A DNA stretch of 54,854 bases. It comes from Candidatus Bathyarchaeota archaeon (GTDB lineage: Archaea > Thermoproteota > Bathyarchaeia > Bathyarchaeales > Bathycorpusculaceae). A program made the translations under genes and the position numbers. Positions 1-54,854 of the stretch are shown here, piece by piece (position 1 is the stretch's first letter; each line of letters opens with the position of its first letter). The DNA lies in assembly GCA_013388895.1 (NCBI GenBank), contig JACAEK010000018.1, positions 1-54,854 on the forward strand. Reading direction: 5' to 3'. The notes below the pieces were generated by a model. It did no database searches, was not told where the DNA came from, and was given only the letters and a program-made list of their open reading frames with translations.

Positions 1-222
1 GCCATGGGCATTGAGCTTTTAACGGAAGAACAATATCGAGAGTTGCAGAAACTTGGAAATTTCGATACGAAAACGTCGAGCTGGGTGAAAACACCTTCTG
101 ATATTAGAAAACTCGGCGGTGCCCTCTTTGCTGATCGCCGCTACGGCAATGTCTTCGTGTATCACAACAGTGCGCCCTCTTACTATAGCGCTAGGGCGTT
201 CCGTGGCTCGCTAAGGGTCTAA
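1..222 (+). CDS. DUF4256 family protein, C-terminal part
   Basis: Only the C-terminal ~73 residues are present. The frame is open to the first base of the window, so the gene starts upstream and the ATG at 4 is most likely an internal Met. The segment ends in the family's characteristic LGGALFADRRYG and YYSARAFRGSLRV stretches, recalled as the conserved end of DUF4256 proteins (usually about 180-190 residues). The function of DUF4256 is unknown. It ends with TAA and is followed by about 300 bases without a gene, so nothing downstream suggests a partner. The family call is confident; no role can be given. Confidence 0.75.
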   Translation, partial: AMGIELLTEEQYRELQKLGNFDTKTSSWVKTPSDIRKLGGALFADRRYGNVFVYHNSAPSYYSARAFRGSLRV

Positions 223-524
223 ATTTTGCACAGACAGCGAAGTGAGGTGTTCCTTGTTACACGTTTCAGAAAAGTGACATAGGCATAATAGGTGGATTAA
301 AAGAGTACTGTGCACTTAGTTTTTTCAAAGCTCCCACACTTCCTTAGACTCGAATCCGAAATGTTTGGCTTTGAAACGATTGAAGATCAATCTCGGTCTC
401 TGTTGTTGTCTTTGTCTTCTCTCCATTTTTCCTTTCTGAATCTTAGATTCATGTTTTCGGGGTTTCTTTCCGCTTCCATATATAAGGGGGGGTCTAGTCA
501 CACAGAGAGCAGTCGTTCACTGCG
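223..524. other. Intergenic stretch without a recognised gene
   Basis: This is the gap between two convergent genes. Short frames exist but show no family signature or ribosome-binding site. One of them is a very charged 30-codon frame on the minus strand. A good archaeal TATA-like string (CATATATAAGG) sits at about 477-488 on the plus strand, pointing into the 3' end of the creatininase gene. If used, it would give an antisense transcript. No repeat or RNA fold stands out. Confidence 0.5.
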
Positions 525-1295
525 TTAAGATTTCATTCTGTCAAGCTCTGTTAGCAAGTCTGCAAGTCTTTCGATGGCGAGTTTCCATGCGGTTTCGCCT
601 TTCTTTTTTGAAGCCTTAGTCGGGTCGCCTATAACGCCTGTTTCGCTTATTTCTTTTGTTCGAAAGCTCCATGAGACTTTTGGTCCAGATTCCTTTAATC
701 CGATTTTGGTGTATTTTGATTTTGGAAGCGTAATCTTTGGCTTTTTAATTCTTTCTTTTATGACAAAGTCTTCTCGGTTCGCCAACGTAGTGGAAGTTTC
801 AAATTCTCCAGCGTGCGCATCATACGAGGTTTGAATAGACTTTTCGATAAAGTCTGGAATGAGGCTGACTGTGTCAATTGCCACAAACGCTTCAGTATCC
901 ATCATGATTCTTTGCGCCGCTGATTGCAATGCAGGCGTGTTTCCGCCATGCCCATTCTCAAAAACCATCTTCTTAAAATCATGTTTAACCAGCGAATGAG
1001 CCACTTCATAGGCTAATTGCTCCAAAATATGCGGACTAATCGTGACTGTGCCTGGAAAGTCCATGTGATGAGAAGAAACCCCATAATAGATTGTTGGCGC
1101 CACAAGAGCGCATTTGGCTTTTTCTGCAGCTTTTAACGATAGCCAAAAAGCATCATAAGCGTCAGTGTCAATGGGTAGGTGTGGACCGTGCTGTTCGCAA
1201 CTGCCGACAGGAACAACAATAACATCGTGTACTGCTAGAAACTCTTTTACGTCTGGCCATGTAAGCTCGCCTAGATAATAACTCCGCATTTTCAT
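525..1295 (-). CDS. Creatininase family amidohydrolase
   Basis: A 256-residue protein of the creatininase / MftE-like family, metal-dependent enzymes that hydrolyse amide bonds. The metal-binding landmarks are visible: GSCEQHGPHLP with an acidic DTD shortly after (about residues 32-45), the SSHHMDFPGT segment (about 75-85), and the ENGHGGN motif (about 114-120). Length is normal for the family. It lies 14 bases downstream of a nitroreductase gene on the same strand, so the two probably form one transcript. Archaeal members have also been linked to nucleotide or cofactor metabolism (for example FAPy deformylase-like activity), so creatinine need not be the substrate. Family confidence is high; substrate unknown. 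Confidence 0.85.
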   Translation of the reverse strand: MKMRSYYLGELTWPDVKEFLAVHDVIVVPVGSCEQHGPHLPIDTDAYDAFWLSLKAAEKAKCALVAPTIYYGVSSHHMDFPGTVTISPHILEQLAYEVAHSLVKHDFKKMVFENGHGGNTPALQSAAQRIMMDTEAFVAIDTVSLIPDFIEKSIQTSYDAHAGEFETSTTLANREDFVIKERIKKPKITLPKSKYTKIGLKESGPKVSWSFRTKEISETGVIGDPTKASKKKGETAWKLAIERLADLLTELDRMKS

Positions 1296-1309
1296 GACTA
1301 GCTCATCCT

Positions 1310-1831
1310 CTAAAACGTTTCATAATGCACTATTTGGTTTAAAGGTCTTCTATTTCTGGGCGAAGGAGCTTCAGCAGCATAACCGATTGGGATTATGGCT
1401 ACAGGTCTCGCACCCTCAGGAACCTTCAGAATTTTACTAGCTTCTTCCTCACGGAAAGCGCCAACCCAGCACGTGCCTAACCCAAGCGAATAGGCAGTCA
1501 AATGAATGTTCTGTATTGCTGCAGCCGTGTCTTGCAGGCAATACAGGGTTTTGCCACGCACACCATATCTCATAGAAGAGCGATTTTCGTTGGCACAAAC
1601 AACAATCACGACAGGGGCTTCTTCGATAGACGTTTGGTTTAAGGCTGCTTCAGCAAGTTTCCGTTTGATTTCTAGCTTTCGAACAATTATGAATTCCCAC
1701 GGTTGAATGTTCCCAGCAGACGGCGCCCAAGTTGCTGCGTCAACAAGTTTTTCGACAATCTCAGGCGACACATCATCGCTTTTGTATGCTCTTATGCTTC
1801 TTCTCCCTTTAATAGCCTCTAAAACATCCAT
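1310..1831 (-). CDS. Nitroreductase family protein
   Basis: FMN-dependent nitroreductase-fold protein, about 173 residues. The N-terminal motif AIKGRRSIRAYKSDD holds the usual Arg/Ser FMN phosphate contacts, and APSAGNIQPWEFI is the conserved second flavin-binding loop. The C-terminal half has the LGTCWVGAF segment typical of the family. I start at the ATG at 1831, because an AGGTGA ribosome-binding site lies 5 bases before it; the GTG nine bases upstream overlaps that site. It likely reduces quinones, nitro compounds or a cofactor using NAD(P)H; the substrate cannot be read from sequence. It is first in a two-gene unit with the creatininase. Confidence 0.88.
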   Translation of the reverse strand: MDVLEAIKGRRSIRAYKSDDVSPEIVEKLVDAATWAPSAGNIQPWEFIIVRKLEIKRKLAEAALNQTSIEEAPVVIVVCANENRSSMRYGVRGKTLYCLQDTAAAIQNIHLTAYSLGLGTCWVGAFREEEASKILKVPEGARPVAIIPIGYAAEAPSPRNRRPLNQIVHYETF

Positions 1832-1904
1832 AATTTTCACCTAATTTCCAAATAATAGTTTGAAGCACAAAACCCTTAAGTCTTATTGCGTTCATGATTC
1901 TTTT

Positions 1905-1968
1905 TGGATGATGAGCTAGAGAGTCAATAGAGCCTCGGCGGTGATGTGACTCGACGGGCGATCTGACA
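1905..1968 (+). ncRNA. Candidate C/D box sRNA, predicted 16S C1402 guide
   Basis: In the 230-base gap upstream of the ABC permease there is a perfect box C (ATGATGA, 1908-1914), a near-perfect C' (GTGATGT, 1941-1947) and box D (CTGA, 1963-1966), 59 nt from C to D as is usual in archaea. The stretch before box D, GACGGGCG (1953-1960), is complementary to the universal 16S decoding-site sequence CGCCCGTC. By the D+5 rule the paired target is C1402 (E. coli numbering), a site 2'-O-methylated in bacteria. Box D' is not clear and the terminal stem is weak. 16S is not in the window, so the target is from memory. Confidence 0.42.
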
Positions 1969-2061
1969 CCATTTTCTAAGGAAAACTTATCAGCAAAGAA
2001 CACTAATGGAAAAAGAAAACAAAATTGAAATTACAGAGGCTATGCTTGGACGGAGAAACAA

Positions 2062-3747
2062 TTGCCTAAACCTAAAATCACAGAAGTCTTGGACACGCTA
2101 TCATCAAGAAAATCTGTCAAATATGGAATGTACTCAACCGCAGTAATAGTGTTCTTCGCACTGATTCTGCTACCGCCTATTCTGGGAATAATAATAAAAT
2201 GGAATACAATGCAGCAAGTTCTAATCCAACCAGAGCTTACGTCTCGCGCTCTTAACGCAGTTGCAAACTCTTTCATAATAGCCTTGTTTGTCTCAGCAAT
2301 CGATGTCGCAGCTGGAATACCAATGGCATGGCTTATAACACGTGGAAAATCTAAATGGCTAAACGTTCTCGATACAGTCGCTGACATCCCATTCATCGTG
2401 CCGACGGCTGCACTTGGCTATTCGCTCTTACTGTTTTGGAGCGAACCGGAAGGAATTTCTTCACTTTTTGGAAGCTCACTTGTTTCTCCAGGCTGGCTTC
2501 TTGTCACACTGCTTCACTTCACATTCTCCTATCCAGTCGTAGTCAGAGTGGTTGTTGGCGCCTTGCTTGACTACAAGAAGGAATATGAACAGGCATCAAG
2601 AACACTCGGCGCACCGCCTCTAACAGCAGCGAGGACAGTCACATTTCCAATTTTGAAACCCTCATTAATAGCAGCATTCATACTCGCATTCTCAAGGTCA
2701 ATATCAGAAACCGGAGCCACCATCATAGTTGCCGGAACCCTCTTCGAAAATGGCCCAGCATTCATACAAAAAATCACCGACGATTTTAAGGCTGTACCGC
2801 CAAGAATGGACCAACTCACTTATGAAGGCTCATTAGCCTTCGCAAGCTTTGTCCTCATAGCCATATCTTTCACAATTTTCGCCTTAATCCGCATACTAGG
2901 ACCAAAATTGAAATTGCCCATAAAAAAAATCTACCCAACATTTGACAGAAAACTCAGCTATTCAAAAGCAGCATTTTCAAGAGACAGCGTGACACTTCTG
3001 ATTTTCTTTGCCATCATACTGATTCCATCACTTTTCGTTGCGTTACCAGCATTTCAAGCTATTTCCACAGAAACACTGCCAAACGCAATTTCAGGAGTTG
3101 GTATTTGGAGTGAATATTGGCAAAGCCTCATCCTCTCCTATTCGCTAGGAGCTATTGTCACAATCTTCAACGTCATAATAGGGCTGCCAATGGCAATCAT
3201 CGCTGCGAGAAGAAAAGCTGGAGCGTTACCATCTGCAATTTTAGACTTACTCGTTAACATTCCATTAATTGTTCCATCAATAGCCTTAGGCGTCTCTCTA
3301 AAATTCTTTTGGAAAGAAACTTTCACTTTCATGCCAGAAATGCTATTACTTATTTTTGCTCATCTGGCAATAACATATCCGTATTTCGTAAGGTCGATGT
3401 CAGCAGCTGTTGAGAGAATAAGCATGGACACGGAAGAAGCCGCAAGAACTTTAGGAGCTAAACCCTTAGGCGTTTTCAGAACGATAATCCTGCCATTAAC
3501 AAAATATTCCATACTTTCAGGCGCAATAATGGTTTTTACAAGAAGCGTAAGTGAAACAGGCGCAACCGTGGCAGTAGTTACCACACTGCGAACTGCGCCA
3601 GTAGTTATTGTCGACTGGGTTAAACAGAGAGTAGCGGTAACAGTCACTCCATTAGAAATTGGCTTAGGCTGCGGATTCCTAATACTGTTCTCCTTCATGA
3701 TTCTGCTTGCGTTGAGGCTTATTGTCCGAGGAAGAGGAAGATATTAG
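2062..3747 (+). CDS. Double-length ABC transporter permease
   Basis: A 561-residue integral membrane protein with two tandem binding-protein-dependent permease domains (about residues 25-275 and 300-555), about 12 transmembrane helices in all. Each half carries an EAA loop: EQASRTLGAPPLTAARTVTFP in the first and EEAARTLGAKPLGVFRTIILP in the second, the docking site for the ATPase. This fused form is typical of FbpB/ThiP-like systems for iron, thiamine, anions or polyamines. The start is TTG, with GGAG 7-10 bases upstream. The ATPase gene follows after 81 bases. No substrate-binding protein is encoded in the window, so the substrate is open. Confidence 0.88.
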   Translation: MPKPKITEVLDTLSSRKSVKYGMYSTAVIVFFALILLPPILGIIIKWNTMQQVLIQPELTSRALNAVANSFIIALFVSAIDVAAGIPMAWLITRGKSKWLNVLDTVADIPFIVPTAALGYSLLLFWSEPEGISSLFGSSLVSPGWLLVTLLHFTFSYPVVVRVVVGALLDYKKEYEQASRTLGAPPLTAARTVTFPILKPSLIAAFILAFSRSISETGATIIVAGTLFENGPAFIQKITDDFKAVPPRMDQLTYEGSLAFASFVLIAISFTIFALIRILGPKLKLPIKKIYPTFDRKLSYSKAAFSRDSVTLLIFFAIILIPSLFVALPAFQAISTETLPNAISGVGIWSEYWQSLILSYSLGAIVTIFNVIIGLPMAIIAARRKAGALPSAILDLLVNIPLIVPSIALGVSLKFFWKETFTFMPEMLLLIFAHLAITYPYFVRSMSAAVERISMDTEEAARTLGAKPLGVFRTIILPLTKYSILSGAIMVFTRSVSETGATVAVVTTLRTAPVVIVDWVKQRVAVTVTPLEIGLGCGFLILFSFMILLALRLIVRGRGRY

Positions 3748-3828
3748 CATGTTTAATATACCGCATACCATCTATCCAATAACTTTGCTTACTAAAAACA
3801 AGATGGCGCATGAAAGGAGGCTCAGTCT

Positions 3829-4932
3829 ATGCCCGACGTTCGTATAGTCAACGTTACAAAAAAGTTTGGAAAAATCGTAGCCGTCGAAAATGTTAGCCTC
3901 CACATTCATGATCAAGAATATTTTTCTTTGCTCGGTCCAAGCGGATGTGGAAAAACAACCTTGTTGAGACTCATTGCTGGGTTAATTCGACCAGATGAAG
4001 GCGAAATCTACATCGGAGATAAACTTGTCAACGATGTTCCGCCGGAAGACAGAGACATCGGATTTGTCTTCCAAACTTTTGCTTTATTTCCGCATATGGA
4101 CGCTTGGAACAACGTCATTTATGGTCCCAAAGTGAAAGGCTTCGACATGGAAAAAGCGACAACAATAGGGCATGAAGTGCTCGAAATGGTTAGATTGCAT
4201 GAACGTTTGGATGCGTTTCCAAGCGAATTAAGCGGGGGAATGATGCAGAGAATAGCCGTGGCAAGAGCCCTCGCTGCAGGAGCCAAGCTGCTTCTATTGG
4301 ACGAGCCATTAGGACAGTTGGATGCAAAAGTCAGAAATGAACTGAGATACGAAATAAGAAGAATGTCCAAAGATCTGGAGTTAACAGCCATACACGTAAC
4401 GCATGATCAATCAGAAGCAATGGCAATTTCAGACAGAATCGCCGTCATGAAGAAAGGCAAGGTGCTGCAGATTGGAACTCCGAAAGAGTTGTACATGAAT
4501 CCGCAGAGCGTTTTCGTAGCGCACTTTATTGGAGAGTCAAACTTTTTGGAAGGCTATGTTCTGAACGAAAATAATAATGAAGTTCTTATAGAGCTTCGTG
4601 GTGGAATTAGAGTTTCCGTGACAAACAAAACCTTGACAAAGGGTGAAAGGATTGTTTTAGCAATACGTCCTGAAGCGTTCATCATCGAAAAAGAAACTGA
4701 GAAAAGCAAAAATGCTATGTTAGGCTTTGTGGAAAGAGTTACCTTTGAGGGAACAAACATACGATACGAGGTTAGACTTGAAAATCAGGATTTAGTGGTA
4801 ATTGTTAAGCCTTCTCTAGTTGGAGAATGGTTTAATACAGGCGAAAAAATTATTCTAAGTTTTCCATTGGAAAAAGCGCATGTGTTTGCATATCCTGACG
4901 TGGGATTAAGGGAGGAAATTGCTGTTGAGTGA
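3829..4932 (+). CDS. ABC transporter ATP-binding protein
   Basis: A 367-residue ATPase partner of the permease upstream. Walker A is GPSGCGKTT (36-44), the signature is LSGGM (134-138, Met where Gln is usual), Walker B is LLLLDEP (154-160), and the H-loop is HVTHDQSEA. A C-terminal TOBE-like domain (about 230-360) is typical of the iron/spermidine/sulfate/molybdate class and often senses ligand. An AAAGGAGG ribosome-binding site precedes the ATG. Its last 8 bases overlap the start of the DUF47 gene, which indicates one operon. Family certain; substrate not determined. Confidence 0.9.
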   Translation: MPDVRIVNVTKKFGKIVAVENVSLHIHDQEYFSLLGPSGCGKTTLLRLIAGLIRPDEGEIYIGDKLVNDVPPEDRDIGFVFQTFALFPHMDAWNNVIYGPKVKGFDMEKATTIGHEVLEMVRLHERLDAFPSELSGGMMQRIAVARALAAGAKLLLLDEPLGQLDAKVRNELRYEIRRMSKDLELTAIHVTHDQSEAMAISDRIAVMKKGKVLQIGTPKELYMNPQSVFVAHFIGESNFLEGYVLNENNNEVLIELRGGIRVSVTNKTLTKGERIVLAIRPEAFIIEKETEKSKNAMLGFVERVTFEGTNIRYEVRLENQDLVVIVKPSLVGEWFNTGEKIILSFPLEKAHVFAYPDVGLREEIAVE

Positions 4933-5584
4933 GTTGATAAGATGGTTTGAAAGAAGAAGAGAAACAAAGGCGTTATCCACTATACAGCGGCATCTGGCTT
5001 TGACAACTGGAATAGTTGAAGACTTGGAAAAGGCTATACAGGCAACCATAGACAGTGATGAGAAAGAAATGCGGAAATGCGTTGAAAGAGTAGCTAACAG
5101 CGAAAAAGAAGCAGACGGATTGCGTAGAAAGGTCATGGATGAAGTGTCAAGGGGAGAACTATCACCAGTGGGCAGGGAAGACTTGATGCATCTTGTAAAG
5201 AGAGTAGACATGGTTGCAGACTGGAGCAGAGAATCCACACGCATACTAGGCGCATTACCAATGGAACATGTTCCAAAAACCATACAAAACGAATCCATGC
5301 ATATGGTTAAAAGCGTCAAAGAATGCGCCATTTCCCTACAAAAGTGTGTAAACAAAATTATCACTAACCCAGATGAAGCTCTTCAGGCGGCAGATGCCGT
5401 GGAACGAGAGGAAGAAAAAGTTGACGATATACATGAAAAAGCAAGAAAACTGCTTGGTAAGGAAGACTTGCCAAGGGCAGGGGTAGCCGTTTTGATAAGT
5501 CAGCTTTTTGAGGCAATGGAAATGATTGCAGACTCGTGTGAAGATGCATGTGACCAAGTGAGGGTCATAATGGTTAGAAAATAG
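4925..5584 (+). CDS. DUF47 / PhoU-like helical protein
   Basis: About 219 residues, all helical and charged, of the DUF47 (TIGR00153, PhoU-like) family, seen in archaea and bacteria beside phosphate or other anion transporters. The family's ERRR...NSEKEADGLRRKV segment and the C-terminal EAMEMIADSCEDACD helix are recognisable. Two TTG codons are possible starts. The one at 4925 is 9 bases after GGAGG (4911-4915); the one at 4919 is only 3 bases away, so 4925 is preferred. It overlaps the ATPase gene and is followed after 13 bases by the eL22-like gene. A regulatory role on the transporter is inference from family and context. Confidence 0.8.
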   Translation: MSELIRWFERRRETKALSTIQRHLALTTGIVEDLEKAIQATIDSDEKEMRKCVERVANSEKEADGLRRKVMDEVSRGELSPVGREDLMHLVKRVDMVADWSRESTRILGALPMEHVPKTIQNESMHMVKSVKECAISLQKCVNKIITNPDEALQAADAVEREEEKVDDIHEKARKLLGKEDLPRAGVAVLISQLFEAMEMIADSCEDACDQVRVIMVRK

Positions 5585-5597
5585 AGGTGAAAACAAC

Positions 5598-5885
5598 ATG
5601 GTTGAAACACGAATTAACATATCTGAATTGAAGAGTGAAGGAAGCGAAGTCATCAATCAGCTAACAGACTTCTTGAAGGAAAAAGCGAAAGTAGAAGTTG
5701 AAACGACAGCAGATGCCATAATCGTGAAAGGAGAAGGAAAAAATGTTTCCAAGAAACATCTTCGAATACTTCTGAAAAGGTTTCTACATCAAAATGAATT
5801 AAAAGACTATTTCAGAGTCATAGGCGAAAAAGAAAACACGCTCATGGTTAAAGAAAAGAAAACTGCTGAAGAGGAAGAAGAATAA
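5598..5885 (+). CDS. rpl22e: eL22-like ribosomal protein
   Basis: 95 residues ending in an acidic tail. Against eukaryotic eL22 as recalled, three blocks match in order: FLKEKAKV (eukaryotic FLQERIKV); SKKHLRILLKRFLHQNELKD ([20 protein letters not shown]), followed by YFRV (WLRV); and the Glu-rich C-terminus. The eukaryotic insert between the first and second blocks is shorter here. eL22 sits on the large subunit near the exit tunnel in eukaryotes and has been reported in Asgard archaea; I am less sure of its spread elsewhere. It lies 13 bases after the DUF47 gene and looks cotranscribed, an odd place for a ribosomal gene. Homology is likely; ribosome association is inferred. Confidence 0.68.
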   Translation: MVETRINISELKSEGSEVINQLTDFLKEKAKVEVETTADAIIVKGEGKNVSKKHLRILLKRFLHQNELKDYFRVIGEKENTLMVKEKKTAEEEEE

Positions 5886-5887
5886 TC

Positions 5888-6802
5888 TCAATTTTGCATA
5901 TTTACTTTTTCTGTGACAATAAAGGCGATTCCCAGCAAAATCAAGATCGCACCGAGAACAAATAAGTATGCAGGAATCTCGCGGAAAAAGACTATGCCTA
6001 ACAATGTAGCGCCAATAGGCTCAAGCAAAGCCATCGTTGCAGTCTCGAAGGATTTCAGGTTGGATAAGGAAGAAAAATAAAGCGTATGGGCTATCGCGGT
6101 TGGTAACAAGGCTAGACCTACTAGGGGAAGAATCGCTCCAACATCATTAGGTATCGTTGATATGCTATTCGTGGTTAATGCTCCTAGCATTCCAACAATC
6201 ATCGCTGTAAATACGTAGATTGGAAACATGATGGGCAGAATGTCCATCTGACTTCGCACTTTTCTCCCGTAATTAAGATAGAAGGATTCAACTAGAGCCG
6301 CTGAAATGGCTTCTAAGTCACCTTTTAGATTCGAGAAAAATTCTTGCCCGTTAGTGCCTGTAACCGTTGTTTCCGCATAGCCGATTACACATACGCCGAC
6401 GAATGAAATTGTCAAACCGAAAATCGCAAAACGAGATGGCTTAATATTGAATAGAAAACTGGAGACAAACATTGAAAAAATGGGCGTTGTGTTGACGAGC
6501 ACAGTTGCGTTCAATATTGTTGTATCTTTTACTGCTGAGACAAAGAATATGAAGTGCAAGGCAAGGAAAAAACTGAGAATGATAAGGTCTTTAAAATTCT
6601 TTTTTACAAGACTGAAGTGGAAGGATTTTCCTAGAACGATTAACATTATAGCTAAGGTTAGACAAGCAATTAACAGACGCCAGAAAGCTATTGAAAATAC
6701 GTCTACGTCTTGCAGAAATCGTATGAAAATTGCGGCTGTTCCAAAGAGAATACCGGCGGTAATGCCCTCTGTTAGCGCCAGTCTTCTTGTTCTTTCACGC
6801 AT
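5888..6802 (-). CDS. EamA/DMT family transporter
   Basis: A 304-residue membrane protein with ten predicted transmembrane helices in two EamA repeats (about 15-150 and 165-300). Family marks are the N-terminal GILFGTAAIFIR and FWRLLIA segments and the second-repeat ALLEPIGATLLGIVFF, the classic drug/metabolite transporter end. Such proteins export amino acids, nucleobases or drugs; specificity is not readable. It is convergent with the eL22-like gene, with 2 bases between the stop codons. Confidence 0.88.
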   Translation of the reverse strand: MRERTRRLALTEGITAGILFGTAAIFIRFLQDVDVFSIAFWRLLIACLTLAIMLIVLGKSFHFSLVKKNFKDLIILSFFLALHFIFFVSAVKDTTILNATVLVNTTPIFSMFVSSFLFNIKPSRFAIFGLTISFVGVCVIGYAETTVTGTNGQEFFSNLKGDLEAISAALVESFYLNYGRKVRSQMDILPIMFPIYVFTAMIVGMLGALTTNSISTIPNDVGAILPLVGLALLPTAIAHTLYFSSLSNLKSFETATMALLEPIGATLLGIVFFREIPAYLFVLGAILILLGIAFIVTEKVNMQN

Positions 6803-6917
6803 ACGAACGCCTTTTCTGATTTTTAGTCGATATCGCTCTGTAAGCTAAGTTTTACATATATCTACTTTTAAAAGGAGTTCATATAAATCATTTCAACGAA
6901 TCTGAAAGTGAAAGAAA

Positions 6918-7733
6918 ATGAACACTAAAGAGATTATGGAGTTATCCCTAAGTCTTGCAGGCTTAGAAACGGTCCCAGAAGACAGCGCTACTTATGTTGA
7001 TGGTGATAACATCCGTAAAGTCTTGTTCTGCATTGACACTAGTACAGCAGAGCTTTTGTTTGCGAAACAATTGGGCTATGATGCAGTCATTGCACATCAT
7101 CCGCCTGGTGGAACAGCGGCGATAAACTTTTTTCATGTTTTTGAGAGACATGTGCAACAGCTGGTAGCCGCCGGCATTCCGCAACAAGAGGCGGAAAAAA
7201 CCGTTAAGAGAAAGCTTAATGATTTAGAGGCGGAAGCCCATACGCGAAACTATGCCCATGCAATTGACGTTGCGAGATTTTTGAAGATGCCTTACATGAA
7301 TATACACACGCCCCTAGATGAGATTGGACGAAGAATAATGAGTGAACAAATCAACTGTAGGATGGAGAGAAATTCCACAGTTCAAGACGTTGTCAACGCC
7401 TTAAAAGAGTTAGCTGAATTCAAAAACGCCATTACTGAAATCAAGATTCGGCTTGGAAAAGCTGACAATTTGGCTGGAAAAGTTGTGGTTTCGCATGGGG
7501 CGGGAACAAATGGAGGTTACGAAATTGCGAAAACCTACTTCGAACATGGCATTGGAACAGTCATATACATTCACATCAGCCTAGGCGATTTAGAAAGACT
7601 GAAAGCAGATGGCATAGGAAACCTCATAATTACTGGACACATTGCAAGCGATTCAGTAGGTATAAACCCATTCATCAAAGAACTGGAAAAGATGGACATT
7701 TCAGTAACAAAAATTGGCGTCGTTCCAAGCTAG
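6918..7733 (+). CDS. NIF3-like (DUF34) metal-binding protein
   Basis: A 271-residue member of the NIF3/DUF34 family. The hallmark IAHHPP (58-63) supplies two metal-binding histidines, CIDTS (38-42) lies in the first lobe, and the C-terminal GHIASDS carries another conserved His. These form a dimetal site, usually in a hexameric ring. The family was long called 'GTP cyclohydrolase I type 2', but its true role is unsettled. There is no inserted PII-like domain. TAG ends the gene, which shows that TAG is an ordinary stop here. It stands alone between a divergent exporter gene and a small zinc-ribbon gene. Confidence 0.85.
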   Translation: MNTKEIMELSLSLAGLETVPEDSATYVDGDNIRKVLFCIDTSTAELLFAKQLGYDAVIAHHPPGGTAAINFFHVFERHVQQLVAAGIPQQEAEKTVKRKLNDLEAEAHTRNYAHAIDVARFLKMPYMNIHTPLDEIGRRIMSEQINCRMERNSTVQDVVNALKELAEFKNAITEIKIRLGKADNLAGKVVVSHGAGTNGGYEIAKTYFEHGIGTVIYIHISLGDLERLKADGIGNLIITGHIASDSVGINPFIKELEKMDISVTKIGVVPS

Positions 7734-7838
7734 AAAACAAAGAATAGCCGTATAGGCAATCGCAGTTGGAATTCAGATTCCAAATTCATAAACCATAACT
7801 GCTCTAACATCATAGTACTGGTTTTCTTGGAGAACATC

Positions 7839-8003
7839 ATGTCGGGCAATGTTCTGCAGGACCAGAAAACATCTGAACGTGCACATGTTAAATGTGTAAA
7901 ATGCAAAGCAAGGGAAGCAACAAGAGAAGATCAAATGTGCGATAACTGCCGTTTCATTGTTACAATCGACGGTATTCTTGAAAGTAGAAAAATTAAAAGC
8001 TAA
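7839..8003 (+). CDS. Small zinc-ribbon protein (54 aa)
   Basis: This short frame starts at ATG 7839, seven bases after a TTGGAG ribosome-binding site, and ends at TAA 8001-8003. It encodes 54 residues with two CxxC knuckles: KCVKCKA (C19, C22) and MCDNCRF (C34, C37), spaced 11 residues apart as in treble-clef or rubredoxin-like zinc ribbons. The rest is basic. No family name can be given. It lies between the NIF3 gene and the convergent Mre11-Rad50 operon. The paired CxxC pattern and good ribosome-binding site make it a believable gene. Confidence 0.6.
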   Translation: MSGNVLQDQKTSERAHVKCVKCKAREATREDQMCDNCRFIVTIDGILESRKIKS

Positions 8004-8049
8004 AGCTATTGAATCAACTAGCCTTGAGGCTTAGTGTCAAACTGGAACC

Positions 8050-8475
8050 TTAGAAGGCTCCAAACCTTCGCCTAATAACGTCTCTAATAGCTTCGGTTCT
8101 TGCTTTTTCTTCTTCCGCTTGTTTGCTAACTTCTTCCTCTATCTGAGCAACACGCGCTTCTGCTTCCTTATTATATTCATCTATACCCGCATTTGCGCGC
8201 TCTAATACTTGTCTAACCCAATCAATTTTCTCTTCAATCTCATACTCAGTAGTCACAAGCCTAAGCTTGTCACCCATGACAAAGAGTTTTCGATCCCATA
8301 AATGCCTACTTGCTTTCCATTCTCGTTCAAAAATGTAGAGCCAAACATGATCTGGCAAGGAATCCAAAGGAAGGTCGATGATATAGGCTTTAGGGAAATA
8401 ATGGTCTCTATGTATGCCAATACTGTTAATATCTATTGGTTCCAAGAGTTTGACTTTTTTGGCTACTTCTCGCAT
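8050..8475 (-). CDS. Unknown protein, third gene of the mre11-rad50 operon
   Basis: About 141 residues from the ATG at 8475, which has GGAG 7 bases upstream. A longer reading from 8565 would overlap rad50 by 11 bases and has no such site. The N-terminal half is mixed alpha/beta with many aromatics (DHVWLYIFEREWKASRHLW). The C-terminal half is a charged helix likely to form a coiled coil (EARVAQIEEEVSKQAEEEK). I recognise no family. Archaeal mre11-rad50 operons usually carry herA and nurA; here this gene stands instead, so a role with the Mre11-Rad50 complex is plausible but unproven. Confidence 0.6.
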   Translation of the reverse strand: MREVAKKVKLLEPIDINSIGIHRDHYFPKAYIIDLPLDSLPDHVWLYIFEREWKASRHLWDRKLFVMGDKLRLVTTEYEIEEKIDWVRQVLERANAGIDEYNKEAEARVAQIEEEVSKQAEEEKARTEAIRDVIRRRFGAF

Positions 8476-8554
8476 TAGCCATCTCCAATTGTAATTCTCT
8501 CTTTGCCGCTTAAAAATTCTGAGCTTAGTCAGAACCAGGTAACTGACTACGGAG

Positions 8555-10642
8555 TTACTTTTCAACTGAAACTTTGCTTTCTCCGGCTTCTTTCTCTAGT
8601 CTGATCACATGTTCGGCTTTCTCTGCAAAGGATTCACTATGTGTAACTGCGATTATCTGTTCTATAGCCTTAAACCGAGAAATGGCTTCAGCTAAGCGGT
8701 TTATTGAACCGTCTTCTCTTCCAAGACTTTCAGTTGGCTCATCAAGCAGAAGCATGCTAAATCCATGTCCAGTTCTAGATTGCATGATCAGCTGCCCCAA
8801 GCCAAGGCGATATGCAAAAGCAAGCAGTGTTCTTTCTCCACCTGAAAGGTTTGAGACATCTCTTTCACCACCGCTTTCGCTCAAAACATAAGGCGTATAG
8901 GTTTCATCGACCAAAATGTTGAGAAAAGCGCCTTCTCCGCCTGTTAGGTCGTCGAGAACTTGTTGAACAAAGTTTCTCAATACCTTCACAAACTCGCTGC
9001 GTAGTTTGGGCTGAATGCTTCTATATGCGTCTCGAATGCTGTTAATGGTGTCAATAACTTTTGCTATTTTCTCCATGCGTTCAAGCTTCTGTTGAGCCAC
9101 ATCAATCCTCTCTTTTACTTCTTCTAAGCGCGTAATTAGGTCTTTTTTGCGGCTTTCTTTAGTTCGAAAATCAGATTCAAGCGCATAGTACTGTTGAAAA
9201 GCTTGTTCCTTGCGTGTTTTCGCGGTTTCCAGCTCAGACACATCAAATTTGCCAATTTCTGCCTGAACACTTTCAAGTTGAGTGCGAATCTCTGCCTCCA
9301 TTTTCTGTTGTTCTTCAAACTCTTTTGAAAGCTCAGTTAAGACGCCTTCTTCTTCATTCATGCGAAGTTTCAGGTCCTCAATTTTTGGCATTAGCATTTG
9401 CAAGTTTGAGAATACAGTGTTGGCACCGTTTTTGGCCTGTTGGAGCTCCTCAATTTCTTGCTGGAGTTGATGCGTTGTTTTTTGTTTTTCGCTGTTTTCT
9501 TCTTGAATTCGTTGCATTAGGCCGCTTTTATATTGGTCGTTTAGCGGTTGTAAGCAGAGTGGGCACATGTTTTCTGTGGATAAAGATGCGATTCGTTTCT
9601 GGTTTGTTTGCACTGCTCGAAATGCTGTTCCCTCTTCGGCTTTGAGGCTGGCAATTTGATCATCGTAGGCGATTAGATACTGTCTTATGGCTTCGAGGGG
9701 CTGTTCAGTCGGAATTCCGATTTCCATAAGCTTATTTTTATACAGGGCCAGTTGAGATTCCATTGTATCAAGGCGTTGCTTAACATTTTCAAGGAGATTT
9801 TTCTTAGCCTCGATCTTTTCGGCTAATTTTGATGCTGTGTTCTCGAAGTTTGTCAGGTTTGCCTGCATCTGAGCTTCTTTTCGTTTAAATTCTTCTATGG
9901 AGGCTTTTGTTTCCTCAAGTTTTCTAAGCGTTAAATCAGCTTCTTCTAAGGTTTTTTTGGTTGTGTTCAGTCTCTTTGTTGTCTCTTGTAAATCAATTTC
10001 TAATAGTGAGAATTCTTCTGTTATGCGGTTATATTCGGTGGCGAGTCTCTCCATTCCGACTACGTCTGGGTCTTTTTCGTAGATTCTTTTTTCGATTTCG
10101 TATTCTTTTTGGTATCCAGCGATGTTGCTCCATGCTTCTTCGTAGTCTGATAACCCGAACAGTTCGTCGAGGCGTTTCTGTCTTTCTCGTGGCGCAACAT
10201 CTAGAAGCTCTTTTAAATGTTCTTGTCTAACCCAGACTATTTCTCGGAAAAGCTCTTTGTCCCAGCCTGTTATAGCTCTAAGCTGCTCAGCTACGGCGTC
10301 GCTTTTTACGCTTGCTATAAGGTTTTCATCTTCAAAAAGTTTCAGTTCGTCAGCGTCTTGGCTTATGCCCTTTCCGCGCCTCTTTAACCCACGTGATATT
10401 TTGTAGTTTTTTCCATTTTGAATAAATTGAATCATGACTTTTCCAGTATTTACTCCTTCACGAAGGAGATATTCGAAGCTTCTGCCTATTGGTTCACCGA
10501 ATAAGGCGAAGTCTATTGCGTACAATATGCTTGACTTGCCGCAACCCAAGCCGCCGACAAGACAGTTGAAGCCTTTTATGAAAGGCACTGTTGATTTCTT
10601 GTGGGAGCGAATATTTTCCAGCTGGACAATTTCAATTTTCAT
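8555..10642 (-). CDS. rad50: DNA double-strand break repair ATPase Rad50
   Basis: SMC-like ATPase that partners Mre11 in recognising and processing DNA ends. Walker A is GGLGCGKSS (30-38) and a Q-loop-like VWVRQEH follows (about 137-142). Two coiled-coil arms meet at the zinc hook CPLC (360-363). The second half has the signature LSGGER (599-604), Walker B LLLDEP (631-636) and a D-loop. At 695 residues it is short against about 850-900 in other archaea; the missing length is coiled coil, so the arms should be shorter. It begins directly after the mre11 stop. All catalytic motifs are intact. Confidence 0.95.
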   Translation of the reverse strand: MKIEIVQLENIRSHKKSTVPFIKGFNCLVGGLGCGKSSILYAIDFALFGEPIGRSFEYLLREGVNTGKVMIQFIQNGKNYKISRGLKRRGKGISQDADELKLFEDENLIASVKSDAVAEQLRAITGWDKELFREIVWVRQEHLKELLDVAPRERQKRLDELFGLSDYEEAWSNIAGYQKEYEIEKRIYEKDPDVVGMERLATEYNRITEEFSLLEIDLQETTKRLNTTKKTLEEADLTLRKLEETKASIEEFKRKEAQMQANLTNFENTASKLAEKIEAKKNLLENVKQRLDTMESQLALYKNKLMEIGIPTEQPLEAIRQYLIAYDDQIASLKAEEGTAFRAVQTNQKRIASLSTENMCPLCLQPLNDQYKSGLMQRIQEENSEKQKTTHQLQQEIEELQQAKNGANTVFSNLQMLMPKIEDLKLRMNEEEGVLTELSKEFEEQQKMEAEIRTQLESVQAEIGKFDVSELETAKTRKEQAFQQYYALESDFRTKESRKKDLITRLEEVKERIDVAQQKLERMEKIAKVIDTINSIRDAYRSIQPKLRSEFVKVLRNFVQQVLDDLTGGEGAFLNILVDETYTPYVLSESGGERDVSNLSGGERTLLAFAYRLGLGQLIMQSRTGHGFSMLLLDEPTESLGREDGSINRLAEAISRFKAIEQIIAVTHSESFAEKAEHVIRLEKEAGESKVSVEK

Positions 10643-11878
10643 TTACAATAGCTCCTCTATGGTTTGTTTCACTTTCTCCTCCTGTTTTTTGGTTAGGGGC
10701 TCAATTAGGCTCACAGCTATCCGTGCTATTTTTTCTGCACCATCGCGGCTGTAGCGTTCAGAAAAAATCTGCAGGAAGTATTCGAAGGCTTTCGTTTTCA
10801 AATCTTTGAATTCGCTTTCGAATATGGAGCGAACAACTTCCTCTGTAACTTCACTTTCACGCAGCGAAACAAGAGGATGCACATACAATGCCTTTTCAAC
10901 TGCGCTCCTGATTTGGGCAATGTCCACTTGGGCGCGGCTAGCTTCTGCTGGCAAAACACCTTTCAACACAGGAATAATTATTACTCCGTCCTCATCAGCG
11001 CCTTTTACAAGTTGAACAGCTAACTCCGTAATTTTCGATGGAGCAACACCAGTAAAATCTTGCTCTAAAACAGTAAACTTTCGCGTAAATTCAAGTGCCA
11101 TAAACTCTGGCAAGACTGAGCCTTTTTCATCGACTTTGACATGGTAGAAGCCTTTCTTGGTTTGGGTTTCGTCGTAGCTGACTGTTTCTGTGCATCCGCT
11201 GTAGATTAGCAGTCCTGTTTTGAATTTTTCTTGGTATGGTGTGTGCACGTGCCCGGCAGCGTAGTAGTTAAAGCCTTCTGGGATAAGTTCTGGTGGGGCT
11301 TCTGCCTCCATGTAAGGAGGTTTTAAGCTTGGAAGATCCAGTGCCATGTGAAAAACGAAAATGTTGAAGAGTTTTGGGTCTGGCGTTGGCGGGTTCTGTT
11401 CCATAAATGCTGGAAGCAGTTCCTCGGTTTTGCGTCTGGTTCGAAGGTTTGGCACGCCATAAACATAGCAACATTCTTCCTTTCGCCAGCATGCGCCTTC
11501 ATGTCTTGGCAAATGATAGATTAATCCTGCACTGTCTAAGGGATTCAAGATTGTGCCCGTAATAAGGTTAGGCGCTGAATCATGCGAACCATCAACGGTC
11601 AAAACCGGAATTTCAGCCTCACGCAGACGGCTAAAGCTTCTGATGGTATTTTCCAAAGTAACATTGGATGGGCGTGCTTGATGGAACAAATCTCCAGCAA
11701 TAATCAAGAAATCAGGCTTCAACTCGATAGTTTTATCGACCAACTCTGTAAAGGCACGGTCAAAATCTTCGCGTCTGGCTTCCAGACCGTATTGCGAATA
11801 GCCTAAATGCAAATCCGCGGCATGAACAAAACTGAAGGCCTTCAAATGTGCTTTCTCCCTCGTATTAATTTGCTGCAC
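10643..11878 (-). CDS. mre11: DNA repair nuclease Mre11
   Basis: A 411-residue calcineurin-like phosphoesterase that forms the nuclease core with Rad50. The dimetal motifs are ADLHLG (D22, H24), GDLFH (D63), HMALD (H177) and GHVH (209-212). The third motif reads GSHD (97-100) where the family norm is GNHD, so the usual metal-bridging Asn is Ser. A C-terminal helical segment (about 340-405) should hold the Rad50-binding region. The gene is directly followed by rad50. Whether the Asn-to-Ser change weakens activity or is common in this lineage cannot be told here. Confidence 0.93.
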   Translation of the reverse strand: MQQINTREKAHLKAFSFVHAADLHLGYSQYGLEARREDFDRAFTELVDKTIELKPDFLIIAGDLFHQARPSNVTLENTIRSFSRLREAEIPVLTVDGSHDSAPNLITGTILNPLDSAGLIYHLPRHEGACWRKEECCYVYGVPNLRTRRKTEELLPAFMEQNPPTPDPKLFNIFVFHMALDLPSLKPPYMEAEAPPELIPEGFNYYAAGHVHTPYQEKFKTGLLIYSGCTETVSYDETQTKKGFYHVKVDEKGSVLPEFMALEFTRKFTVLEQDFTGVAPSKITELAVQLVKGADEDGVIIIPVLKGVLPAEASRAQVDIAQIRSAVEKALYVHPLVSLRESEVTEEVVRSIFESEFKDLKTKAFEYFLQIFSERYSRDGAEKIARIAVSLIEPLTKKQEEKVKQTIEELL

Positions 11879-12004
11879 TCAGATTTAGCTTATCGCTACT
11901 GGTTTTAAGTATTACCACCCAATATTTGCGAAAGTTTTTCCAAGAATTAGGGAAACATATAAACGAACTTGTGGCGTTTTAACACAAAAGGCGTGCATTA
12001 AGTC

Positions 12005-12814
12005 ATGAAGTGTCAGAAATGCGGGACAGAAGCGTTCTTACCTTTTAAGTGTCTATATTGTGGAGAATATTTCTGTTCTGAGCATCGCCTGCCAGAAAAC
12101 CATAATTGCCCACGAATGGAAGAGGCGCGCATGCCAAAAGAGGAAACGCAAGAAATAGCTGTTCAGAAGCAGATACCGTATGAATACTCAGTCACATATG
12201 TGCCCGTTAAATCGGAAAGGAGAAGGATATATTTCAGCAGCAAAGAAATCATGCATTTGGCAGTAGCCGCGGCACTTGTTGTAAGCGCTGGATTATCATG
12301 GGGTTTATTGCTTGGAGCTTACGCTGAAATGCAGGAGCCATTTACGCTGGTCTTGTTGGCAACATCATTGACAGCCTCCTTCCTCATCCACGAAATAGCC
12401 CACAAAATCGCAGCACAGCGAACAGGCCTGTGGGCAGAGTTCAGACTTACGCTGATCGGTGCTCTTCTAACACTTATTTCCATACTCTCCCCTTTCTTCA
12501 AAATCATATCTCCAGGCGCAGTTATGATAGCAGGAATGGCAAATAAAGAAAACATTGGCAAAATATCCATAGCTGGACCATTAACAAACATTGCCCTATC
12601 TGCAGTGTTTTTCTTGATTACCTTCACAATTCCCGAATACACTTTCATAGTTCTGTTAGTCGCAGCCTTCAACGCTTGGATAGCATTGTTTAACCTCATT
12701 CCCTTAGGCATACTTGACGGATTCAAAATTTTCCACTGGAACAAGAAAATTTGGGCACTAGCTTTCACAACAAGTTTGATCCTTACGATAGTTTCTTACG
12801 AATTGGTCATGTGA
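12005..12814 (+). CDS. AN1 zinc finger fused to site-2-type M50 protease
   Basis: A 269-residue fusion. Residues 3-35 fit the AN1 zinc-finger spacing exactly: C3, C6, C16, C19, C24, H27, H33, C35. From about residue 80 there are five to six membrane helices of an M50 intramembrane metalloprotease, with HEIAH (129-133) in one helix and NLIPLGILDG (230-239) supplying the third metal ligand. AN1 fingers in eukaryotes occur in ubiquitin/proteasome-linked stress proteins. Here the finger may select substrates at the inner membrane face. Catalytic residues are intact. A TATA-like ACATATAAA lies about 50 bases upstream. Confidence 0.88.
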   Translation: MKCQKCGTEAFLPFKCLYCGEYFCSEHRLPENHNCPRMEEARMPKEETQEIAVQKQIPYEYSVTYVPVKSERRRIYFSSKEIMHLAVAAALVVSAGLSWGLLLGAYAEMQEPFTLVLLATSLTASFLIHEIAHKIAAQRTGLWAEFRLTLIGALLTLISILSPFFKIISPGAVMIAGMANKENIGKISIAGPLTNIALSAVFFLITFTIPEYTFIVLLVAAFNAWIALFNLIPLGILDGFKIFHWNKKIWALAFTTSLILTIVSYELVM

Positions 12815-12890
12815 AAACTCTGCAATAATGTTTGCCTTATAAACGATAAAGCTTAGATAGTGTCAGCAATAATTGTAGATTGGGTATCGT

Positions 12891-13145
12891 ATGGTTAATA
12901 GAGATAGACATGACATTGCCATGGAAATACTTGAAAAAGCAAGGCCTGGAAAAAAGAAGACAGAATTGCTGACCGAAGTCGGCCTATCATATTTGCAATC
13001 AAAACAATATTTAGCAACGTTGACAGATCGCGGAATGCTCAAAGAAGACGAAAACCGTTGTTTCAAAACGACGAGGAAAGGTTTGGAATTTTTGGAAAAA
13101 TGTGGCGAATGTTTCTTGTGTGATTGGCACAAACAAAAAAAGTAA
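12891..13145 (+). CDS. Small winged-helix DNA-binding protein
   Basis: 84 residues of the archaeal winged-helix type (HTH_45-like, PF14947 as recalled): an N-terminal helix pair (RHDIAMEILEKA), a recognition region (LSYLQSKQYLATLTDRGML) and a wing ending in FKTTRKGLEFLEKC. The C-terminus adds CGECFLCDW, three closely spaced cysteines that could bind metal or sense redox state. It is convergent with the uS10 gene, 16 bases away. Target genes unknown. Confidence 0.75.
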   Translation: MVNRDRHDIAMEILEKARPGKKKTELLTEVGLSYLQSKQYLATLTDRGMLKEDENRCFKTTRKGLEFLEKCGECFLCDWHKQKK

Positions 13146-13161
13146 ACTGCCCATTAAATAG

Positions 13162-13470
13162 TTATAAGAGTTCTATGGTCACGTGCACTTCTTCTGGAAC
13201 GCGAATCCGCATAATACGCCTCATAACACGCTCTTCTGCGTCGATATCAATCAAGCGCTTGTGAATACGCATCTCCCACTTGTCCCACGTCATTGTTCCC
13301 TCTCCACAAGGCGACTTTATGACTGGAACCTTCAGCTTCTTTGTAGGCAGCGGAACTGGTCCGTTCAACTTGACCCCTGTTTTCTGCGCAATAGCTTTCA
13401 GTTCGTCACATACTTCTTCTAGTTTCTTGTAATCCGTGCTTGTTAATCGTATTCGCGCTTTTCTAGCCAT
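13162..13470 (-). CDS. rps10: Ribosomal protein uS10
   Basis: 102 residues matching archaeal uS10 (S10p/S20e): start [20 protein letters not shown], the [13 protein letters not shown] loop that contacts the head of the small subunit, the [11 protein letters not shown] segment, and a C-terminal EVHVTIELL. Length is normal. In many archaea this gene follows elongation factor 1-alpha; here neither side carries a translation gene, so the operon is split or rearranged. Confidence 0.96.
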
Positions 13471-13590
13471 TCGCCTATCATTCCTAATGTTTAAGTCCCA
13501 ATCAGATTTATTGCGTATTTACTTTAGACAATTAGCCATAAATAAAAACCTATCGACGTTGTTTCAATCTTGTCGCTTTCTGCTGCTGAC

Positions 13591-13626
13591 TTGATTGGTC
13601 AAAAGAAAATCTTATTGACTGGTCAA
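13591..13626. promoter_or_regulatory. Tandem palindromic operator candidate
   Basis: Two copies of a 12-base near-palindrome lie 24 bases apart centre to centre: TTGATTGGTCAA (13591-13602) and TTGACTGGTCAA (13615-13626). The second is a perfect TTGAC-N2-GTCAA dyad; the first differs at one arm base. They lie 54-89 bases before the HAD gene start, where a dimeric regulator could bind two sites on roughly the same face of the helix. The regulator is unknown. Confidence 0.45.
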
Positions 13627-13679
13627 ATAAGCTAGAATCATAAGAATAATAGCGCATATGAAAGTGTGGATGTGTGGCA

Positions 13680-14339
13680 ATGGAAAATGAGAAGCTGAAA
13701 GTCAAAGGAATACTGCTTGACTTGGATGGTACAATAGTAAATTCAAAAGAGGCGTACAGAGAAGCAATAACAACTGCTTTCAAAAAATTTGGACAGACAA
13801 TAGTAGACGAAGAAATTGTGATGGAAATTCCCAAGAGGTTAGAACAAAATCTTCCAATAGAAGAAAAATTGAAGGGAATTGGCGTGAAAAATTTTTTGCG
13901 TGTATACCTCGAAACCTACTATCAAGCAACAATTACAAAGACAAAACCGTTTCCGAATATTTCAGAAACACTGGAGAAGCTTTCAGAAAAGGCAAAGCTC
14001 GCCTTAATTACTATGCGTTACGTTCCAAAGGAGACAGTTGTTCATGAATTGGAAAAATTTGGCATCGCAGAATATTTTCAGAGCATAATAACTGCGTTGG
14101 ATACGGATGCGCCGAAACCTTCTCCTGAAGCGCTGATAAAATGTGCAATGCAATTGGATGTTAAAATGTGTGACTGCGCAGTTGTGGGTGATTCTGTTGC
14201 AGATGTAAGAGCGGGAAAAAATGCTGGAATCAAAACTGTAGCTGTTTTGTCTGGAATTTTTTCTCGCAAAGAGCTGCAAAAGGAGAAGCCAGACTTAATT
14301 CTCGAAAGCGTCAGTCAGCTCCCAGATTTTATTGAGTGA
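13680..14339 (+). CDS. HAD-superfamily hydrolase (phosphatase type)
   Basis: About 219 residues of the HAD-IA class. Motif I is LLDLDGTIVNS with the catalytic Asp pair, a helical cap follows, motif II is in LALITMR, and motifs III-IV are KPSPEAL and VVGDSVADVRAGKNAG. It resembles phosphoglycolate phosphatase or beta-phosphoglucomutase, so it probably dephosphorylates a small sugar or glycolate phosphate. An ATG at 13680 and a GTG two codons earlier are both possible; I take the ATG. The tandem palindrome upstream suggests specific regulation. Substrate not readable. Confidence 0.85.
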   Translation: MENEKLKVKGILLDLDGTIVNSKEAYREAITTAFKKFGQTIVDEEIVMEIPKRLEQNLPIEEKLKGIGVKNFLRVYLETYYQATITKTKPFPNISETLEKLSEKAKLALITMRYVPKETVVHELEKFGIAEYFQSIITALDTDAPKPSPEALIKCAMQLDVKMCDCAVVGDSVADVRAGKNAGIKTVAVLSGIFSRKELQKEKPDLILESVSQLPDFIE

Positions 14340-14350
14340 AGTGAGAAATG

Positions 14351-14384
14351 AGCTTTATAATATTTCTGAAACTGAAATATAGCT
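14351..14384. terminator. Hairpin after the HAD gene
   Basis: An inverted repeat with 7-base perfect inner arms, ATATTTC and GAAATAT around a TGAAACT loop, flanked by a second AGCT/AGCT pair, starts 12 bases after the HAD stop codon. No long T run follows, so it may act as an mRNA 3' end stabiliser or weak terminator. Confidence 0.35.
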
Positions 14385-14486
14385 AAAAATTAGTGAAGAA
14401 AGTTATAGAAGCCACTATAAATAAAGCTTAATTAAAAGACTGAAGCTTAGTTTTAGTTGGAGAAGGCTTCGAGCAGGAAATATCCA

Positions 14487-15098
14487 ATGAACTTCCTAGA
14501 GATACTGTTGTCAGAGAAACTTCGGGAAGTAGACCCGACGTTAGAAGTGTTCGGTTCTGACCGCAAAGTGCTTCAAATAGCATGCCAAGATTTAACCAAC
14601 TATCTAAAAGTTCATTGGAATCTTGTTGGAAAAGAAGCAAGTGAATGCGAATTAGTGGAGAGACTTGAAAAGTTCTTCAACGAAAACCAAAGCGAATTAG
14701 ACGAATTTCTAGTTATTTGGACAAAAATATGGTTCCGAAAATGGAAAGAACGAGTGAAACTGCTTATAGGCAATGAAAATTCGAAAAGATGGGACAAAGT
14801 TACAAAAGTCCTCAACAACGCTGAACCACTGTGGGGAAAACTCTCAAATCGTCAAGAAATGCAGGAAATGCTGACCTTCACGCTGATTAAGAACGGCGAA
14901 ATCTGCGGCACATCAATTCTCGCAGAAAACCTGCTCAAAATGGAAATAGGTGAAAAGAGAAAAGAACCGTTCAACACGCAGGAATATGCGATTAATGTTG
15001 CAAACAATGCCCTAAGGAAGGCGAGAGAACTAGCCCATAGCAAAGGACCATTAATCTACGTCAAAATCGACAAAGGCTACTACCAATACTCAAAATAA
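14487..15098 (+). CDS. Protein of unknown function, alpha-helical
   Basis: About 203 residues from ATG 14487, which has AGGA about 8 bases upstream. A TTG at 14457 would add ten residues without a better ribosome-binding site. The protein is soluble, mostly helical, and rich in Trp, Lys and Glu (FLVIWTKIWFRKWKERVK near the middle). It has no signal peptide, membrane helix or cysteine motif, and I recognise no family. It lies alone between the HAD gene and the surface repeat gene, followed by a 280-base gap. Confidence 0.65.
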   Translation: MNFLEILLSEKLREVDPTLEVFGSDRKVLQIACQDLTNYLKVHWNLVGKEASECELVERLEKFFNENQSELDEFLVIWTKIWFRKWKERVKLLIGNENSKRWDKVTKVLNNAEPLWGKLSNRQEMQEMLTFTLIKNGEICGTSILAENLLKMEIGEKRKEPFNTQEYAINVANNALRKARELAHSKGPLIYVKIDKGYYQYSK

Positions 15099-15377
15099 GT
15101 AGTAGTAATAGCCAAGAGCCATCCTTTATACGAATACGCTAAGTTGCAAAGTTCTTGTAAACTGCTGTTAGGCGTATAAAAGAAAGTTTCATAAAATTTA
15201 AGAAGGCTTATGAAGCTAACTGTTTGATGAAAGGAGAGGCAAACTTTCAGGCTACCATGACTAGCTTCAGTAGAAAGCATTATACATAGAAGTTGAGCGC
15301 GTGGTCTGCGGACGTTCGATGGCCAATGAAATCGTAATGGTTTGCTTCTTCAGAAAAAGGAAAGGAGAGAGAATCAG

Positions 15378-16604
15378 ATGAAAAGGATAATTCTTAACTT
15401 GACAGTTTTGCTATCTATTCTTTCACTGATTTCGCCTTTTGCTGCTGCTTCTACTTGGTATCGCTTCGTATTGGATACCGGCGACATGTACACAGGTACG
15501 CATAATTCTGTCGCAATAGACATTAGTCCTTGGAACTATGCTATATACATAACATACATCTATGGCAACTCTATAAAATGCGCCGCAAACTACGGGCATG
15601 GCTAGCGAAGAGCGATTGTAGAAAGTAGTTCATCCGGCATGGTGTATGCTGATACATCTGTTGCCTCCAGAAGCTATGGCGGTGAATCAAGTGGACCTCA
15701 AGTGTGCTATTCTCTTAATGGTGGGCTCAAATGGGCAACTTACGATTATCCTTTTTGGTATTCGGAACTTGTAGATGCTGGCACTACGTACTGTGATATC
15801 GCACTCGACACTAATTTTTACCCCCACATAAGCTATTACTATGATGGCTCCGATCTGAAGTATGCCCACCTTGACGAAAGCGGTTGGCACAAGACTATCA
15901 TAGACGAAGAAGGAAATGTTGGAAAATTCAATTCTATTGCAATCGACAGCATTAACAGACCTCATATCAGCTATGGCGACGAAACTATGCCCACGACAAA
16001 CTACAAGCTGAAGTACGCATACTACGACGGAAGCACATGGCAGATACAGGTTGTCACCGATGATTTCAATGGATGGGGGACATCTATTGCTGTTGACAGC
16101 AACAATAGGCCGCATATAAGCTATTGCGGAGGAGAACCCAACTTCTTCCTGATGCACGCATACTATGACGACAGCACATGGCAGACAGAGACAGTTGACG
16201 ACAGCGGCAACGTTGGAATGTGGTACAGCTCTATTGCTCTTGACAGTAGTGACAGACCTCGCATAAGCTACTATGATAATGACCACCAAACTTTAAAATA
16301 CGCTAGCTGGGATGGAACCACATGGCAGACAGAGACTGTCGACTACGCTTATGGTACTGGCAAATTCAACTGCCTAGCACTTGACCCTAGTGGCAATCCT
16401 CACATTAGCTATTCTGGAACCTTAAAGTATGCAAGCACCGCACCCTTCCCCTTCTCTGAGCCATCGGTCGGAGGCATCATTATTCCCATTGACGAACTTG
16501 GTTTGTTGACCCCTCACATTGGCCTAATCTCAACAATCCTAGTCACAACAGTTGCAACAGCACTCTATATCAAACATGCCAAGCACGAAAAAGAAAAACA
16601 TTGA
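15378..16604 (+). pseudogene. Secreted repeat (propeller-like) surface protein interrupted by in-frame TAG
   Basis: One frame of 408 codons from ATG 15378 (AAAGGAGAG upstream) with a single TAG at codon 76 (15603-15605). It has an N-terminal signal peptide, about five repeats of roughly 50 residues built around LKYA-YDGSTWQTETVD and SIALDS-RPHISYYD, and a C-terminal membrane anchor with a basic tail. The repeats suggest a beta-propeller at the cell surface. The TAG falls exactly where the other four repeats have Trp (GW, TW, TW, TW), so a TGG-to-TAG change is the simplest explanation. If real, the gene is broken or needs read-through. Other genes here end normally in TAG. Confidence 0.75.
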
Positions 16605-16668
16605 ACACAATATGCAATACTTCATTTCCCCTTTTCTTTGTACACATTACAGGTTAATGGTCTCATAC

Positions 16669-17559
16669 ATGAAGACTAAAAAGAAGCGCGTTAGAACCAA
16701 GGCTCAGACCAGAGCCAAGAAAGAGAGCAATATACAAAAAGCTCAAGCAGTGTTTTTAGTCTTCACTCTATTTATTGTTGTCCTGTTAGCCTACTTCGCC
16801 TACGCGATCTTAAATCATTCTTCAAGTCAGATTTCCATCGAACCAACTCTACAATTCAAACCTGTGAACCAAAACCCCAAACTGAAAGCAGCAATAGTTG
16901 ACCATCTAAACCTCACTCTACCCAATCAAACATTCATCCAAACAGCCGCCCGAATCTTAACCGAGGCAAACTATACTGTAGACTACTACAGCGGAGAAAA
17001 AGTAACAGTGGAATTCTACAGAAACCTACCGACACTTGGTTATGACATAATACTGTTAAGAGTACATTCGGCTGGGGCTTCAGTATTGGGAGAATCAGAG
17101 TTGCAGCTGTTCACATCCGAATTTTACAGTAAGACGAGACATGTTTCTGAACAGCTGGCACATCAAGTGGGGATGGTTATGTATTCTGCAGATGCCAAAG
17201 AAGCATATTTTGGAATATCCCCCAACTTTGTGCGCCAATGCATGAAAGACGAATTCGAAGACACCATAGTCATCATGATGGGTTGTGACGGACTCGCTGG
17301 AACACAAATGGCAAACGCATTCAAGGACAAAGGAGCAAAAGCATACATAGGTTGGAACACATCCATATCATCCTCGCGCACAGACACAAGCACAATGCAA
17401 CTACTGAAGCATTTAATCACTGAGAAAAAAACAATAAAACAAGCATTAGCAGAAACAATGCAAGAGGTTGACCCAGACCCATTTTACAGAAGTACATTTT
17501 TGTACTATCCACTTGAAGTAGGAAATCAAACAATAGAAGCAGAACAAGATTCTAGCTAG
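16669..17559 (+). CDS. Membrane-anchored protein with caspase-like (clan CD/CHAT-type) fold signature
   Basis: About 296 residues: a very basic cytoplasmic start (KTKKKRVRTKAQ), one transmembrane helix (about 25-49), then an extracellular domain. The domain shows the clan CD pattern: a strand ending in a His (DIILLRVHSAG, H133), and further on a strand ending in Cys (VIMMGCDGLAG, C206), followed by KGAKAYIGW, the stretch seen after the catalytic Cys in C25/CHAT-like peptidases. It could be a surface peptidase or an inactive relative. ATG 16657 is an alternative start. It directly follows the broken repeat protein and overlaps the eL37 gene by 4 bases at the 3' end. Confidence 0.6.
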   Translation: MKTKKKRVRTKAQTRAKKESNIQKAQAVFLVFTLFIVVLLAYFAYAILNHSSSQISIEPTLQFKPVNQNPKLKAAIVDHLNLTLPNQTFIQTAARILTEANYTVDYYSGEKVTVEFYRNLPTLGYDIILLRVHSAGASVLGESELQLFTSEFYSKTRHVSEQLAHQVGMVMYSADAKEAYFGISPNFVRQCMKDEFEDTIVIMMGCDGLAGTQMANAFKDKGAKAYIGWNTSISSSRTDTSTMQLLKHLITEKKTIKQALAETMQEVDPDPFYRSTFLYYPLEVGNQTIEAEQDSS

Positions 17560-17753
17560 CGTATTCTTTCTCTGTGAAGATTCTTGGTTCGCCATGAATA
17601 GCTCTTAATGGCTGCTGTTTCGCCATATCCGCAGGCTGCACATTGCTTCTTTGTCACGTTGTAGGCTCTTCTTCCACAACGCCTACAGCGAATGTGAAGC
17701 ACTTTGCCAGCTCTTTTGCCAAAAGATGGCGTTCCCTTTCCCAATGGTGTCAC
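17556..17753 (-). CDS. rpl37e: Ribosomal protein eL37
   Basis: 65 residues of archaeal eL37: a TPLGKGTPSFGKR start, then the zinc ribbon RCRRCGRRAY and KQCAACGYG (C23, C26, C38, C41), and a basic YSWRTKNLHRERIR end. All four zinc ligands are present. It overlaps the LSm gene upstream by 4 bases, the conserved archaeal LSm-eL37 pair. Confidence 0.96.
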   Translation of the reverse strand: MTPLGKGTPSFGKRAGKVLHIRCRRCGRRAYNVTKKQCAACGYGETAAIKSYSWRTKNLHRERIR

Positions 17754-17977
17754 CTTGGCGGTGGTGAAATGAGAACTACGTTGTCTCCTCTGACAATTAT
17801 TAAGCCTAGCTTTTTCATGTTTTCAGCGTTTGTGGTATCTTCAGTTTCCTCTAAAACCAAGTTTAGATGTTGTTCAAAGCCTTTGAGTCTTCCTCGTAAG
17901 CTTTTTCCGCCTTTTAACCGTACCAGTACGATTTTTCCAAGGTTTTGCTCAAGGATTTCGGTTGTCATTTCGCTCAT
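17750..17977 (-). CDS. Sm-like RNA-binding protein (LSm/SmAP)
   Basis: About 75 residues with both Sm motifs: Sm1 from VLVRLKGGKSLRGRLKGFEQHLN to the acidic VLEE strand, and Sm2 as LIIVRGDNVVLISP. Archaeal SmAPs form heptameric rings that bind U-rich RNA. I choose ATG 17977 because GAGG lies 7 bases upstream; an in-frame ATG six codons earlier lacks a site. It is translationally coupled to eL37. An LSm protein that favours U-rich RNA fits the nearby FttA terminator nuclease, though that link is inference. Confidence 0.94.
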   Translation of the reverse strand: MSEMTTEILEQNLGKIVLVRLKGGKSLRGRLKGFEQHLNLVLEETEDTTNAENMKKLGLIIVRGDNVVLISPPPR

Positions 17978-18054
17978 TTCAAAGCCTCGTAACATATTTT
18001 ATGTCTTTTATACTTAAAACTTATACCATTTAAACCTATCTAAGAGAGAACTAT

Positions 18055-18564
18055 ATGTCAGAAAAATTCAGCAGATATTTCTTGAAAGCTAAAGATGCAA
18101 AAGCCTTCTTGAACAGGGCTAGGGAAAAGCTTCGATTTGACTTGGAGCAAAATTTGAAGACCAAAGTTAATATTGAGCTTGTTCAAACAGAATTCGGCGA
18201 AATTTATCTTATCAATGGCAAGCCTTCGATGGCTAGGATTGCAGAGAATCTTTTTCCAACACTGGTTTTCAAAGAATTTGTGGTTTTAGCGCCAAAGGTC
18301 TTCGTTGACATGGGCGCGGTTCTACATGTTTGTAATGGCGCAAATATTATGGCGCCTGGAATTGTCCGTTTCGAAGGAGCCTTCAGAAAAGGCGACTTTG
18401 TCATTATTGCAGACGAGAAGCATGGAAAACCATTGGCAATTGGAGAAATAATCTACGATATTGACGAGGCAAAGAAAGTTAAGCATGGCGCAATAGCTAA
18501 CAACATTCATTTTGTCGGCGACAGAACTTGGGAGTTTATTAAGAGATTTGAGGCTAAATCTTGA
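18055..18564 (+). CDS. MCT-1-like PUA-domain protein
   Basis: 169 residues in two parts: an N-terminal archaeal domain (DUF1947-like, about 1-85) and a C-terminal PUA RNA-binding domain (about 88-165), with the PUA core VFVDMGAVLHVCNGANIMAPGI and the FRKGDFVIIADE turn. It corresponds to the archaeal homologue of eukaryotic MCT-1/MCTS1, which acts in ribosome recycling and re-initiation. It is likely a translation or rRNA-binding factor; a direct archaeal role is inferred. It lies between LSm (divergent) and SepF (same strand). Confidence 0.85.
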   Translation: MSEKFSRYFLKAKDAKAFLNRAREKLRFDLEQNLKTKVNIELVQTEFGEIYLINGKPSMARIAENLFPTLVFKEFVVLAPKVFVDMGAVLHVCNGANIMAPGIVRFEGAFRKGDFVIIADEKHGKPLAIGEIIYDIDEAKKVKHGAIANNIHFVGDRTWEFIKRFEAKS

Positions 18565-18676
18565 TTCCGAATTCATAAAACACTTAATAAGCTAATCTAT
18601 ATTGCAGATTCAGAGGAGCGTTTTAAAGAAACGCTTAAACTCTCAAAGAACAAATAAGGATATAGAGAGGAGAAGT

Positions 18677-19042
18677 TTGCCAGGTTTAAGCAATATACTC
18701 CGTAAACCGAAGAAAACGGCAAAGCAAGAAGCAGGCGCTCCAAGGTCAGTTTCTGGCAAAACCTACTTGAAAGCCATGCCCCTCCGCAATATATCTGACT
18801 TGGAAGTCGTGAAAAATGAGGTTAAATCGGGTAACATCGTTATCCTTAGGATAACTCAGCTTGCAAACAAGAGTATTGATGACGTGAAACGTGCGGTTGA
18901 CGAGTTATGTGACTTTGTGGGGTCTGTTGACGGTGACATCGCCAGATTAGGTGAAGAGCGAGTGGTTATTTGTCCTCCAAGCGTCAAGATTTGGCGCGAA
19001 AAGACGCCCATTTCCAGTGAACCAATCCCTACAGCAGCCTGA
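18677..19042 (+). CDS. sepF: Cell-division anchor protein SepF
   Basis: About 121 residues. The C-terminal SepF (DUF552) domain runs from KAMPLRNISDL through NIVILRITQLANKS to FVGSVDGDIARLGEERVVICPP. I take the TTG at 18677, preceded by GAGAGGAG, because it places a short amphipathic segment (PGLSNILRKPKK) at the N-terminus, as expected for membrane binding; the frame remains open to 18602. Archaeal SepF tethers FtsZ to the membrane. No ftsZ is in the window. Its last 14 bases overlap the convergent fttA gene. Confidence 0.88.
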   Translation: MPGLSNILRKPKKTAKQEAGAPRSVSGKTYLKAMPLRNISDLEVVKNEVKSGNIVILRITQLANKSIDDVKRAVDELCDFVGSVDGDIARLGEERVVICPPSVKIWREKTPISSEPIPTAA

Positions 19043-20948
19043 ATGTATCCATGACTGCTGGGGCAAACGCCTGAACATCAAATTTTCTTTGAAGGAAATT
19101 CGCTACGCTTAGACACTTCGCCCTTTCGCCGTGACATACGACAACTTTTTCAGGGCTAGGTTTCAACTGCATTATATAATTGATTATCTGCCGTCTATCG
19201 GAATGCCCAGAAAAACCCTCAATAGAATCTACATGCAAACCAATTTTCACAATATCTAGTTTGCCCTCATTATTCATCATTGTAGCTTCCGCTAAGCCCT
19301 TCTGTACCCGCCTTCCCAATGTGCCTTCAATTTGGTAGCTCACAAAAATTATCGAGTTTAGATTGCTTTCCGCCAAACTCTTAAAGTACTCTATTACTGG
19401 TCCGCCTTCAAGCATTCCGGAAGTAGCCATAATAATGCAGGGTTCACCATCAATTATTTCTTGTCTGACGTTTGGATGCTCTACAATCGTGAAGTAGTCT
19501 GATTGAAACGGATTAACTCCTTCATGAAGTATACTGTGGCGAACATCTCTACCAAGATATTCGGGATAAGCTGTGTGAATTGCCGTGGCTTCTGAAATCA
19601 TACCTTCAATAAACACTGGGGATTCCTTCATCAGCCCACGACGCATATAACCATCAATAATAAGCATTATTTCTTGAGCCCGTCCAACTGCCGGCACCGG
19701 AATCAGAACTTTGCCTCTCCGTTCTAATGTTTCATTGATGATGGCTGTTAGTCGTTCTTCGGCTTCAACTCGTGAAGGCATTACATCATCCATGCCTCCA
19801 TACGTGCTTTCAGTTATCACTGTCTCAACTCGTGGAAATTCTGTTGTAGCTGCTTCCAAAAGCATTGTTCTCGCATATTTGTAGTCGCCAGTGTAAACCA
19901 CGTTGTGAAGACCTTCGCCTATATGTAAATGAAGCATGGAAGAACCAAGTATGTGTCCAGCATTGTGAAGCGTTAAGCGAATGTCCGGAGCTATGTCTGT
20001 TACGACGCCATAACGCAGCGGAAGCGTATGTAAAACACATTCACGAACATCCTTCTGGTCATAATGCGGTACAGTGCCCTGCTTGTTCGCCACATCCAAA
20101 TAATCCAACTGAAGCAACGTCATAAGATTCGAAGTGGGCGCTGAACAGTAAATCGGACCGTCATAACCGTACTTGTAAAGAAACGGCACCAAACCACAGT
20201 GGTCAAGATGAGCGTGACTTATAATCACGGCATCCAACGAATCAAGCTCAAACGCTGGATTATCAAGTCTTGGAAAAGATTCAAAAGGTCTTGAAGAACC
20301 AGGATTAATACCACAGTCCAGTAACACGTTGCTTTCGCGCGTTTGAAGAAGAAAAGCAGATCTCCCAACTTCTTGAACGCCACCGAGTGCGGTTATTCTG
20401 ACATCGCCAACCTCGTATGTTTTGGGTCTGAATATGCGTTCACCTATTGTGCGCAGTATCCTTTCTCGTTCTTTGCTTTCTGAGTGAAGGTAATGGCGCA
20501 TATGAGTTACTATTTTGGAGCGCAATGGTGGACTTCTCAAAACATGTGGTCGCCATTTAGTCCGCCTGATAATTTCCTGCAAAACTGCTCCGTTTTTTCT
20601 AATAACAAGTCCTGGTTTCTTGGCTTCAACAATTATTTCGCCAAGGCTTGGATCGAAATATACGTCAGTCACTTCAGCTTCAACTGGAATTACTTCGCGG
20701 GCAATTTTTTCAGCTTCAGTTTCTTGAAGTCGCACTGATGGGTCTGAGCGTATTACTATTCTTTTTCTTATGACGCCTACTATGTCTGCAATAGTGGTGC
20801 TCTGTTCAACCAATATTTCAGGTCTTTTAGTGTAAACGGCGAGTGTTGAGCCTTCATATTCTATTCTTGTCACTTCGGCTTCTTTGGGCACGTGCTCTAA
20901 GATGTATTGGCTTATTTCTACTTTGTCTTTTTCAGAGGTTCGCGCCAC
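19029..20948 (-). CDS. fttA: Transcription termination factor FttA (aCPSF1), KH plus beta-CASP nuclease
   Basis: 639 residues. Residues 1-145 carry the archaeal KH-type RNA-binding domains. The metallo-beta-lactamase core follows with HAHLDH (245-250), later His motifs, and a beta-CASP domain, ending in VVVCHGERAKC. FttA is the archaeal CPSF73 relative that cuts nascent RNA at U-rich sites and stops RNA polymerase. Length and motifs are full. It follows psmB by 13 bases, and the two are likely cotranscribed, a pairing I recall from other archaea. Confidence 0.95.
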   Translation of the reverse strand: MARTSEKDKVEISQYILEHVPKEAEVTRIEYEGSTLAVYTKRPEILVEQSTTIADIVGVIRKRIVIRSDPSVRLQETEAEKIAREVIPVEAEVTDVYFDPSLGEIIVEAKKPGLVIRKNGAVLQEIIRRTKWRPHVLRSPPLRSKIVTHMRHYLHSESKERERILRTIGERIFRPKTYEVGDVRITALGGVQEVGRSAFLLQTRESNVLLDCGINPGSSRPFESFPRLDNPAFELDSLDAVIISHAHLDHCGLVPFLYKYGYDGPIYCSAPTSNLMTLLQLDYLDVANKQGTVPHYDQKDVRECVLHTLPLRYGVVTDIAPDIRLTLHNAGHILGSSMLHLHIGEGLHNVVYTGDYKYARTMLLEAATTEFPRVETVITESTYGGMDDVMPSRVEAEERLTAIINETLERRGKVLIPVPAVGRAQEIMLIIDGYMRRGLMKESPVFIEGMISEATAIHTAYPEYLGRDVRHSILHEGVNPFQSDYFTIVEHPNVRQEIIDGEPCIIMATSGMLEGGPVIEYFKSLAESNLNSIIFVSYQIEGTLGRRVQKGLAEATMMNNEGKLDIVKIGLHVDSIEGFSGHSDRRQIINYIMQLKPSPEKVVVCHGERAKCLSVANFLQRKFDVQAFAPAVMDTFRLL

Positions 20949-20961
20949 GATTATTGCTTCC

Positions 20962-21600
20962 TCAATTTGCTAAAAGTTTCTTCTTTTCTTCTTCGGTTAA
21001 TTCTCGATAGCCTTTTTCGTTTATTACTGCAACGTTGAAGCTGTCTCCGCTTGCAGCATCTCGTTTCATGGCGGAGTTAACAGCCTTAATGATTACAGGC
21101 AAGAGTTCTTTTGTTGATGCGCCTTCTTTGTATCTGTCTTCGAGTATGCCGTAGGCTATTGGAGAGCCTGAGCCTGTAGCAACGCATTTTTCTTCTGTTA
21201 AGCTGCCGAATGGGTCTAATGAGTATATGTGTGGTCCTGTGTCGTCTATGCCGCCTATTAGTGCCTGCGTTAAAAGTGGTGCGTATCTGGATGAGAATAG
21301 CAGATTTGCGATGAGGCGTGCAGCTGAATTTATGGGCAGTGGTCTTCCCATGTTCAGTCTATAAAGTTGTGCATTTGCTGTTAGTATGTCGACTGTTCGC
21401 TGTGCATCTGCAACTGACCCGGCGATTGTCATAGCTATGTGGTCGTCTATTTTGTATATTTTTTTTCCATGTTTGTGAGCCACGTAGAAGCCCATAGTTA
21501 CGCGGGTGTCTGAAGCAAGTATAACGCCGTCTTTACACACAATGCCAATAGTGGTTGTTCCTTTCAACACTAATCGGTTAGTTGCATCATTGTTTATCAT
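20962..21600 (-). CDS. psmB: 20S proteasome beta subunit
   Basis: 212 residues. A 14-residue propeptide ends in LVLKG, and self-cleavage exposes Thr15 of TTTIGI as the catalytic nucleophile. Asp and Lys of the active site are in ASDTRVTMG and HGKKIYKID. The GSGSPIAYGILED segment is the conserved C-terminal active-site loop. It forms the inner rings of the proteasome; the alpha subunit is not in the window. It leads the psmB-fttA unit. Confidence 0.96.
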   Translation of the reverse strand: MINNDATNRLVLKGTTTIGIVCKDGVILASDTRVTMGFYVAHKHGKKIYKIDDHIAMTIAGSVADAQRTVDILTANAQLYRLNMGRPLPINSAARLIANLLFSSRYAPLLTQALIGGIDDTGPHIYSLDPFGSLTEEKCVATGSGSPIAYGILEDRYKEGASTKELLPVIIKAVNSAMKRDAASGDSFNVAVINEKGYRELTEEEKKKLLAN

Positions 21601-21804
21601 TCTATTTTTTCTCCCAAAATCTAAACGGTTACGATTTTACTTCACTAGGAAGTAGCAACATCATATCATAATCATGAGATTTATTAATATTACGGTTCAA
21701 AGGTGTACGAAAAAAGCAACATTTTTAAATGTAACAAGTCCACATTCTAAAAGGTTAAATGTTGATTGCTGAGAAATTTTAGGATTAGAAAATAGTGATT
21801 AGAT

Positions 21805-22866
21805 TTGTATCTGAAACATCATCGAATGCAGCTTCCAAGAGAAGTGTTAATCGGAAACGGAACCATAGAACGTGTAGCTGAAGTTGCATTAAGATTAGGA
21901 TTCAAAAAGTCAGCGCTCATAATTGCTGGTCCGAAAACTTGCGAGGTTGCTGGCAAAACTGTGAAGGAGCTGATCGAAGAAGAGGGGTTGGAAGTTAACA
22001 TTTTGCTTGTCAACTCATCAACGGTTGAAGAGGTAGCAACTGTTGAAGAAAAAATTAGGGTTTTGAAGCCGCAAGTTGTTCTCGGCGTAGGCGGCGGAAC
22101 AAAGATCGATGTTGCAAAACTTAGTGCAGCTCATCAAGACACACCTTTTATTAGTGTTCCGACCACGGCTTCTCACGACGGCATCGCAAGTCCCCTATCC
22201 TCTTTGAAAGGTTTCGAAAAGCCTTTTTCCATTATGGCGCAGGCGCCTATTGCCATTATCGCGGATACGAATGTTATTAGTCGGGCGCCATGGCGTTTTG
22301 CCATAAGTGGCTGCGGCGATGTGATTGCGAAGTTTACGTCTGTGCAGGATTGGAAGTTGGCGCATGAAGAGGCAAACGAGTATTATGGCGGATATGCGGC
22401 AAGCTTGGCGTTGATGAGTGCTAAGCTTGTAATGGAAAATGCCAGTTTGATTAGAAGGGAAAGCGAAGAGGGTTTGCGAATTCTTATTGAAGCATTAATC
22501 AGCTGCGGCGTGTCCATGAGCATTGCTGGAAGCAGTCGCCCATGTAGCGGTTCAGAACATCTTTTCAGCCATGCCCTTGAGATGATAAAGCCTAACCACT
22601 CGTTGCATGGTGAAAGGTGCGGCGTCGGAACCATCATTATGGCTTATTTGCATAGAATGAACTGGAAACGAATCAAAAATACGTTAAAGAAGCTCGGTGC
22701 ACCTACCAACGCTAATGAGCTTTACATAAAAAACCAAGATGCAACCAAAGCCTTAGAAATGGCTACAACTATCAGACAAGAAAGGTTCACCATTCTCAAC
22801 AAAGTCAACATGAGCCACGACTTCTGCAAAAGATTAGTGAAAGCAACAGGAATTGCTGTCGACTAG
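21805..22866 (+). CDS. egsA: sn-Glycerol-1-phosphate dehydrogenase
   Basis: 353 residues. It makes sn-glycerol-1-phosphate from dihydroxyacetone phosphate, the step that sets archaeal lipid chirality. The nucleotide-binding VLGVGGGTKIDVAK, the SVPTTASHDGIASP loop and the metal site in SGSEHLFSHALE and HSLHGERCGVG are intact. I keep the TTG start at 21805 since the HRMQLPREVLIGNG block that starts the family needs residues before it. A strong mark of archaeal origin. Confidence 0.95.
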   Translation: MYLKHHRMQLPREVLIGNGTIERVAEVALRLGFKKSALIIAGPKTCEVAGKTVKELIEEEGLEVNILLVNSSTVEEVATVEEKIRVLKPQVVLGVGGGTKIDVAKLSAAHQDTPFISVPTTASHDGIASPLSSLKGFEKPFSIMAQAPIAIIADTNVISRAPWRFAISGCGDVIAKFTSVQDWKLAHEEANEYYGGYAASLALMSAKLVMENASLIRRESEEGLRILIEALISCGVSMSIAGSSRPCSGSEHLFSHALEMIKPNHSLHGERCGVGTIIMAYLHRMNWKRIKNTLKKLGAPTNANELYIKNQDATKALEMATTIRQERFTILNKVNMSHDFCKRLVKATGIAVD

Positions 22867-22955
22867 CGAATTCCTAATATGGTTTTGCTATTATAATTGT
22901 GAAGTCGCAACGTTTTAGTTATTTTTAAAGACTATTCTTATTTGAGGCTGTGATA

Positions 22956-23573
22956 ATGAATACGAAAGACTTCGGTGACGGTACATCCGTCATGCGTCTA
23001 GCCATCTTCTTTTCAATTTTTAGCGCAGCATTCGGAATTTTCTTGCTATACCGACTGGATAATACAATCCATGGAGACCTTTATAACTTCGGTTTGCAGT
23101 TTGATTATAATTGGGCTTTGCCGACATGGACTCTTGAGCGCCTGCTGGGCGTCTGCTTAATTCTACCTATGGTTTTTGGCACAATCGCTCTAGTTTGGGA
23201 TGTCCGTAGGAGTAGGAATAAGGAGCTTGTTGTTAGGCGCGTAGAGCCTAAGCTGTTGCAACAACAGTCGCAACAGCCACGACAGCAACCACCGAAGCAA
23301 CAGCCGCAGCCTCCTCCAGTGTCTACTAGCAGCACCGATGATAAGGCGCAGGCCTTGCGAGAGAATTCGATGGTTATCTCTTGTCCTAATTGTAAAAAGG
23401 TATTCAGCAAGCCTCTTGTAATGCTGGACTTCAGTAGCAAAAAGACCCAGCTAGTAAATGTCTGCCCATACTGCAACACAGTCTTAGGTAGAGCATGCGA
23501 CGAAGTAGAGAAAGACAACATTGACATTAGAACTCTAGATCTAGACGAAAAAGAAGAAAAGTCCAGACGGTGA
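22956..23573 (+). CDS. Membrane protein with polyQ/P linker and zinc ribbon
   Basis: About 205 residues. Two transmembrane helices (about 15-35 and 60-80) are followed by a low-complexity linker of Gln and Pro (QQSQQPRQQPPKQQPQPPP, about 100-122) and a C-terminal zinc ribbon: SCPNCKKVF and NVCPYCNTVL. The end is highly charged. ATG 22956 has GAGG 8 bases upstream, preferred to the GTG at 22950. No known family. It looks like a membrane protein that presents a zinc ribbon to the cytoplasm on a flexible arm. Confidence 0.7.
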   Translation: MNTKDFGDGTSVMRLAIFFSIFSAAFGIFLLYRLDNTIHGDLYNFGLQFDYNWALPTWTLERLLGVCLILPMVFGTIALVWDVRRSRNKELVVRRVEPKLLQQQSQQPRQQPPKQQPQPPPVSTSSTDDKAQALRENSMVISCPNCKKVFSKPLVMLDFSSKKTQLVNVCPYCNTVLGRACDEVEKDNIDIRTLDLDEKEEKSRR

Positions 23574-23963
23574 AAACGCCGCCTTTATTGAAGGTGTTTT
23601 GAGCACGCGCACTTTGGTTTTTGGCTAAGTCAAAACGTCAATAGCACTAAAAAGTGGAAAGTTTTTTATTCGATTCCGAATCTAACATATATTTCTAAAG
23701 GGGTACTTGATAATGGTACATTCTTTTCGTTTCACATTGGGAAGGCAAACCTTCGATTCAGTGCGCATGAAGTTGGATGGATGCCATTTATCATTGAGGC
23801 TGGTAGAGACCTTAAGCTGGAAAAAGAGCAGGAGACACAAAAATAAACAGAGGTGCACTGACGTCTCCTTCGCTTCTCTCGTCCCTAACGTGCCTAAGTA
23901 TATGTTCTAACGATCCTACATGGTTTGGTAGCGCAAGGCAAAATCAAAACCAACTTCAAAAAC
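23574..23963 (+). other. Gap with an open but startless frame
   Basis: 390 bases between two convergent genes. A TATA-like ACATATATTT (about 23685) and an AAAGGGG site lead to an ATG at 23713, opening a 65-residue basic frame that looks unlike a protein. An overlapping frame, open from about 23597 to the TAA at 23829-23831 without any ATG/GTG/TTG start, has better composition (ending SAHEVGWMPFIIEAGRDLKL). This may be a decayed or frameshifted small gene. Nothing else is seen. Confidence 0.3.
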
Positions 23964-24704
23964 CTATCTACCTTCGTTAGCGCCTGATTCAACTTGTTTT
24001 GTTTCCTTTTGGGGTTGCGCTGCAGCTTTAAAGGTTTCAGTGAATTTGACCGCTGTTACCTTTGGGAAAAACTTCTGTATGTCCATGGCTATGCCTCTCT
24101 TTGCCACTTGAATTCCCTCTAGATAGAAGGAGTCTTCAGGCATTTCCACGCTAACAATTTTTGCTTTAACCGTAAACTTGAACTTTGCTTCTTCCACTGC
24201 TGGTGTCCTGCGATGAATCAGCGCTGCAATTTTCTCTTCCTCAGTCTCAAGTTTCTTCTTAACAGTAACGTCGTAGACAAGCGTCTTTCCAGCCAAGGGA
24301 AGATTAAAATCCAACAAAACACGTCCAGCACCTATCGCTCGCACAGTAGCCATTTTCCCATCGTGCTCAACACGCATCCCAAGCGTCGGGTTTATTCCCT
24401 CAGCAGTCAAATGCTTCAACGAAACACGCTTAACTTTCGCTGGATCCCGGCTTCCAAACGCCTTATCAGGTGACAGCTCAACAGGCGTAGCCTTATCAAC
24501 TTCCATCTTCTCTAAGTTTTCGTCTAACGCCTTGAGAACCCAGCCTTCACCAATAACTACAAGTTTCGGCTCATAAATTTCGCCTTCCTTGTATAAACGC
24601 TCTTTTTTGGCGGTTTCTTCGCTCGTGGTGTCGAAAACCTCGCCTGTCTCTTTCACCTTAGCCACGTAGTCTATAACTATGAAGTCGCCCTTCTGCAAAG
24701 CCAT
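23964..24704 (-). CDS. FKBP-type peptidyl-prolyl isomerase (archaeal long form)
   Basis: About 246 residues. An SlyD-like FKBP domain with insert-in-flap occupies about 1-155: KGDFIVIDYVAKVKETGEVFDTT, VVIGEGWVLKALDENLEKME, LSPDKAFGSRDP, and an IF domain with FNLPLAGKTLVYDVTV. A C-terminal extension of about 90 residues (from EEEKIAALIHRRTP) is typical of archaeal long FKBPs. It acts as a folding helper in the cytoplasm. Start at ATG 24704, with GGATGAT before it. The mechanosensitive channel gene lies upstream on the same strand. Confidence 0.92.
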   Translation of the reverse strand: MALQKGDFIVIDYVAKVKETGEVFDTTSEETAKKERLYKEGEIYEPKLVVIGEGWVLKALDENLEKMEVDKATPVELSPDKAFGSRDPAKVKRVSLKHLTAEGINPTLGMRVEHDGKMATVRAIGAGRVLLDFNLPLAGKTLVYDVTVKKKLETEEEKIAALIHRRTPAVEEAKFKFTVKAKIVSVEMPEDSFYLEGIQVAKRGIAMDIQKFFPKVTAVKFTETFKAAAQPQKETKQVESGANEGR

Positions 24705-24801
24705 AACCAATCATCCTTCAAGCAATATTTGCCAAAATAGTTTTGAACGGCAATAAAAACTTTCGCTATGTAAACCCAGCAATTCCCGCTCACATAGGCG
24801 T

Positions 24802-25593
24802 CTACTGCCTCGGCTTCGCTCGTTCCATGTCCCAACGCTTAAACACGTCCTCAGCAATCTGCGGTCTATAAACAAAAACGTCCTTTGGATTCTCCACATA
24901 AAGATAAACCATATAGACCCTTTCGAAACCGCCAGACCTAACGAGCATATAGCTAGGCTTCTTAGGAAACAGATGCTCATATCGCTCAAACACCTCACCA
25001 AAAATCTGCGCAATTCGTTCAGCAGAAACACTATGGTCAAAATTTATCTCAAAAGTGTAACAATAGAGGCGCAAATTACGCTCATCTTCATATGCGTAAT
25101 TAGTGATATCTCTATGCAAAACCTGAAGGTTAGTCAGCGCCGCAATGTTATTTCCAATCGTCAGAATCTTTGTATAATTAATCGTGACTTCTTGCACAAT
25201 TCCTTCAACAGCGCCTATGCGAACATAGTCTCCAACTTTGAAAGGACGCGCTGCAAGCAAATAGAGACCAGCAATAAAGTTGCCGATGGTTTGTTGAGAT
25301 GCAAAGCCTACAGCGGCACCACCAAGAGCGGAAAAAGCCACAAACCATTCAGTAGTTAACCCGCCGACACGAACCACAACCAACGCAGCACTAATAAGAA
25401 TCAAAATCCGAAAAGTCAAAACAAGGCTGTTGGAAACATTCGGAGCCAAATGCGCTCGTTTTCCAAATCTTCGCAAATGCCGTGTCACAAATCGCTCTAA
25501 AACAACCGCTATCACAGTTATTAAAATTAGAGAGACAATTTGTCCCAAAGTAAGTCCAAGAGGAGTCTGCAAATCAAGAAATTCCCAACTCAA
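24802..25593 (-). CDS. Small-conductance mechanosensitive channel (MscS)
   Basis: 263 residues. Three transmembrane helices occupy the first 100 residues. The pore helix is Gly/Ala-rich (ALGGAAVGFASQQTIGNF), followed by the beta domain (FKVGDYVRIGAVEGIVQEVTI) and a C-terminal domain. It releases solutes on hypo-osmotic shock. The start is TTG at 25593 with GGAG 9 bases upstream. Standalone minimal MscS architecture; function confident. Confidence 0.93.
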   Translation of the reverse strand: MSWEFLDLQTPLGLTLGQIVSLILITVIAVVLERFVTRHLRRFGKRAHLAPNVSNSLVLTFRILILISAALVVVRVGGLTTEWFVAFSALGGAAVGFASQQTIGNFIAGLYLLAARPFKVGDYVRIGAVEGIVQEVTINYTKILTIGNNIAALTNLQVLHRDITNYAYEDERNLRLYCYTFEINFDHSVSAERIAQIFGEVFERYEHLFPKKPSYMLVRSGGFERVYMVYLYVENPKDVFVYRPQIAEDVFKRWDMERAKPRQ

Positions 25594-25741
25594 GCTGTAT
25601 TTCTCCTTCGACTTCTACTGCTCTGAAAAGGTTTTATAAGCTATTTGTATCAGCATTTCAGCATATTCTCCAACAAATTTAAGTGATCTTGCTCTATACG
25701 AAGCTAAATCTAATAATAGAGCGGAACGAAGGCGCACAAAA

Positions 25742-26935
25742 TTGCAGCAAGAAAAAATTGTGAACAACCACAGAAAAGTCTACGTTGCCATTTTGCTACT
25801 GGGAATTATAAGCTTGTTAGGTGACATAGTGTATGAAGGTTCCAGAGGTATAGTTCCCAGCTACCTTGAATTTTTAGGCGCCACGGCAGTGGTGGTAGGT
25901 TTTGTAGGTGGGCTAGGCGATTTTCTAGGCTATGCTGTGAGGCTTATCAGCGGATTCTTATCAGACACAACCCGCGCTTACTGGTTCTTTATATTCCTTG
26001 GCTACGGCTTAATAATTGCAATTCCTTTGTTGGGAATCCCCCAGGGCTTGGAAATAGCCATAATCCTCGTTTTGCTTGAAAGGTTTGGAAAAGCCTTAAG
26101 GTCGCCTTCCAGAGACACAGTATTGTCCTTCATAAGCAAGGATGTTGGAGCTGGTAAAGCCTTCGGCATCCATGAATTCTTAGATCAAGTAGGCGCCATT
26201 GTCGGACCAGCAATGGTGGCTACATTAATGCTGTTTAGCATAAACAATTACAATTTCACGTTCACTTTCCTGTTCATACCCTTCCTAATACTTCTAGCCG
26301 CACTAATTTATACCTACAGAAAGGTTGGTGCCAAAACAGTCATCGCTGAACCACCAAGAACAGAAGGAAAAAGCGAGAAGCTAGCAAAACCCTTCTACAT
26401 TTACACTTTCGCTGTCTTGCTAAACACAGTCGGACTGATAACTTTCTCGTTAATATTGTTCAAAGCCGCAGCAATCCTTCCAGAAACTGAACAGTGGATG
26501 GTGCCCCTCATCTATGTGCTCATCCAAGCCGTAGACGCACCTGTTGCCTTAATTGGAGGATATGCCTACGACAAATACGGCATCGGAATTTTGGTGATAC
26601 CATTCATTCTTTCTATTTTCCCACCATTACTTACGGTAGCCGCCACTGACTTGTCAATTATAATAGTTGCCGCCGCCATCTTCGGCTTAGTGCTTGGAAT
26701 GCAGGAATCAATATATCGTGCAGCTGTTTCGGAACTTACGCCAGTTGCTTCACGTGGAACTGCCTACGGCATATTTAACACTGCTTACGGAGCTGGCTTC
26801 CTCATTAGCGGCGTCGTATTTGGCTCTGTGATGCAGCTACAAATACCATTCGTCGCAACAGTACTATATGTGCTTGTGACGCAGATTATGGCAACAGCTT
26901 CACTGCTGAGCATTCGCTCAGAATTAAAGAAATAA
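25742..26935 (+). CDS. Major facilitator superfamily transporter
   Basis: 397 residues with twelve predicted helices. The cytoplasmic loop between helices 2 and 3 reads GFLSDTTRAYW, and ERFGKALRSPSRDTVLS follows helix 4. The latter resembles MFS proteins close to bacterial drug-efflux or uncharacterised archaeal transporters. Start TTG 25742, with GAAGG upstream. Substrate not readable. Divergent from the MscS gene. Confidence 0.87.
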   Translation: MQQEKIVNNHRKVYVAILLLGIISLLGDIVYEGSRGIVPSYLEFLGATAVVVGFVGGLGDFLGYAVRLISGFLSDTTRAYWFFIFLGYGLIIAIPLLGIPQGLEIAIILVLLERFGKALRSPSRDTVLSFISKDVGAGKAFGIHEFLDQVGAIVGPAMVATLMLFSINNYNFTFTFLFIPFLILLAALIYTYRKVGAKTVIAEPPRTEGKSEKLAKPFYIYTFAVLLNTVGLITFSLILFKAAAILPETEQWMVPLIYVLIQAVDAPVALIGGYAYDKYGIGILVIPFILSIFPPLLTVAATDLSIIIVAAAIFGLVLGMQESIYRAAVSELTPVASRGTAYGIFNTAYGAGFLISGVVFGSVMQLQIPFVATVLYVLVTQIMATASLLSIRSELKK

Positions 26936-26955
26936 AAATGACAAACCATATAGCC

Positions 26956-27537
26956 TCATTCCTCGTTATGCGCATCACGTTTTCCTATCACTATAGTTTC
27001 ATTTCCAACGCGAATTTTCTCAGAAACCTTAAGCCCCACATTCTGTATAGCAGTTTCTATCTCAGAAACCGGCACCACAGGCGGTCCTATGGGTGTTAAC
27101 TTCTTTTCGGTTTTCTCCATTATTGCAAGCCTTCCATTAGGTTTAAGCAATCTGGCAAGTTCCTTCAAGACTGCTTGCCTGTCATCCAATTCATGGTAAA
27201 CATGTCTAAGAAAAATCAAGTCAGCTATCGAATTTGGAAGAGGAATATTTTTTCCGTTGTTCTGGAAGAATTCAACTTCCACTTTGCTCTTTGCGACATA
27301 TTTCTCGGCTTTTTCAAGCGCTGCAGCTCGAATGTCAATAGCGATGACTCTTCGGGCTTTCTTGGCGAAGGGAATAGTGAAAAAACCTTTGCCACATCCG
27401 AAATCTATGACGGTGTCACTTGCCTTTAAGCCTAAACATTCTAAAATTCTACTCGGTGAATGAGGCAACCTTCGAAGAAAATTGTTCAAAACCAATGATA
27501 ACAACGAATGAAAGGTCCGCCTAACTTTTTCACTCAT
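26956..27537 (-). CDS. Class I SAM-dependent methyltransferase
   Basis: 193 residues, a Rossmann-fold methyltransferase of the ubiE/type-11 kind: motif I VIDFGCGKGFFTIPFA, an acidic loop VIAIDIRAAALEKA that binds the SAM ribose, and LIFLRHVYHELDD as motif post-II. The C-terminal KRDAH end is short. Substrate (small molecule, lipid or arsenite-like) cannot be told. It is convergent with the MFS gene. Confidence 0.88.
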   Translation of the reverse strand: MSEKVRRTFHSLLSLVLNNFLRRLPHSPSRILECLGLKASDTVIDFGCGKGFFTIPFAKKARRVIAIDIRAAALEKAEKYVAKSKVEVEFFQNNGKNIPLPNSIADLIFLRHVYHELDDRQAVLKELARLLKPNGRLAIMEKTEKKLTPIGPPVVPVSEIETAIQNVGLKVSEKIRVGNETIVIGKRDAHNEE

Positions 27538-27653
27538 CTGAGAACATCCAATCTCTGTTATGATAAGGGTTCCTTAAAGCTATTGATGTTGGAACATAAG
27601 GACAATCATTCACTGGCACCTAAAAGATTAAGTTGTGTTACTAGACGCATTTT

Positions 27654-28112
27654 TTAACGGTTCTTTGTCTCCGAATTCCTTGACTGAATGTTGCTGCATT
27701 TGTCGCAGTACTTGTAGACATCTAGGCGTTGTCCAACGGGTTTGAATCTAAGTTCTGCAGCAATTTGGGACCACAGTTCTTTGGCTCTCTTCGGTTCACA
27801 ATCGTAGATCTGCCCACATTTTGGACAAATGACGTTAACGTGAGGAGAGGTGTTCGGATCGTATCGTGAACTCATATCAGCAAATCCTAGCTCTTGCAAC
27901 AACCCTAACTCCTTAAGAAGATGCAACGTCTGATAAACTGTAGCCAGACTAATTGTTGGGAATTTCCGCAGTATTTTTTGATATATTTGATCAGCTGTTG
28001 GATGATTTTGGCTTGAAAGTATTAACTCGCAAATCTCTAAACGTTGAGGTGTGATTTTGTAGCCGCTATGGCGCAGTTTTGCTATTACATGTTGCATGTT
28101 CATGAGCATCAT
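27654..28112 (-). CDS. Fur-family regulator (PerR/Fur-like)
   Basis: 152 residues: an N-terminal winged helix (GYKITPQRLEICELI, LATVYQTLHLLKELGL) and a C-terminal metal and dimer domain with structural zinc pairs CPKC (96-99) and CDKC (136-139). Conserved His/Asp ligands (HVNVICP, SSRYDPN) form a regulatory metal site. It senses iron or peroxide; PerR-like is favoured by the ferritin neighbours, but this is inference. It is divergent from the Dps-like ferritin gene. The start among clustered ATGs is uncertain, and a TATA-like ATAAAATA just upstream suggests a short or absent leader. Confidence 0.92.
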   Translation of the reverse strand: MMLMNMQHVIAKLRHSGYKITPQRLEICELILSSQNHPTADQIYQKILRKFPTISLATVYQTLHLLKELGLLQELGFADMSSRYDPNTSPHVNVICPKCGQIYDCEPKRAKELWSQIAAELRFKPVGQRLDVYKYCDKCSNIQSRNSETKNR

Positions 28113-28160
28113 TGATTTTGTTTGGTATTTTATTTGTTGTTGTTACTTAAATCAGTTTCT

Positions 28161-28180
28161 AAAATAGCGCAACTCTTAAA
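28161..28180. promoter_or_regulatory. Shared ferritin-promoter motif, copy 1
   Basis: The 20-base stretch beginning AAAATAGCGCAACTCT lies 72-92 bases before the Dps-like gene and about 50 bases before the divergent Fur-family gene. It matches a second copy before the other ferritin-like gene (30084-30103) at 16 of 20 bases. A Fur-family operator is a natural guess but not shown; the dyad here is imperfect. Confidence 0.45.
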
Positions 28181-28252
28181 TAATAATGGTTTTTGTTTAG
28201 TATCAACTACTGGAAAATCACTTATGAACCACAAAGAGGAGGTGACAATTTT

Positions 28253-28828
28253 ATGGAAAAGAAATATTCAAAGAATGTTGGCAGAGAAATGGTGGAAAAA
28301 GCCGGAGTCAACGTTAATCTCCTGATAGACAAGCTGAAGAAGGCTGCTGCGGCAGAGTTCACAACTTACTATTATTACACGATTTTGAGAATGCATTGCA
28401 CTGGGCTTGAAGGAGAAACAGTGAAAGAGATAGCAGAGGATGCAAGGCTTGAAGACAGGCTTCACTTTGAGACGCTTGTCCCGCGCATTTATGAACTTGG
28501 AGGCGATTTACATAGAGATCTCAGAGAATTGCACGACGACGCTGCCTGTTCTGCAGCCTATCTTCCCAAAGACTCAAGCGACCTAAAAGCCATCCTGAAA
28601 GTTTTGCTTGAAGCCGAGAGGTGTGCTGTGCGAGTCTATACTGAAATATGTAACATGACTCAAGGCAAAGATCCCAGGACATACGACATATCATCGGCCA
28701 TTCTGCATGAAGAAGTTGAACATGAAGCTTGGTTCCAAGAACTCCTCGAAGGAAGACCCTCAGGACACTTCAGGCGCAGAAGGCCTGGAGAAGGACCATA
28801 CACACAGAAGTTCAGGCACGTAGAATGA
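28253..28828 (+). CDS. Dps-like ferritin (DPSL type)
   Basis: 191 residues, a four-helix ferritin-like protein. Metal ligands appear in order: AAAAEFT (E35), RLEDRLHFE (E67, H71), [14 protein letters not shown] (E120, E131 and a Cys pair C124/C133) and EEVEHEAWF (E153/154, H157). The Cys pair near the last ligands is a mark of the archaeal/bacterial Dps-like class, which makes 12-mers, stores iron and removes peroxide. Start ATG 28253 has a near-perfect GGAGGTGA 7 bases upstream; the frame is open further up but without such a site. Likely controlled by the divergent Fur-family regulator. Confidence 0.85.
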
Positions 28829-28890
28829 GAAGAAGTAGAAGAGGCTGAACTATCTTCCCCTTTTTAATACTAATCTATAATAACAGCATT

Positions 28891-29664
28891 ATGATTTGGG
28901 TCAGAGTGAGGCATATGAATACTGAAATAATCTGGATTGGGTCAATTGCCAGCCTATTAGCAGGATTGGCAACTGGTGCAGGAGCAATACCCGTATTGTT
29001 CACTAAAAAAGTCTCAGATAGATTGCTAGATGCCATGCTTGGGTTTTCAGCCGGTGTCATGTTAGCTGCCACATCTTTTAGCTTGATCGTTCCAGCTATT
29101 GATTTAGGTGGGCCTTGGGTTGCAGTGTTTGGAATTGTTTTAGGCGCGTTTATTTTACACCTAGTTGATCGTTTTGTTCCTCATTTTCATCCTGCATTGG
29201 GGCTTGAAGGTCGTCCCTCAAGGTTGTCGCGGGTGTGGCTTTTTGTTTTGGCAATCACAATTCATAACTTTCCTGAAGGATTGGCTGTAGGAGTAAGCTT
29301 TGGCAGTGGTGACATTGCGGCGGGTTTTGTGATAGCGATGGCTATTGGATTGCAAAACATGCCAGAGGGACTTGCTGTTGCTCTGCCCTTGTTGAGAGAA
29401 GGATATACCCGCCGCAAGGCATTATGGTATGGAACGCTAACAGGTTTAGTCGAGCCCGTCGGGGGTCTGTTGGGCGTAGCGCTTGTTTCCGTATTTATGC
29501 CGATTCTGCCTTTGGGATTAGCCTTCGCCGCTGGTGCAATGCTCTTCGTAGTAAGCGATGAAATGATTCCAGAGAGTCACAGGAAAGGCTTTGAAAGAGA
29601 GGCAACCTTTGGACTAATTGCAGGCTTTGTTATAATGATGCTGCTGGATTCTCTTTTTGCTTAA
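28891..29664 (+). CDS. ZIP family metal transporter
   Basis: 257 residues, eight helices, with the two ZIP metal-site motifs HNFPEG (125-130) and QNMPEG (155-160; the first His is Gln here). A His-rich loop (DRFVPHFHP) lies before helix 4. It imports zinc, iron or manganese. The ATG at 28891 lies about 25 bases after a TTTTTAATA TATA-like box, as for a leaderless mRNA; a second ATG at 28915 has GTGAGG close by. It sits between ferritin and Rieske genes, so iron is a reasonable guess. Confidence 0.88.
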   Translation: MIWVRVRHMNTEIIWIGSIASLLAGLATGAGAIPVLFTKKVSDRLLDAMLGFSAGVMLAATSFSLIVPAIDLGGPWVAVFGIVLGAFILHLVDRFVPHFHPALGLEGRPSRLSRVWLFVLAITIHNFPEGLAVGVSFGSGDIAAGFVIAMAIGLQNMPEGLAVALPLLREGYTRRKALWYGTLTGLVEPVGGLLGVALVSVFMPILPLGLAFAAGAMLFVVSDEMIPESHRKGFEREATFGLIAGFVIMMLLDSLFA

Positions 29665-29695
29665 CATAGCCTCAAACGGGTTGGATGGGTCCTCA

Positions 29696-30013
29696 ATGGG
29701 AAAATATGCTAAAGTAGCTGAGATTAAGGGTGTCCCGATAAACACCATGCAAGTCTTCAAAATAGGAGGTTTTGAGATACTTGTTGTAAACGTTGACGGC
29801 GAGTTTTACGCGTTCAAAAATCGGTGCCCACACATGGGTTATCCGCTTTATCTTGGTAGTCTGGAAGGAGAAGTGCTGACATGTGGTTTTCACTATGCCA
29901 AATTTAATGTAAGGACTGGCGAATCATTGGGACTAGTTACTCGCGAATCTCTGAAAACGTTTGAAGTGAAAATTCAAAACTCTTCAATACTTGTTGAACT
30001 CAAACAAAGGTGA
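29696..30013 (+). CDS. Rieske-type [2Fe-2S] protein
   Basis: 105 residues from ATG 29696. The Rieske pattern is RCPHMG (C44, H46) and CGFHYAKF (C63, H66), 16 residues apart. There is no membrane anchor, and there is no disulfide Cys pair of the respiratory type, so it resembles the ferredoxin subunit of dioxygenase or nitrite reductase systems (NirD-like). It probably passes electrons to an unknown partner. It overlaps the end of the ZIP gene if read from 29657, but the downstream ATG matches the family start (KYAKVAEI). Confidence 0.88.
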   Translation: MGKYAKVAEIKGVPINTMQVFKIGGFEILVVNVDGEFYAFKNRCPHMGYPLYLGSLEGEVLTCGFHYAKFNVRTGESLGLVTRESLKTFEVKIQNSSILVELKQR

Positions 30014-30083
30014 ATTTGAAAATTGGGAAATCAGCCAGTGCATTGCTAAGGTTTATGTTCCTGTGTGATTCAACATTTTTGTC

Positions 30084-30103
30084 AAAATAGTGCAACACTA
30101 ACA
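30084..30103. promoter_or_regulatory. Shared ferritin-promoter motif, copy 2
   Basis: AAAATAGTGCAACACTAACA lies about 65-84 bases before the second ferritin-like gene. Its core TAGTG-CAA-CACTA is a perfect 5-3-5 dyad, which suits a dimeric repressor. Copy 1 lies before the Dps-like gene at a similar distance. Confidence 0.48.
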
Positions 30104-30167
30104 CTCTCGTTAAACAAAAGTGTTTTATTAAGTGCCATTGTAGTTACTTACCCATTTGACATAGGAG

Positions 30168-30620
30168 GTGAGTGGAACGACAAAAAAGGAACTTGTAAGT
30201 ATGTTAAACAAAGCGTTGGAATTAGAACATGCGGCGAGGATTCAATATTTGGCTCATGCAGAGCAGGTGGATGGCCTGAACGCCGAACCGATAATTGAAA
30301 GATTGAAAGAAATCGCTGAGGACGAGAAAAAACATGAAGAAATGTTCAGAGAAATTATTGGAAGCTATTTAGACGGTGTGCCCACAATGGGTATGGCACC
30401 AACGCACCCAGCCAGCACGGTAAACAAGATTCTGGAAGTAAACCTCAAGGATGAAAAGCATGCGGTTGACGTCTACATGGGGATTATGAAGAAAATACAC
30501 GAAATGAAGGAAGAATTGAAGTATGAATTCTTCCAACTCGAACATAAGATAAGACATATCATAACGGATGAGCAGGAACATATATCGGAATTGAAGCTTC
30601 TAATGGCAAAACGAAAGTGA
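30168..30620 (+). CDS. Ferritin-like (bacterioferritin/rubrerythrin-type) protein
   Basis: About 147-150 residues, four helices with repeated Glu and ExxH ligands: LELEHAARIQYLAHAE, EDEKKHEEMF, LKDEKHAVDVY and ITDEQEHISEL, the usual di-iron pattern. There is no rubredoxin domain. The start is odd: a perfect AGGAGGTGA (30163-30171) overlaps the GTG at 30168, so the best-spaced in-frame codon is ACG at 30177. The first ATG is at 30201, inside helix 1. It probably stores iron or removes peroxide together with the Dps-like protein. Confidence 0.82.
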   Translation: MSGTTKKELVSMLNKALELEHAARIQYLAHAEQVDGLNAEPIIERLKEIAEDEKKHEEMFREIIGSYLDGVPTMGMAPTHPASTVNKILEVNLKDEKHAVDVYMGIMKKIHEMKEELKYEFFQLEHKIRHIITDEQEHISELKLLMAKRK

Positions 30621-30824
30621 CCGTTTCCATTTCAAAGCAACATTCCACTACAGGGTCATTGGTTGCGGCTTCAAAAGCGAAATGTAGACAAGCCATATGA
30701 AGATTTGTGAAACCACTGGGTCACTTCTAGTTTTCTTTAGCACTGAACTAGTTAAGAGCTACGCCCACTCCTTCGATGTAATCACTGAACCGAGAGTTTG
30801 AACGTCGTTCTGACTAGGGTTTTA

Positions 30825-30852
30825 TGGTAGCCCGGGAGAGGTTCGAACTCCC
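30825..30852 (-). other. 3' end of a tRNA-Gln-like gene (possible att scar)
   Basis: Read on the minus strand this is GGGAG-TTCGAAC-CTCTC (T arm with one G-T pair), then CCGGGCT, discriminator A and an encoded CCA. The acceptor half CCGGGCT fits the AGCCCGG start recalled for archaeal tRNA-Gln. The sequence 5' of the T arm is AT-rich and cannot form an anticodon stem, and no AGCCCGG partner lies nearby. So this is a fragment, as left by integration at a tRNA 3' end, not a working tRNA. Confidence 0.6.
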
Positions 30853-30902
30853 ATTTAGTCTATTATTCCTGCAAACACTCGCCAACAACAATCGTCACAA
30901 CA

Positions 30903-30957
30903 AAACATATTTGGGTCCTAATAGAGTGGTCTAGCGCTGTTGCGCGCACGCACACAC
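30903..30957 (+). repeat. Interspersed repeat, copy A
   Basis: 55 bases that match copy B at 43149-43201 at 44 of 53 aligned positions with one 2-base gap. Shared blocks are AAACATATTTGG at the left, GTTGCG in the middle and CACGCACACAC at the right; CA-rich flanks are also alike. The left part can form a small TTGG/CCAA-type hairpin. Confidence 0.65.
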
Positions 30958-30975
30958 AACAACAACCACAACATT

Positions 30976-32313
30976 CTAAATATTCCTTCTTAGGTCTCTA
31001 ACTCTTTTGGCTTTGCCCATAAACCTCGGCAAACTACCATAAGGAACAAGCTCAACTCTTGCCTTCACACCAACAATCGACTTAACATGCTCATCTATCT
31101 CCTTAACCAACGACTGCAACTTCGACAAGTCACCGCCTACGCTTTCAAAACATTCTTTGCTTGGTTCTAAACGCAACGTCATAACATCCAACTCTTCAGG
31201 CCTCTCAATAACGATTTCATAGTTTTCAGAAGCTCCATTCACACGCAAAAGCGCATGCTCAACCGTTTTCGGCCAAAATTTGACGCCTCTAATCTTCAGC
31301 ATGTCATCTGCTCTTCCAAATATTCTCTCCATCCTCACAGAAGTCCGTCCACATGCGCACTCGTCAACATTAAAAGAGGTAGTGTCGCCTGTTCTAAACC
31401 TCAGAACAGGTGTGGCTTGCCGCGTTAATGTAGTTAACACAAGTTCTCCTGTTTCACCCTCTTTAACTCTCTCACCTGTTTTGGGGTTAATGACTTCTGG
31501 TAAGAAATGGTCTTCCTCAATGTGCAACCCATCATGCTCTGGACATTCTACTGACACGCCTGGTCCGATTACTTCTGACAATCCATAAATGTCAAAGGCT
31601 TCCAATCCTAAAAGCTCTTCAATTCGCTCTCTGAGTTCTTCTGACCACGCTTCTGCGCCGAATAAACCGCTCTTCCACTTTAGGTCTTTAGCGGGGTCGA
31701 TGCCCATTTTCTCTTTAGCATATCTGCCCATAAATGCTGCATAACTAGGCGTGCACGTAAGCACAGTTGTTCCATACTCTTTTGCAAGGCTTATTTGACG
31801 TTCTGTTTCTCCTGCAGCAATAGGCAAAACTGTTGCGCCAATTTCTAAAGCTCCATAATGAAAGCCTAGACCGCCAGTGAATAAGCCGTATCCATAAGCG
31901 TTCTGCACTACGTCGCCTTTTCTTGTTCCAGCCGACGCATAAATTCTTGCCATAACTTTGGACCAAACTTCCAAATCGTTTTTAGTGTAAGCGCATGTTG
32001 TCGGATGTCCCGTTGTTCCGGAACTTGCATGCAACTCGAGAACATCGCCTAAGTCTGCAGCCAACATTCCATATGGATATGCTTTCCGCAAATCCTCCTT
32101 CTCAGTAAACGGAATTCTCCCCAAATCGTCCAAAGTTTTGACATCATCCGGAGTTATTCCAGCATCCTTAAACTTATCTCTGTAAATGAGAACTCGCTCA
32201 TAGCAATACTTCACAATCTTTCTAAGCCGCTCTTCCTGCAACTGCAAGAGCTTGTTTCTTGGCATTTTTTCAAATTCTGGCTGGAAAATCCAGCTCTCAA
32301 CTGAACCCTTCAT
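30976..32313 (-). CDS. paaK: Phenylacetate-CoA ligase family enzyme
   Basis: 445 residues of the PaaK branch of adenylate-forming enzymes: P-loop ASSGTTGHPT (about 96-105), the central YGLSEVIGPG motif, TGELVLTTLTRQATP, and RTGDTTSF plus the C-terminal domain ending FMGKAKRVRDLR with the catalytic Lys. It makes aryl-CoA from phenylacetate or related aromatic acids; archaeal copies serve indolepyruvate/phenylpyruvate-derived acids. Start ATG with GGTGAT just upstream. Strongest call is the family; the exact acid is unknown. Confidence 0.93.
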   Translation of the reverse strand: MKGSVESWIFQPEFEKMPRNKLLQLQEERLRKIVKYCYERVLIYRDKFKDAGITPDDVKTLDDLGRIPFTEKEDLRKAYPYGMLAADLGDVLELHASSGTTGHPTTCAYTKNDLEVWSKVMARIYASAGTRKGDVVQNAYGYGLFTGGLGFHYGALEIGATVLPIAAGETERQISLAKEYGTTVLTCTPSYAAFMGRYAKEKMGIDPAKDLKWKSGLFGAEAWSEELRERIEELLGLEAFDIYGLSEVIGPGVSVECPEHDGLHIEEDHFLPEVINPKTGERVKEGETGELVLTTLTRQATPVLRFRTGDTTSFNVDECACGRTSVRMERIFGRADDMLKIRGVKFWPKTVEHALLRVNGASENYEIVIERPEELDVMTLRLEPSKECFESVGGDLSKLQSLVKEIDEHVKSIVGVKARVELVPYGSLPRFMGKAKRVRDLRRNI

Positions 32314-32406
32314 TCAATCACCAAGTGTTGCTCCTATCACTGATAGGTTAATAAAATTAAGTCTTGTGATGCTTTAAGAGGCGAGTTGACATTGGATTTT
32401 GCTACA

Positions 32407-34299
32407 TCAATCAGTAAGCCATCTGGAAATTTGTGTTTCCTTTTCAGTTTTCAACTCTATACCCATAGGTTTGAAAGTCTGGTCTAAGGCGGTAATCAAG
32501 TTTCTCACGTAATCTTCCACATTTATTTCGCCTAGATTGGTCACAAACTCTGCAGGTTTAACGGTGAAGGTTTTCTCCTTGTACTTGAAGGGCTTCACCT
32601 TGACGAAGGAAACAGTGTCCCACCGGTTAAGATGCTTGCCAGCGTCAATAAGCTGCACGGCACATTGATAAGGCTGAGGCGAAGTTTTCATATCGGCTAT
32701 TTTTTCGTTAGGGTCAAAATAAAGCCGCACTGAATAAGCTAAATCCTCTAAGCTAACCTTTCTGTTCCTCAAATCAGATACTGCTTTTGTGGCAACTTCT
32801 TTAATCATCTTCTTGGCTTGCGCATATTCTTCAAAATTCTTTACAGCAGAAAGTTCTCTAACACATTTGCCGAATACTTCGTTGATGAATTTTGGCGCAT
32901 TGGATTTCATCGGCGTGACGCCCTTAATATCTGGTGTTCCATCAGTCAATATTCCGAAATAGGCTTTCTTTGCCTTTGGCAGAACACACAAGTTATAACG
33001 CTTTTCAACAGCTAAATCCAAACTGAACCTTTCTTTCACTGCTTTGATTAACCATTCTACCTGCTCGTTAGAGACATTATCCAGAAACAGCGAATCTGTG
33101 TCGCCGTAAAGAGGTCTTAAACCTTTTCCTTCAGCCATTTTCCAAGATTCCTTAAGCACAAAACGACTATATCCTGTTATAGCTTCGGCGAGGGGCGGAC
33201 AGGCTACACCGTGAATTCTGACAGTCACGCCGTAACTGGAAACACTCATCAACTTCAAGAGTTTCGCCACTACGTTTGCCATTTTTCTCTCTTCTTCTGA
33301 CAGCGATTGGTTTTTGGCTGCTGGCTTGAACAGTTTTATTCGCAGTTCCTTCAAGGCGCCGACTAGTATGGAGTAGAAGCCTCTACGTTTTGTGCACACA
33401 TGGTAATCAACATCTGGAATCTTGTTGTCTCTGCATTCCGGATGAGCGCAATCTACTGTCTCGTAGGATAGGTTGAAGCTGTCGATGCAGCTTGGATATA
33501 GGCTTTCGAAATCACAAACAACAGTGTTGAAATAGATTCCAGGCGTCGGTGCAACAGTCAAAGCGCCTACAACTCTATGCGGAGTTTTTCCGCGCCTCAA
33601 CTCCTCAGCCGTAGGAATAAGCATGTTATTCTTTCTCAGCCAAGTGTAGATCATGGACTTTATCCAATCACTCACACGTCTACTGCTAAAGGCTTCAACC
33701 AACGGAATATTTGCGATTCTGGAAAGCATCCAGGCTGAATATAGTTTTTCTGGGTCAATTTCCTTAACACCGAAGAATTCTTGACCTAAGTGTGGAGTCG
33801 GTTGGAGAAGAAGATTAAGCCAATTCAAAATTTGAGCATACTTTGATGGGTCTTTTGTTTCAAATTCCTTGAAATTGTGTTCAAACTTTTGTCTCTCTGG
33901 TGGAGCTTCTAAAATTGGTTTTAAGTCGCTTTCAGAATGCAACGTTCCAAATACTAGGCCTTTATCGTAAACATATGATTTTGGAAAATCAACTTCACAT
34001 TCCCAAACTTGCCGAAATCTTTTAGCGGCTCTCAACGCAATTTTAGGATTAGGCCAGAAAACTTTAGTTAGGGGTTTTCTCTCGCCACTGAACAAGTCTG
34101 TTTTTTCTGTGACTTCTGTACTGCCGCTAAAGTATTTGACTGTTTCATTTTCTTCTTGAGTCAATGGGTAAAGTGCCAAAAAATATGGCTTGTATTTATC
34201 ATCTACGATTTCTTCCATTTTTCCCTCAGTATTTATGAATCTGAGTTTTATTGCGTTTGTTTCAGTTAGTGTTGCATCTAGAAGATATGCGGCATTCAA
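32407..34299 (-). CDS. Family B DNA polymerase lacking the 3'-5' exonuclease domain
   Basis: 630 residues against about 780-900 in usual archaeal PolB. Polymerase motif A DFESLYPS (263-270) and motif C YGDTDS (398-403) are intact; motif B reads KLLKLMSVSSYG (347-357), with Val where Asn of NSxYG is usual. Only about 70 residues lie between the N-terminal domain and the palm entry (SRIANIPLVEAF...DWIKSM), so ExoI-ExoII are absent and ExoIII is replaced. The start is TTG, 2 bases after the upstream radical-SAM gene. It is probably an active but non-proofreading polymerase, perhaps for lesion bypass. PolB2-type relatives are an alternative. Confidence 0.88.
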   Translation of the reverse strand: MNAAYLLDATLTETNAIKLRFINTEGKMEEIVDDKYKPYFLALYPLTQEENETVKYFSGSTEVTEKTDLFSGERKPLTKVFWPNPKIALRAAKRFRQVWECEVDFPKSYVYDKGLVFGTLHSESDLKPILEAPPERQKFEHNFKEFETKDPSKYAQILNWLNLLLQPTPHLGQEFFGVKEIDPEKLYSAWMLSRIANIPLVEAFSSRRVSDWIKSMIYTWLRKNNMLIPTAEELRRGKTPHRVVGALTVAPTPGIYFNTVVCDFESLYPSCIDSFNLSYETVDCAHPECRDNKIPDVDYHVCTKRRGFYSILVGALKELRIKLFKPAAKNQSLSEEERKMANVVAKLLKLMSVSSYGVTVRIHGVACPPLAEAITGYSRFVLKESWKMAEGKGLRPLYGDTDSLFLDNVSNEQVEWLIKAVKERFSLDLAVEKRYNLCVLPKAKKAYFGILTDGTPDIKGVTPMKSNAPKFINEVFGKCVRELSAVKNFEEYAQAKKMIKEVATKAVSDLRNRKVSLEDLAYSVRLYFDPNEKIADMKTSPQPYQCAVQLIDAGKHLNRWDTVSFVKVKPFKYKEKTFTVKPAEFVTNLGEINVEDYVRNLITALDQTFKPMGIELKTEKETQISRWLTD

Positions 34300-34301
34300 T
34301 G

Positions 34302-35336
34302 CTATGCTTCCTTTAAGCCTAATTCATTCTTTATCGTGTCAAGTTCTTTTTCTGTCAGCTTTTTGGGATAATTGTATATTGGACCGCTAGGCTTTTCATT
34401 GTAGTATGGGCGGTTACAGTCTGGGCTTCCAGATGTGACGAAAGGCTCGTTCCCTCGAGTAACCTGTAATAGCGTCGGGTTGTCAACGCCGAAGCCAGTT
34501 ATGCAGCCTTTCTCGTCGAAACGCATGTTTTCACATCGAACAATTCCACTTACTATTATATATCGTGCCAATTGAATTCGTCTATATGTTTGGATTGATG
34601 GTTGAGGCTTATTTTCTAACGCAGTTCCAGCAATAGGCGTAAAAGCGAAAAGAGCTGGAAGAATCCCCAAATTCACGCATCGCTGAACAGTTTCAACCAT
34701 TTCCTGTTCAGTTTCGCCTAACCCAACAATCAAATGAGTGCTAACCTTGCCTTCCCCAAAAACATTAACGGCATCGCTTAACAGTTCAAACTGCCTTTCC
34801 CAGCTGTATGGACCTTCTGCAAGTCTGCCCTTAACTTCATCAAACAGGTCTTCTGTTGCAGCATCCAATGGTATGCCGATTCTTTCAGCTCCTGCTTGAG
34901 CTAACAGCCTTATGTTTTCCCTATTCAGTGGCTGACATGAAACTGAAATTTGAACATTGGCCTTCTGACGAATCGCCCTTGCGAATGCTATCAAGTCTTT
35001 GATAACTTCGGGATAGTTTAAGGCTTGAAGACAGACACGTTTTATTCTGCCATTTTTGGCCGCCTTCTCCAGCCCATTTAACACATGTTCTGTTGGGAAG
35101 ACAGGCCACGAAACTCTTGATAACATGTCTGCTTTACTATGGCTTTTTTGAGCTTGAGGACAGAAACCGCAATTTGCAGTGCATTTGTTTTCTTTATACG
35201 TCATTAGATAAGCGGTTGTGGGTGCAGCGTCGAGTTTGCCACTTAAAAGACCGAGGACTATAGCGGAGCCTAGCGAAACGCGAATTTTCCTTGGGGCTTT
35301 CTGGGCTGTTGCCAAAGTTGCACGCTCTTGTTGCAT
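34302..35336 (-). CDS. Radical SAM protein, BioB-like, LipS-type candidate
   Basis: 344 residues with the cluster motif CTANCGFC (C52, C56, C59) in a biotin-synthase-like barrel (HLIVGLGETEQEMV). The C-terminus has the CNRPYYNEKPSGP stretch, which supplies an extra Cys. This end and the pairing with a second radical SAM gene 0.5 kb away fit LipS1/LipS2, the two-protein lipoyl synthase of archaea such as Thermococcus. Which of the two this is I cannot say. Cotranscribed with the polymerase gene (2-base gap). Biotin synthase itself is less likely. Confidence 0.75.
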   Translation of the reverse strand: MQQERATLATAQKAPRKIRVSLGSAIVLGLLSGKLDAAPTTAYLMTYKENKCTANCGFCPQAQKSHSKADMLSRVSWPVFPTEHVLNGLEKAAKNGRIKRVCLQALNYPEVIKDLIAFARAIRQKANVQISVSCQPLNRENIRLLAQAGAERIGIPLDAATEDLFDEVKGRLAEGPYSWERQFELLSDAVNVFGEGKVSTHLIVGLGETEQEMVETVQRCVNLGILPALFAFTPIAGTALENKPQPSIQTYRRIQLARYIIVSGIVRCENMRFDEKGCITGFGVDNPTLLQVTRGNEPFVTSGSPDCNRPYYNEKPSGPIYNYPKKLTEKELDTIKNELGLKEA

Positions 35337-35476
35337 TCTAGATTAAGTGAAGTTTGGGTTAATATCTGTTACAAATGTCCCTAAAAAATACTTGAGCAAT
35401 GTTGCGGTTTACTAATGATTCGAAATTCACAAACGATTTATCCCAAGTACGGCAACCGAAAATAGAGCGTGTTCGT

Positions 35477-35812
35477 ATGCGAAAATCAAAGCTTGAATCC
35501 TACGAGGAAATATTAGGTGTCATAGTCAAGAAGCCTCTAACCATTGATAGCATAGCTTACGAAACTGGTATGGAATGCACTGTTCTCAAGCAACGCTTGG
35601 ATTTCTTAATGCAAAATAGTCTGGTTGAAGAGCGTGTTTCAGGCAAGAAAACATTGTACGCAATCACTGAGCGTGGTTTATCCGTTTACAGAACTCTCAG
35701 CTTCCAGAAATACCTCGAAAAAGTGGCTACTGCCATCCGGACAATGGATGAAGCGATACATGTTATCCCATTGATAGAGGACAGCGAAGATAAGGAAAAC
35801 GAAAACTATTAA
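35477..35812 (+). CDS. Winged-helix regulator between two radical SAM genes
   Basis: About 111 residues from ATG 35477: a winged helix (LESYEEILGVIVKKPLTIDSIA, then LKQRLDFLMQNSLVEERVSG) and a long C-terminal helix ending acidic. It resembles the HTH_45-type archaeal family seen at 12891. The frame extends up to 35399, but without a ribosome-binding site. It is divergent from one radical SAM gene and 31 bases before the other, so it may control both. Ligand unknown. Confidence 0.72.
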   Translation: MRKSKLESYEEILGVIVKKPLTIDSIAYETGMECTVLKQRLDFLMQNSLVEERVSGKKTLYAITERGLSVYRTLSFQKYLEKVATAIRTMDEAIHVIPLIEDSEDKENENY

Positions 35813-35843
35813 GCAAAGTTTCAAGTTTTCCATAGCGAAGGCA

Positions 35844-36848
35844 ATGAATCGACTTCTACCTAGAACTGTTTGGGAAATGAATGAAGCGCAGCTCAGAAGG
35901 CTGTTAGATACAGGAATGCCTATTTTGAATTCGAAGAGAATTCGTTTTTATGCGCCAAGTTTCATGTATTACAAAACAAGCCATTACTGTTCTTCAAAAA
36001 AGGATTTCCCAACAATTTCTATCACTGGCAAGGGCTGTGCGCTTAAGTGTAAGCATTGCGGTGGAAAAGTTTTGGAAACAATGCATCCAGCCACGACTCC
36101 AGATAGGCTATTTGACTTATGCGCCAAGTTCAAAGATAATGGTGCTTCGGGTTGTCTGATAAGCGGTGGATGTCTGCCTAATGGTTATGTGCCTTTAGGA
36201 AATTTTGCTGATGCTATTGGAAGAGTTAAGCGTGAATTGAGTTTGACTGTTTTTGTGCACACAGGCGTCATTGATTCTGATACTGCCAAGAAGCTTAAGA
36301 ATGCCGGTGTTGACGCAGCGTTAATTGACGTTATCGGCTCAGACGAGACAATACGAGAAATTTACAATCTAAATGTGACTGTCAATGATTACGAGAATTC
36401 CTTAAAGGCGCTGCATGAAGTCGGCATAGTGTTTGTGCCTCACGTTATCGTGGGTCTTCATTATGGAAAGCTGAAAGGCGAATTCCAAGCCCTAAAAACG
36501 ATATCTCAATACAAGCCCTCCGCCCTCGTAGTAATCGCCTTCATGCCCATTCACGGAACAGAAATGGCAAATGTTGAACCGCCAAAATCCATCGACATAG
36601 CCAAAGTAGTGGCAGCAGCTAGGCTTATGTTTCCTCAAACACCATTGGTTCTTGGCTGTATGCGACCAAAAGGAAAACACCGCATAGAAACAGACACTTA
36701 CGCCATAAAAGCCGGAGTAAATGCCATTGCATTTCCAGCAGAAGAAGTCATAAAATTCGCCGAAACCCAAGGATGCAGCGTATCCTTTTCCTCGTTCTGC
36801 TGCGCACAAATTTATGCGGACATTAAGTCTTCTCGCTTCGATTTCTAA
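35844..36848 (+). CDS. Radical SAM protein, LipS-type candidate
   Basis: 334 residues. The cluster motif is CALKCKHCGG (C65, C69, C72) preceded by SHYCSSKKDFPTISITG, with another Cys (C49), and the end has SSFCCAQIY. Extra cysteines at both sides suggest a second FeS cluster that can be consumed as sulfur donor, as in lipoyl synthases. With the divergent BioB-like gene it fits the archaeal LipS1/LipS2 pair, which inserts two sulfurs into octanoyl groups. No lipoate ligase or H protein is in the window, so the assignment rests on sequence and pairing. Confidence 0.72.
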   Translation: MNRLLPRTVWEMNEAQLRRLLDTGMPILNSKRIRFYAPSFMYYKTSHYCSSKKDFPTISITGKGCALKCKHCGGKVLETMHPATTPDRLFDLCAKFKDNGASGCLISGGCLPNGYVPLGNFADAIGRVKRELSLTVFVHTGVIDSDTAKKLKNAGVDAALIDVIGSDETIREIYNLNVTVNDYENSLKALHEVGIVFVPHVIVGLHYGKLKGEFQALKTISQYKPSALVVIAFMPIHGTEMANVEPPKSIDIAKVVAAARLMFPQTPLVLGCMRPKGKHRIETDTYAIKAGVNAIAFPAEEVIKFAETQGCSVSFSSFCCAQIYADIKSSRFDF

Positions 36849-37071
36849 ACAACGAGCCCTTAAAGGTGCTCATAATTTCGTTTTTCATTTTCGAATACTG
36901 GGCACTTAGTCGCTTAGCATCTCTTTTTGCCATGCCTTGCCGAATCAGCTGCTTCTCAAAGGCTTTTCTGGTTCTGCGCACTTTCCAGACTAATGTAACC
37001 CATAAGGCGAAGAGACTGAACAAAATGCTGGCTACCGAAACGGCTATAGTAAATATACTGCTGATTTTCAT
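36823..37071 (-). CDS. Small single-pass membrane protein
   Basis: 82 residues: one N-terminal transmembrane helix (about 5-28, IFTIAVSVASILFSLFALWVTL) and a basic cytoplasmic tail (KVRRTRKAFEKQL...RQGMAKRDAKRL). No family recognised. Its 3' end overlaps the convergent radical SAM gene by 26 bases. It lies 38 bases downstream of the acidic helical gene on the same strand, probably one unit. Confidence 0.65.
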   Translation of the reverse strand: MKISSIFTIAVSVASILFSLFALWVTLVWKVRRTRKAFEKQLIRQGMAKRDAKRLSAQYSKMKNEIMSTFKGSLFRNRSEKT

Positions 37072-37109
37072 TTTGTCTTCACTTAGAATTATAGCCTAGT
37101 GGTTTAGTT

Positions 37110-37487
37110 CTACTCCTCTTCCTCTTCTTCACTGCGTTTTTCAGCTAGCTTCTCTTTGACTTTTCTCTCGATTTCTGCGCCTATTTCGTCGCCTCTCAGT
37201 TTTTTCTCGCCGCTTACAGCTCTCTTCATTACGTCGCTGAGGCTAGTGAACACAGATATGTAGTTTTCAGTCATTCTGACTGCAGTTTCTTCCGGCATCC
37301 CTGCTTCTTTCAGTTCCTTGTAGAAGGCTGCGGCTGCTTTGCCCATGTCTCTTCCTGCTTCTTCGGAGAATACGCTTCCAATTATCGACTTCAGCAGGTT
37401 TGGAATCTCTTTCGAAACTACGCTTAAGACTTCCTTGAGTTCTTCAGCGTCTTCTATCTTGCCTTTGCTCTTTTCTCTTTCACTCAT
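37110..37487 (-). CDS. Unknown charged helical protein
   Basis: 125 residues, entirely helical by composition. There is a hydrophobic middle (LLKSIIGSVFSEEAGRDMGK) and an acidic poly-Glu tail. It has no Cys, His or catalytic motif. Start ATG follows GGAGGTGG. It may be a soluble scaffold or a partner of the small membrane protein downstream. No family recognised. Confidence 0.65.
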   Translation of the reverse strand: MSEREKSKGKIEDAEELKEVLSVVSKEIPNLLKSIIGSVFSEEAGRDMGKAAAAFYKELKEAGMPEETAVRMTENYISVFTSLSDVMKRAVSGEKKLRGDEIGAEIERKVKEKLAEKRSEEEEEE

Positions 37488-37524
37488 TTTTCATTCCACC
37501 TCCATTTACTACGCCTTGTGGCAA

Positions 37525-37608
37525 TTAACAGTTTTGGAGCCTGCGAATAAGCTCGATGGCTTGGCTCTTTCTGATTTCAGCCTCAAACTCAAACTGGTTC
37601 TTCTTCAC
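37525..37608 (-). CDS. Possible 27-residue small protein
   Basis: A GTG start at 37608 with AGAGGT about 8-9 bases upstream opens a frame MKKNQFEFEAEIRKSQAIEL plus seven residues ending in Cys, stopped by TAA. It is an amphipathic helix by pattern. It lies in a 198-base gap just upstream of the charged helical gene and on its strand, so it could be a leader peptide or small protein of that unit. Evidence is the ribosome-binding site and composition only. Confidence 0.35.
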   Translation of the reverse strand: MKKNQFEFEAEIRKSQAIELIRRLQNC

Positions 37609-37685
37609 GTTTATTTACCTCTACAAGAACTAAAGGTCTGGGTAACACTGTTATTTATTATGGAAAAAAGTGACCAAACTGTCGG

Positions 37686-38123
37686 TCACTCTACAAGTTC
37701 GTAAACGTTTCCATATCCTTCAACGTGGCGGATGATGCCTTCCTTTTCTAAACGTTTAACTCTTTCTCTAATAATTCTTCTTGAAGCTTTTCCACGCATT
37801 GTCTGCACCTGCCTTGTTATGGCTGAAATGTTTAATCGTTATCGCAAGGCTAATGCTTGAATTATGCATCGAGAAATGTCATCTTGAACAATCCACGTTT
37901 TCCGCAAATGTTTTTCTGCAGTTTTTAGGCGGGCTGCAACTTTCAATGGCTCACCATACAAGCCCACGCCCACACGTGTCATGCGCAAATAAGGAGCTAA
38001 TCCTTCATATTCAGGATTGTTTACTATGAAAGCCTCTAACGTGTCGAGCCTCTTGATTATTAAATCAAGTTTTCGGCTTAACTCCTCAATGCTTGTGCTG
38101 TCTTCGCTTGTTTTCTCCGTCAT
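37686..38123 (-). pseudogene. Winged-helix regulator interrupted by in-frame TAA
   Basis: One frame of 145 codons with a TAA at codon 95 (37839-37841). Before it: an acidic N-terminus, a coiled-coil start ([19 protein letters not shown]) and a linker ending [11 protein letters not shown]. After it, in the same frame: [20 protein letters not shown] and [20 protein letters not shown], then YGNVYELVE. The two parts form one winged helix split between helix 1 and helix 2. A CAA, GAA or AAA codon changed to TAA would explain it. The second part could re-initiate at an ATG preceded by AGGTG. Real decay and sequencing error are both possible. Confidence 0.65.
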
Positions 38124-38203
38124 TATTCTCATGCTATTATACGTTTGCAAATTGATAAAAGTGTTACCAGCATTCTTCGAAGTGTTTCGACATCACACTT
38201 TGC

Positions 38204-39340
38204 TCAATGGATTAGGTCTTCTGGAACAAACTGCCTAAGCCTCTGCAAAAACCACATCTTGTCCTTATCGCCAACTTTGGCTTCTTGAATTGCTTGCTTA
38301 AGCATGTGAATCGACTGGTCCATGGCTTTGCGATTCACTGGATAAGGCACGCCGTCTTTTCCTCCATAAGCAAAAGAGTATTTCACTGGGTCTTTCCAGC
38401 TTGGCTTCTCGCCATAGACAAGCTCTGCGACTAGGGCTAAGCCTCTGACAGTTGCTGGACCTACTCCTCTGAATCCTAATAGTTCCTCGTAGTTTTTGGG
38501 TTGAAACTCGTAAACTGCCTTTAACATTTTCCAGTTTATGTTTCGAGGCATGGATAAGACATCTATTGGATAATCTTTCCACGCAGCGTCAGCGATTTTT
38601 GGCAGCCATTCTTGAATTGACTTCTGATAAGTCGGCCTGACAGACATGAGCATGCGCATAGTTTTTTTCGGCGGTTCCTTAGCTATATCAACTGATGTTC
38701 TTCTGCAGTCTTCACTTTCTTTTGCGGTCATGTCTAAGGCAACTTCACGCTTTATATCGCCGACGATGCCACTGTGAGGTTCAACAACAAAGCTTCTTAT
38801 ATTACCTGAAAGCCAATGATAACGTCTTGCCGTGCGGTCTTGCGTGCTCATACCTTGCTGAACAACCGCCCATTTCCCATTTTCATCAACAAAGAAGGCG
38901 TGATGATAAAGCTGATAACCAGCCTGAATCGCTGCATTATCCACTTTGGCGCTCATTTTGCTTGCATAACATAAAGTTTCAACATTGGCGTTTGAGAAGC
39001 CAAATTTTTCGCCGATGTTCACAATTTCTGAAGGTGCTTGCCGAGACATTCTGCCTTTACCACCACCCACAGCAATCCCGTGATCTTCTTGTGCGATGGC
39101 TTGTTTCAGAACGCCCGTCACAACCGTTGTGACCCCTGATGAATGCCAATCATAGCCCAAAACACAACCTAATGCTTGAAACCAGAAAGGGTCAGAAATT
39201 CGCTCCAGAAACTCGGCGGTGCCATATTCGTTAACGATTATTGTTACGATTTCTCGGGCAAGTTTCTGCATGCGAACAACTAGCCATCTTGGCGCCCTAC
39301 CATAATGAAGCGGAAGTTTGGCAATGCCTGTTCTTTGCAC
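38204..39340 (-). CDS. DUF763 family protein
   Basis: 378 residues, full length, from MQRTGIAKLPLHYGRAPRWL, the invariant start of DUF763. Other blocks are WHSSGVTTVVTGVLKQAI and GVGGGKGRMSRQAP-type Gly/Arg runs, then LGFRGVGPATVRGLALVAEL, a helix-hairpin-helix-like element that suggests nucleic-acid binding. The family is common in archaea and thermophilic bacteria but has no established function. It stands alone, downstream of a GNAT gene in divergent orientation. Confidence 0.9.
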   Translation of the reverse strand: MQRTGIAKLPLHYGRAPRWLVVRMQKLAREIVTIIVNEYGTAEFLERISDPFWFQALGCVLGYDWHSSGVTTVVTGVLKQAIAQEDHGIAVGGGKGRMSRQAPSEIVNIGEKFGFSNANVETLCYASKMSAKVDNAAIQAGYQLYHHAFFVDENGKWAVVQQGMSTQDRTARRYHWLSGNIRSFVVEPHSGIVGDIKREVALDMTAKESEDCRRTSVDIAKEPPKKTMRMLMSVRPTYQKSIQEWLPKIADAAWKDYPIDVLSMPRNINWKMLKAVYEFQPKNYEELLGFRGVGPATVRGLALVAELVYGEKPSWKDPVKYSFAYGGKDGVPYPVNRKAMDQSIHMLKQAIQEAKVGDKDKMWFLQRLRQFVPEDLIH

Positions 39341-39490
39341 AATCGCACCGTTTCCAATATGAACATAACTTGGAAATGGTTTAAAGTCTTCTTAACAAGA
39401 ATCTGTAAATGCTTGCTTCTCCGTTGAACTTAAATTATGGAACCAGTAAATTTCATATATGGAAATTTCAGCGATTAAGGAGAAAGATGT

Positions 39491-39970
39491 TTGGTTAAGT
39501 ATGTTCGAGCTGTGAAAGATCAAGCCTCAACGATAAAGCAGAATCTACCTTTCCTCTGTCCTAACGTAGATTACCTCCAAAAAATGTTAGCCGACTCTAA
39601 AGCGGTCGTATTTTTGGCTAAGGATAAGGATGTCATAGTGGGAGTTGCGGGTGGTTGGCTTAACGGAACGCCTAGTGGATATGATGCTGAAGACGAGTTT
39701 CTTAAGGAGCATGTGGCTTATAACGAGGCGCACCTTGATTGGATTGCAGTGAAAGAGGAGTATAGAGTGAAAGGAATAGGTTCAATTTTTATCGAGAAAA
39801 TATGTGGTTGGGCGAGGGAACAGGGTAAAAAGAAGATTTGGGTAGAAGTATCACGGAAAAAAAGTGATCTTGAAGCTGTTTCCTTCTACAAAAATCATGG
39901 TTTCAAAGAGATTGGGACGTTCCGAGATCAGAACGGAGAAGAATATGCAACCATGCTCAAACAGTTATAA
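39491..39970 (+). CDS. GNAT family N-acetyltransferase
   Basis: 159 residues of the GNAT fold. The acetyl-CoA site is in WIAVKEEYRVKGIGSIFIEKI (the R/Q-x-x-G-x-G/A pattern reads RVKGIG), and the C-terminal ISR strands end in YKNHGFKEIGTFRD. Start TTG at 39491, with AAGGAG about 10 bases upstream. Substrate unknown; RimI-like protein acetylation and small-amine acetylation are both possible. Confidence 0.88.
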   Translation: MVKYVRAVKDQASTIKQNLPFLCPNVDYLQKMLADSKAVVFLAKDKDVIVGVAGGWLNGTPSGYDAEDEFLKEHVAYNEAHLDWIAVKEEYRVKGIGSIFIEKICGWAREQGKKKIWVEVSRKKSDLEAVSFYKNHGFKEIGTFRDQNGEEYATMLKQL

Positions 39971-40017
39971 GTTTGCTTTTACTTCTGCAATTTAAAACTT
40001 GCTCGTGGTAAACTATC

Positions 40018-40596
40018 ATGAAAGTTTGTGGAATTAACGGTAGCCCCAGAAAGAATGGAAACGTCGATATACTCATATCTCAAGTGTTGAAAGGTGCAGG
40101 CAGCAATGGAGCAGAAACATACAAAATTTATCTTAACGACCTGCAGATAAAGCCGTGCCAAAGTTGTGGAGTTGATCCATATCCAAAGCTTTGTCTCTTT
40201 GACGATGACATGAAAGAAGTTTATGCCCTACTGGAATCTTGTGATGTCATAGTGCTGGGTTCTCCAGTTTACTTCGACACTGTCAGTGCACAAACTAAAC
40301 TCATGATTGACCGTGTGAACTGCTTAATGCCTTATGTTGCGAAGTCTGACGGCACATTTGAATTTGAAAGAAGAATAAAGAAACGAAAGAAGGGAATTTT
40401 CATAGCCGTAGCAGGCGCAGAACAAGAATTTGACATAGTTCTGACCACTGTGAAAGGTTTTTTTAACTGGACAAACATCGAGTTAGTCGAGAAAATCCTT
40501 TATTCGCACGAGGACAACGAATTAGGCGGAGTAAAGGACAACGAAGAGTTGATGAACCGAGCATTTGAAATTGGGGTCCAAATAACTAAAAAATGA
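40018..40596 (+). CDS. Flavodoxin-fold NAD(P)H-dependent FMN reductase / iron-sulfur flavoprotein type
   Basis: 192 residues: phosphate loop GSPRKNGN (about 8-15), a Cys cluster PCQSCGVDPYPKLC (C-x2-C-x7-C) after it, and VLGSPVYFDTVSAQTKLMIDR, the FMN isoalloxazine contact. The compact Cys motif is as in archaeal iron-sulfur flavoproteins (Isf), though the spacing here may bind fewer irons. It acts in electron transfer, perhaps to oxygen or peroxide in defence. Alone in its unit. Confidence 0.86.
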   Translation: MKVCGINGSPRKNGNVDILISQVLKGAGSNGAETYKIYLNDLQIKPCQSCGVDPYPKLCLFDDDMKEVYALLESCDVIVLGSPVYFDTVSAQTKLMIDRVNCLMPYVAKSDGTFEFERRIKKRKKGIFIAVAGAEQEFDIVLTTVKGFFNWTNIELVEKILYSHEDNELGGVKDNEELMNRAFEIGVQITKK

Positions 40597-40608
40597 ATCA
40601 GCTAAGCT

Positions 40609-41124
40609 CTATTCCGAAATTCTCTCAGAGCTATTTTTCATATCACAACATCTTTTTAGTAAGTGACCTTCGCGGTCGATTTCTCCGTGGTGTATCCTCG
40701 TAGTAGAAATTGGTGCATGGTTTTCTGAAGGAACCATGTCTATAACCACTATTTTAAGAGGATAAAGTCCTCGTTCCTTCCTTTCTTCATTTATCGCTAG
40801 TCCCATAGGCTCAGTTTCTCTGCTCACAATCAAGGCGTCTATGCTGTCCGTTCCTAAAGTCACACCGTAAACATCATTTAGCGGGACAATTTTGGCTCTC
40901 TCCATAAATCCGTGTACGCGCAAAAAAGCCTCAAGTTCTTCTAAACGCTGCTCATATGGCGCAGCTGGATGCGGCTTATTGAGTTTGTTAAAAAACTCGT
41001 CAGAACACAAACCAATTAACACTTGTTCGCCAACTTCAAAGGCTTTGAACAGCAAAATTCTATGTCCCTTATGAAACTCGTCAAAGGTTCCACCCACAGC
41101 AACAGTCTTGAACGTTTTTTGCAT
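40609..41124 (-). CDS. coaD: Archaeal phosphopantetheine adenylyltransferase
   Basis: 171 residues: nucleotidyltransferase motif GGTFDEFHKGH (11-21) and the C-terminal ISTTRIHHGEID (S/T-x-x-R/K). It makes dephospho-CoA from 4'-phosphopantetheine and ATP. The archaeal form is distinct from bacterial CoaD. It is the last gene of an operon with pantoate kinase (10-base gap) and an ECF S-component. Confidence 0.93.
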   Translation of the reverse strand: MQKTFKTVAVGGTFDEFHKGHRILLFKAFEVGEQVLIGLCSDEFFNKLNKPHPAAPYEQRLEELEAFLRVHGFMERAKIVPLNDVYGVTLGTDSIDALIVSRETEPMGLAINEERKERGLYPLKIVVIDMVPSENHAPISTTRIHHGEIDREGHLLKRCCDMKNSSERISE

Positions 41125-41134
41125 CTGTTCTTTC

Positions 41135-42067
41135 TCATCCTATTAGCCTAGCGCCTTGAATATCTATTCGAGCCACGAGAATTTTTTCTTGTGGCAGAAC
41201 CTGCTTAAAAGCGTGAACCACATTTTCGGCATTTTCCAACGTTGTGAGTGCGTGCACAGCTTCGCCTACCATGTTTTGTGCTGCACCTATTGCTCCAGCC
41301 TTATCAGCAAGCTTAAGCAATGCTTTCACACGTTCTGTAGTGAAAACTGTCTTCTCCGCAAATTCGCGGCAGCAAGCCAAAAAGTTTTCGAGAGAAGGCT
41401 CAGAAAGGATTTTCTGCAAAGTCTTGTCGCCCCACTTGTTCACAGCTAATCGTTTCTGCGGAGAAGACAACACGTCCCTTGTAGGTATTGGTCCGAAAAC
41501 TCCAGCAACAATCACGTAATCCGAAGTTATGGGTATACGGTCTATTACGGCTATGCCTGGAGCACCAGCTTCTAAGGTGAGTATGCATCCGCCAAGCATT
41601 AAGGGCCCCACAGTGCCTAAACCAGTTTTACATTTAACTTCTGCCACATGCGCTATTCTGCCTATCTGATTATAGGTTAGGCTTAAGACCAAAGCTTTTG
41701 ACAATGCCAAACCAGCAGTCAATGCGCCTGCAGCGCTTGAACCAAAACCGGCACCAATGGGAATCTTAACCCTGTGTTTAACAACAACGTCGTACGTTTC
41801 GCTCACCCTGCCTAACAGCATTTGCACCACAGTTTTTGTAGTTTCAGCTTGAGGAAATTCTTTCCCATTTATGTATATGCGAACGTTGCTGGCTTTGGCC
41901 TTTGAAACATAGACTTCGGTTGTGACTCCTTTCTGGATTCCAAATCCGCCTCCACGAGCGCCCACTCGTTCAAGGTTAATGATTGGTTTTCCATCTGGTT
42001 TTCTGTCACAAATCTCAAAAAAACTGGAGATGCCTGCTGGAGAAAACGCTTTTGCCGTCTTGATCAC
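41135..42067 (-). CDS. Pantoate kinase (archaeal CoA pathway)
   Basis: 310 residues of the GHMP kinase superfamily. The P-loop-like motif is PIGAGFGSSAAG (103-114), with PAGISSFFEIC near the N-terminus and VGARGGGFG as the family's early Gly-rich segment. In archaea this enzyme phosphorylates pantoate, replacing bacterial pantothenate kinase logic. Next in the pathway is phosphopantothenate synthetase, not in the window. Gene order ECF-PoK-PPAT shows a CoA unit. Confidence 0.92.
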   Translation of the reverse strand: MIKTAKAFSPAGISSFFEICDRKPDGKPIINLERVGARGGGFGIQKGVTTEVYVSKAKASNVRIYINGKEFPQAETTKTVVQMLLGRVSETYDVVVKHRVKIPIGAGFGSSAAGALTAGLALSKALVLSLTYNQIGRIAHVAEVKCKTGLGTVGPLMLGGCILTLEAGAPGIAVIDRIPITSDYVIVAGVFGPIPTRDVLSSPQKRLAVNKWGDKTLQKILSEPSLENFLACCREFAEKTVFTTERVKALLKLADKAGAIGAAQNMVGEAVHALTTLENAENVVHAFKQVLPQEKILVARIDIQGARLIG

Positions 42068-42070
42068 GTG

Positions 42071-42859
42071 TTAGCTGCCTTCTCTTTTTGGCCTTAAACT
42101 TGGAAAGGCTCGATAACATGCTTCCAGAATTGGTGGACCAAGTATTAGCATGAAAGGTATTTCTGTTGCGAATGTCCACACGAAGAGTATTAAGGCAGCA
42201 TAGGTAGGCAGTTGAAATGCGCTGTTGAACAACGCGGGCATGATGAAAACTTGGCTATACCCCCAGACTCCCAGTCCTACGATTACGCTTCCCACTAGAA
42301 GTCCTATAACTGAAGCAATGCAGTAACTTCTCCATTTAGGTATGAGGAATCCAACTGCTATTACCAACGCATAACTGAAGACAAAGACGCCTACCACCAC
42401 GTTAATTCCTTGCATCACATCTGAAACTGTTACGTTAGCGCCAAGGCGTGCATAATAATCTACAACCAGATTGGGATTAATGAAAAGGTATCCTGTAGCG
42501 ATGAGGATTATACAACCAATGCCTAAACCTATCAACGTCTTCTTCCAGTTCAGATTTTTTCTGGCTATCCAGCCCAACAGAAAGAAACCAATGAAGTTTG
42601 CAGTCACGCCTGCTGTCAAGCTAAGAAGCGGGTCATGATGAATTAGTACGTCGCTGATGAAAATGCCTATTGCAGCGCTGATTCCTCCTGCCCAGCGACC
42701 AAACAGTACAGCAACTATGGCTGGGACAAATACAACAGGCCAGAATCTCACAATGCCTACAACAGGTGCAAAAACTGGGAAAATTGCAAAGGATAAATAT
42801 CCAAGAGCCGCATATAATGCGCCTCCGACACCTGCCATTGCAACCTCAATCGCCTTCAT
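42071..42859 (-). CDS. ECF transporter S-component, probably for pantoate/pantothenate
   Basis: 262 residues, about seven to eight hydrophobic helices with Gly/Ala-rich helix 1 (VAMAGVGGALYAALGYL) and FFLLGWIARKNLNW, as in ECF substrate-binding (S) proteins. The energising A and T proteins are not nearby, as in shared-module (group II) systems. It begins the operon with pantoate kinase and PPAT (3-base gap), so a CoA precursor such as pantoate or pantothenate is the likely cargo. This is context inference. A strong palindrome lies 67-98 bases before the start. Confidence 0.78.
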   Translation of the reverse strand: MKAIEVAMAGVGGALYAALGYLSFAIFPVFAPVVGIVRFWPVVFVPAIVAVLFGRWAGGISAAIGIFISDVLIHHDPLLSLTAGVTANFIGFFLLGWIARKNLNWKKTLIGLGIGCIILIATGYLFINPNLVVDYYARLGANVTVSDVMQGINVVVGVFVFSYALVIAVGFLIPKWRSYCIASVIGLLVGSVIVGLGVWGYSQVFIMPALFNSAFQLPTYAALILFVWTFATEIPFMLILGPPILEACYRAFPSLRPKREGS

Positions 42860-42925
42860 CCCTATCCCCTCAAATTACTGATGTTTACGTTTGTAAAGTC
42901 CATGGTCGGTAGATAAGAATTGTGT

Positions 42926-42957
42926 ATGGATTGTTTAAACAGGTTTAAACTTTCCAT
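42926..42957. promoter_or_regulatory. 15-2-15 palindrome before the CoA operon
   Basis: Left arm ATGGATTGTTTAAAC and right arm GTTTAAACTTTCCAT pair at 13 of 15 positions around an AG spacer. The core is two GTTTAAAC octamers. At 67-98 bases upstream of the ECF start it fits an operator for a dimer or tetramer regulating CoA-precursor uptake and use. The regulator is not known. Confidence 0.5.
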
Positions 42958-42959
42958 GC

Positions 42960-42979
42960 TTTTCATCGAACGATGAAAA
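42960..42979. repeat. Perfect 9-bp inverted repeat
   Basis: TTTTCATCG-AA-CGATGAAAA. It follows the previous palindrome by two bases. With so short a loop it is better read as a DNA dyad (a second protein site) than as an RNA hairpin. Confidence 0.45.
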
Positions 42980-43005
42980 TATACTGGTCTGTTCTCTTCC
43001 AAAAA

Positions 43006-43048
43006 GGAGCATTCCACAGTCAAAGGAAACTGTCCGAATGCAAAGTCC
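43006..43048. other. Strong hairpin, possible structured RNA
   Basis: The stem uses GCATTC/GAATGC (6 bp) and ACAGT/ACTGT (5 bp) with small internal loops and a CAAAGGAA loop, and an outer GGA/TCC pair. Direction of transcription is not known. It does not match a family I recognise. It lies between the CoA operon and the pilus locus in a 487-base region without genes (42860-43346), the rest of which holds the two palindromes, repeat copy B and the pilin hairpin element. Confidence 0.35.
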
Positions 43049-43148
43049 TCAAAAATGAACTAAAAAAGCCAAACAGCCTAACCCATTCACACTCTTCACA
43101 AACATAACTCAAAAGACTCACAACACGCCACAACTCCTAATACACCAG

Positions 43149-43201
43149 AAACATATTTGGATCCAAATAGACGGGCCTAACAACGTTGCGCACGCACACA
43201 C
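43149..43201 (+). repeat. Interspersed repeat, copy B
   Basis: Same family as 30903-30957, same orientation. The left hairpin TTGGATCCAA is a perfect palindrome here. CA-rich flanks are alike in both copies. Copy B lies between divergent genes, copy A between convergent ones, so it does not look like a terminator tied to one gene layout. Confidence 0.65.
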
Positions 43202-43270
43202 GTCATACCATTCTCAACACAAAAAACACTATTACATCAAGATTCTGCCAATTGTCGAACATTCGTACAG

Positions 43271-43296
43271 TTATGTGTAGTTTTGTTCTACGCACA
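43271..43296 (+). promoter_or_regulatory. Pilin-upstream hairpin element, copy 1
   Basis: 26 bases identical to 44007-44032, beginning TTATGTGTAGTTTTGTTCTA and ending CGCACA. Arms TGTG/CACA and TAG/CTA pair around TTTTGTT with a 2-base CG bulge. It ends 50 bases before the first pilin start. The bases before it are also alike in both copies (ATTC-GTA). Confidence 0.6.
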
Positions 43297-43346
43297 AATC
43301 ATCATATTCAAAACTGCGCTGATTCTGGTGCACGGAGAAAATAAAA

Positions 43347-43901
43347 ATGAATCTCTTAAAGAATAAGAAAGCTTTGAGCACAGTAGTGACTACGCTTATA
43401 ATTCTAGTAGTTTCAGTACTGCTCGCAACAGTCGTAACCTTCTACGCCATCAACGTAACAACCACAAGAGTTCAAGAAGAAAGCATACAGATCTACAAGC
43501 TTCACACATGGCACAACGGCACAACCTTTGCAGAGTCAGCCTTTTTGGTAATTAACACTGGCGGTCGAGATCTAGTTCTGGACAAAATTGCTGTCAGAGG
43601 TCAAGAATGCGATTGGGCAGATGTTTACTACGTTAAGACCCAAGACACAATCAATGATGATCTTCAATATGCACCATCTGCAAACCTCACCGACGGCGGA
43701 ACAATCCAAGTAGGCACAACCAATTACACATTCGACACCTCAACCAGCGACACAATATTGAAGTCTGGATGGAGCATGATAGTCTACATTGCCAACCCAG
43801 ACCACGTCTCAGTCAATGACATCGGCGTAACAGTTGGTATAACCATATTCACTGCTAACGCTCAATACTACAAGGAAGCCAACGTAGAAGCTTCTGACTA
43901 A
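43347..43901 (+). CDS. Type IV pilin/archaellin-like secreted subunit
   Basis: 184 residues. A class III signal peptide is clear: LLKNKKA followed by LSTVVTTLIILVVSVLLATV, with cleavage expected after the charged KKA. The hydrophobic stretch would form the filament core, and the rest is a Thr/Asn-rich extracellular domain with N-x-S/T glycosylation sites. It could be the main pilin of the locus. GGAG 10 bases before the ATG. A T-rich terminator follows, so it may be its own unit, as suits a highly expressed subunit. Confidence 0.82.
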   Translation: MNLLKNKKALSTVVTTLIILVVSVLLATVVTFYAINVTTTRVQEESIQIYKLHTWHNGTTFAESAFLVINTGGRDLVLDKIAVRGQECDWADVYYVKTQDTINDDLQYAPSANLTDGGTIQVGTTNYTFDTSTSDTILKSGWSMIVYIANPDHVSVNDIGVTVGITIFTANAQYYKEANVEASD

Positions 43902-43916
43902 AACCGCAGCATCAAT

Positions 43917-43941
43917 CCTTTATTTTTTTCTCTATTTTTAT
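43917..43941 (+). terminator. T-rich terminator after the first pilin
   Basis: TTTATTTTTTTCTCTATTTTTA starts 16 bases after the pilin stop, with no hairpin. Such U-rich tracts are archaeal termination sites and the targets of FttA, which is encoded in this window. Confidence 0.6.
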
Positions 43942-44006
43942 GTTCCAAGTTTCAAAATCTATAAAGTGAAACTGGCGTCAGATTCCAGAGTAATGATTCT
44001 GTATAC

Positions 44007-44032
44007 TTATGTGTAGTTTTGTTCTACGCACA
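44007..44032 (+). promoter_or_regulatory. Pilin-upstream hairpin element, copy 2
   Basis: Identical 26 bases to copy 1 and 64 bases before the second pilin-like gene. TATA-like sequence (CTTACTATAG) follows it, so it may be an operator upstream of the basal promoter or the start of a structured leader. It marks a second transcription unit that runs into the secretion genes. Confidence 0.6.
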
Positions 44033-44096
44033 CCATCTTATCTTACTATAGCAGCGAAGTTTCCATCAAACATGCAAGAGAGGAGACTGTTCAACA

Positions 44097-44924
44097 ATGC
44101 ATCCAAAAAAGCTAAGAAACTTTCTGAAGTCCAAAAAGGCCTTGACTGTGCCAGTGACCTATCTCATACTTTTTGTTTCGCTTCTGGCTACGATTTCGGT
44201 AACTTACAGTTTTGCCATCGTAAAGATAAGCGCCAGAGGAGCACTGCTTAAGGTTTCTGTGGCTAAGCAAAACATGCTTGTATTGGACAGTGCAGTGCAT
44301 TCTGTTGCATGGAGTTTTGGAGCATCAGAAGTTGTTTACATGGACGATTGTGGAGGCCCATTCAAAACTGAATCAACGGCAAAAGATTTAGTCATCAACT
44401 TCACAGACGAACAATCATTTAACAGTGTCGTGTTCAACAGTTCAATTGGAAAAGTCTTCTACGAACTTGAATCTTCTGAATCTAGTAATGACGGCTTGTT
44501 CGTCAAAGGCGATTACAAAGCAATAATTAATCAAAGCGCATTTACGATGACACAGCTGTATTTTGCGTCAAGTAATGATGCTGAAGAAATAGTGCTCTGT
44601 TATCGTCCATCTGCGGCTGCGTTATTAATCGGTACAAGCAACGGAAAACCATTAAACGTTATTCGAATTTACATTGTGAATCTTAATTCTTCACAAAGTC
44701 TGAATCTTAAAGAAACGTTCTACTTGAAAGTAACATCGCTAAACGTAACTACTTTCACGCAGCAATTTAATCTGAATTCTTCTGTTTCCTCTCTTGCCTT
44801 AAAAGCTGTTTTTGAGGACACTCTAAGCACTGTTTGGCTTCCTGTTTCTAGCAACGCCGAAGGCTCGGTTGTGAATCTGGAGATTGTTGTGTGCAATGTC
44901 AAAATTCAAAAGGCGGAGGTGTAG
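44097..44924 (+). CDS. Pilin-like secreted protein
   Basis: 275 residues. N-terminus KKLRNFLKSKKA then LTVPVTYLILFVSLLATISVTYSFAI: again a class III-type processing site (KSKKA) and a long hydrophobic helix. The remainder is extracellular, rich in Ser, Asn and Val. Not as conserved as the first pilin, so it may be a minor pilin or adaptor. GGAG before the ATG. It leads the unit that holds the assembly ATPase. Confidence 0.75.
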   Translation: MHPKKLRNFLKSKKALTVPVTYLILFVSLLATISVTYSFAIVKISARGALLKVSVAKQNMLVLDSAVHSVAWSFGASEVVYMDDCGGPFKTESTAKDLVINFTDEQSFNSVVFNSSIGKVFYELESSESSNDGLFVKGDYKAIINQSAFTMTQLYFASSNDAEEIVLCYRPSAAALLIGTSNGKPLNVIRIYIVNLNSSQSLNLKETFYLKVTSLNVTTFTQQFNLNSSVSSLALKAVFEDTLSTVWLPVSSNAEGSVVNLEIVVCNVKIQKAEV

Positions 44925-44927
44925 TGT

Positions 44928-45377
44928 CTGCCATCCATAACGTCTAGTTACTTGTACACGTTTATTGCTTTACTGGTGGTTAGTAGCCTTCTCGTATTCT
45001 CTTTTATGGCTTACGCTGACGCTTTGCGCTTTTCGTCAGAAGTCAATCAATTGAAAAACTTAATGGATAACACTGCAGCGAAGAGCACTGAACTTTTGAC
45101 GCTTACACTGACCACAAATGCAACTGCTGAAGCTTATCTGCAAATGCCATCAGTTATAGGCAGCCAGCAGTATTGGCTTCAAATCCGCAACGATTCCGCC
45201 AAGACGTGGATTGAAGGTGGCTTCGGAACAAGGCTTACGGAAGGAACTGACTTGCGTGTCTATCTTCCAGAAGAAGCGTCAGCAAACGGCTATTACGTTG
45301 GAGGCTATGGTGCCTTACATTTTGAGTGCTATTTTGAGGCTGATGTTTTGTGGATTCGTTTGGAAAGCTCAGGTTAA
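44928..45377 (+). CDS. Pilin-like secreted protein with CTG start
   Basis: 149 residues. A TAG of the previous gene ends at 44924; the only codon well placed after GGAGGTG (44915-44921) is CTG at 44928, giving MPSITSSYLYTFIALLVV. The next candidate, TTG 44952, is 30 bases from that site. The N-terminus is one hydrophobic helix without a KK-A cleavage site. The start resembles that of the 48527 gene (MPAISVDTF), which supports the CTG reading. The rest is a small extracellular beta domain. Confidence 0.7.
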   Translation: MPSITSSYLYTFIALLVVSSLLVFSFMAYADALRFSSEVNQLKNLMDNTAAKSTELLTLTLTTNATAEAYLQMPSVIGSQQYWLQIRNDSAKTWIEGGFGTRLTEGTDLRVYLPEEASANGYYVGGYGALHFECYFEADVLWIRLESSG

Positions 45378-45389
45378 GGTGAAACAAGT

Positions 45390-46992
45390 ATGAAGTTTAG
45401 TTCAAAATCACACAAAAACTCGGCAAAAAAACAAGTAGAACTTGAAGAAATGACCGCTTTAGAAGGAGAGCTAGTTGAGTTTCTGGACGTTAAAAAATGG
45501 AGTGTTCCAGAAGGATACGTCGAAATTGAATATTACCCGCTTAAGCCGCCGTTTTCTTATGCTGCTGTCGTGCAGAATATCGAAACTCTCGAGCATCTCT
45601 ACATTCTTGACGAGCTTCCATTAACAAAAGAAGAACGCGACGCCTATTTCAGGTTAAGAAACATTCTTGAATTTGAACTGCAAGCTCCACAAGGCGAAGA
45701 AACTCTAGCAGAATCTTTCCGTAGACAAATGCCCACAATACTCTCTGAACACCAAAAAGCATTTGCCACAATTTCTCCCGTTCCGATGCGCAAAATTCTC
45801 TATTATCTAGAAAAGGACATAGTAGGCTATGGAAAAATAGACCCGTTGATATACGATGACAGTGTTGAAGACGTTGGATGCGGAGGAGTAAACAAACCTA
45901 TATTCTTGTGGCATAGAAAATATGAAAACATAAAAACGAACATAATTTTCCATGACGAGCAGGAACTTGACGATTTTATTATGCGTGTCGTTCAAGGCTG
46001 GAAAGCACGTAAGCATAGCTTTCCCCATAGTTGACGTTACATTACCTGAGAAGCACCGTTTAGCTGTTTCTTTTGGAAAGGAAACAACACCTGCTGGAAC
46101 GTCATTCACTATAAGAAAATTCCGAAGAGACCCATTCACAATAATCGATTTGATTGAAAACGAAACCATAAACGAGAGCATAGCGGCTTATTTGTGGCTT
46201 CTAATGGAGAATAAAATGTCAGCCATGATTATTGGAGCAACAGGCGCAGGAAAAACCACAGCCCTAAACGCAATTGCTTGTCTCATACAACCAAACCACA
46301 AAATCATTTCAGTCGAAGAAGTGGCTGAAATAAATCTGCCACATGAAAACTGGACTTCCTCAATTGCACGTTCAGGCTTCGGCGTTGAAGGCGAAGGCGA
46401 AATCACCCTTTACGATTTAATCAAGTCGGCTGTGAGACATCGTCCAGACCTAATAATTGTAGGCGAAATCCGAGGTGAAGAAGCGTATGTCCTATTTCAG
46501 GCTTTAGCCACTGGACATGGTGGTCTCTGCACGTTGCACGCTGAAGATGTTGACACTTCAGTGAAAAGACTTACGCAACCGCCGATGAATATTCCGTCAT
46601 CAATAATTCCACTGATGAATTGCGTAATAAACGTGCGACACGTTAGAACACCAGTTTTTCTGGAACCAGGGAAACATCTTTCAAGCCGAAAATTTGTGAG
46701 CATATCAGAAATAAAAGACGCAAATAACTTCCAAGAAGTCTTCAGCTGGAATCCTTCATCTGACACTTTTCAAGAAAACTTGGCTCAAAGTCATCTTTTG
46801 AAGAAAATGTCAATAGGCTTGGCCATTCCAATTGAAAAGCTAATCGATGAATTAGAATATAGAAAACAAGTGCTCATGCACATGGTTGAACATAACATTC
46901 GAGACTATAGAAGCGTCAACAAAGTTTTGAGTAAATACTACAACAATCCGCAGCTTTTCCAAAAGGAGTTCTTGGAAAAACCTAAGTGGTGA
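45390..46992 (+). pseudogene. Type IV pilus assembly ATPase (GspE/PilB/TadA family), frameshifted
   Basis: Two overlapping frames make one protein of about 533 residues. The first (to 46034) holds the N-terminal domain to LDDFIMRVVQ. The second carries the continuation KAGKHVSIAFPIVDVTLPEK, Walker A GATGAGKTT, VEEVAEINLPHENW, Walker B LIIVGEIRGEE and the His box GHGGLCTLHAE. The shift from frame 1 to frame 2 lies at about 45990-45996 (GTTCAAGGCT); the family expects Q-K/R-AGKH, so loss of two bases in an A run or gain of one base fits. It overlaps the membrane protein gene. Without a full ATPase the pilus could not be built, so an assembly error must be excluded first. Confidence 0.8.
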
Positions 46993-47003
46993 AAACTTTG
47001 CAT

Positions 47004-48500
47004 ATGGCAAGTAAGAAACCGAAGATTCTTGGCTGGATTCTGAACCTTTTCGGGAAGGAAGATTCAAACCAAATTAATGTTGAATTGCCATTTGCAGCAT
47101 TGCTTTTCACATTGTTGGCTGCAAGTGGAGTAACAATCTATGAAAGCTGGAAAAAACTGTGCAGAATAGAGTTATTGCCCACTTTCCAAAGAGAAGCAGC
47201 GGAAATTACTAGGCAAATAGAGGTTTTAGGATACGACCCACTAACTGTTATGTATAGGCGCGCTGAAAAAACAAAGTCGAGAAACTATCGAGAATTTCTA
47301 CTGGGCTATGTTTCGGCTGTCAGAAGCGGTGGAAACATCGTAAACTATCTCAAAAGCAAGCTGCGTTCAATTTTTGAAGTTCAAAGTGCAGCCTCTATTC
47401 GCTCAATTGAACGACTTGGTACGCTTGTTGAAGCCTACGCGGTAATGCTTATCGTAACCCTGTGTTCATATATCCTGTTTATTGTATTCGCTACGACATC
47501 AGTTTTTGAACCTATGAAAGCTAGCGGCACACCAGGCGTAGACACAACAACTGTTTGCATCCTCATTTTCTTTGTGACGCCTCTTATTTCAATATTATTC
47601 ATGATCATTGCTAATGCTGAAAGAAAAAGCAATCTGATAGGGGTCAAACAGCCCTACCGTGCTGTTATATTGCCGTTGATTATTGCTGTGGGATTTATAG
47701 CGGCAGTTGCCCTGATTCCACCACTTGCAAGCCTAACAGGTCCCTCATTATTCCCTTTGGTTGTTACTGCTTGTCTTCTAGTTATTTCGATTCCTCCAGC
47801 ATGGGTTTATATGCGAATAGCCAAAGTGAACGGCGACGCAGAAAGTTCCATGCCAAGTTTCCTGAGAGACGTAACTGAAGCGAGAAAAACTGGGTTATCG
47901 CCAGAAAAGAGCATAATTCATGCGACAAAGCGCACTGGTTATGGACGTTTTTGTGAAACATTAAATCTCATCAGAAGCCAAATGGAGTGGGGAGTATCGC
48001 TCAGGAAAATTTTTGTAAATATTAAAAATAAGATTCAGAACTGGCCTGTTCTAGTTAACTTTCTGATACTTGTCGAAACTATCAAGATTGGTGGAGGTTC
48101 AGCCACCGCGTTGGAAATGTTGACTGACTACAGTGAGAAGCAGAAAGATGTTGAGGTGAACAAGAAGTCGCTGCTTAAGCCTTATGTGATTTTGGCTTTT
48201 ATCTGGAGTGTTCTTATAGCCTTAACGACGACGATGGTTGCTACTACAGTTTGGGCGTTGACACAGATATCGCTTCCGGGTTCTGTAGCCATGCCTCTTG
48301 AAGTTATGGAGAAACAGATAAACCTCTTCTCTACTGGTATAATTTTGCAGTGTTGGCTTTCCGGATTCTTCGTGGGCAAAGTGAACGAAGGCACGTTTGC
48401 GGCTGGGTTCAAATATTCTGCGATGCTAGTGATTACAGCTTATGTTTCGCTTCTTATTTCGCAGAATTTTCTAGGTGGCATGTATGCCGCTGTTGTTTAA
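47004..48500 (+). CDS. Type II secretion/pilus platform membrane protein (GspF/TadC/ArlJ type)
   Basis: About 498 residues with two T2SSF-type domains, each a helical cytoplasmic bundle (FQREAAEITRQIEVLGYDP with RNYREFLLGYVSAVRSGGNI; then SSMPSFLRDVTEARKTGLSP with EWGVSLRKIF) followed by membrane helices, about seven to nine in total. It anchors the assembly ATPase. The frame opens at 46986, overlapping the ATPase stop; ATG 47004 is used here, though TTG 46998 has a better-spaced GGTGA. Confidence 0.88.
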   Translation: MASKKPKILGWILNLFGKEDSNQINVELPFAALLFTLLAASGVTIYESWKKLCRIELLPTFQREAAEITRQIEVLGYDPLTVMYRRAEKTKSRNYREFLLGYVSAVRSGGNIVNYLKSKLRSIFEVQSAASIRSIERLGTLVEAYAVMLIVTLCSYILFIVFATTSVFEPMKASGTPGVDTTTVCILIFFVTPLISILFMIIANAERKSNLIGVKQPYRAVILPLIIAVGFIAAVALIPPLASLTGPSLFPLVVTACLLVISIPPAWVYMRIAKVNGDAESSMPSFLRDVTEARKTGLSPEKSIIHATKRTGYGRFCETLNLIRSQMEWGVSLRKIFVNIKNKIQNWPVLVNFLILVETIKIGGGSATALEMLTDYSEKQKDVEVNKKSLLKPYVILAFIWSVLIALTTTMVATTVWALTQISLPGSVAMPLEVMEKQINLFSTGIILQCWLSGFFVGKVNEGTFAAGFKYSAMLVITAYVSLLISQNFLGGMYAAVV

Positions 48501-48526
48501 CGGAGTTTAGATGAGGGTTAAAAAAG

Positions 48527-49594
48527 ATGCCAGCAATATCTGTTGACACATTTTTTGCATGCGCCCTAATGGTGCTTCTTGTGCTTTCAGCCATGGCTAC
48601 TACATCAAAAATCCTTTATCCACACATAAACAACGAAATTGACACTGCTGCAGCAGAAAGATACAGAGAAGTCTCAAAATATCTACTTCTGAACAGTGGA
48701 ACACCGCCAAATTGGGGACAGAACAGTGAAGCAATTCCTGAAATGTTCGGTTTGGCAAAAACTAGCTTAACTGAGTCATATGAATTGGACATAGATAAAG
48801 TTTCAAGACTGAACAGCGAGAATTTCTATGCCTTAAGCTATGGACAAATATTCAATGCGTTGGGAATGTCTGACATATCTTTCAAGATAGAGATAAAACC
48901 GCTCTTCGAAGTTGCACTAAATCTAACTGCAACGTTCACGGGCGAAAACGAGACAATTTATCAATTTGAAGTATTAACCAGAAAACATGGAGTTCCAGTT
49001 CAAACAGAGCTAAAGCATTACGTCATTGCAGAAAACTACTTCGAAGGAAACGCTGCCTACGTTTCTGAAGGTGAAATCTACGTTAACGTAACGCTTCCAA
49101 ACCATGTTAATGGACCAGCACTTCTTGCTGTTTTCGCAAAAACAACCTCCAACAGTAAAATCGTATCTTTTGAAACATATACTTTTATGCATAATTCCAG
49201 CGAACCTAAACCTGAAAACACTTTTCTAAGGCTAAGCCCTCTCAACCACATTTTAGACGTGTCACTTGTCTACTCTGGAATAAACCTGTCAAAAACATAC
49301 GCACTAACTTGTAACTACAACGCAATTTTGACCCAGACTTCGAGCAATAATCAATCCGCCGAATACGCTATTCCACATTTCCTAGACTCAAGTCCAACGC
49401 TTCTCGTTGCAACAGGGTGGAACTCCACAGCGTTCTTTGCGGAATGGGTTGCATACCCACAGATTCCGGTTCAGATTGGCGCAGATTTTACTAATTTAAC
49501 AACACTATCAAACATTTTTACCAACACATACGTTGTCGCAGTCAATTCAGCCCTTTATGAATGCACGATATGGCTCGGAGGCCCAAGAGGATGA
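48527..49594 (+). CDS. Pilin-like secreted protein
   Basis: 355 residues. One N-terminal hydrophobic helix (FFACALMVLLVLSAMA) after MPAISVDT, then a large extracellular domain with many N-x-S/T sites and beta-rich sequence. The start resembles the 44928 protein, so both may be one subunit class. It could be a tip adhesin or minor pilin. GAGGG before the ATG. Confidence 0.7.
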   Translation: MPAISVDTFFACALMVLLVLSAMATTSKILYPHINNEIDTAAAERYREVSKYLLLNSGTPPNWGQNSEAIPEMFGLAKTSLTESYELDIDKVSRLNSENFYALSYGQIFNALGMSDISFKIEIKPLFEVALNLTATFTGENETIYQFEVLTRKHGVPVQTELKHYVIAENYFEGNAAYVSEGEIYVNVTLPNHVNGPALLAVFAKTTSNSKIVSFETYTFMHNSSEPKPENTFLRLSPLNHILDVSLVYSGINLSKTYALTCNYNAILTQTSSNNQSAEYAIPHFLDSSPTLLVATGWNSTAFFAEWVAYPQIPVQIGADFTNLTTLSNIFTNTYVVAVNSALYECTIWLGGPRG

Positions 49595-50013
49595 ACAGCC
49601 AAAACAGGGGGCAGATCAGAATAATTGAGGCTTTTCTGGCTGTTTTAGTGATTTTTTCGTCTTTCGCTGTCTCCTCCAATCTTTCCATGACGCAAAGTAC
49701 CCAGAGAAATGAAGATTTGTTTTCAATCGGCTTTCAAGCGCTTATGAGATTGGATTCTGATGGAAGTCTCGGTAAATATGTAGATGATGGAAACTGGGCT
49801 GTCCTGCGAGACGCTCTTAGCACTGTTCTGCCAGCTGGCATATGTTTTAACCTAACGGTTTACAATGACCAGATGCAGCAAGTAAATAATGTGACCATTT
49901 CTAATGGAGGTTTTAGTAGTCAGCAGATAATTTTCGTTGAATACTTATTTGCAATTCGAGAGATTGATTTTTGCTGTTACATAATTCACCTACATTTGGC
50001 GGTGGCTACATGA
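49591..50013 (+). CDS. Pilin-like secreted protein
   Basis: 140 residues from ATG 49591, which overlaps the previous stop as ATGA and has GGAGG upstream. N-terminus NSQNRGQIRIIEAFLAVLVIF: an RGQ-type processing site before a hydrophobic helix, as in other archaeal type IV pilin-like proteins. The C-terminal part keeps a Phe/Tyr/Cys-rich block (VEYLFAIREIDFCCYIIHL). Function inferred from context. Confidence 0.7.
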   Translation: MNSQNRGQIRIIEAFLAVLVIFSSFAVSSNLSMTQSTQRNEDLFSIGFQALMRLDSDGSLGKYVDDGNWAVLRDALSTVLPAGICFNLTVYNDQMQQVNNVTISNGGFSSQQIIFVEYLFAIREIDFCCYIIHLHLAVAT

Positions 50014-50783
50014 AAGCGCGTGAGAAAAGACTTGCGACAAACAGGTCTGGGCAGCTTCTGATAATTGCTGCTTTGACTATAGCCATACTAATTTCCTCTA
50101 CAATGATTTACGTGTACGAAGTCAGCAGAGAAACGAACAGCCAAGATTACGTGCCAATCAGCAACTTTGTCCTTGCCATAAAACAGAGCACAAGAAACAC
50201 CATGATAAGTTCATTGGCAAATGTATCAAACGGAGGCGAAAGCTCAGTTTTGGCAGCAAACCTGAACGAGTTTTCACAAGTCTCACAAAGCCTAAGCCAT
50301 TTTGGAACATGCCACTTAGCCTTTACACTGCTGAATAATTCGAATTATGATGATGGAATTTGGCTTTCTTGGAATACAAGCGATATAGGTGTCTCAAGTG
50401 CCTATTCGGATTTTACCCTAAGAATTTACAGCCTCGCAGAAAATCTTACATTAGATTATGATGTCAACATAACAACTTCAATTACAGTTAGTGGCTACTA
50501 TACCAGACTCGTCGGAGACGAGAAACAGGTGAATCTGACGTGTAATATGTATAACGAAGGAGAACCAGCCTTAGCCGAAAACTTTACCCTTCTTTATGAA
50601 AACCTTGGAAGCTGGATACCCGTTAACTCTTCAAACAGTCTTTCTGTTACTGATTATGGCAATGGCACTTATAGCATTGCCTTCACCGTTTCTGTTCCTT
50701 CAGACTCTGTTCAAGTTTCAGCCTATGTCTATGATTTGCGAAACGTGTTCGTTAGGGCAAATACGACATGCGCTGAAGTCTAG
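50010..50783 (+). CDS. Pilin-like secreted protein
   Basis: 257 residues from ATG 50010, again coupled by ATGA overlap. The N-terminus is basic then NRSGQLLIIAALTIAILISS, the same (R)xGQ pattern as in the 49591 gene, so a common peptidase is likely. The ectodomain has two beta-sandwich-like parts, the second with an LTCNMYNEGEPALAENFTLL-type Ig-like segment. The last gene of the locus; no peptidase gene is in the window. Confidence 0.7.
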   Translation: MKAREKRLATNRSGQLLIIAALTIAILISSTMIYVYEVSRETNSQDYVPISNFVLAIKQSTRNTMISSLANVSNGGESSVLAANLNEFSQVSQSLSHFGTCHLAFTLLNNSNYDDGIWLSWNTSDIGVSSAYSDFTLRIYSLAENLTLDYDVNITTSITVSGYYTRLVGDEKQVNLTCNMYNEGEPALAENFTLLYENLGSWIPVNSSNSLSVTDYGNGTYSIAFTVSVPSDSVQVSAYVYDLRNVFVRANTTCAEV

Positions 50784-50857
50784 GCGTTCCGATTTTTCGA
50801 GCCGCTTAAATATGTTGGTGTTACTTTTAAATGGATGGCGGCAAGGAGACACTTTGA

Positions 50858-51547
50858 ATGAGTGAAAAGCACGAATGGCGCCATATTTTCACACTTTTGA
50901 AACTAGCCGAAATGGGCGCCCATAGAAGAACCGCCAAAATCTCCACCGAGTATCTTGCTGGAAAACTGGGTGCTTCTCAGCAAACAGCTTCCCGCTACCT
51001 TATTGAATTGGATAATGGTGGGTTGATTAAGCGCACAATCACGCCTGAAGGCTGCCTCATAAAAATCACTGACGTAGGCGTGAGAGAGCTGAAAAAGCTT
51101 CATTCAACTTTGCGCTTTTTGATTGAAGCTGAATATCCACCTTCAATTACTCTAGAAGGCCTAGTTTTCACGGGCTTGGGTGAGGGTTCCTATTACATAG
51201 CGAAAGAGCAGTACAGGAAACAGTTTATAGAGCGGTTAGGCTTTGAGCCGTATCCAGGCACGCTTAACCTTAAGCTCACAACTGATTATGATGTTAAGAC
51301 GCGTTCAGAGCTTGAAGCTTACCCTGCTGTTGAAATTGAGGGTTTCAAAAATGAAACTCGCACTTTTGGACCCGTGAAATGTTACCCAGCAACAATAGAG
51401 AACAAAGTGAAAGGTGCCGTTATCTTGGCATTGAGGAGTCATTACGATGCTTCCGTGATTGAGATTATTGCGCCTTTTTTTCTGCGGAAACATCTCAAAC
51501 TGAAAGATGGACACAAAGTGAAGGTGGAAGTCTTGACGCTTCCATAG
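50858..51547 (+). CDS. ribK: CTP-dependent riboflavin kinase with N-terminal HTH
   Basis: 229 residues: winged HTH about 1-85 (EYLAGKLGASQQTASRYLIEL) and DUF120 riboflavin kinase about 98-227 (GLGEGSYYIAKEQY, YPGTLNLKL, HYDASVIEIIAP). Archaeal RibK makes FMN with CTP as phosphate donor. The HTH suggests it also regulates transcription by flavin state. The FAD synthetase gene lies 0.6 kb away on the other strand. GGAG 9 bases upstream of ATG. Confidence 0.93.
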   Translation: MSEKHEWRHIFTLLKLAEMGAHRRTAKISTEYLAGKLGASQQTASRYLIELDNGGLIKRTITPEGCLIKITDVGVRELKKLHSTLRFLIEAEYPPSITLEGLVFTGLGEGSYYIAKEQYRKQFIERLGFEPYPGTLNLKLTTDYDVKTRSELEAYPAVEIEGFKNETRTFGPVKCYPATIENKVKGAVILALRSHYDASVIEIIAPFFLRKHLKLKDGHKVKVEVLTLP

Positions 51548-51555
51548 TTTCAGTC

Positions 51556-52167
51556 TCAAGATACGTAAGAATAGCTGTATTCGTATGCTACTCTAGACTT
51601 CTTCATTGACGCTAATCCATAACCAATTAACAGACCAACAACTAGGCCACCTAGATGAGCCAAGAAGTTCACATTTAAACCAGTGCTGATGATAAACAAG
51701 AAGAAAGCGTAAAATAACGCATTCATTATGGACTGGCCAATGGCGCGTCTAAGGTAAATGATGCACGCTCCAAATATTCCAAATATGGCGCCCGATGCAC
51801 CAGCAGAAATCATGTAAGGCCCAAAAAGCAGTGTAAGCAAGTTTCCAGCGAGTCCGCTTGCGAAGTAAATGAGCAAATATTCCTGAATGGTAAACAAATC
51901 TTCTGCTCTAAGCCCAAAAATCAAAAGAAAGAACATGTTGCCCAAAATATGCGTAATGTTTACATGAACAAACATGGCTGTCAGAAGCTGCCAAAACCCG
52001 CCATTGAACACACGCAAGTTATATTGACCATAAATCATAAGGACATTCTCGTTCGTCGAAAAAAAGTCTCCTCCAATAATCGAAGTATACGCATAAACAA
52101 TTATGTTTAAAGCAATGAGAATGTAGGTTGGCATGAATTTCTTAGAACTTTTGGTGATGCTGGTCAT
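51556..52167 (-). CDS. Rhomboid family intramembrane serine protease
   Basis: 203 residues with six helices. Catalytic Ser is in GASGAIFG (S125), catalytic His in NFLAHLGGLV (H171), and HVNITHILGNMFFL keeps the HxxxN oxyanion motif. It cleaves transmembrane helices. It overlaps the FAD synthetase gene by 4 bases in one operon with dph5, so it is expressed with housekeeping genes. Confidence 0.92.
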   Translation of the reverse strand: MTSITKSSKKFMPTYILIALNIIVYAYTSIIGGDFFSTNENVLMIYGQYNLRVFNGGFWQLLTAMFVHVNITHILGNMFFLLIFGLRAEDLFTIQEYLLIYFASGLAGNLLTLLFGPYMISAGASGAIFGIFGACIIYLRRAIGQSIMNALFYAFFLFIISTGLNVNFLAHLGGLVVGLLIGYGLASMKKSRVAYEYSYSYVS

Positions 52168-52631
52168 CTCTTGAAATCCTCGATAATTTTCTGCTTGATT
52201 TTTGAAGAACTATCCAACTCGTCCTCTTCAAACTTACCGATTCTGACAATGTTTATCTTTAATCCTTTCTTTTCCACGTAGTTTTTCACTTTTTGTTCCA
52301 TGCTGGCTTGGTCATATCCCAGAGCAATTACGTCTGGCTTAATTTTTTCAATAACCTTTCCAATGTCAAAATTTTCGTATCCAAGAATCGCTTCATCAAC
52401 AACCTTCAACGAGTTTACTAGTGCACATCGTTGGCTTTCGGGCACAATAGGTTTGTCACCTTTGCTTTTTTCCACGGTACTGTCGCGTGCAACTATGACT
52501 ATTAGCTCAGCATTTGGTCCGCCAGTCTTTTTCGCTTCTTCTAGAAACCGCACATGCCCAAGATGCAACAGATCAAAAACGCCTGAAGCCAAAACTACCT
52601 TTCGCTTTTTCCCTTTGGTTTTGTTGGCCAT
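52164..52631 (-). CDS. ribL: Archaeal FAD synthetase (RibL, nucleotidyltransferase)
   Basis: 155 residues: motif GVFDLLHLGH (17-26), the ALVNSLKVVDEAILG middle and a C-terminal SSSKIKQKIIEDF end. Archaeal RibL adenylates FMN to FAD. The same fold also makes glycerol-3-phosphate cytidylyltransferases, but length and ALGYDQ motif fit RibL. Its start overlaps the DUF357 gene by 37 bases, in another frame; there is no later start that keeps the first strand. Confidence 0.88.
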   Translation of the reverse strand: MANKTKGKKRKVVLASGVFDLLHLGHVRFLEEAKKTGGPNAELIVIVARDSTVEKSKGDKPIVPESQRCALVNSLKVVDEAILGYENFDIGKVIEKIKPDVIALGYDQASMEQKVKNYVEKKGLKINIVRIGKFEEDELDSSSKIKQKIIEDFKR

Positions 52632-52882
52632 TCGAATCTGACTGCTCCTAACATTTTTAATGCGTCAAGTAAACCTTCGCAATAGCTGACTGAAGCAAGG
52701 CTTACCTCAAATTCCTTTTTATCCTTATAATATTTAGCGTCTTGCAAATATGCCTTAACGGATTCCACAACCTTTGCAACTTCGGTTTGACCGATTTTTG
52801 TGCAAGTTTCTGAAATTGCTAATTCACGAAGCGCTTGCTCGCAAGAAGCGATGTACTTTGAAACAAGCTCTTCCAAAATCAT
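52595..52882 (-). CDS. DUF357 family protein
   Basis: 95 residues, all helical, with the DUF357 pattern (VKAYLQDAKYYKDKKEFEVS, then LASVSYCEGLLDALKMLG). The family is archaeal; function unknown. It overlaps dph5 by 4 bases (ATGA) and the FAD synthetase gene downstream. It may be a helper in the same unit; nothing more can be said. Confidence 0.88.
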   Translation of the reverse strand: MILEELVSKYIASCEQALRELAISETCTKIGQTEVAKVVESVKAYLQDAKYYKDKKEFEVSLASVSYCEGLLDALKMLGAVRFEWPTKPKGKSER

Positions 52883-53682
52883 TCAGCCTCATCTCGTAAT
52901 CGTTCTGGAGCATCTGCAAACACGATTAAGGCCTCGGCTTCCATGAAATGGAGCTTGCTTGGAAAAATAAGTGTATAAGGCGGTTCACCAAAGTCGTACT
53001 CCAATAATCTGTTTACTGAATCAGCCTTAACTTTTGGTTCATTACTTCCTGCTCTAGCGATTCCCACTACAAGCGTATCCTTAGTTATTATTCTCCTTTT
53101 CTTCTTCTTTTCAATTGCCAAAAGAAACTCCAAGCTTTTTCGAATGCCAAGGTAACGTTTCTCTTCTGCAATGATATCTAATAGACAAAGCGTATGGAGC
53201 TTAAGCATTTGATTTTGTGCTATAACCTCGTATGGAGTCTCAGAAAACGTTTGATCTGGGAAAGGTATGGTTACGCTTTTTCCAAATTTGTAACTGTGTA
53301 AACCAGACAAACCCATGACAGCAGAGAGTATGGAAGCTCCGTGAACTATGCGCGTTTTTATTCCAGTCTTTTCAGCATGTATTCTTAAGGCGATGTGAGT
53401 AGTGGCTATCAGTGGATCACCTGGCACAAAGAGAACAGCCTTGCCCTTTTCTGCTGCTCTTAAAATGATTTTTCCGTTTTCATCTTCAAGCTCTCTTCTT
53501 GAAACCATACAGAGCTTTTTACTGCAAATCTCCTCTAGCCGTCTGATTGAAAAATCTGGCATAAAACTCGTATAAAGCTCCACGAAAATAGTGTCTGCAG
53601 TTTTTGCTTCTTCCAATCCACGTAGACTTAATCCTGTCTCATCATGTAAACCAAGCCCAACAAAGACGATTTCACCAGACAT
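52879..53682 (-). CDS. dph5: Diphthine synthase
   Basis: 267 residues, a tetrapyrrole-methylase-fold SAM enzyme: GEIVFVGLGLHDETGLSLRG, FVPGDPLIATTH and ILSAVMGLSGLHSYKFGKS. It methylates the aminocarboxypropyl-His on elongation factor 2 towards diphthamide. It leads the operon with DUF357, FAD synthetase and rhomboid. Full length and all motifs. Confidence 0.94.
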   Translation of the reverse strand: MSGEIVFVGLGLHDETGLSLRGLEEAKTADTIFVELYTSFMPDFSIRRLEEICSKKLCMVSRRELEDENGKIILRAAEKGKAVLFVPGDPLIATTHIALRIHAEKTGIKTRIVHGASILSAVMGLSGLHSYKFGKSVTIPFPDQTFSETPYEVIAQNQMLKLHTLCLLDIIAEEKRYLGIRKSLEFLLAIEKKKKRRIITKDTLVVGIARAGSNEPKVKADSVNRLLEYDFGEPPYTLIFPSKLHFMEAEALIVFADAPERLRDEAE

Positions 53683-53790
53683 CTTCGAACCTCTAAGTCA
53701 TCATTGGAGACTAAACCTTAAAACTGTTGACTTGAGCCTAAGGCTCAAGGTGCCAAAGAGCTAAGCTTATAAGATTTCTAGTCAAAAAAG

Positions 53791-54708
53791 ATGAATCGGG
53801 AATACTCTTTGGAGACTGCGAGATTAGATTTGAACCTAATAAACTCTCAGGTTCTCTCCATAGTCTTTATTTTCTCCATTTTTAGCGGATTTCGTGACAG
53901 TGTAGCTCCAAATATTGGACGATTTCTTGACGCTTTAAACTACACGACACTGGAAATCGGCTTAATAATAAACTTGTCTAGCGTAATTATTTTCTTTCCA
54001 GTTTTCATTTTGCTTTTTGTTCTCTTATATCAAACTTGTAAACACAACTTCATTGAAAACATTGCAGGCATCATTGTTTCGCTTATTGTTGGAACAGTGG
54101 TTGGTTATTGGATTGGAGGACTGGTGGGTGCCGTACTCTCTGGATATGTGATTTCTCCCTCTATTTTCCTTTATGGCAATTTATTAATCGAGTTTGCTGC
54201 GTGCTCTGCAGCTTATATTGCCACAAAATGGAGAATTTCCACGCCAAATCCTCAGATCGTTAGTGAACGTCCGGTAGGTGTGACTCTTATAGCAGGCTTT
54301 TACGTTTTTCTAGGCGTATTGTTGTCATTTTTGTCAACTTTCCTGTTTTTGTCGTCTTATGTCTCTTTCGAGGTTTTTCTGCTTAAACCACTTATTTTGA
54401 CCGAGCTAATTTTGCTGCTGGGAATTGCTTCTATTATACATTTTTTCATAGCCCATGGCTTCTACAAACACAGGAGATGGGGCTGGCTTGTAATTTTTGC
54501 CTCTACTTTGATGGGCATTTTCTTGTCTATTAACGAAATAATATTCAGATTCTCTCTTGATGCGTGGCTAATCATCAAAATCCTAATGCTTCTCCTGAGC
54601 ATATTCATCTTCATTTATATTTTACAGCCCAGTATACGAATCTATTTCGGCATCATAAATCCACAATCAGAAAAGAAAGAAGAAGGTGGCAGCGACCTAC
54701 AAGGCTAA
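53791..54708 (+). CDS. Multi-pass membrane protein of unknown function
   Basis: 305 residues, about eight predicted helices in two groups separated by a soluble loop (WRISTPNPQIVSERPVG). The second half has aromatic-rich helices and HGFYKHRRWGWLVIFAS, as in a membrane protein family often found in archaea. The C-terminus is acidic and cytoplasmic. Family not recognised. It lies 39 bases before the tRNA-Lys gene. Confidence 0.7.
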   Translation: MNREYSLETARLDLNLINSQVLSIVFIFSIFSGFRDSVAPNIGRFLDALNYTTLEIGLIINLSSVIIFFPVFILLFVLLYQTCKHNFIENIAGIIVSLIVGTVVGYWIGGLVGAVLSGYVISPSIFLYGNLLIEFAACSAAYIATKWRISTPNPQIVSERPVGVTLIAGFYVFLGVLLSFLSTFLFLSSYVSFEVFLLKPLILTELILLLGIASIIHFFIAHGFYKHRRWGWLVIFASTLMGIFLSINEIIFRFSLDAWLIIKILMLLLSIFIFIYILQPSIRIYFGIINPQSEKKEEGGSDLQG

Positions 54709-54747
54709 ATTTATTAAAGCGATTAAATGCTTAATCATGGAAAACTT

Positions 54748-54851
54748 GGGCCCGTAGCTCAGTAAGGCCAGAGCGGCGGACTAACCGCCTAAACGGGGGT
54801 AGGTTGAGGCTCTTAACCCGTAGGTCCCGGGTTCAATTCCCGGCGGGCCCG
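54748..54851 (+). tRNA. tRNA-Lys (CTT) with a non-canonical intron
   Basis: The acceptor stem GGGCCCG/CGGGCCC, D arm GCTC/GAGC, variable AGGTC, T arm CCGGG-TTCAATT-CCCGG and discriminator G (54851) are all present; CCA is not encoded. With a 29-base intron (54780-54808) removed, the anticodon arm becomes GCGGG-CTCTTAA-CCCGT with anticodon CTT (54812-54814), the usual archaeal tRNA-Lys form. A TATA-like TTTATTAAA lies about 30 bases upstream. Confidence 0.92.
54780..54808 (+). other. tRNA intron at position 30/31 with BHB motif
   Basis: 29 bases between tRNA positions 30 and 31, not at 37/38. The fold gives AGAG/CTCT as outer helix, a 3-nt bulge (GG^A), a 4-bp helix CGGC/GTTG with two G-U pairs, a second 3-nt bulge (AG^G) and an inner helix starting CTA/TAG, the full bulge-helix-bulge read by archaeal splicing endonuclease. 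Confidence 0.8.
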
Positions 54852-54854
54852 CTA

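Follow-up and report, generated by a model that had tools for sequence, protein, structure and literature searches.

The window analysed here is a 54,854 nt stretch of a contig from Candidatus Bathyarchaeota archaeon (JACAEK010000018.1). It carries a short gene of the B family of DNA polymerases (short polB) next to lipoate genes (Table 1), and the coordinates and frame assigned to it in an earlier sequence-only reading were right. The radical SAM neighbour mentioned in that reading was identified as LipS2, encoded on the same strand at a distance of 2 nt; from this spacing, the two genes are likely cotranscribed. The divergent arrangement of LipS2 and LipS1 with the winged-helix gene (34302-36848) recurs in many Bathyarchaeia, and the gene of the DUF763 protein is kept near the lipoate cluster in several relatives.

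Table 1. Features of the short polB locus, with positions in the window.
Feature	Position	Strand	Basis or remark
CoA-ligase-like gene, downstream of polB	30976-32313	-	named by eye
Exonuclease-less family B DNA polymerase, 630 aa, most likely a PolB1-side paralogue	32407-34299	-	TTG start
Candidate PCNA-interaction-like C-terminal peptide ETQISRWL	32416-32439	-	C termini of orthologues compared
Palm, fingers and thumb, residues 186-618	32446-33744	-	PF00136; 1s5j aligned over model residues 1-621
Motif C, YGDTDS	33091-33108	-	alignment; 48/48 rows with letters
Motif B, KLMSVSSYGV; Lys349, and Val353 where Asn is expected	33226-33255	-	alignment; each 49/49
Motif A, DFESLYPS; catalytic Asp263, steric-gate Tyr268	33490-33513	-	each 49/49 short rows
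Linker of ~70 residues, mostly helical, replacing the exonuclease domain; residues 117-185	33745-33951	-	alignment, model, lengths
N-terminal domain, PolB1-like, residues 1-116	33952-34299	-	alignment; weak phmmer match to 1s5j N-domain; confident model
LipS2 lipoyl synthase (radical SAM), upstream of polB	34302-35336	-	NF053743, 356.6 bits (cut-off 270)
Winged-helix gene between LipS2 and LipS1	35399-35812		HTH_45 match; sub-threshold Sso10a-family match
LipS1 lipoyl synthase (radical SAM), divergent	35844-36848	+	NF053742, 252.7 bits (cut-off 230)
DUF763 protein	38204-39340		449.5 bits

Domain composition and predicted structure

The Pfam search of the 630-aa ORF returned PF00136 (DNA_pol_B) alone (E = 2e-32, residues 207-611), with no match to the exonuclease domain PF03104, which was found in 0 of 4 short proteins scanned with Pfam. 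In the same genome, PF03104 was matched in both PolB1 and PolB3, and the full-length PolB1 (L002, 900 aa) matched PF00136 as well. The DNA_pol_B domain, together with motifs A and C in 49 distinct rows, places the short proteins in the B family; the 3′-5′ exonuclease domain that belongs to the description of PolB1 is missing from them. When aligned with PolB1, the N-terminal domain and the palm-fingers-thumb region match, and the exonuclease domain between them is absent. The median distance from YVYD in the N-terminal domain to motif A was 155 residues in the short proteins (n = 47 of the 49 distinct rows, two partial rows being dropped); for PolB1 (n = 95) and PolB3 (n = 13), the medians were 350 and 302. 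The short proteins therefore lack approximately 195 residues relative to PolB1. The claim of a family B polymerase without a proofreading domain was thus borne out by Pfam, lengths and orthologues, and the approximately 70 residues reported at the exonuclease position were indeed found, extending from the N-terminal domain to the palm.

The AlphaFold2 model of the protein, built from 20 orthologues, had a mean pLDDT of 88.9 and a pTM of 0.81, and values below 50 were confined to the last 12 residues. Its best solved relative was PolB1 of Sulfolobus solfataricus (1s5j), first among 999 aligned PDB chains (Z 38.0, 2.8 Å over 517 residues), with the runner-up at Z 32.2. The model reads as a PolB1 minus the exonuclease lobe. 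The best NCBIfam models belonged to the PRK05761 DNA polymerase I group, all under cut-off. The PHROGs search returned generic DNA polymerases, and the Foldseek search of a viral library returned generic viral polymerases. A weak PADLOC match, in which a 1671-position "homing endonuclease" model covered polymerase residues, was judged uninformative.

The C-terminal pattern hxxWL/WF/FF recurs in many orthologues. Such an hxxWF-like peptide resembles a PCNA-interaction (PIP) motif; it lacks the canonical Gln, and its sequence suggests a putative contact with PCNA.

Active site and phylogenetic position

Active-site residues were compared in an alignment of 49 distinct short, 95 PolB1 and 13 PolB3 sequences. 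The short rows were obtained by collapsing the listed short loci to distinct sequences, and stop-holding copies were entered as their longest open piece. Motifs A and C, described as perfect in the sequence-only reading, are intact, with the catalytic Asp in 49/49 and DTD in 48/48 rows. Its remark that motif B lacks the usual Asn also held: the KxxxNxxYG form typical of PolB1 is not retained, since Val occupies the Asn position in all 49 short rows, compared to Asn in 95/95 PolB1 and 13/13 PolB3 rows. In KOD polymerase, the equivalent residue N491, four positions after K487, makes a stacking contact with the nascent pair and bonds to both the β-phosphate and the 3′-OH (PMC5718519). At the Tyr position of the YxGA pol-exo hinge, all 48 short rows with a letter have Val or Ile, versus Tyr/Phe in all 95 PolB1 rows and Tyr in all 13 PolB3 rows. 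A C-H-C...C cluster after motif A is common to the short proteins and PolB1. In all eight Hermodarchaeota rows, the Tyr of motif B is changed to Gly, a loss that could mean reduced activity.

The same motif B Val was found in seven of seven PolB2-side sequences (L295-L299, L309 and L310). The short proteins keep the first Asp of motif C, which is lost in most PolB2 members; among the seven PolB2-side sequences, motif C is complete in L297 and near-complete in L296. The L297 polymerase combines a fully canonical motif C with Val at the motif B Asn position. Three of the seven adjoin a PPB2-like gene, and two of these three also an iRadA-like gene, both named by eye (size, order and MGRT/MGKT start) following a published locus description (PMC11791011). 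The sequence-only reading had described the short polymerase as the reverse of PolB2-type decay. This proved too strong: PolB2 has also lost proofreading, L297 keeps motif C, and motif B Val is present in 7/7 PolB2-side rows.

The phylogenetic tree with PolB1, PolB2, PolB3 and viral PolB, proposed in the sequence-only reading, was inferred for 88 rows (29 short, 36 full-length PolB1, 4 viral PolB1-like, 12 PolB3 and 7 PolB2) and put the short proteins on the PolB1 side. They form one clade of 29 rows with support 100, sister to all 36 PolB1 and four viral PolB1-like rows (support 100). PolB3 (support 100) and PolB2 form clades separate from the short proteins. The viral rows (L116, L117, L119 and L121) nest within cellular PolB1 in two places. 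A second tree was restricted to the palm-thumb columns, excluding those of the hinge and the motif B Asn, and to 58 rows, 30 of the 88 being left out by choice. The short clade again had support 100 and fell on the PolB1 side, but was drawn inside PolB1 with support 86-88. Holding PolB1 and the viral rows as one clade gave a likelihood 9.45 log-units better than that of the free 58-row tree (p-AU 0.75), while forcing the short proteins and PolB2 into one clade made it 33.8 log-units worse (p-AU 0.044, a marginal rejection).

Taken together, the two trees and the topology tests indicate that the short family branched off early as a paralogue on the PolB1 side, most likely as the sister of all PolB1; the short proteins are neither PolB2 nor PolB3. 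Given this placement, the motif B Val common to PolB2 would have arisen in parallel, unless the tree is rooted at a different point. PolB1 (Dpo1), the replicative enzyme of Thermoproteota and Asgard archaea, is the closest to the short polymerase both in sequence (~36-41% over residues 190-616) and in structure, and the N-terminal domain is common to both. The short polymerase differs from it in the missing exonuclease domain, the motif B Asn to Val change and the lost hinge Tyr; it belongs to a separate clade and coexists with true PolB1 in the same genome.

Distribution, genomic context and co-occurrence

A short orthologue was detected at 48-84% identity in 21 of 60 related genomes, a count that includes the host genome and two partial copies at contig ends; this recurrence takes the architecture far beyond chance. 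Full-exonuclease relatives at the locus, which would have spoken for a local deletion, were sought and are absent; the orthologues are all short. Across the Bathyarchaeia class, orthologues of the same length (~630 aa) were present in 53 of 256 genomes, with no match in the other 203, i.e., the distribution is patchy. Of 398 genomes drawn from the phylum, 21 reached the threshold. Twenty belong to the class set counted above; the remaining match is not of the short type, because its frame is 834 aa long. In the Asgard phylum, nine of 227 genomes passed: in eight the frame measures 659-665 aa, and in the ninth it measures 900 aa and the protein groups with PolB1. Short orthologues were present in 8/227 Asgard-phylum genomes (Hermodarchaeota); two of the Asgard matches have named records, both Hermodarchaeota-type. 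Two genomes (G172 and G109) each carry two short-polymerase copies.

The short polB gene is under purifying selection. Four sequence pairs gave dN/dS values of 0.12, 0.10, 0.10 and 0.14. A fifth gave 0.05, at a dS close to saturation (1.3), and the ratio was undefined for a sixth. Stops were found in three copies: in G001, the sole other genome of the same genus among those searched, an in-frame TAA follows codon 144 of the matched region, G199 has one TGA, and G021 has a stop near the N-terminus. These stops may be assembly errors or decay.

Short polB was accompanied by LipS2 (15 stretches) and/or an LplA-like gene named by eye (9 stretches, two with both) in 22 of the 34 stretches examined; two of the 34 are the same contig and one (L050) is a PolB1. 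Conversely, LipS2 was present in 51 of 60 related genomes, and 8 of the 30 loci read have polB immediately downstream. In G025 (locus L322), where no short polB was found, a CoA-ligase-like gene directly follows LipS2, and at further polB-less loci the next gene is CoA-transferase-like (G023), LplA-like (G045) or a member of cluster C8 (11 loci). These genes lie beyond polB in carriers; therefore, polB is a single present-or-absent gene in an old lipoate cluster. No functional link between polB and lipoate was found, and many LipS2 genomes are without polB at this slot. The slot in Hermodarchaeota differs: an alpha/beta-hydrolase-type gene precedes polB in full in three of four stretches. A gene with a LigD 3′-phosphoesterase domain lies near short polB in 3/4 Hermodarchaeota stretches examined, while the Bathyarchaeia neighbours are lipoate genes and not repair genes. 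The LigD 3′-phosphoesterase-domain genes of Hermodarchaeota (L305, L306 and L308) stand alone.

The operon with iRadA and PPB2 described for PolB2 was sought by tblastn, with queries from L295, L298 and L299, in 36 short stretches and the window, and no match was obtained at E 0.01. This search is weak across loci, as PPB2 cross-matched only one other PolB2 locus, and divergent small genes could be missed.

The host genome (1.58 Mb, 58 contigs, 95.8% complete) contains the second full-length PolB and the PolD that the sequence-only reading had advised looking for, namely PolB1 in a 901-aa frame (L002), PolB3 cut by a contig end, and PolD DP2, as well as one Y-family polymerase. No PolB2 was seen in this genome: the best PolB2-profile match (E 7e-57) falls in the range where many genomes match the profile via other PolB genes. 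The genome of the same genus, G001, had a PolB2 match at 2.7e-265. Some matches are split inside open frames of ~950-1650 aa, the pattern expected of inteins, for PolB2 in class genomes G061, G066, G072 and G075 and for PolB in Asgard-side genomes G376, G412, G430 and G457.

By tests that ignore kinship, a Y-family polymerase was found in 39/53 short-polB carriers versus 98/203 non-carriers (Fisher's test, p = 0.001), and PolB2, at a self-chosen cut-off of E ≤ 1e-90, in 28/53 versus 65/203 (Fisher's test, p = 0.006). The association being positive, replacement of either polymerase by short polB is unsupported. As both co-occur with short polB, a separate need for it is not obvious.

Proposed function and significance

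A bypass or repair role of the short polymerase is plausible from its sequence, and we infer that the enzyme specialises in repair or translesion synthesis, probably as an extender. This is the best inference because a PolB2-like loss of proofreading is combined with an intact catalytic centre. Dpo2 (PolB2) is active, has no exonuclease activity, and extends mismatched and lesion-containing termini (PMC8764526). The short polymerase shares with this translesion extender, which is associated with iRadA and PPB2, the absence of working proofreading, the motif B Val and, likely, an accessory role. It differs in its distinct clade, its intact motif C DTD, an exonuclease domain that is cut out rather than decayed, and the lack of a detected iRadA or PPB2 gene nearby within the tblastn scope. 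Eukaryotic Pol zeta (Rev3) is likewise a B-family extender without proofreading (PMC8764526, PMC11791011), but it keeps an inactivated exonuclease domain, is multi-subunit and belongs to a Delta-like clade (PMC7544198).

Our preferred reading, held with slightly better than even confidence, is an active, proofreading-free, clamp-tethered extender or repair polymerase of the B family, derived from PolB1 stock in parallel to PolB2. In this reading, the exonuclease was lost in one piece, so that a short helical linker now joins the N-terminal domain to the palm, with the two-metal polymerase centre and the steric-gate Tyr retained. A primer end that is mismatched or damaged would stay in place for lack of an exonuclease, and the loss of the YxGA hinge Tyr would fit an enzyme that needs no pol-exo switch. 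The Asn to Val change in motif B may loosen contacts to the dNTP β-phosphate, the 3′-OH and the nascent base pair. PCNA would probably recruit the polymerase via its C-terminal peptide, and the enzyme would extend the distorted end by a few nucleotides, then hand it back to PolB1 or PolD, as a PolB1-chassis counterpart of the job of PolB2 (Dpo2) in Sulfolobus. The LigD-type genes of Hermodarchaeota count in favour of this reading. Weighing against it are the lipoate neighbours in Bathyarchaeia, the patchy distribution, the co-occurrence with Y-family polymerase and PolB2, the stops in three copies, the motif B Tyr loss in Hermodarchaeota and the missing Gln of the PIP-like peptide.

The main competitor, to which we assign a distinctly smaller though appreciable probability, is a gap-filling or end-processing polymerase of base-excision or end-joining type, making short patches that need no proofreading. 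The small, exonuclease-free and accessory nature of the enzyme would suit such work, as would the LigD-type genes of Hermodarchaeota. However, no LigD-type neighbour was recognised in the Bathyarchaeia stretches, whose genes are partly annotated, and the motif B Val common to the translesion group PolB2 points to primer-end tolerance. It is rather improbable that the protein is a structural or regulatory homologue which binds primer-template or PolB1 and hardly polymerises, as PolB2 was once read: the motif B Asn is lost throughout and the motif B Tyr in the 8/8 Hermodarchaeota rows, but the catalytic Asp and steric gate are invariant under purifying selection, and PolB2 is active despite worse substitutions (PMC8764526).

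The patchy presence between conserved neighbours would also fit a mobile-element or viral polymerase, domesticated or chromosome-borne, and viral PolB1-like polymerases do exist (L116-L121). We consider such an origin very improbable. The four viral tree rows sit inside full-length PolB1, away from the short clade, and on this ground viral origin was rejected; in addition, the best viral matches among those listed are 33-34% identical, the complete-looking ORFs (L116-L119 and L121) measure 803-839 aa, and the same syntenic slot is occupied across genera. No short relative was recognised in a pattern-based scan of the 80 of 106 viral-contig loci fetched, which were partly inspected and supplied the four polymerases of the tree. 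The stops in the G001, G199 and G021 copies could hint at a local deletion, misassembly or pseudogene in one genome, but tens of independent assemblies share this architecture, and dN/dS is ~0.1. The short orthologues rule out local deletion or misassembly, and the probability of any such accident is next to nil.

In the published archaeal scheme, a single clade holds PolB1, PolB2 and PolB3 (PMC4104785, PMC7544198). Groups B4-B10, described by Kazlauskas et al. (2020), likewise extend archaeal PolB beyond B1-B3, but the paper assigns them to other clades, PolII-, Epsilon- or Delta-like for those placed (PMC7544198). In the sections covered here, that paper names no exonuclease-less archaeal group in the B1-3-like clade besides B2. 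An archaeal PolB without exonuclease is already known as a kind, from PolB2. Against the accessible descriptions of PolB1-3 and B4-B10, the short lineage appears to be new, as do its origin and intact centre, and a search of the accessible literature found no description of the lineage.

The short family adds a fourth conserved lineage, present in Bathyarchaeia and an Asgard group, in which proofreading is lost and the canonical active site is kept. It matters for annotation, because its best database matches are PolB1 models. It also separates exonuclease loss from motif C disruption, two changes confounded in PolB2. It is possible, though we rate it somewhat below even, that archaea made proofreading-free B-family extenders twice, as PolB2 and by clean excision of the exonuclease from a PolB1 paralogue whose catalytic centre stayed canonical, converging on the motif B Asn to Val change. 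If true, this substitution would serve as a sequence hallmark of mismatch tolerance in the B family and might even cause it, and the short polymerases open a direct test of whether it lets a B-family polymerase extend bad primer ends.
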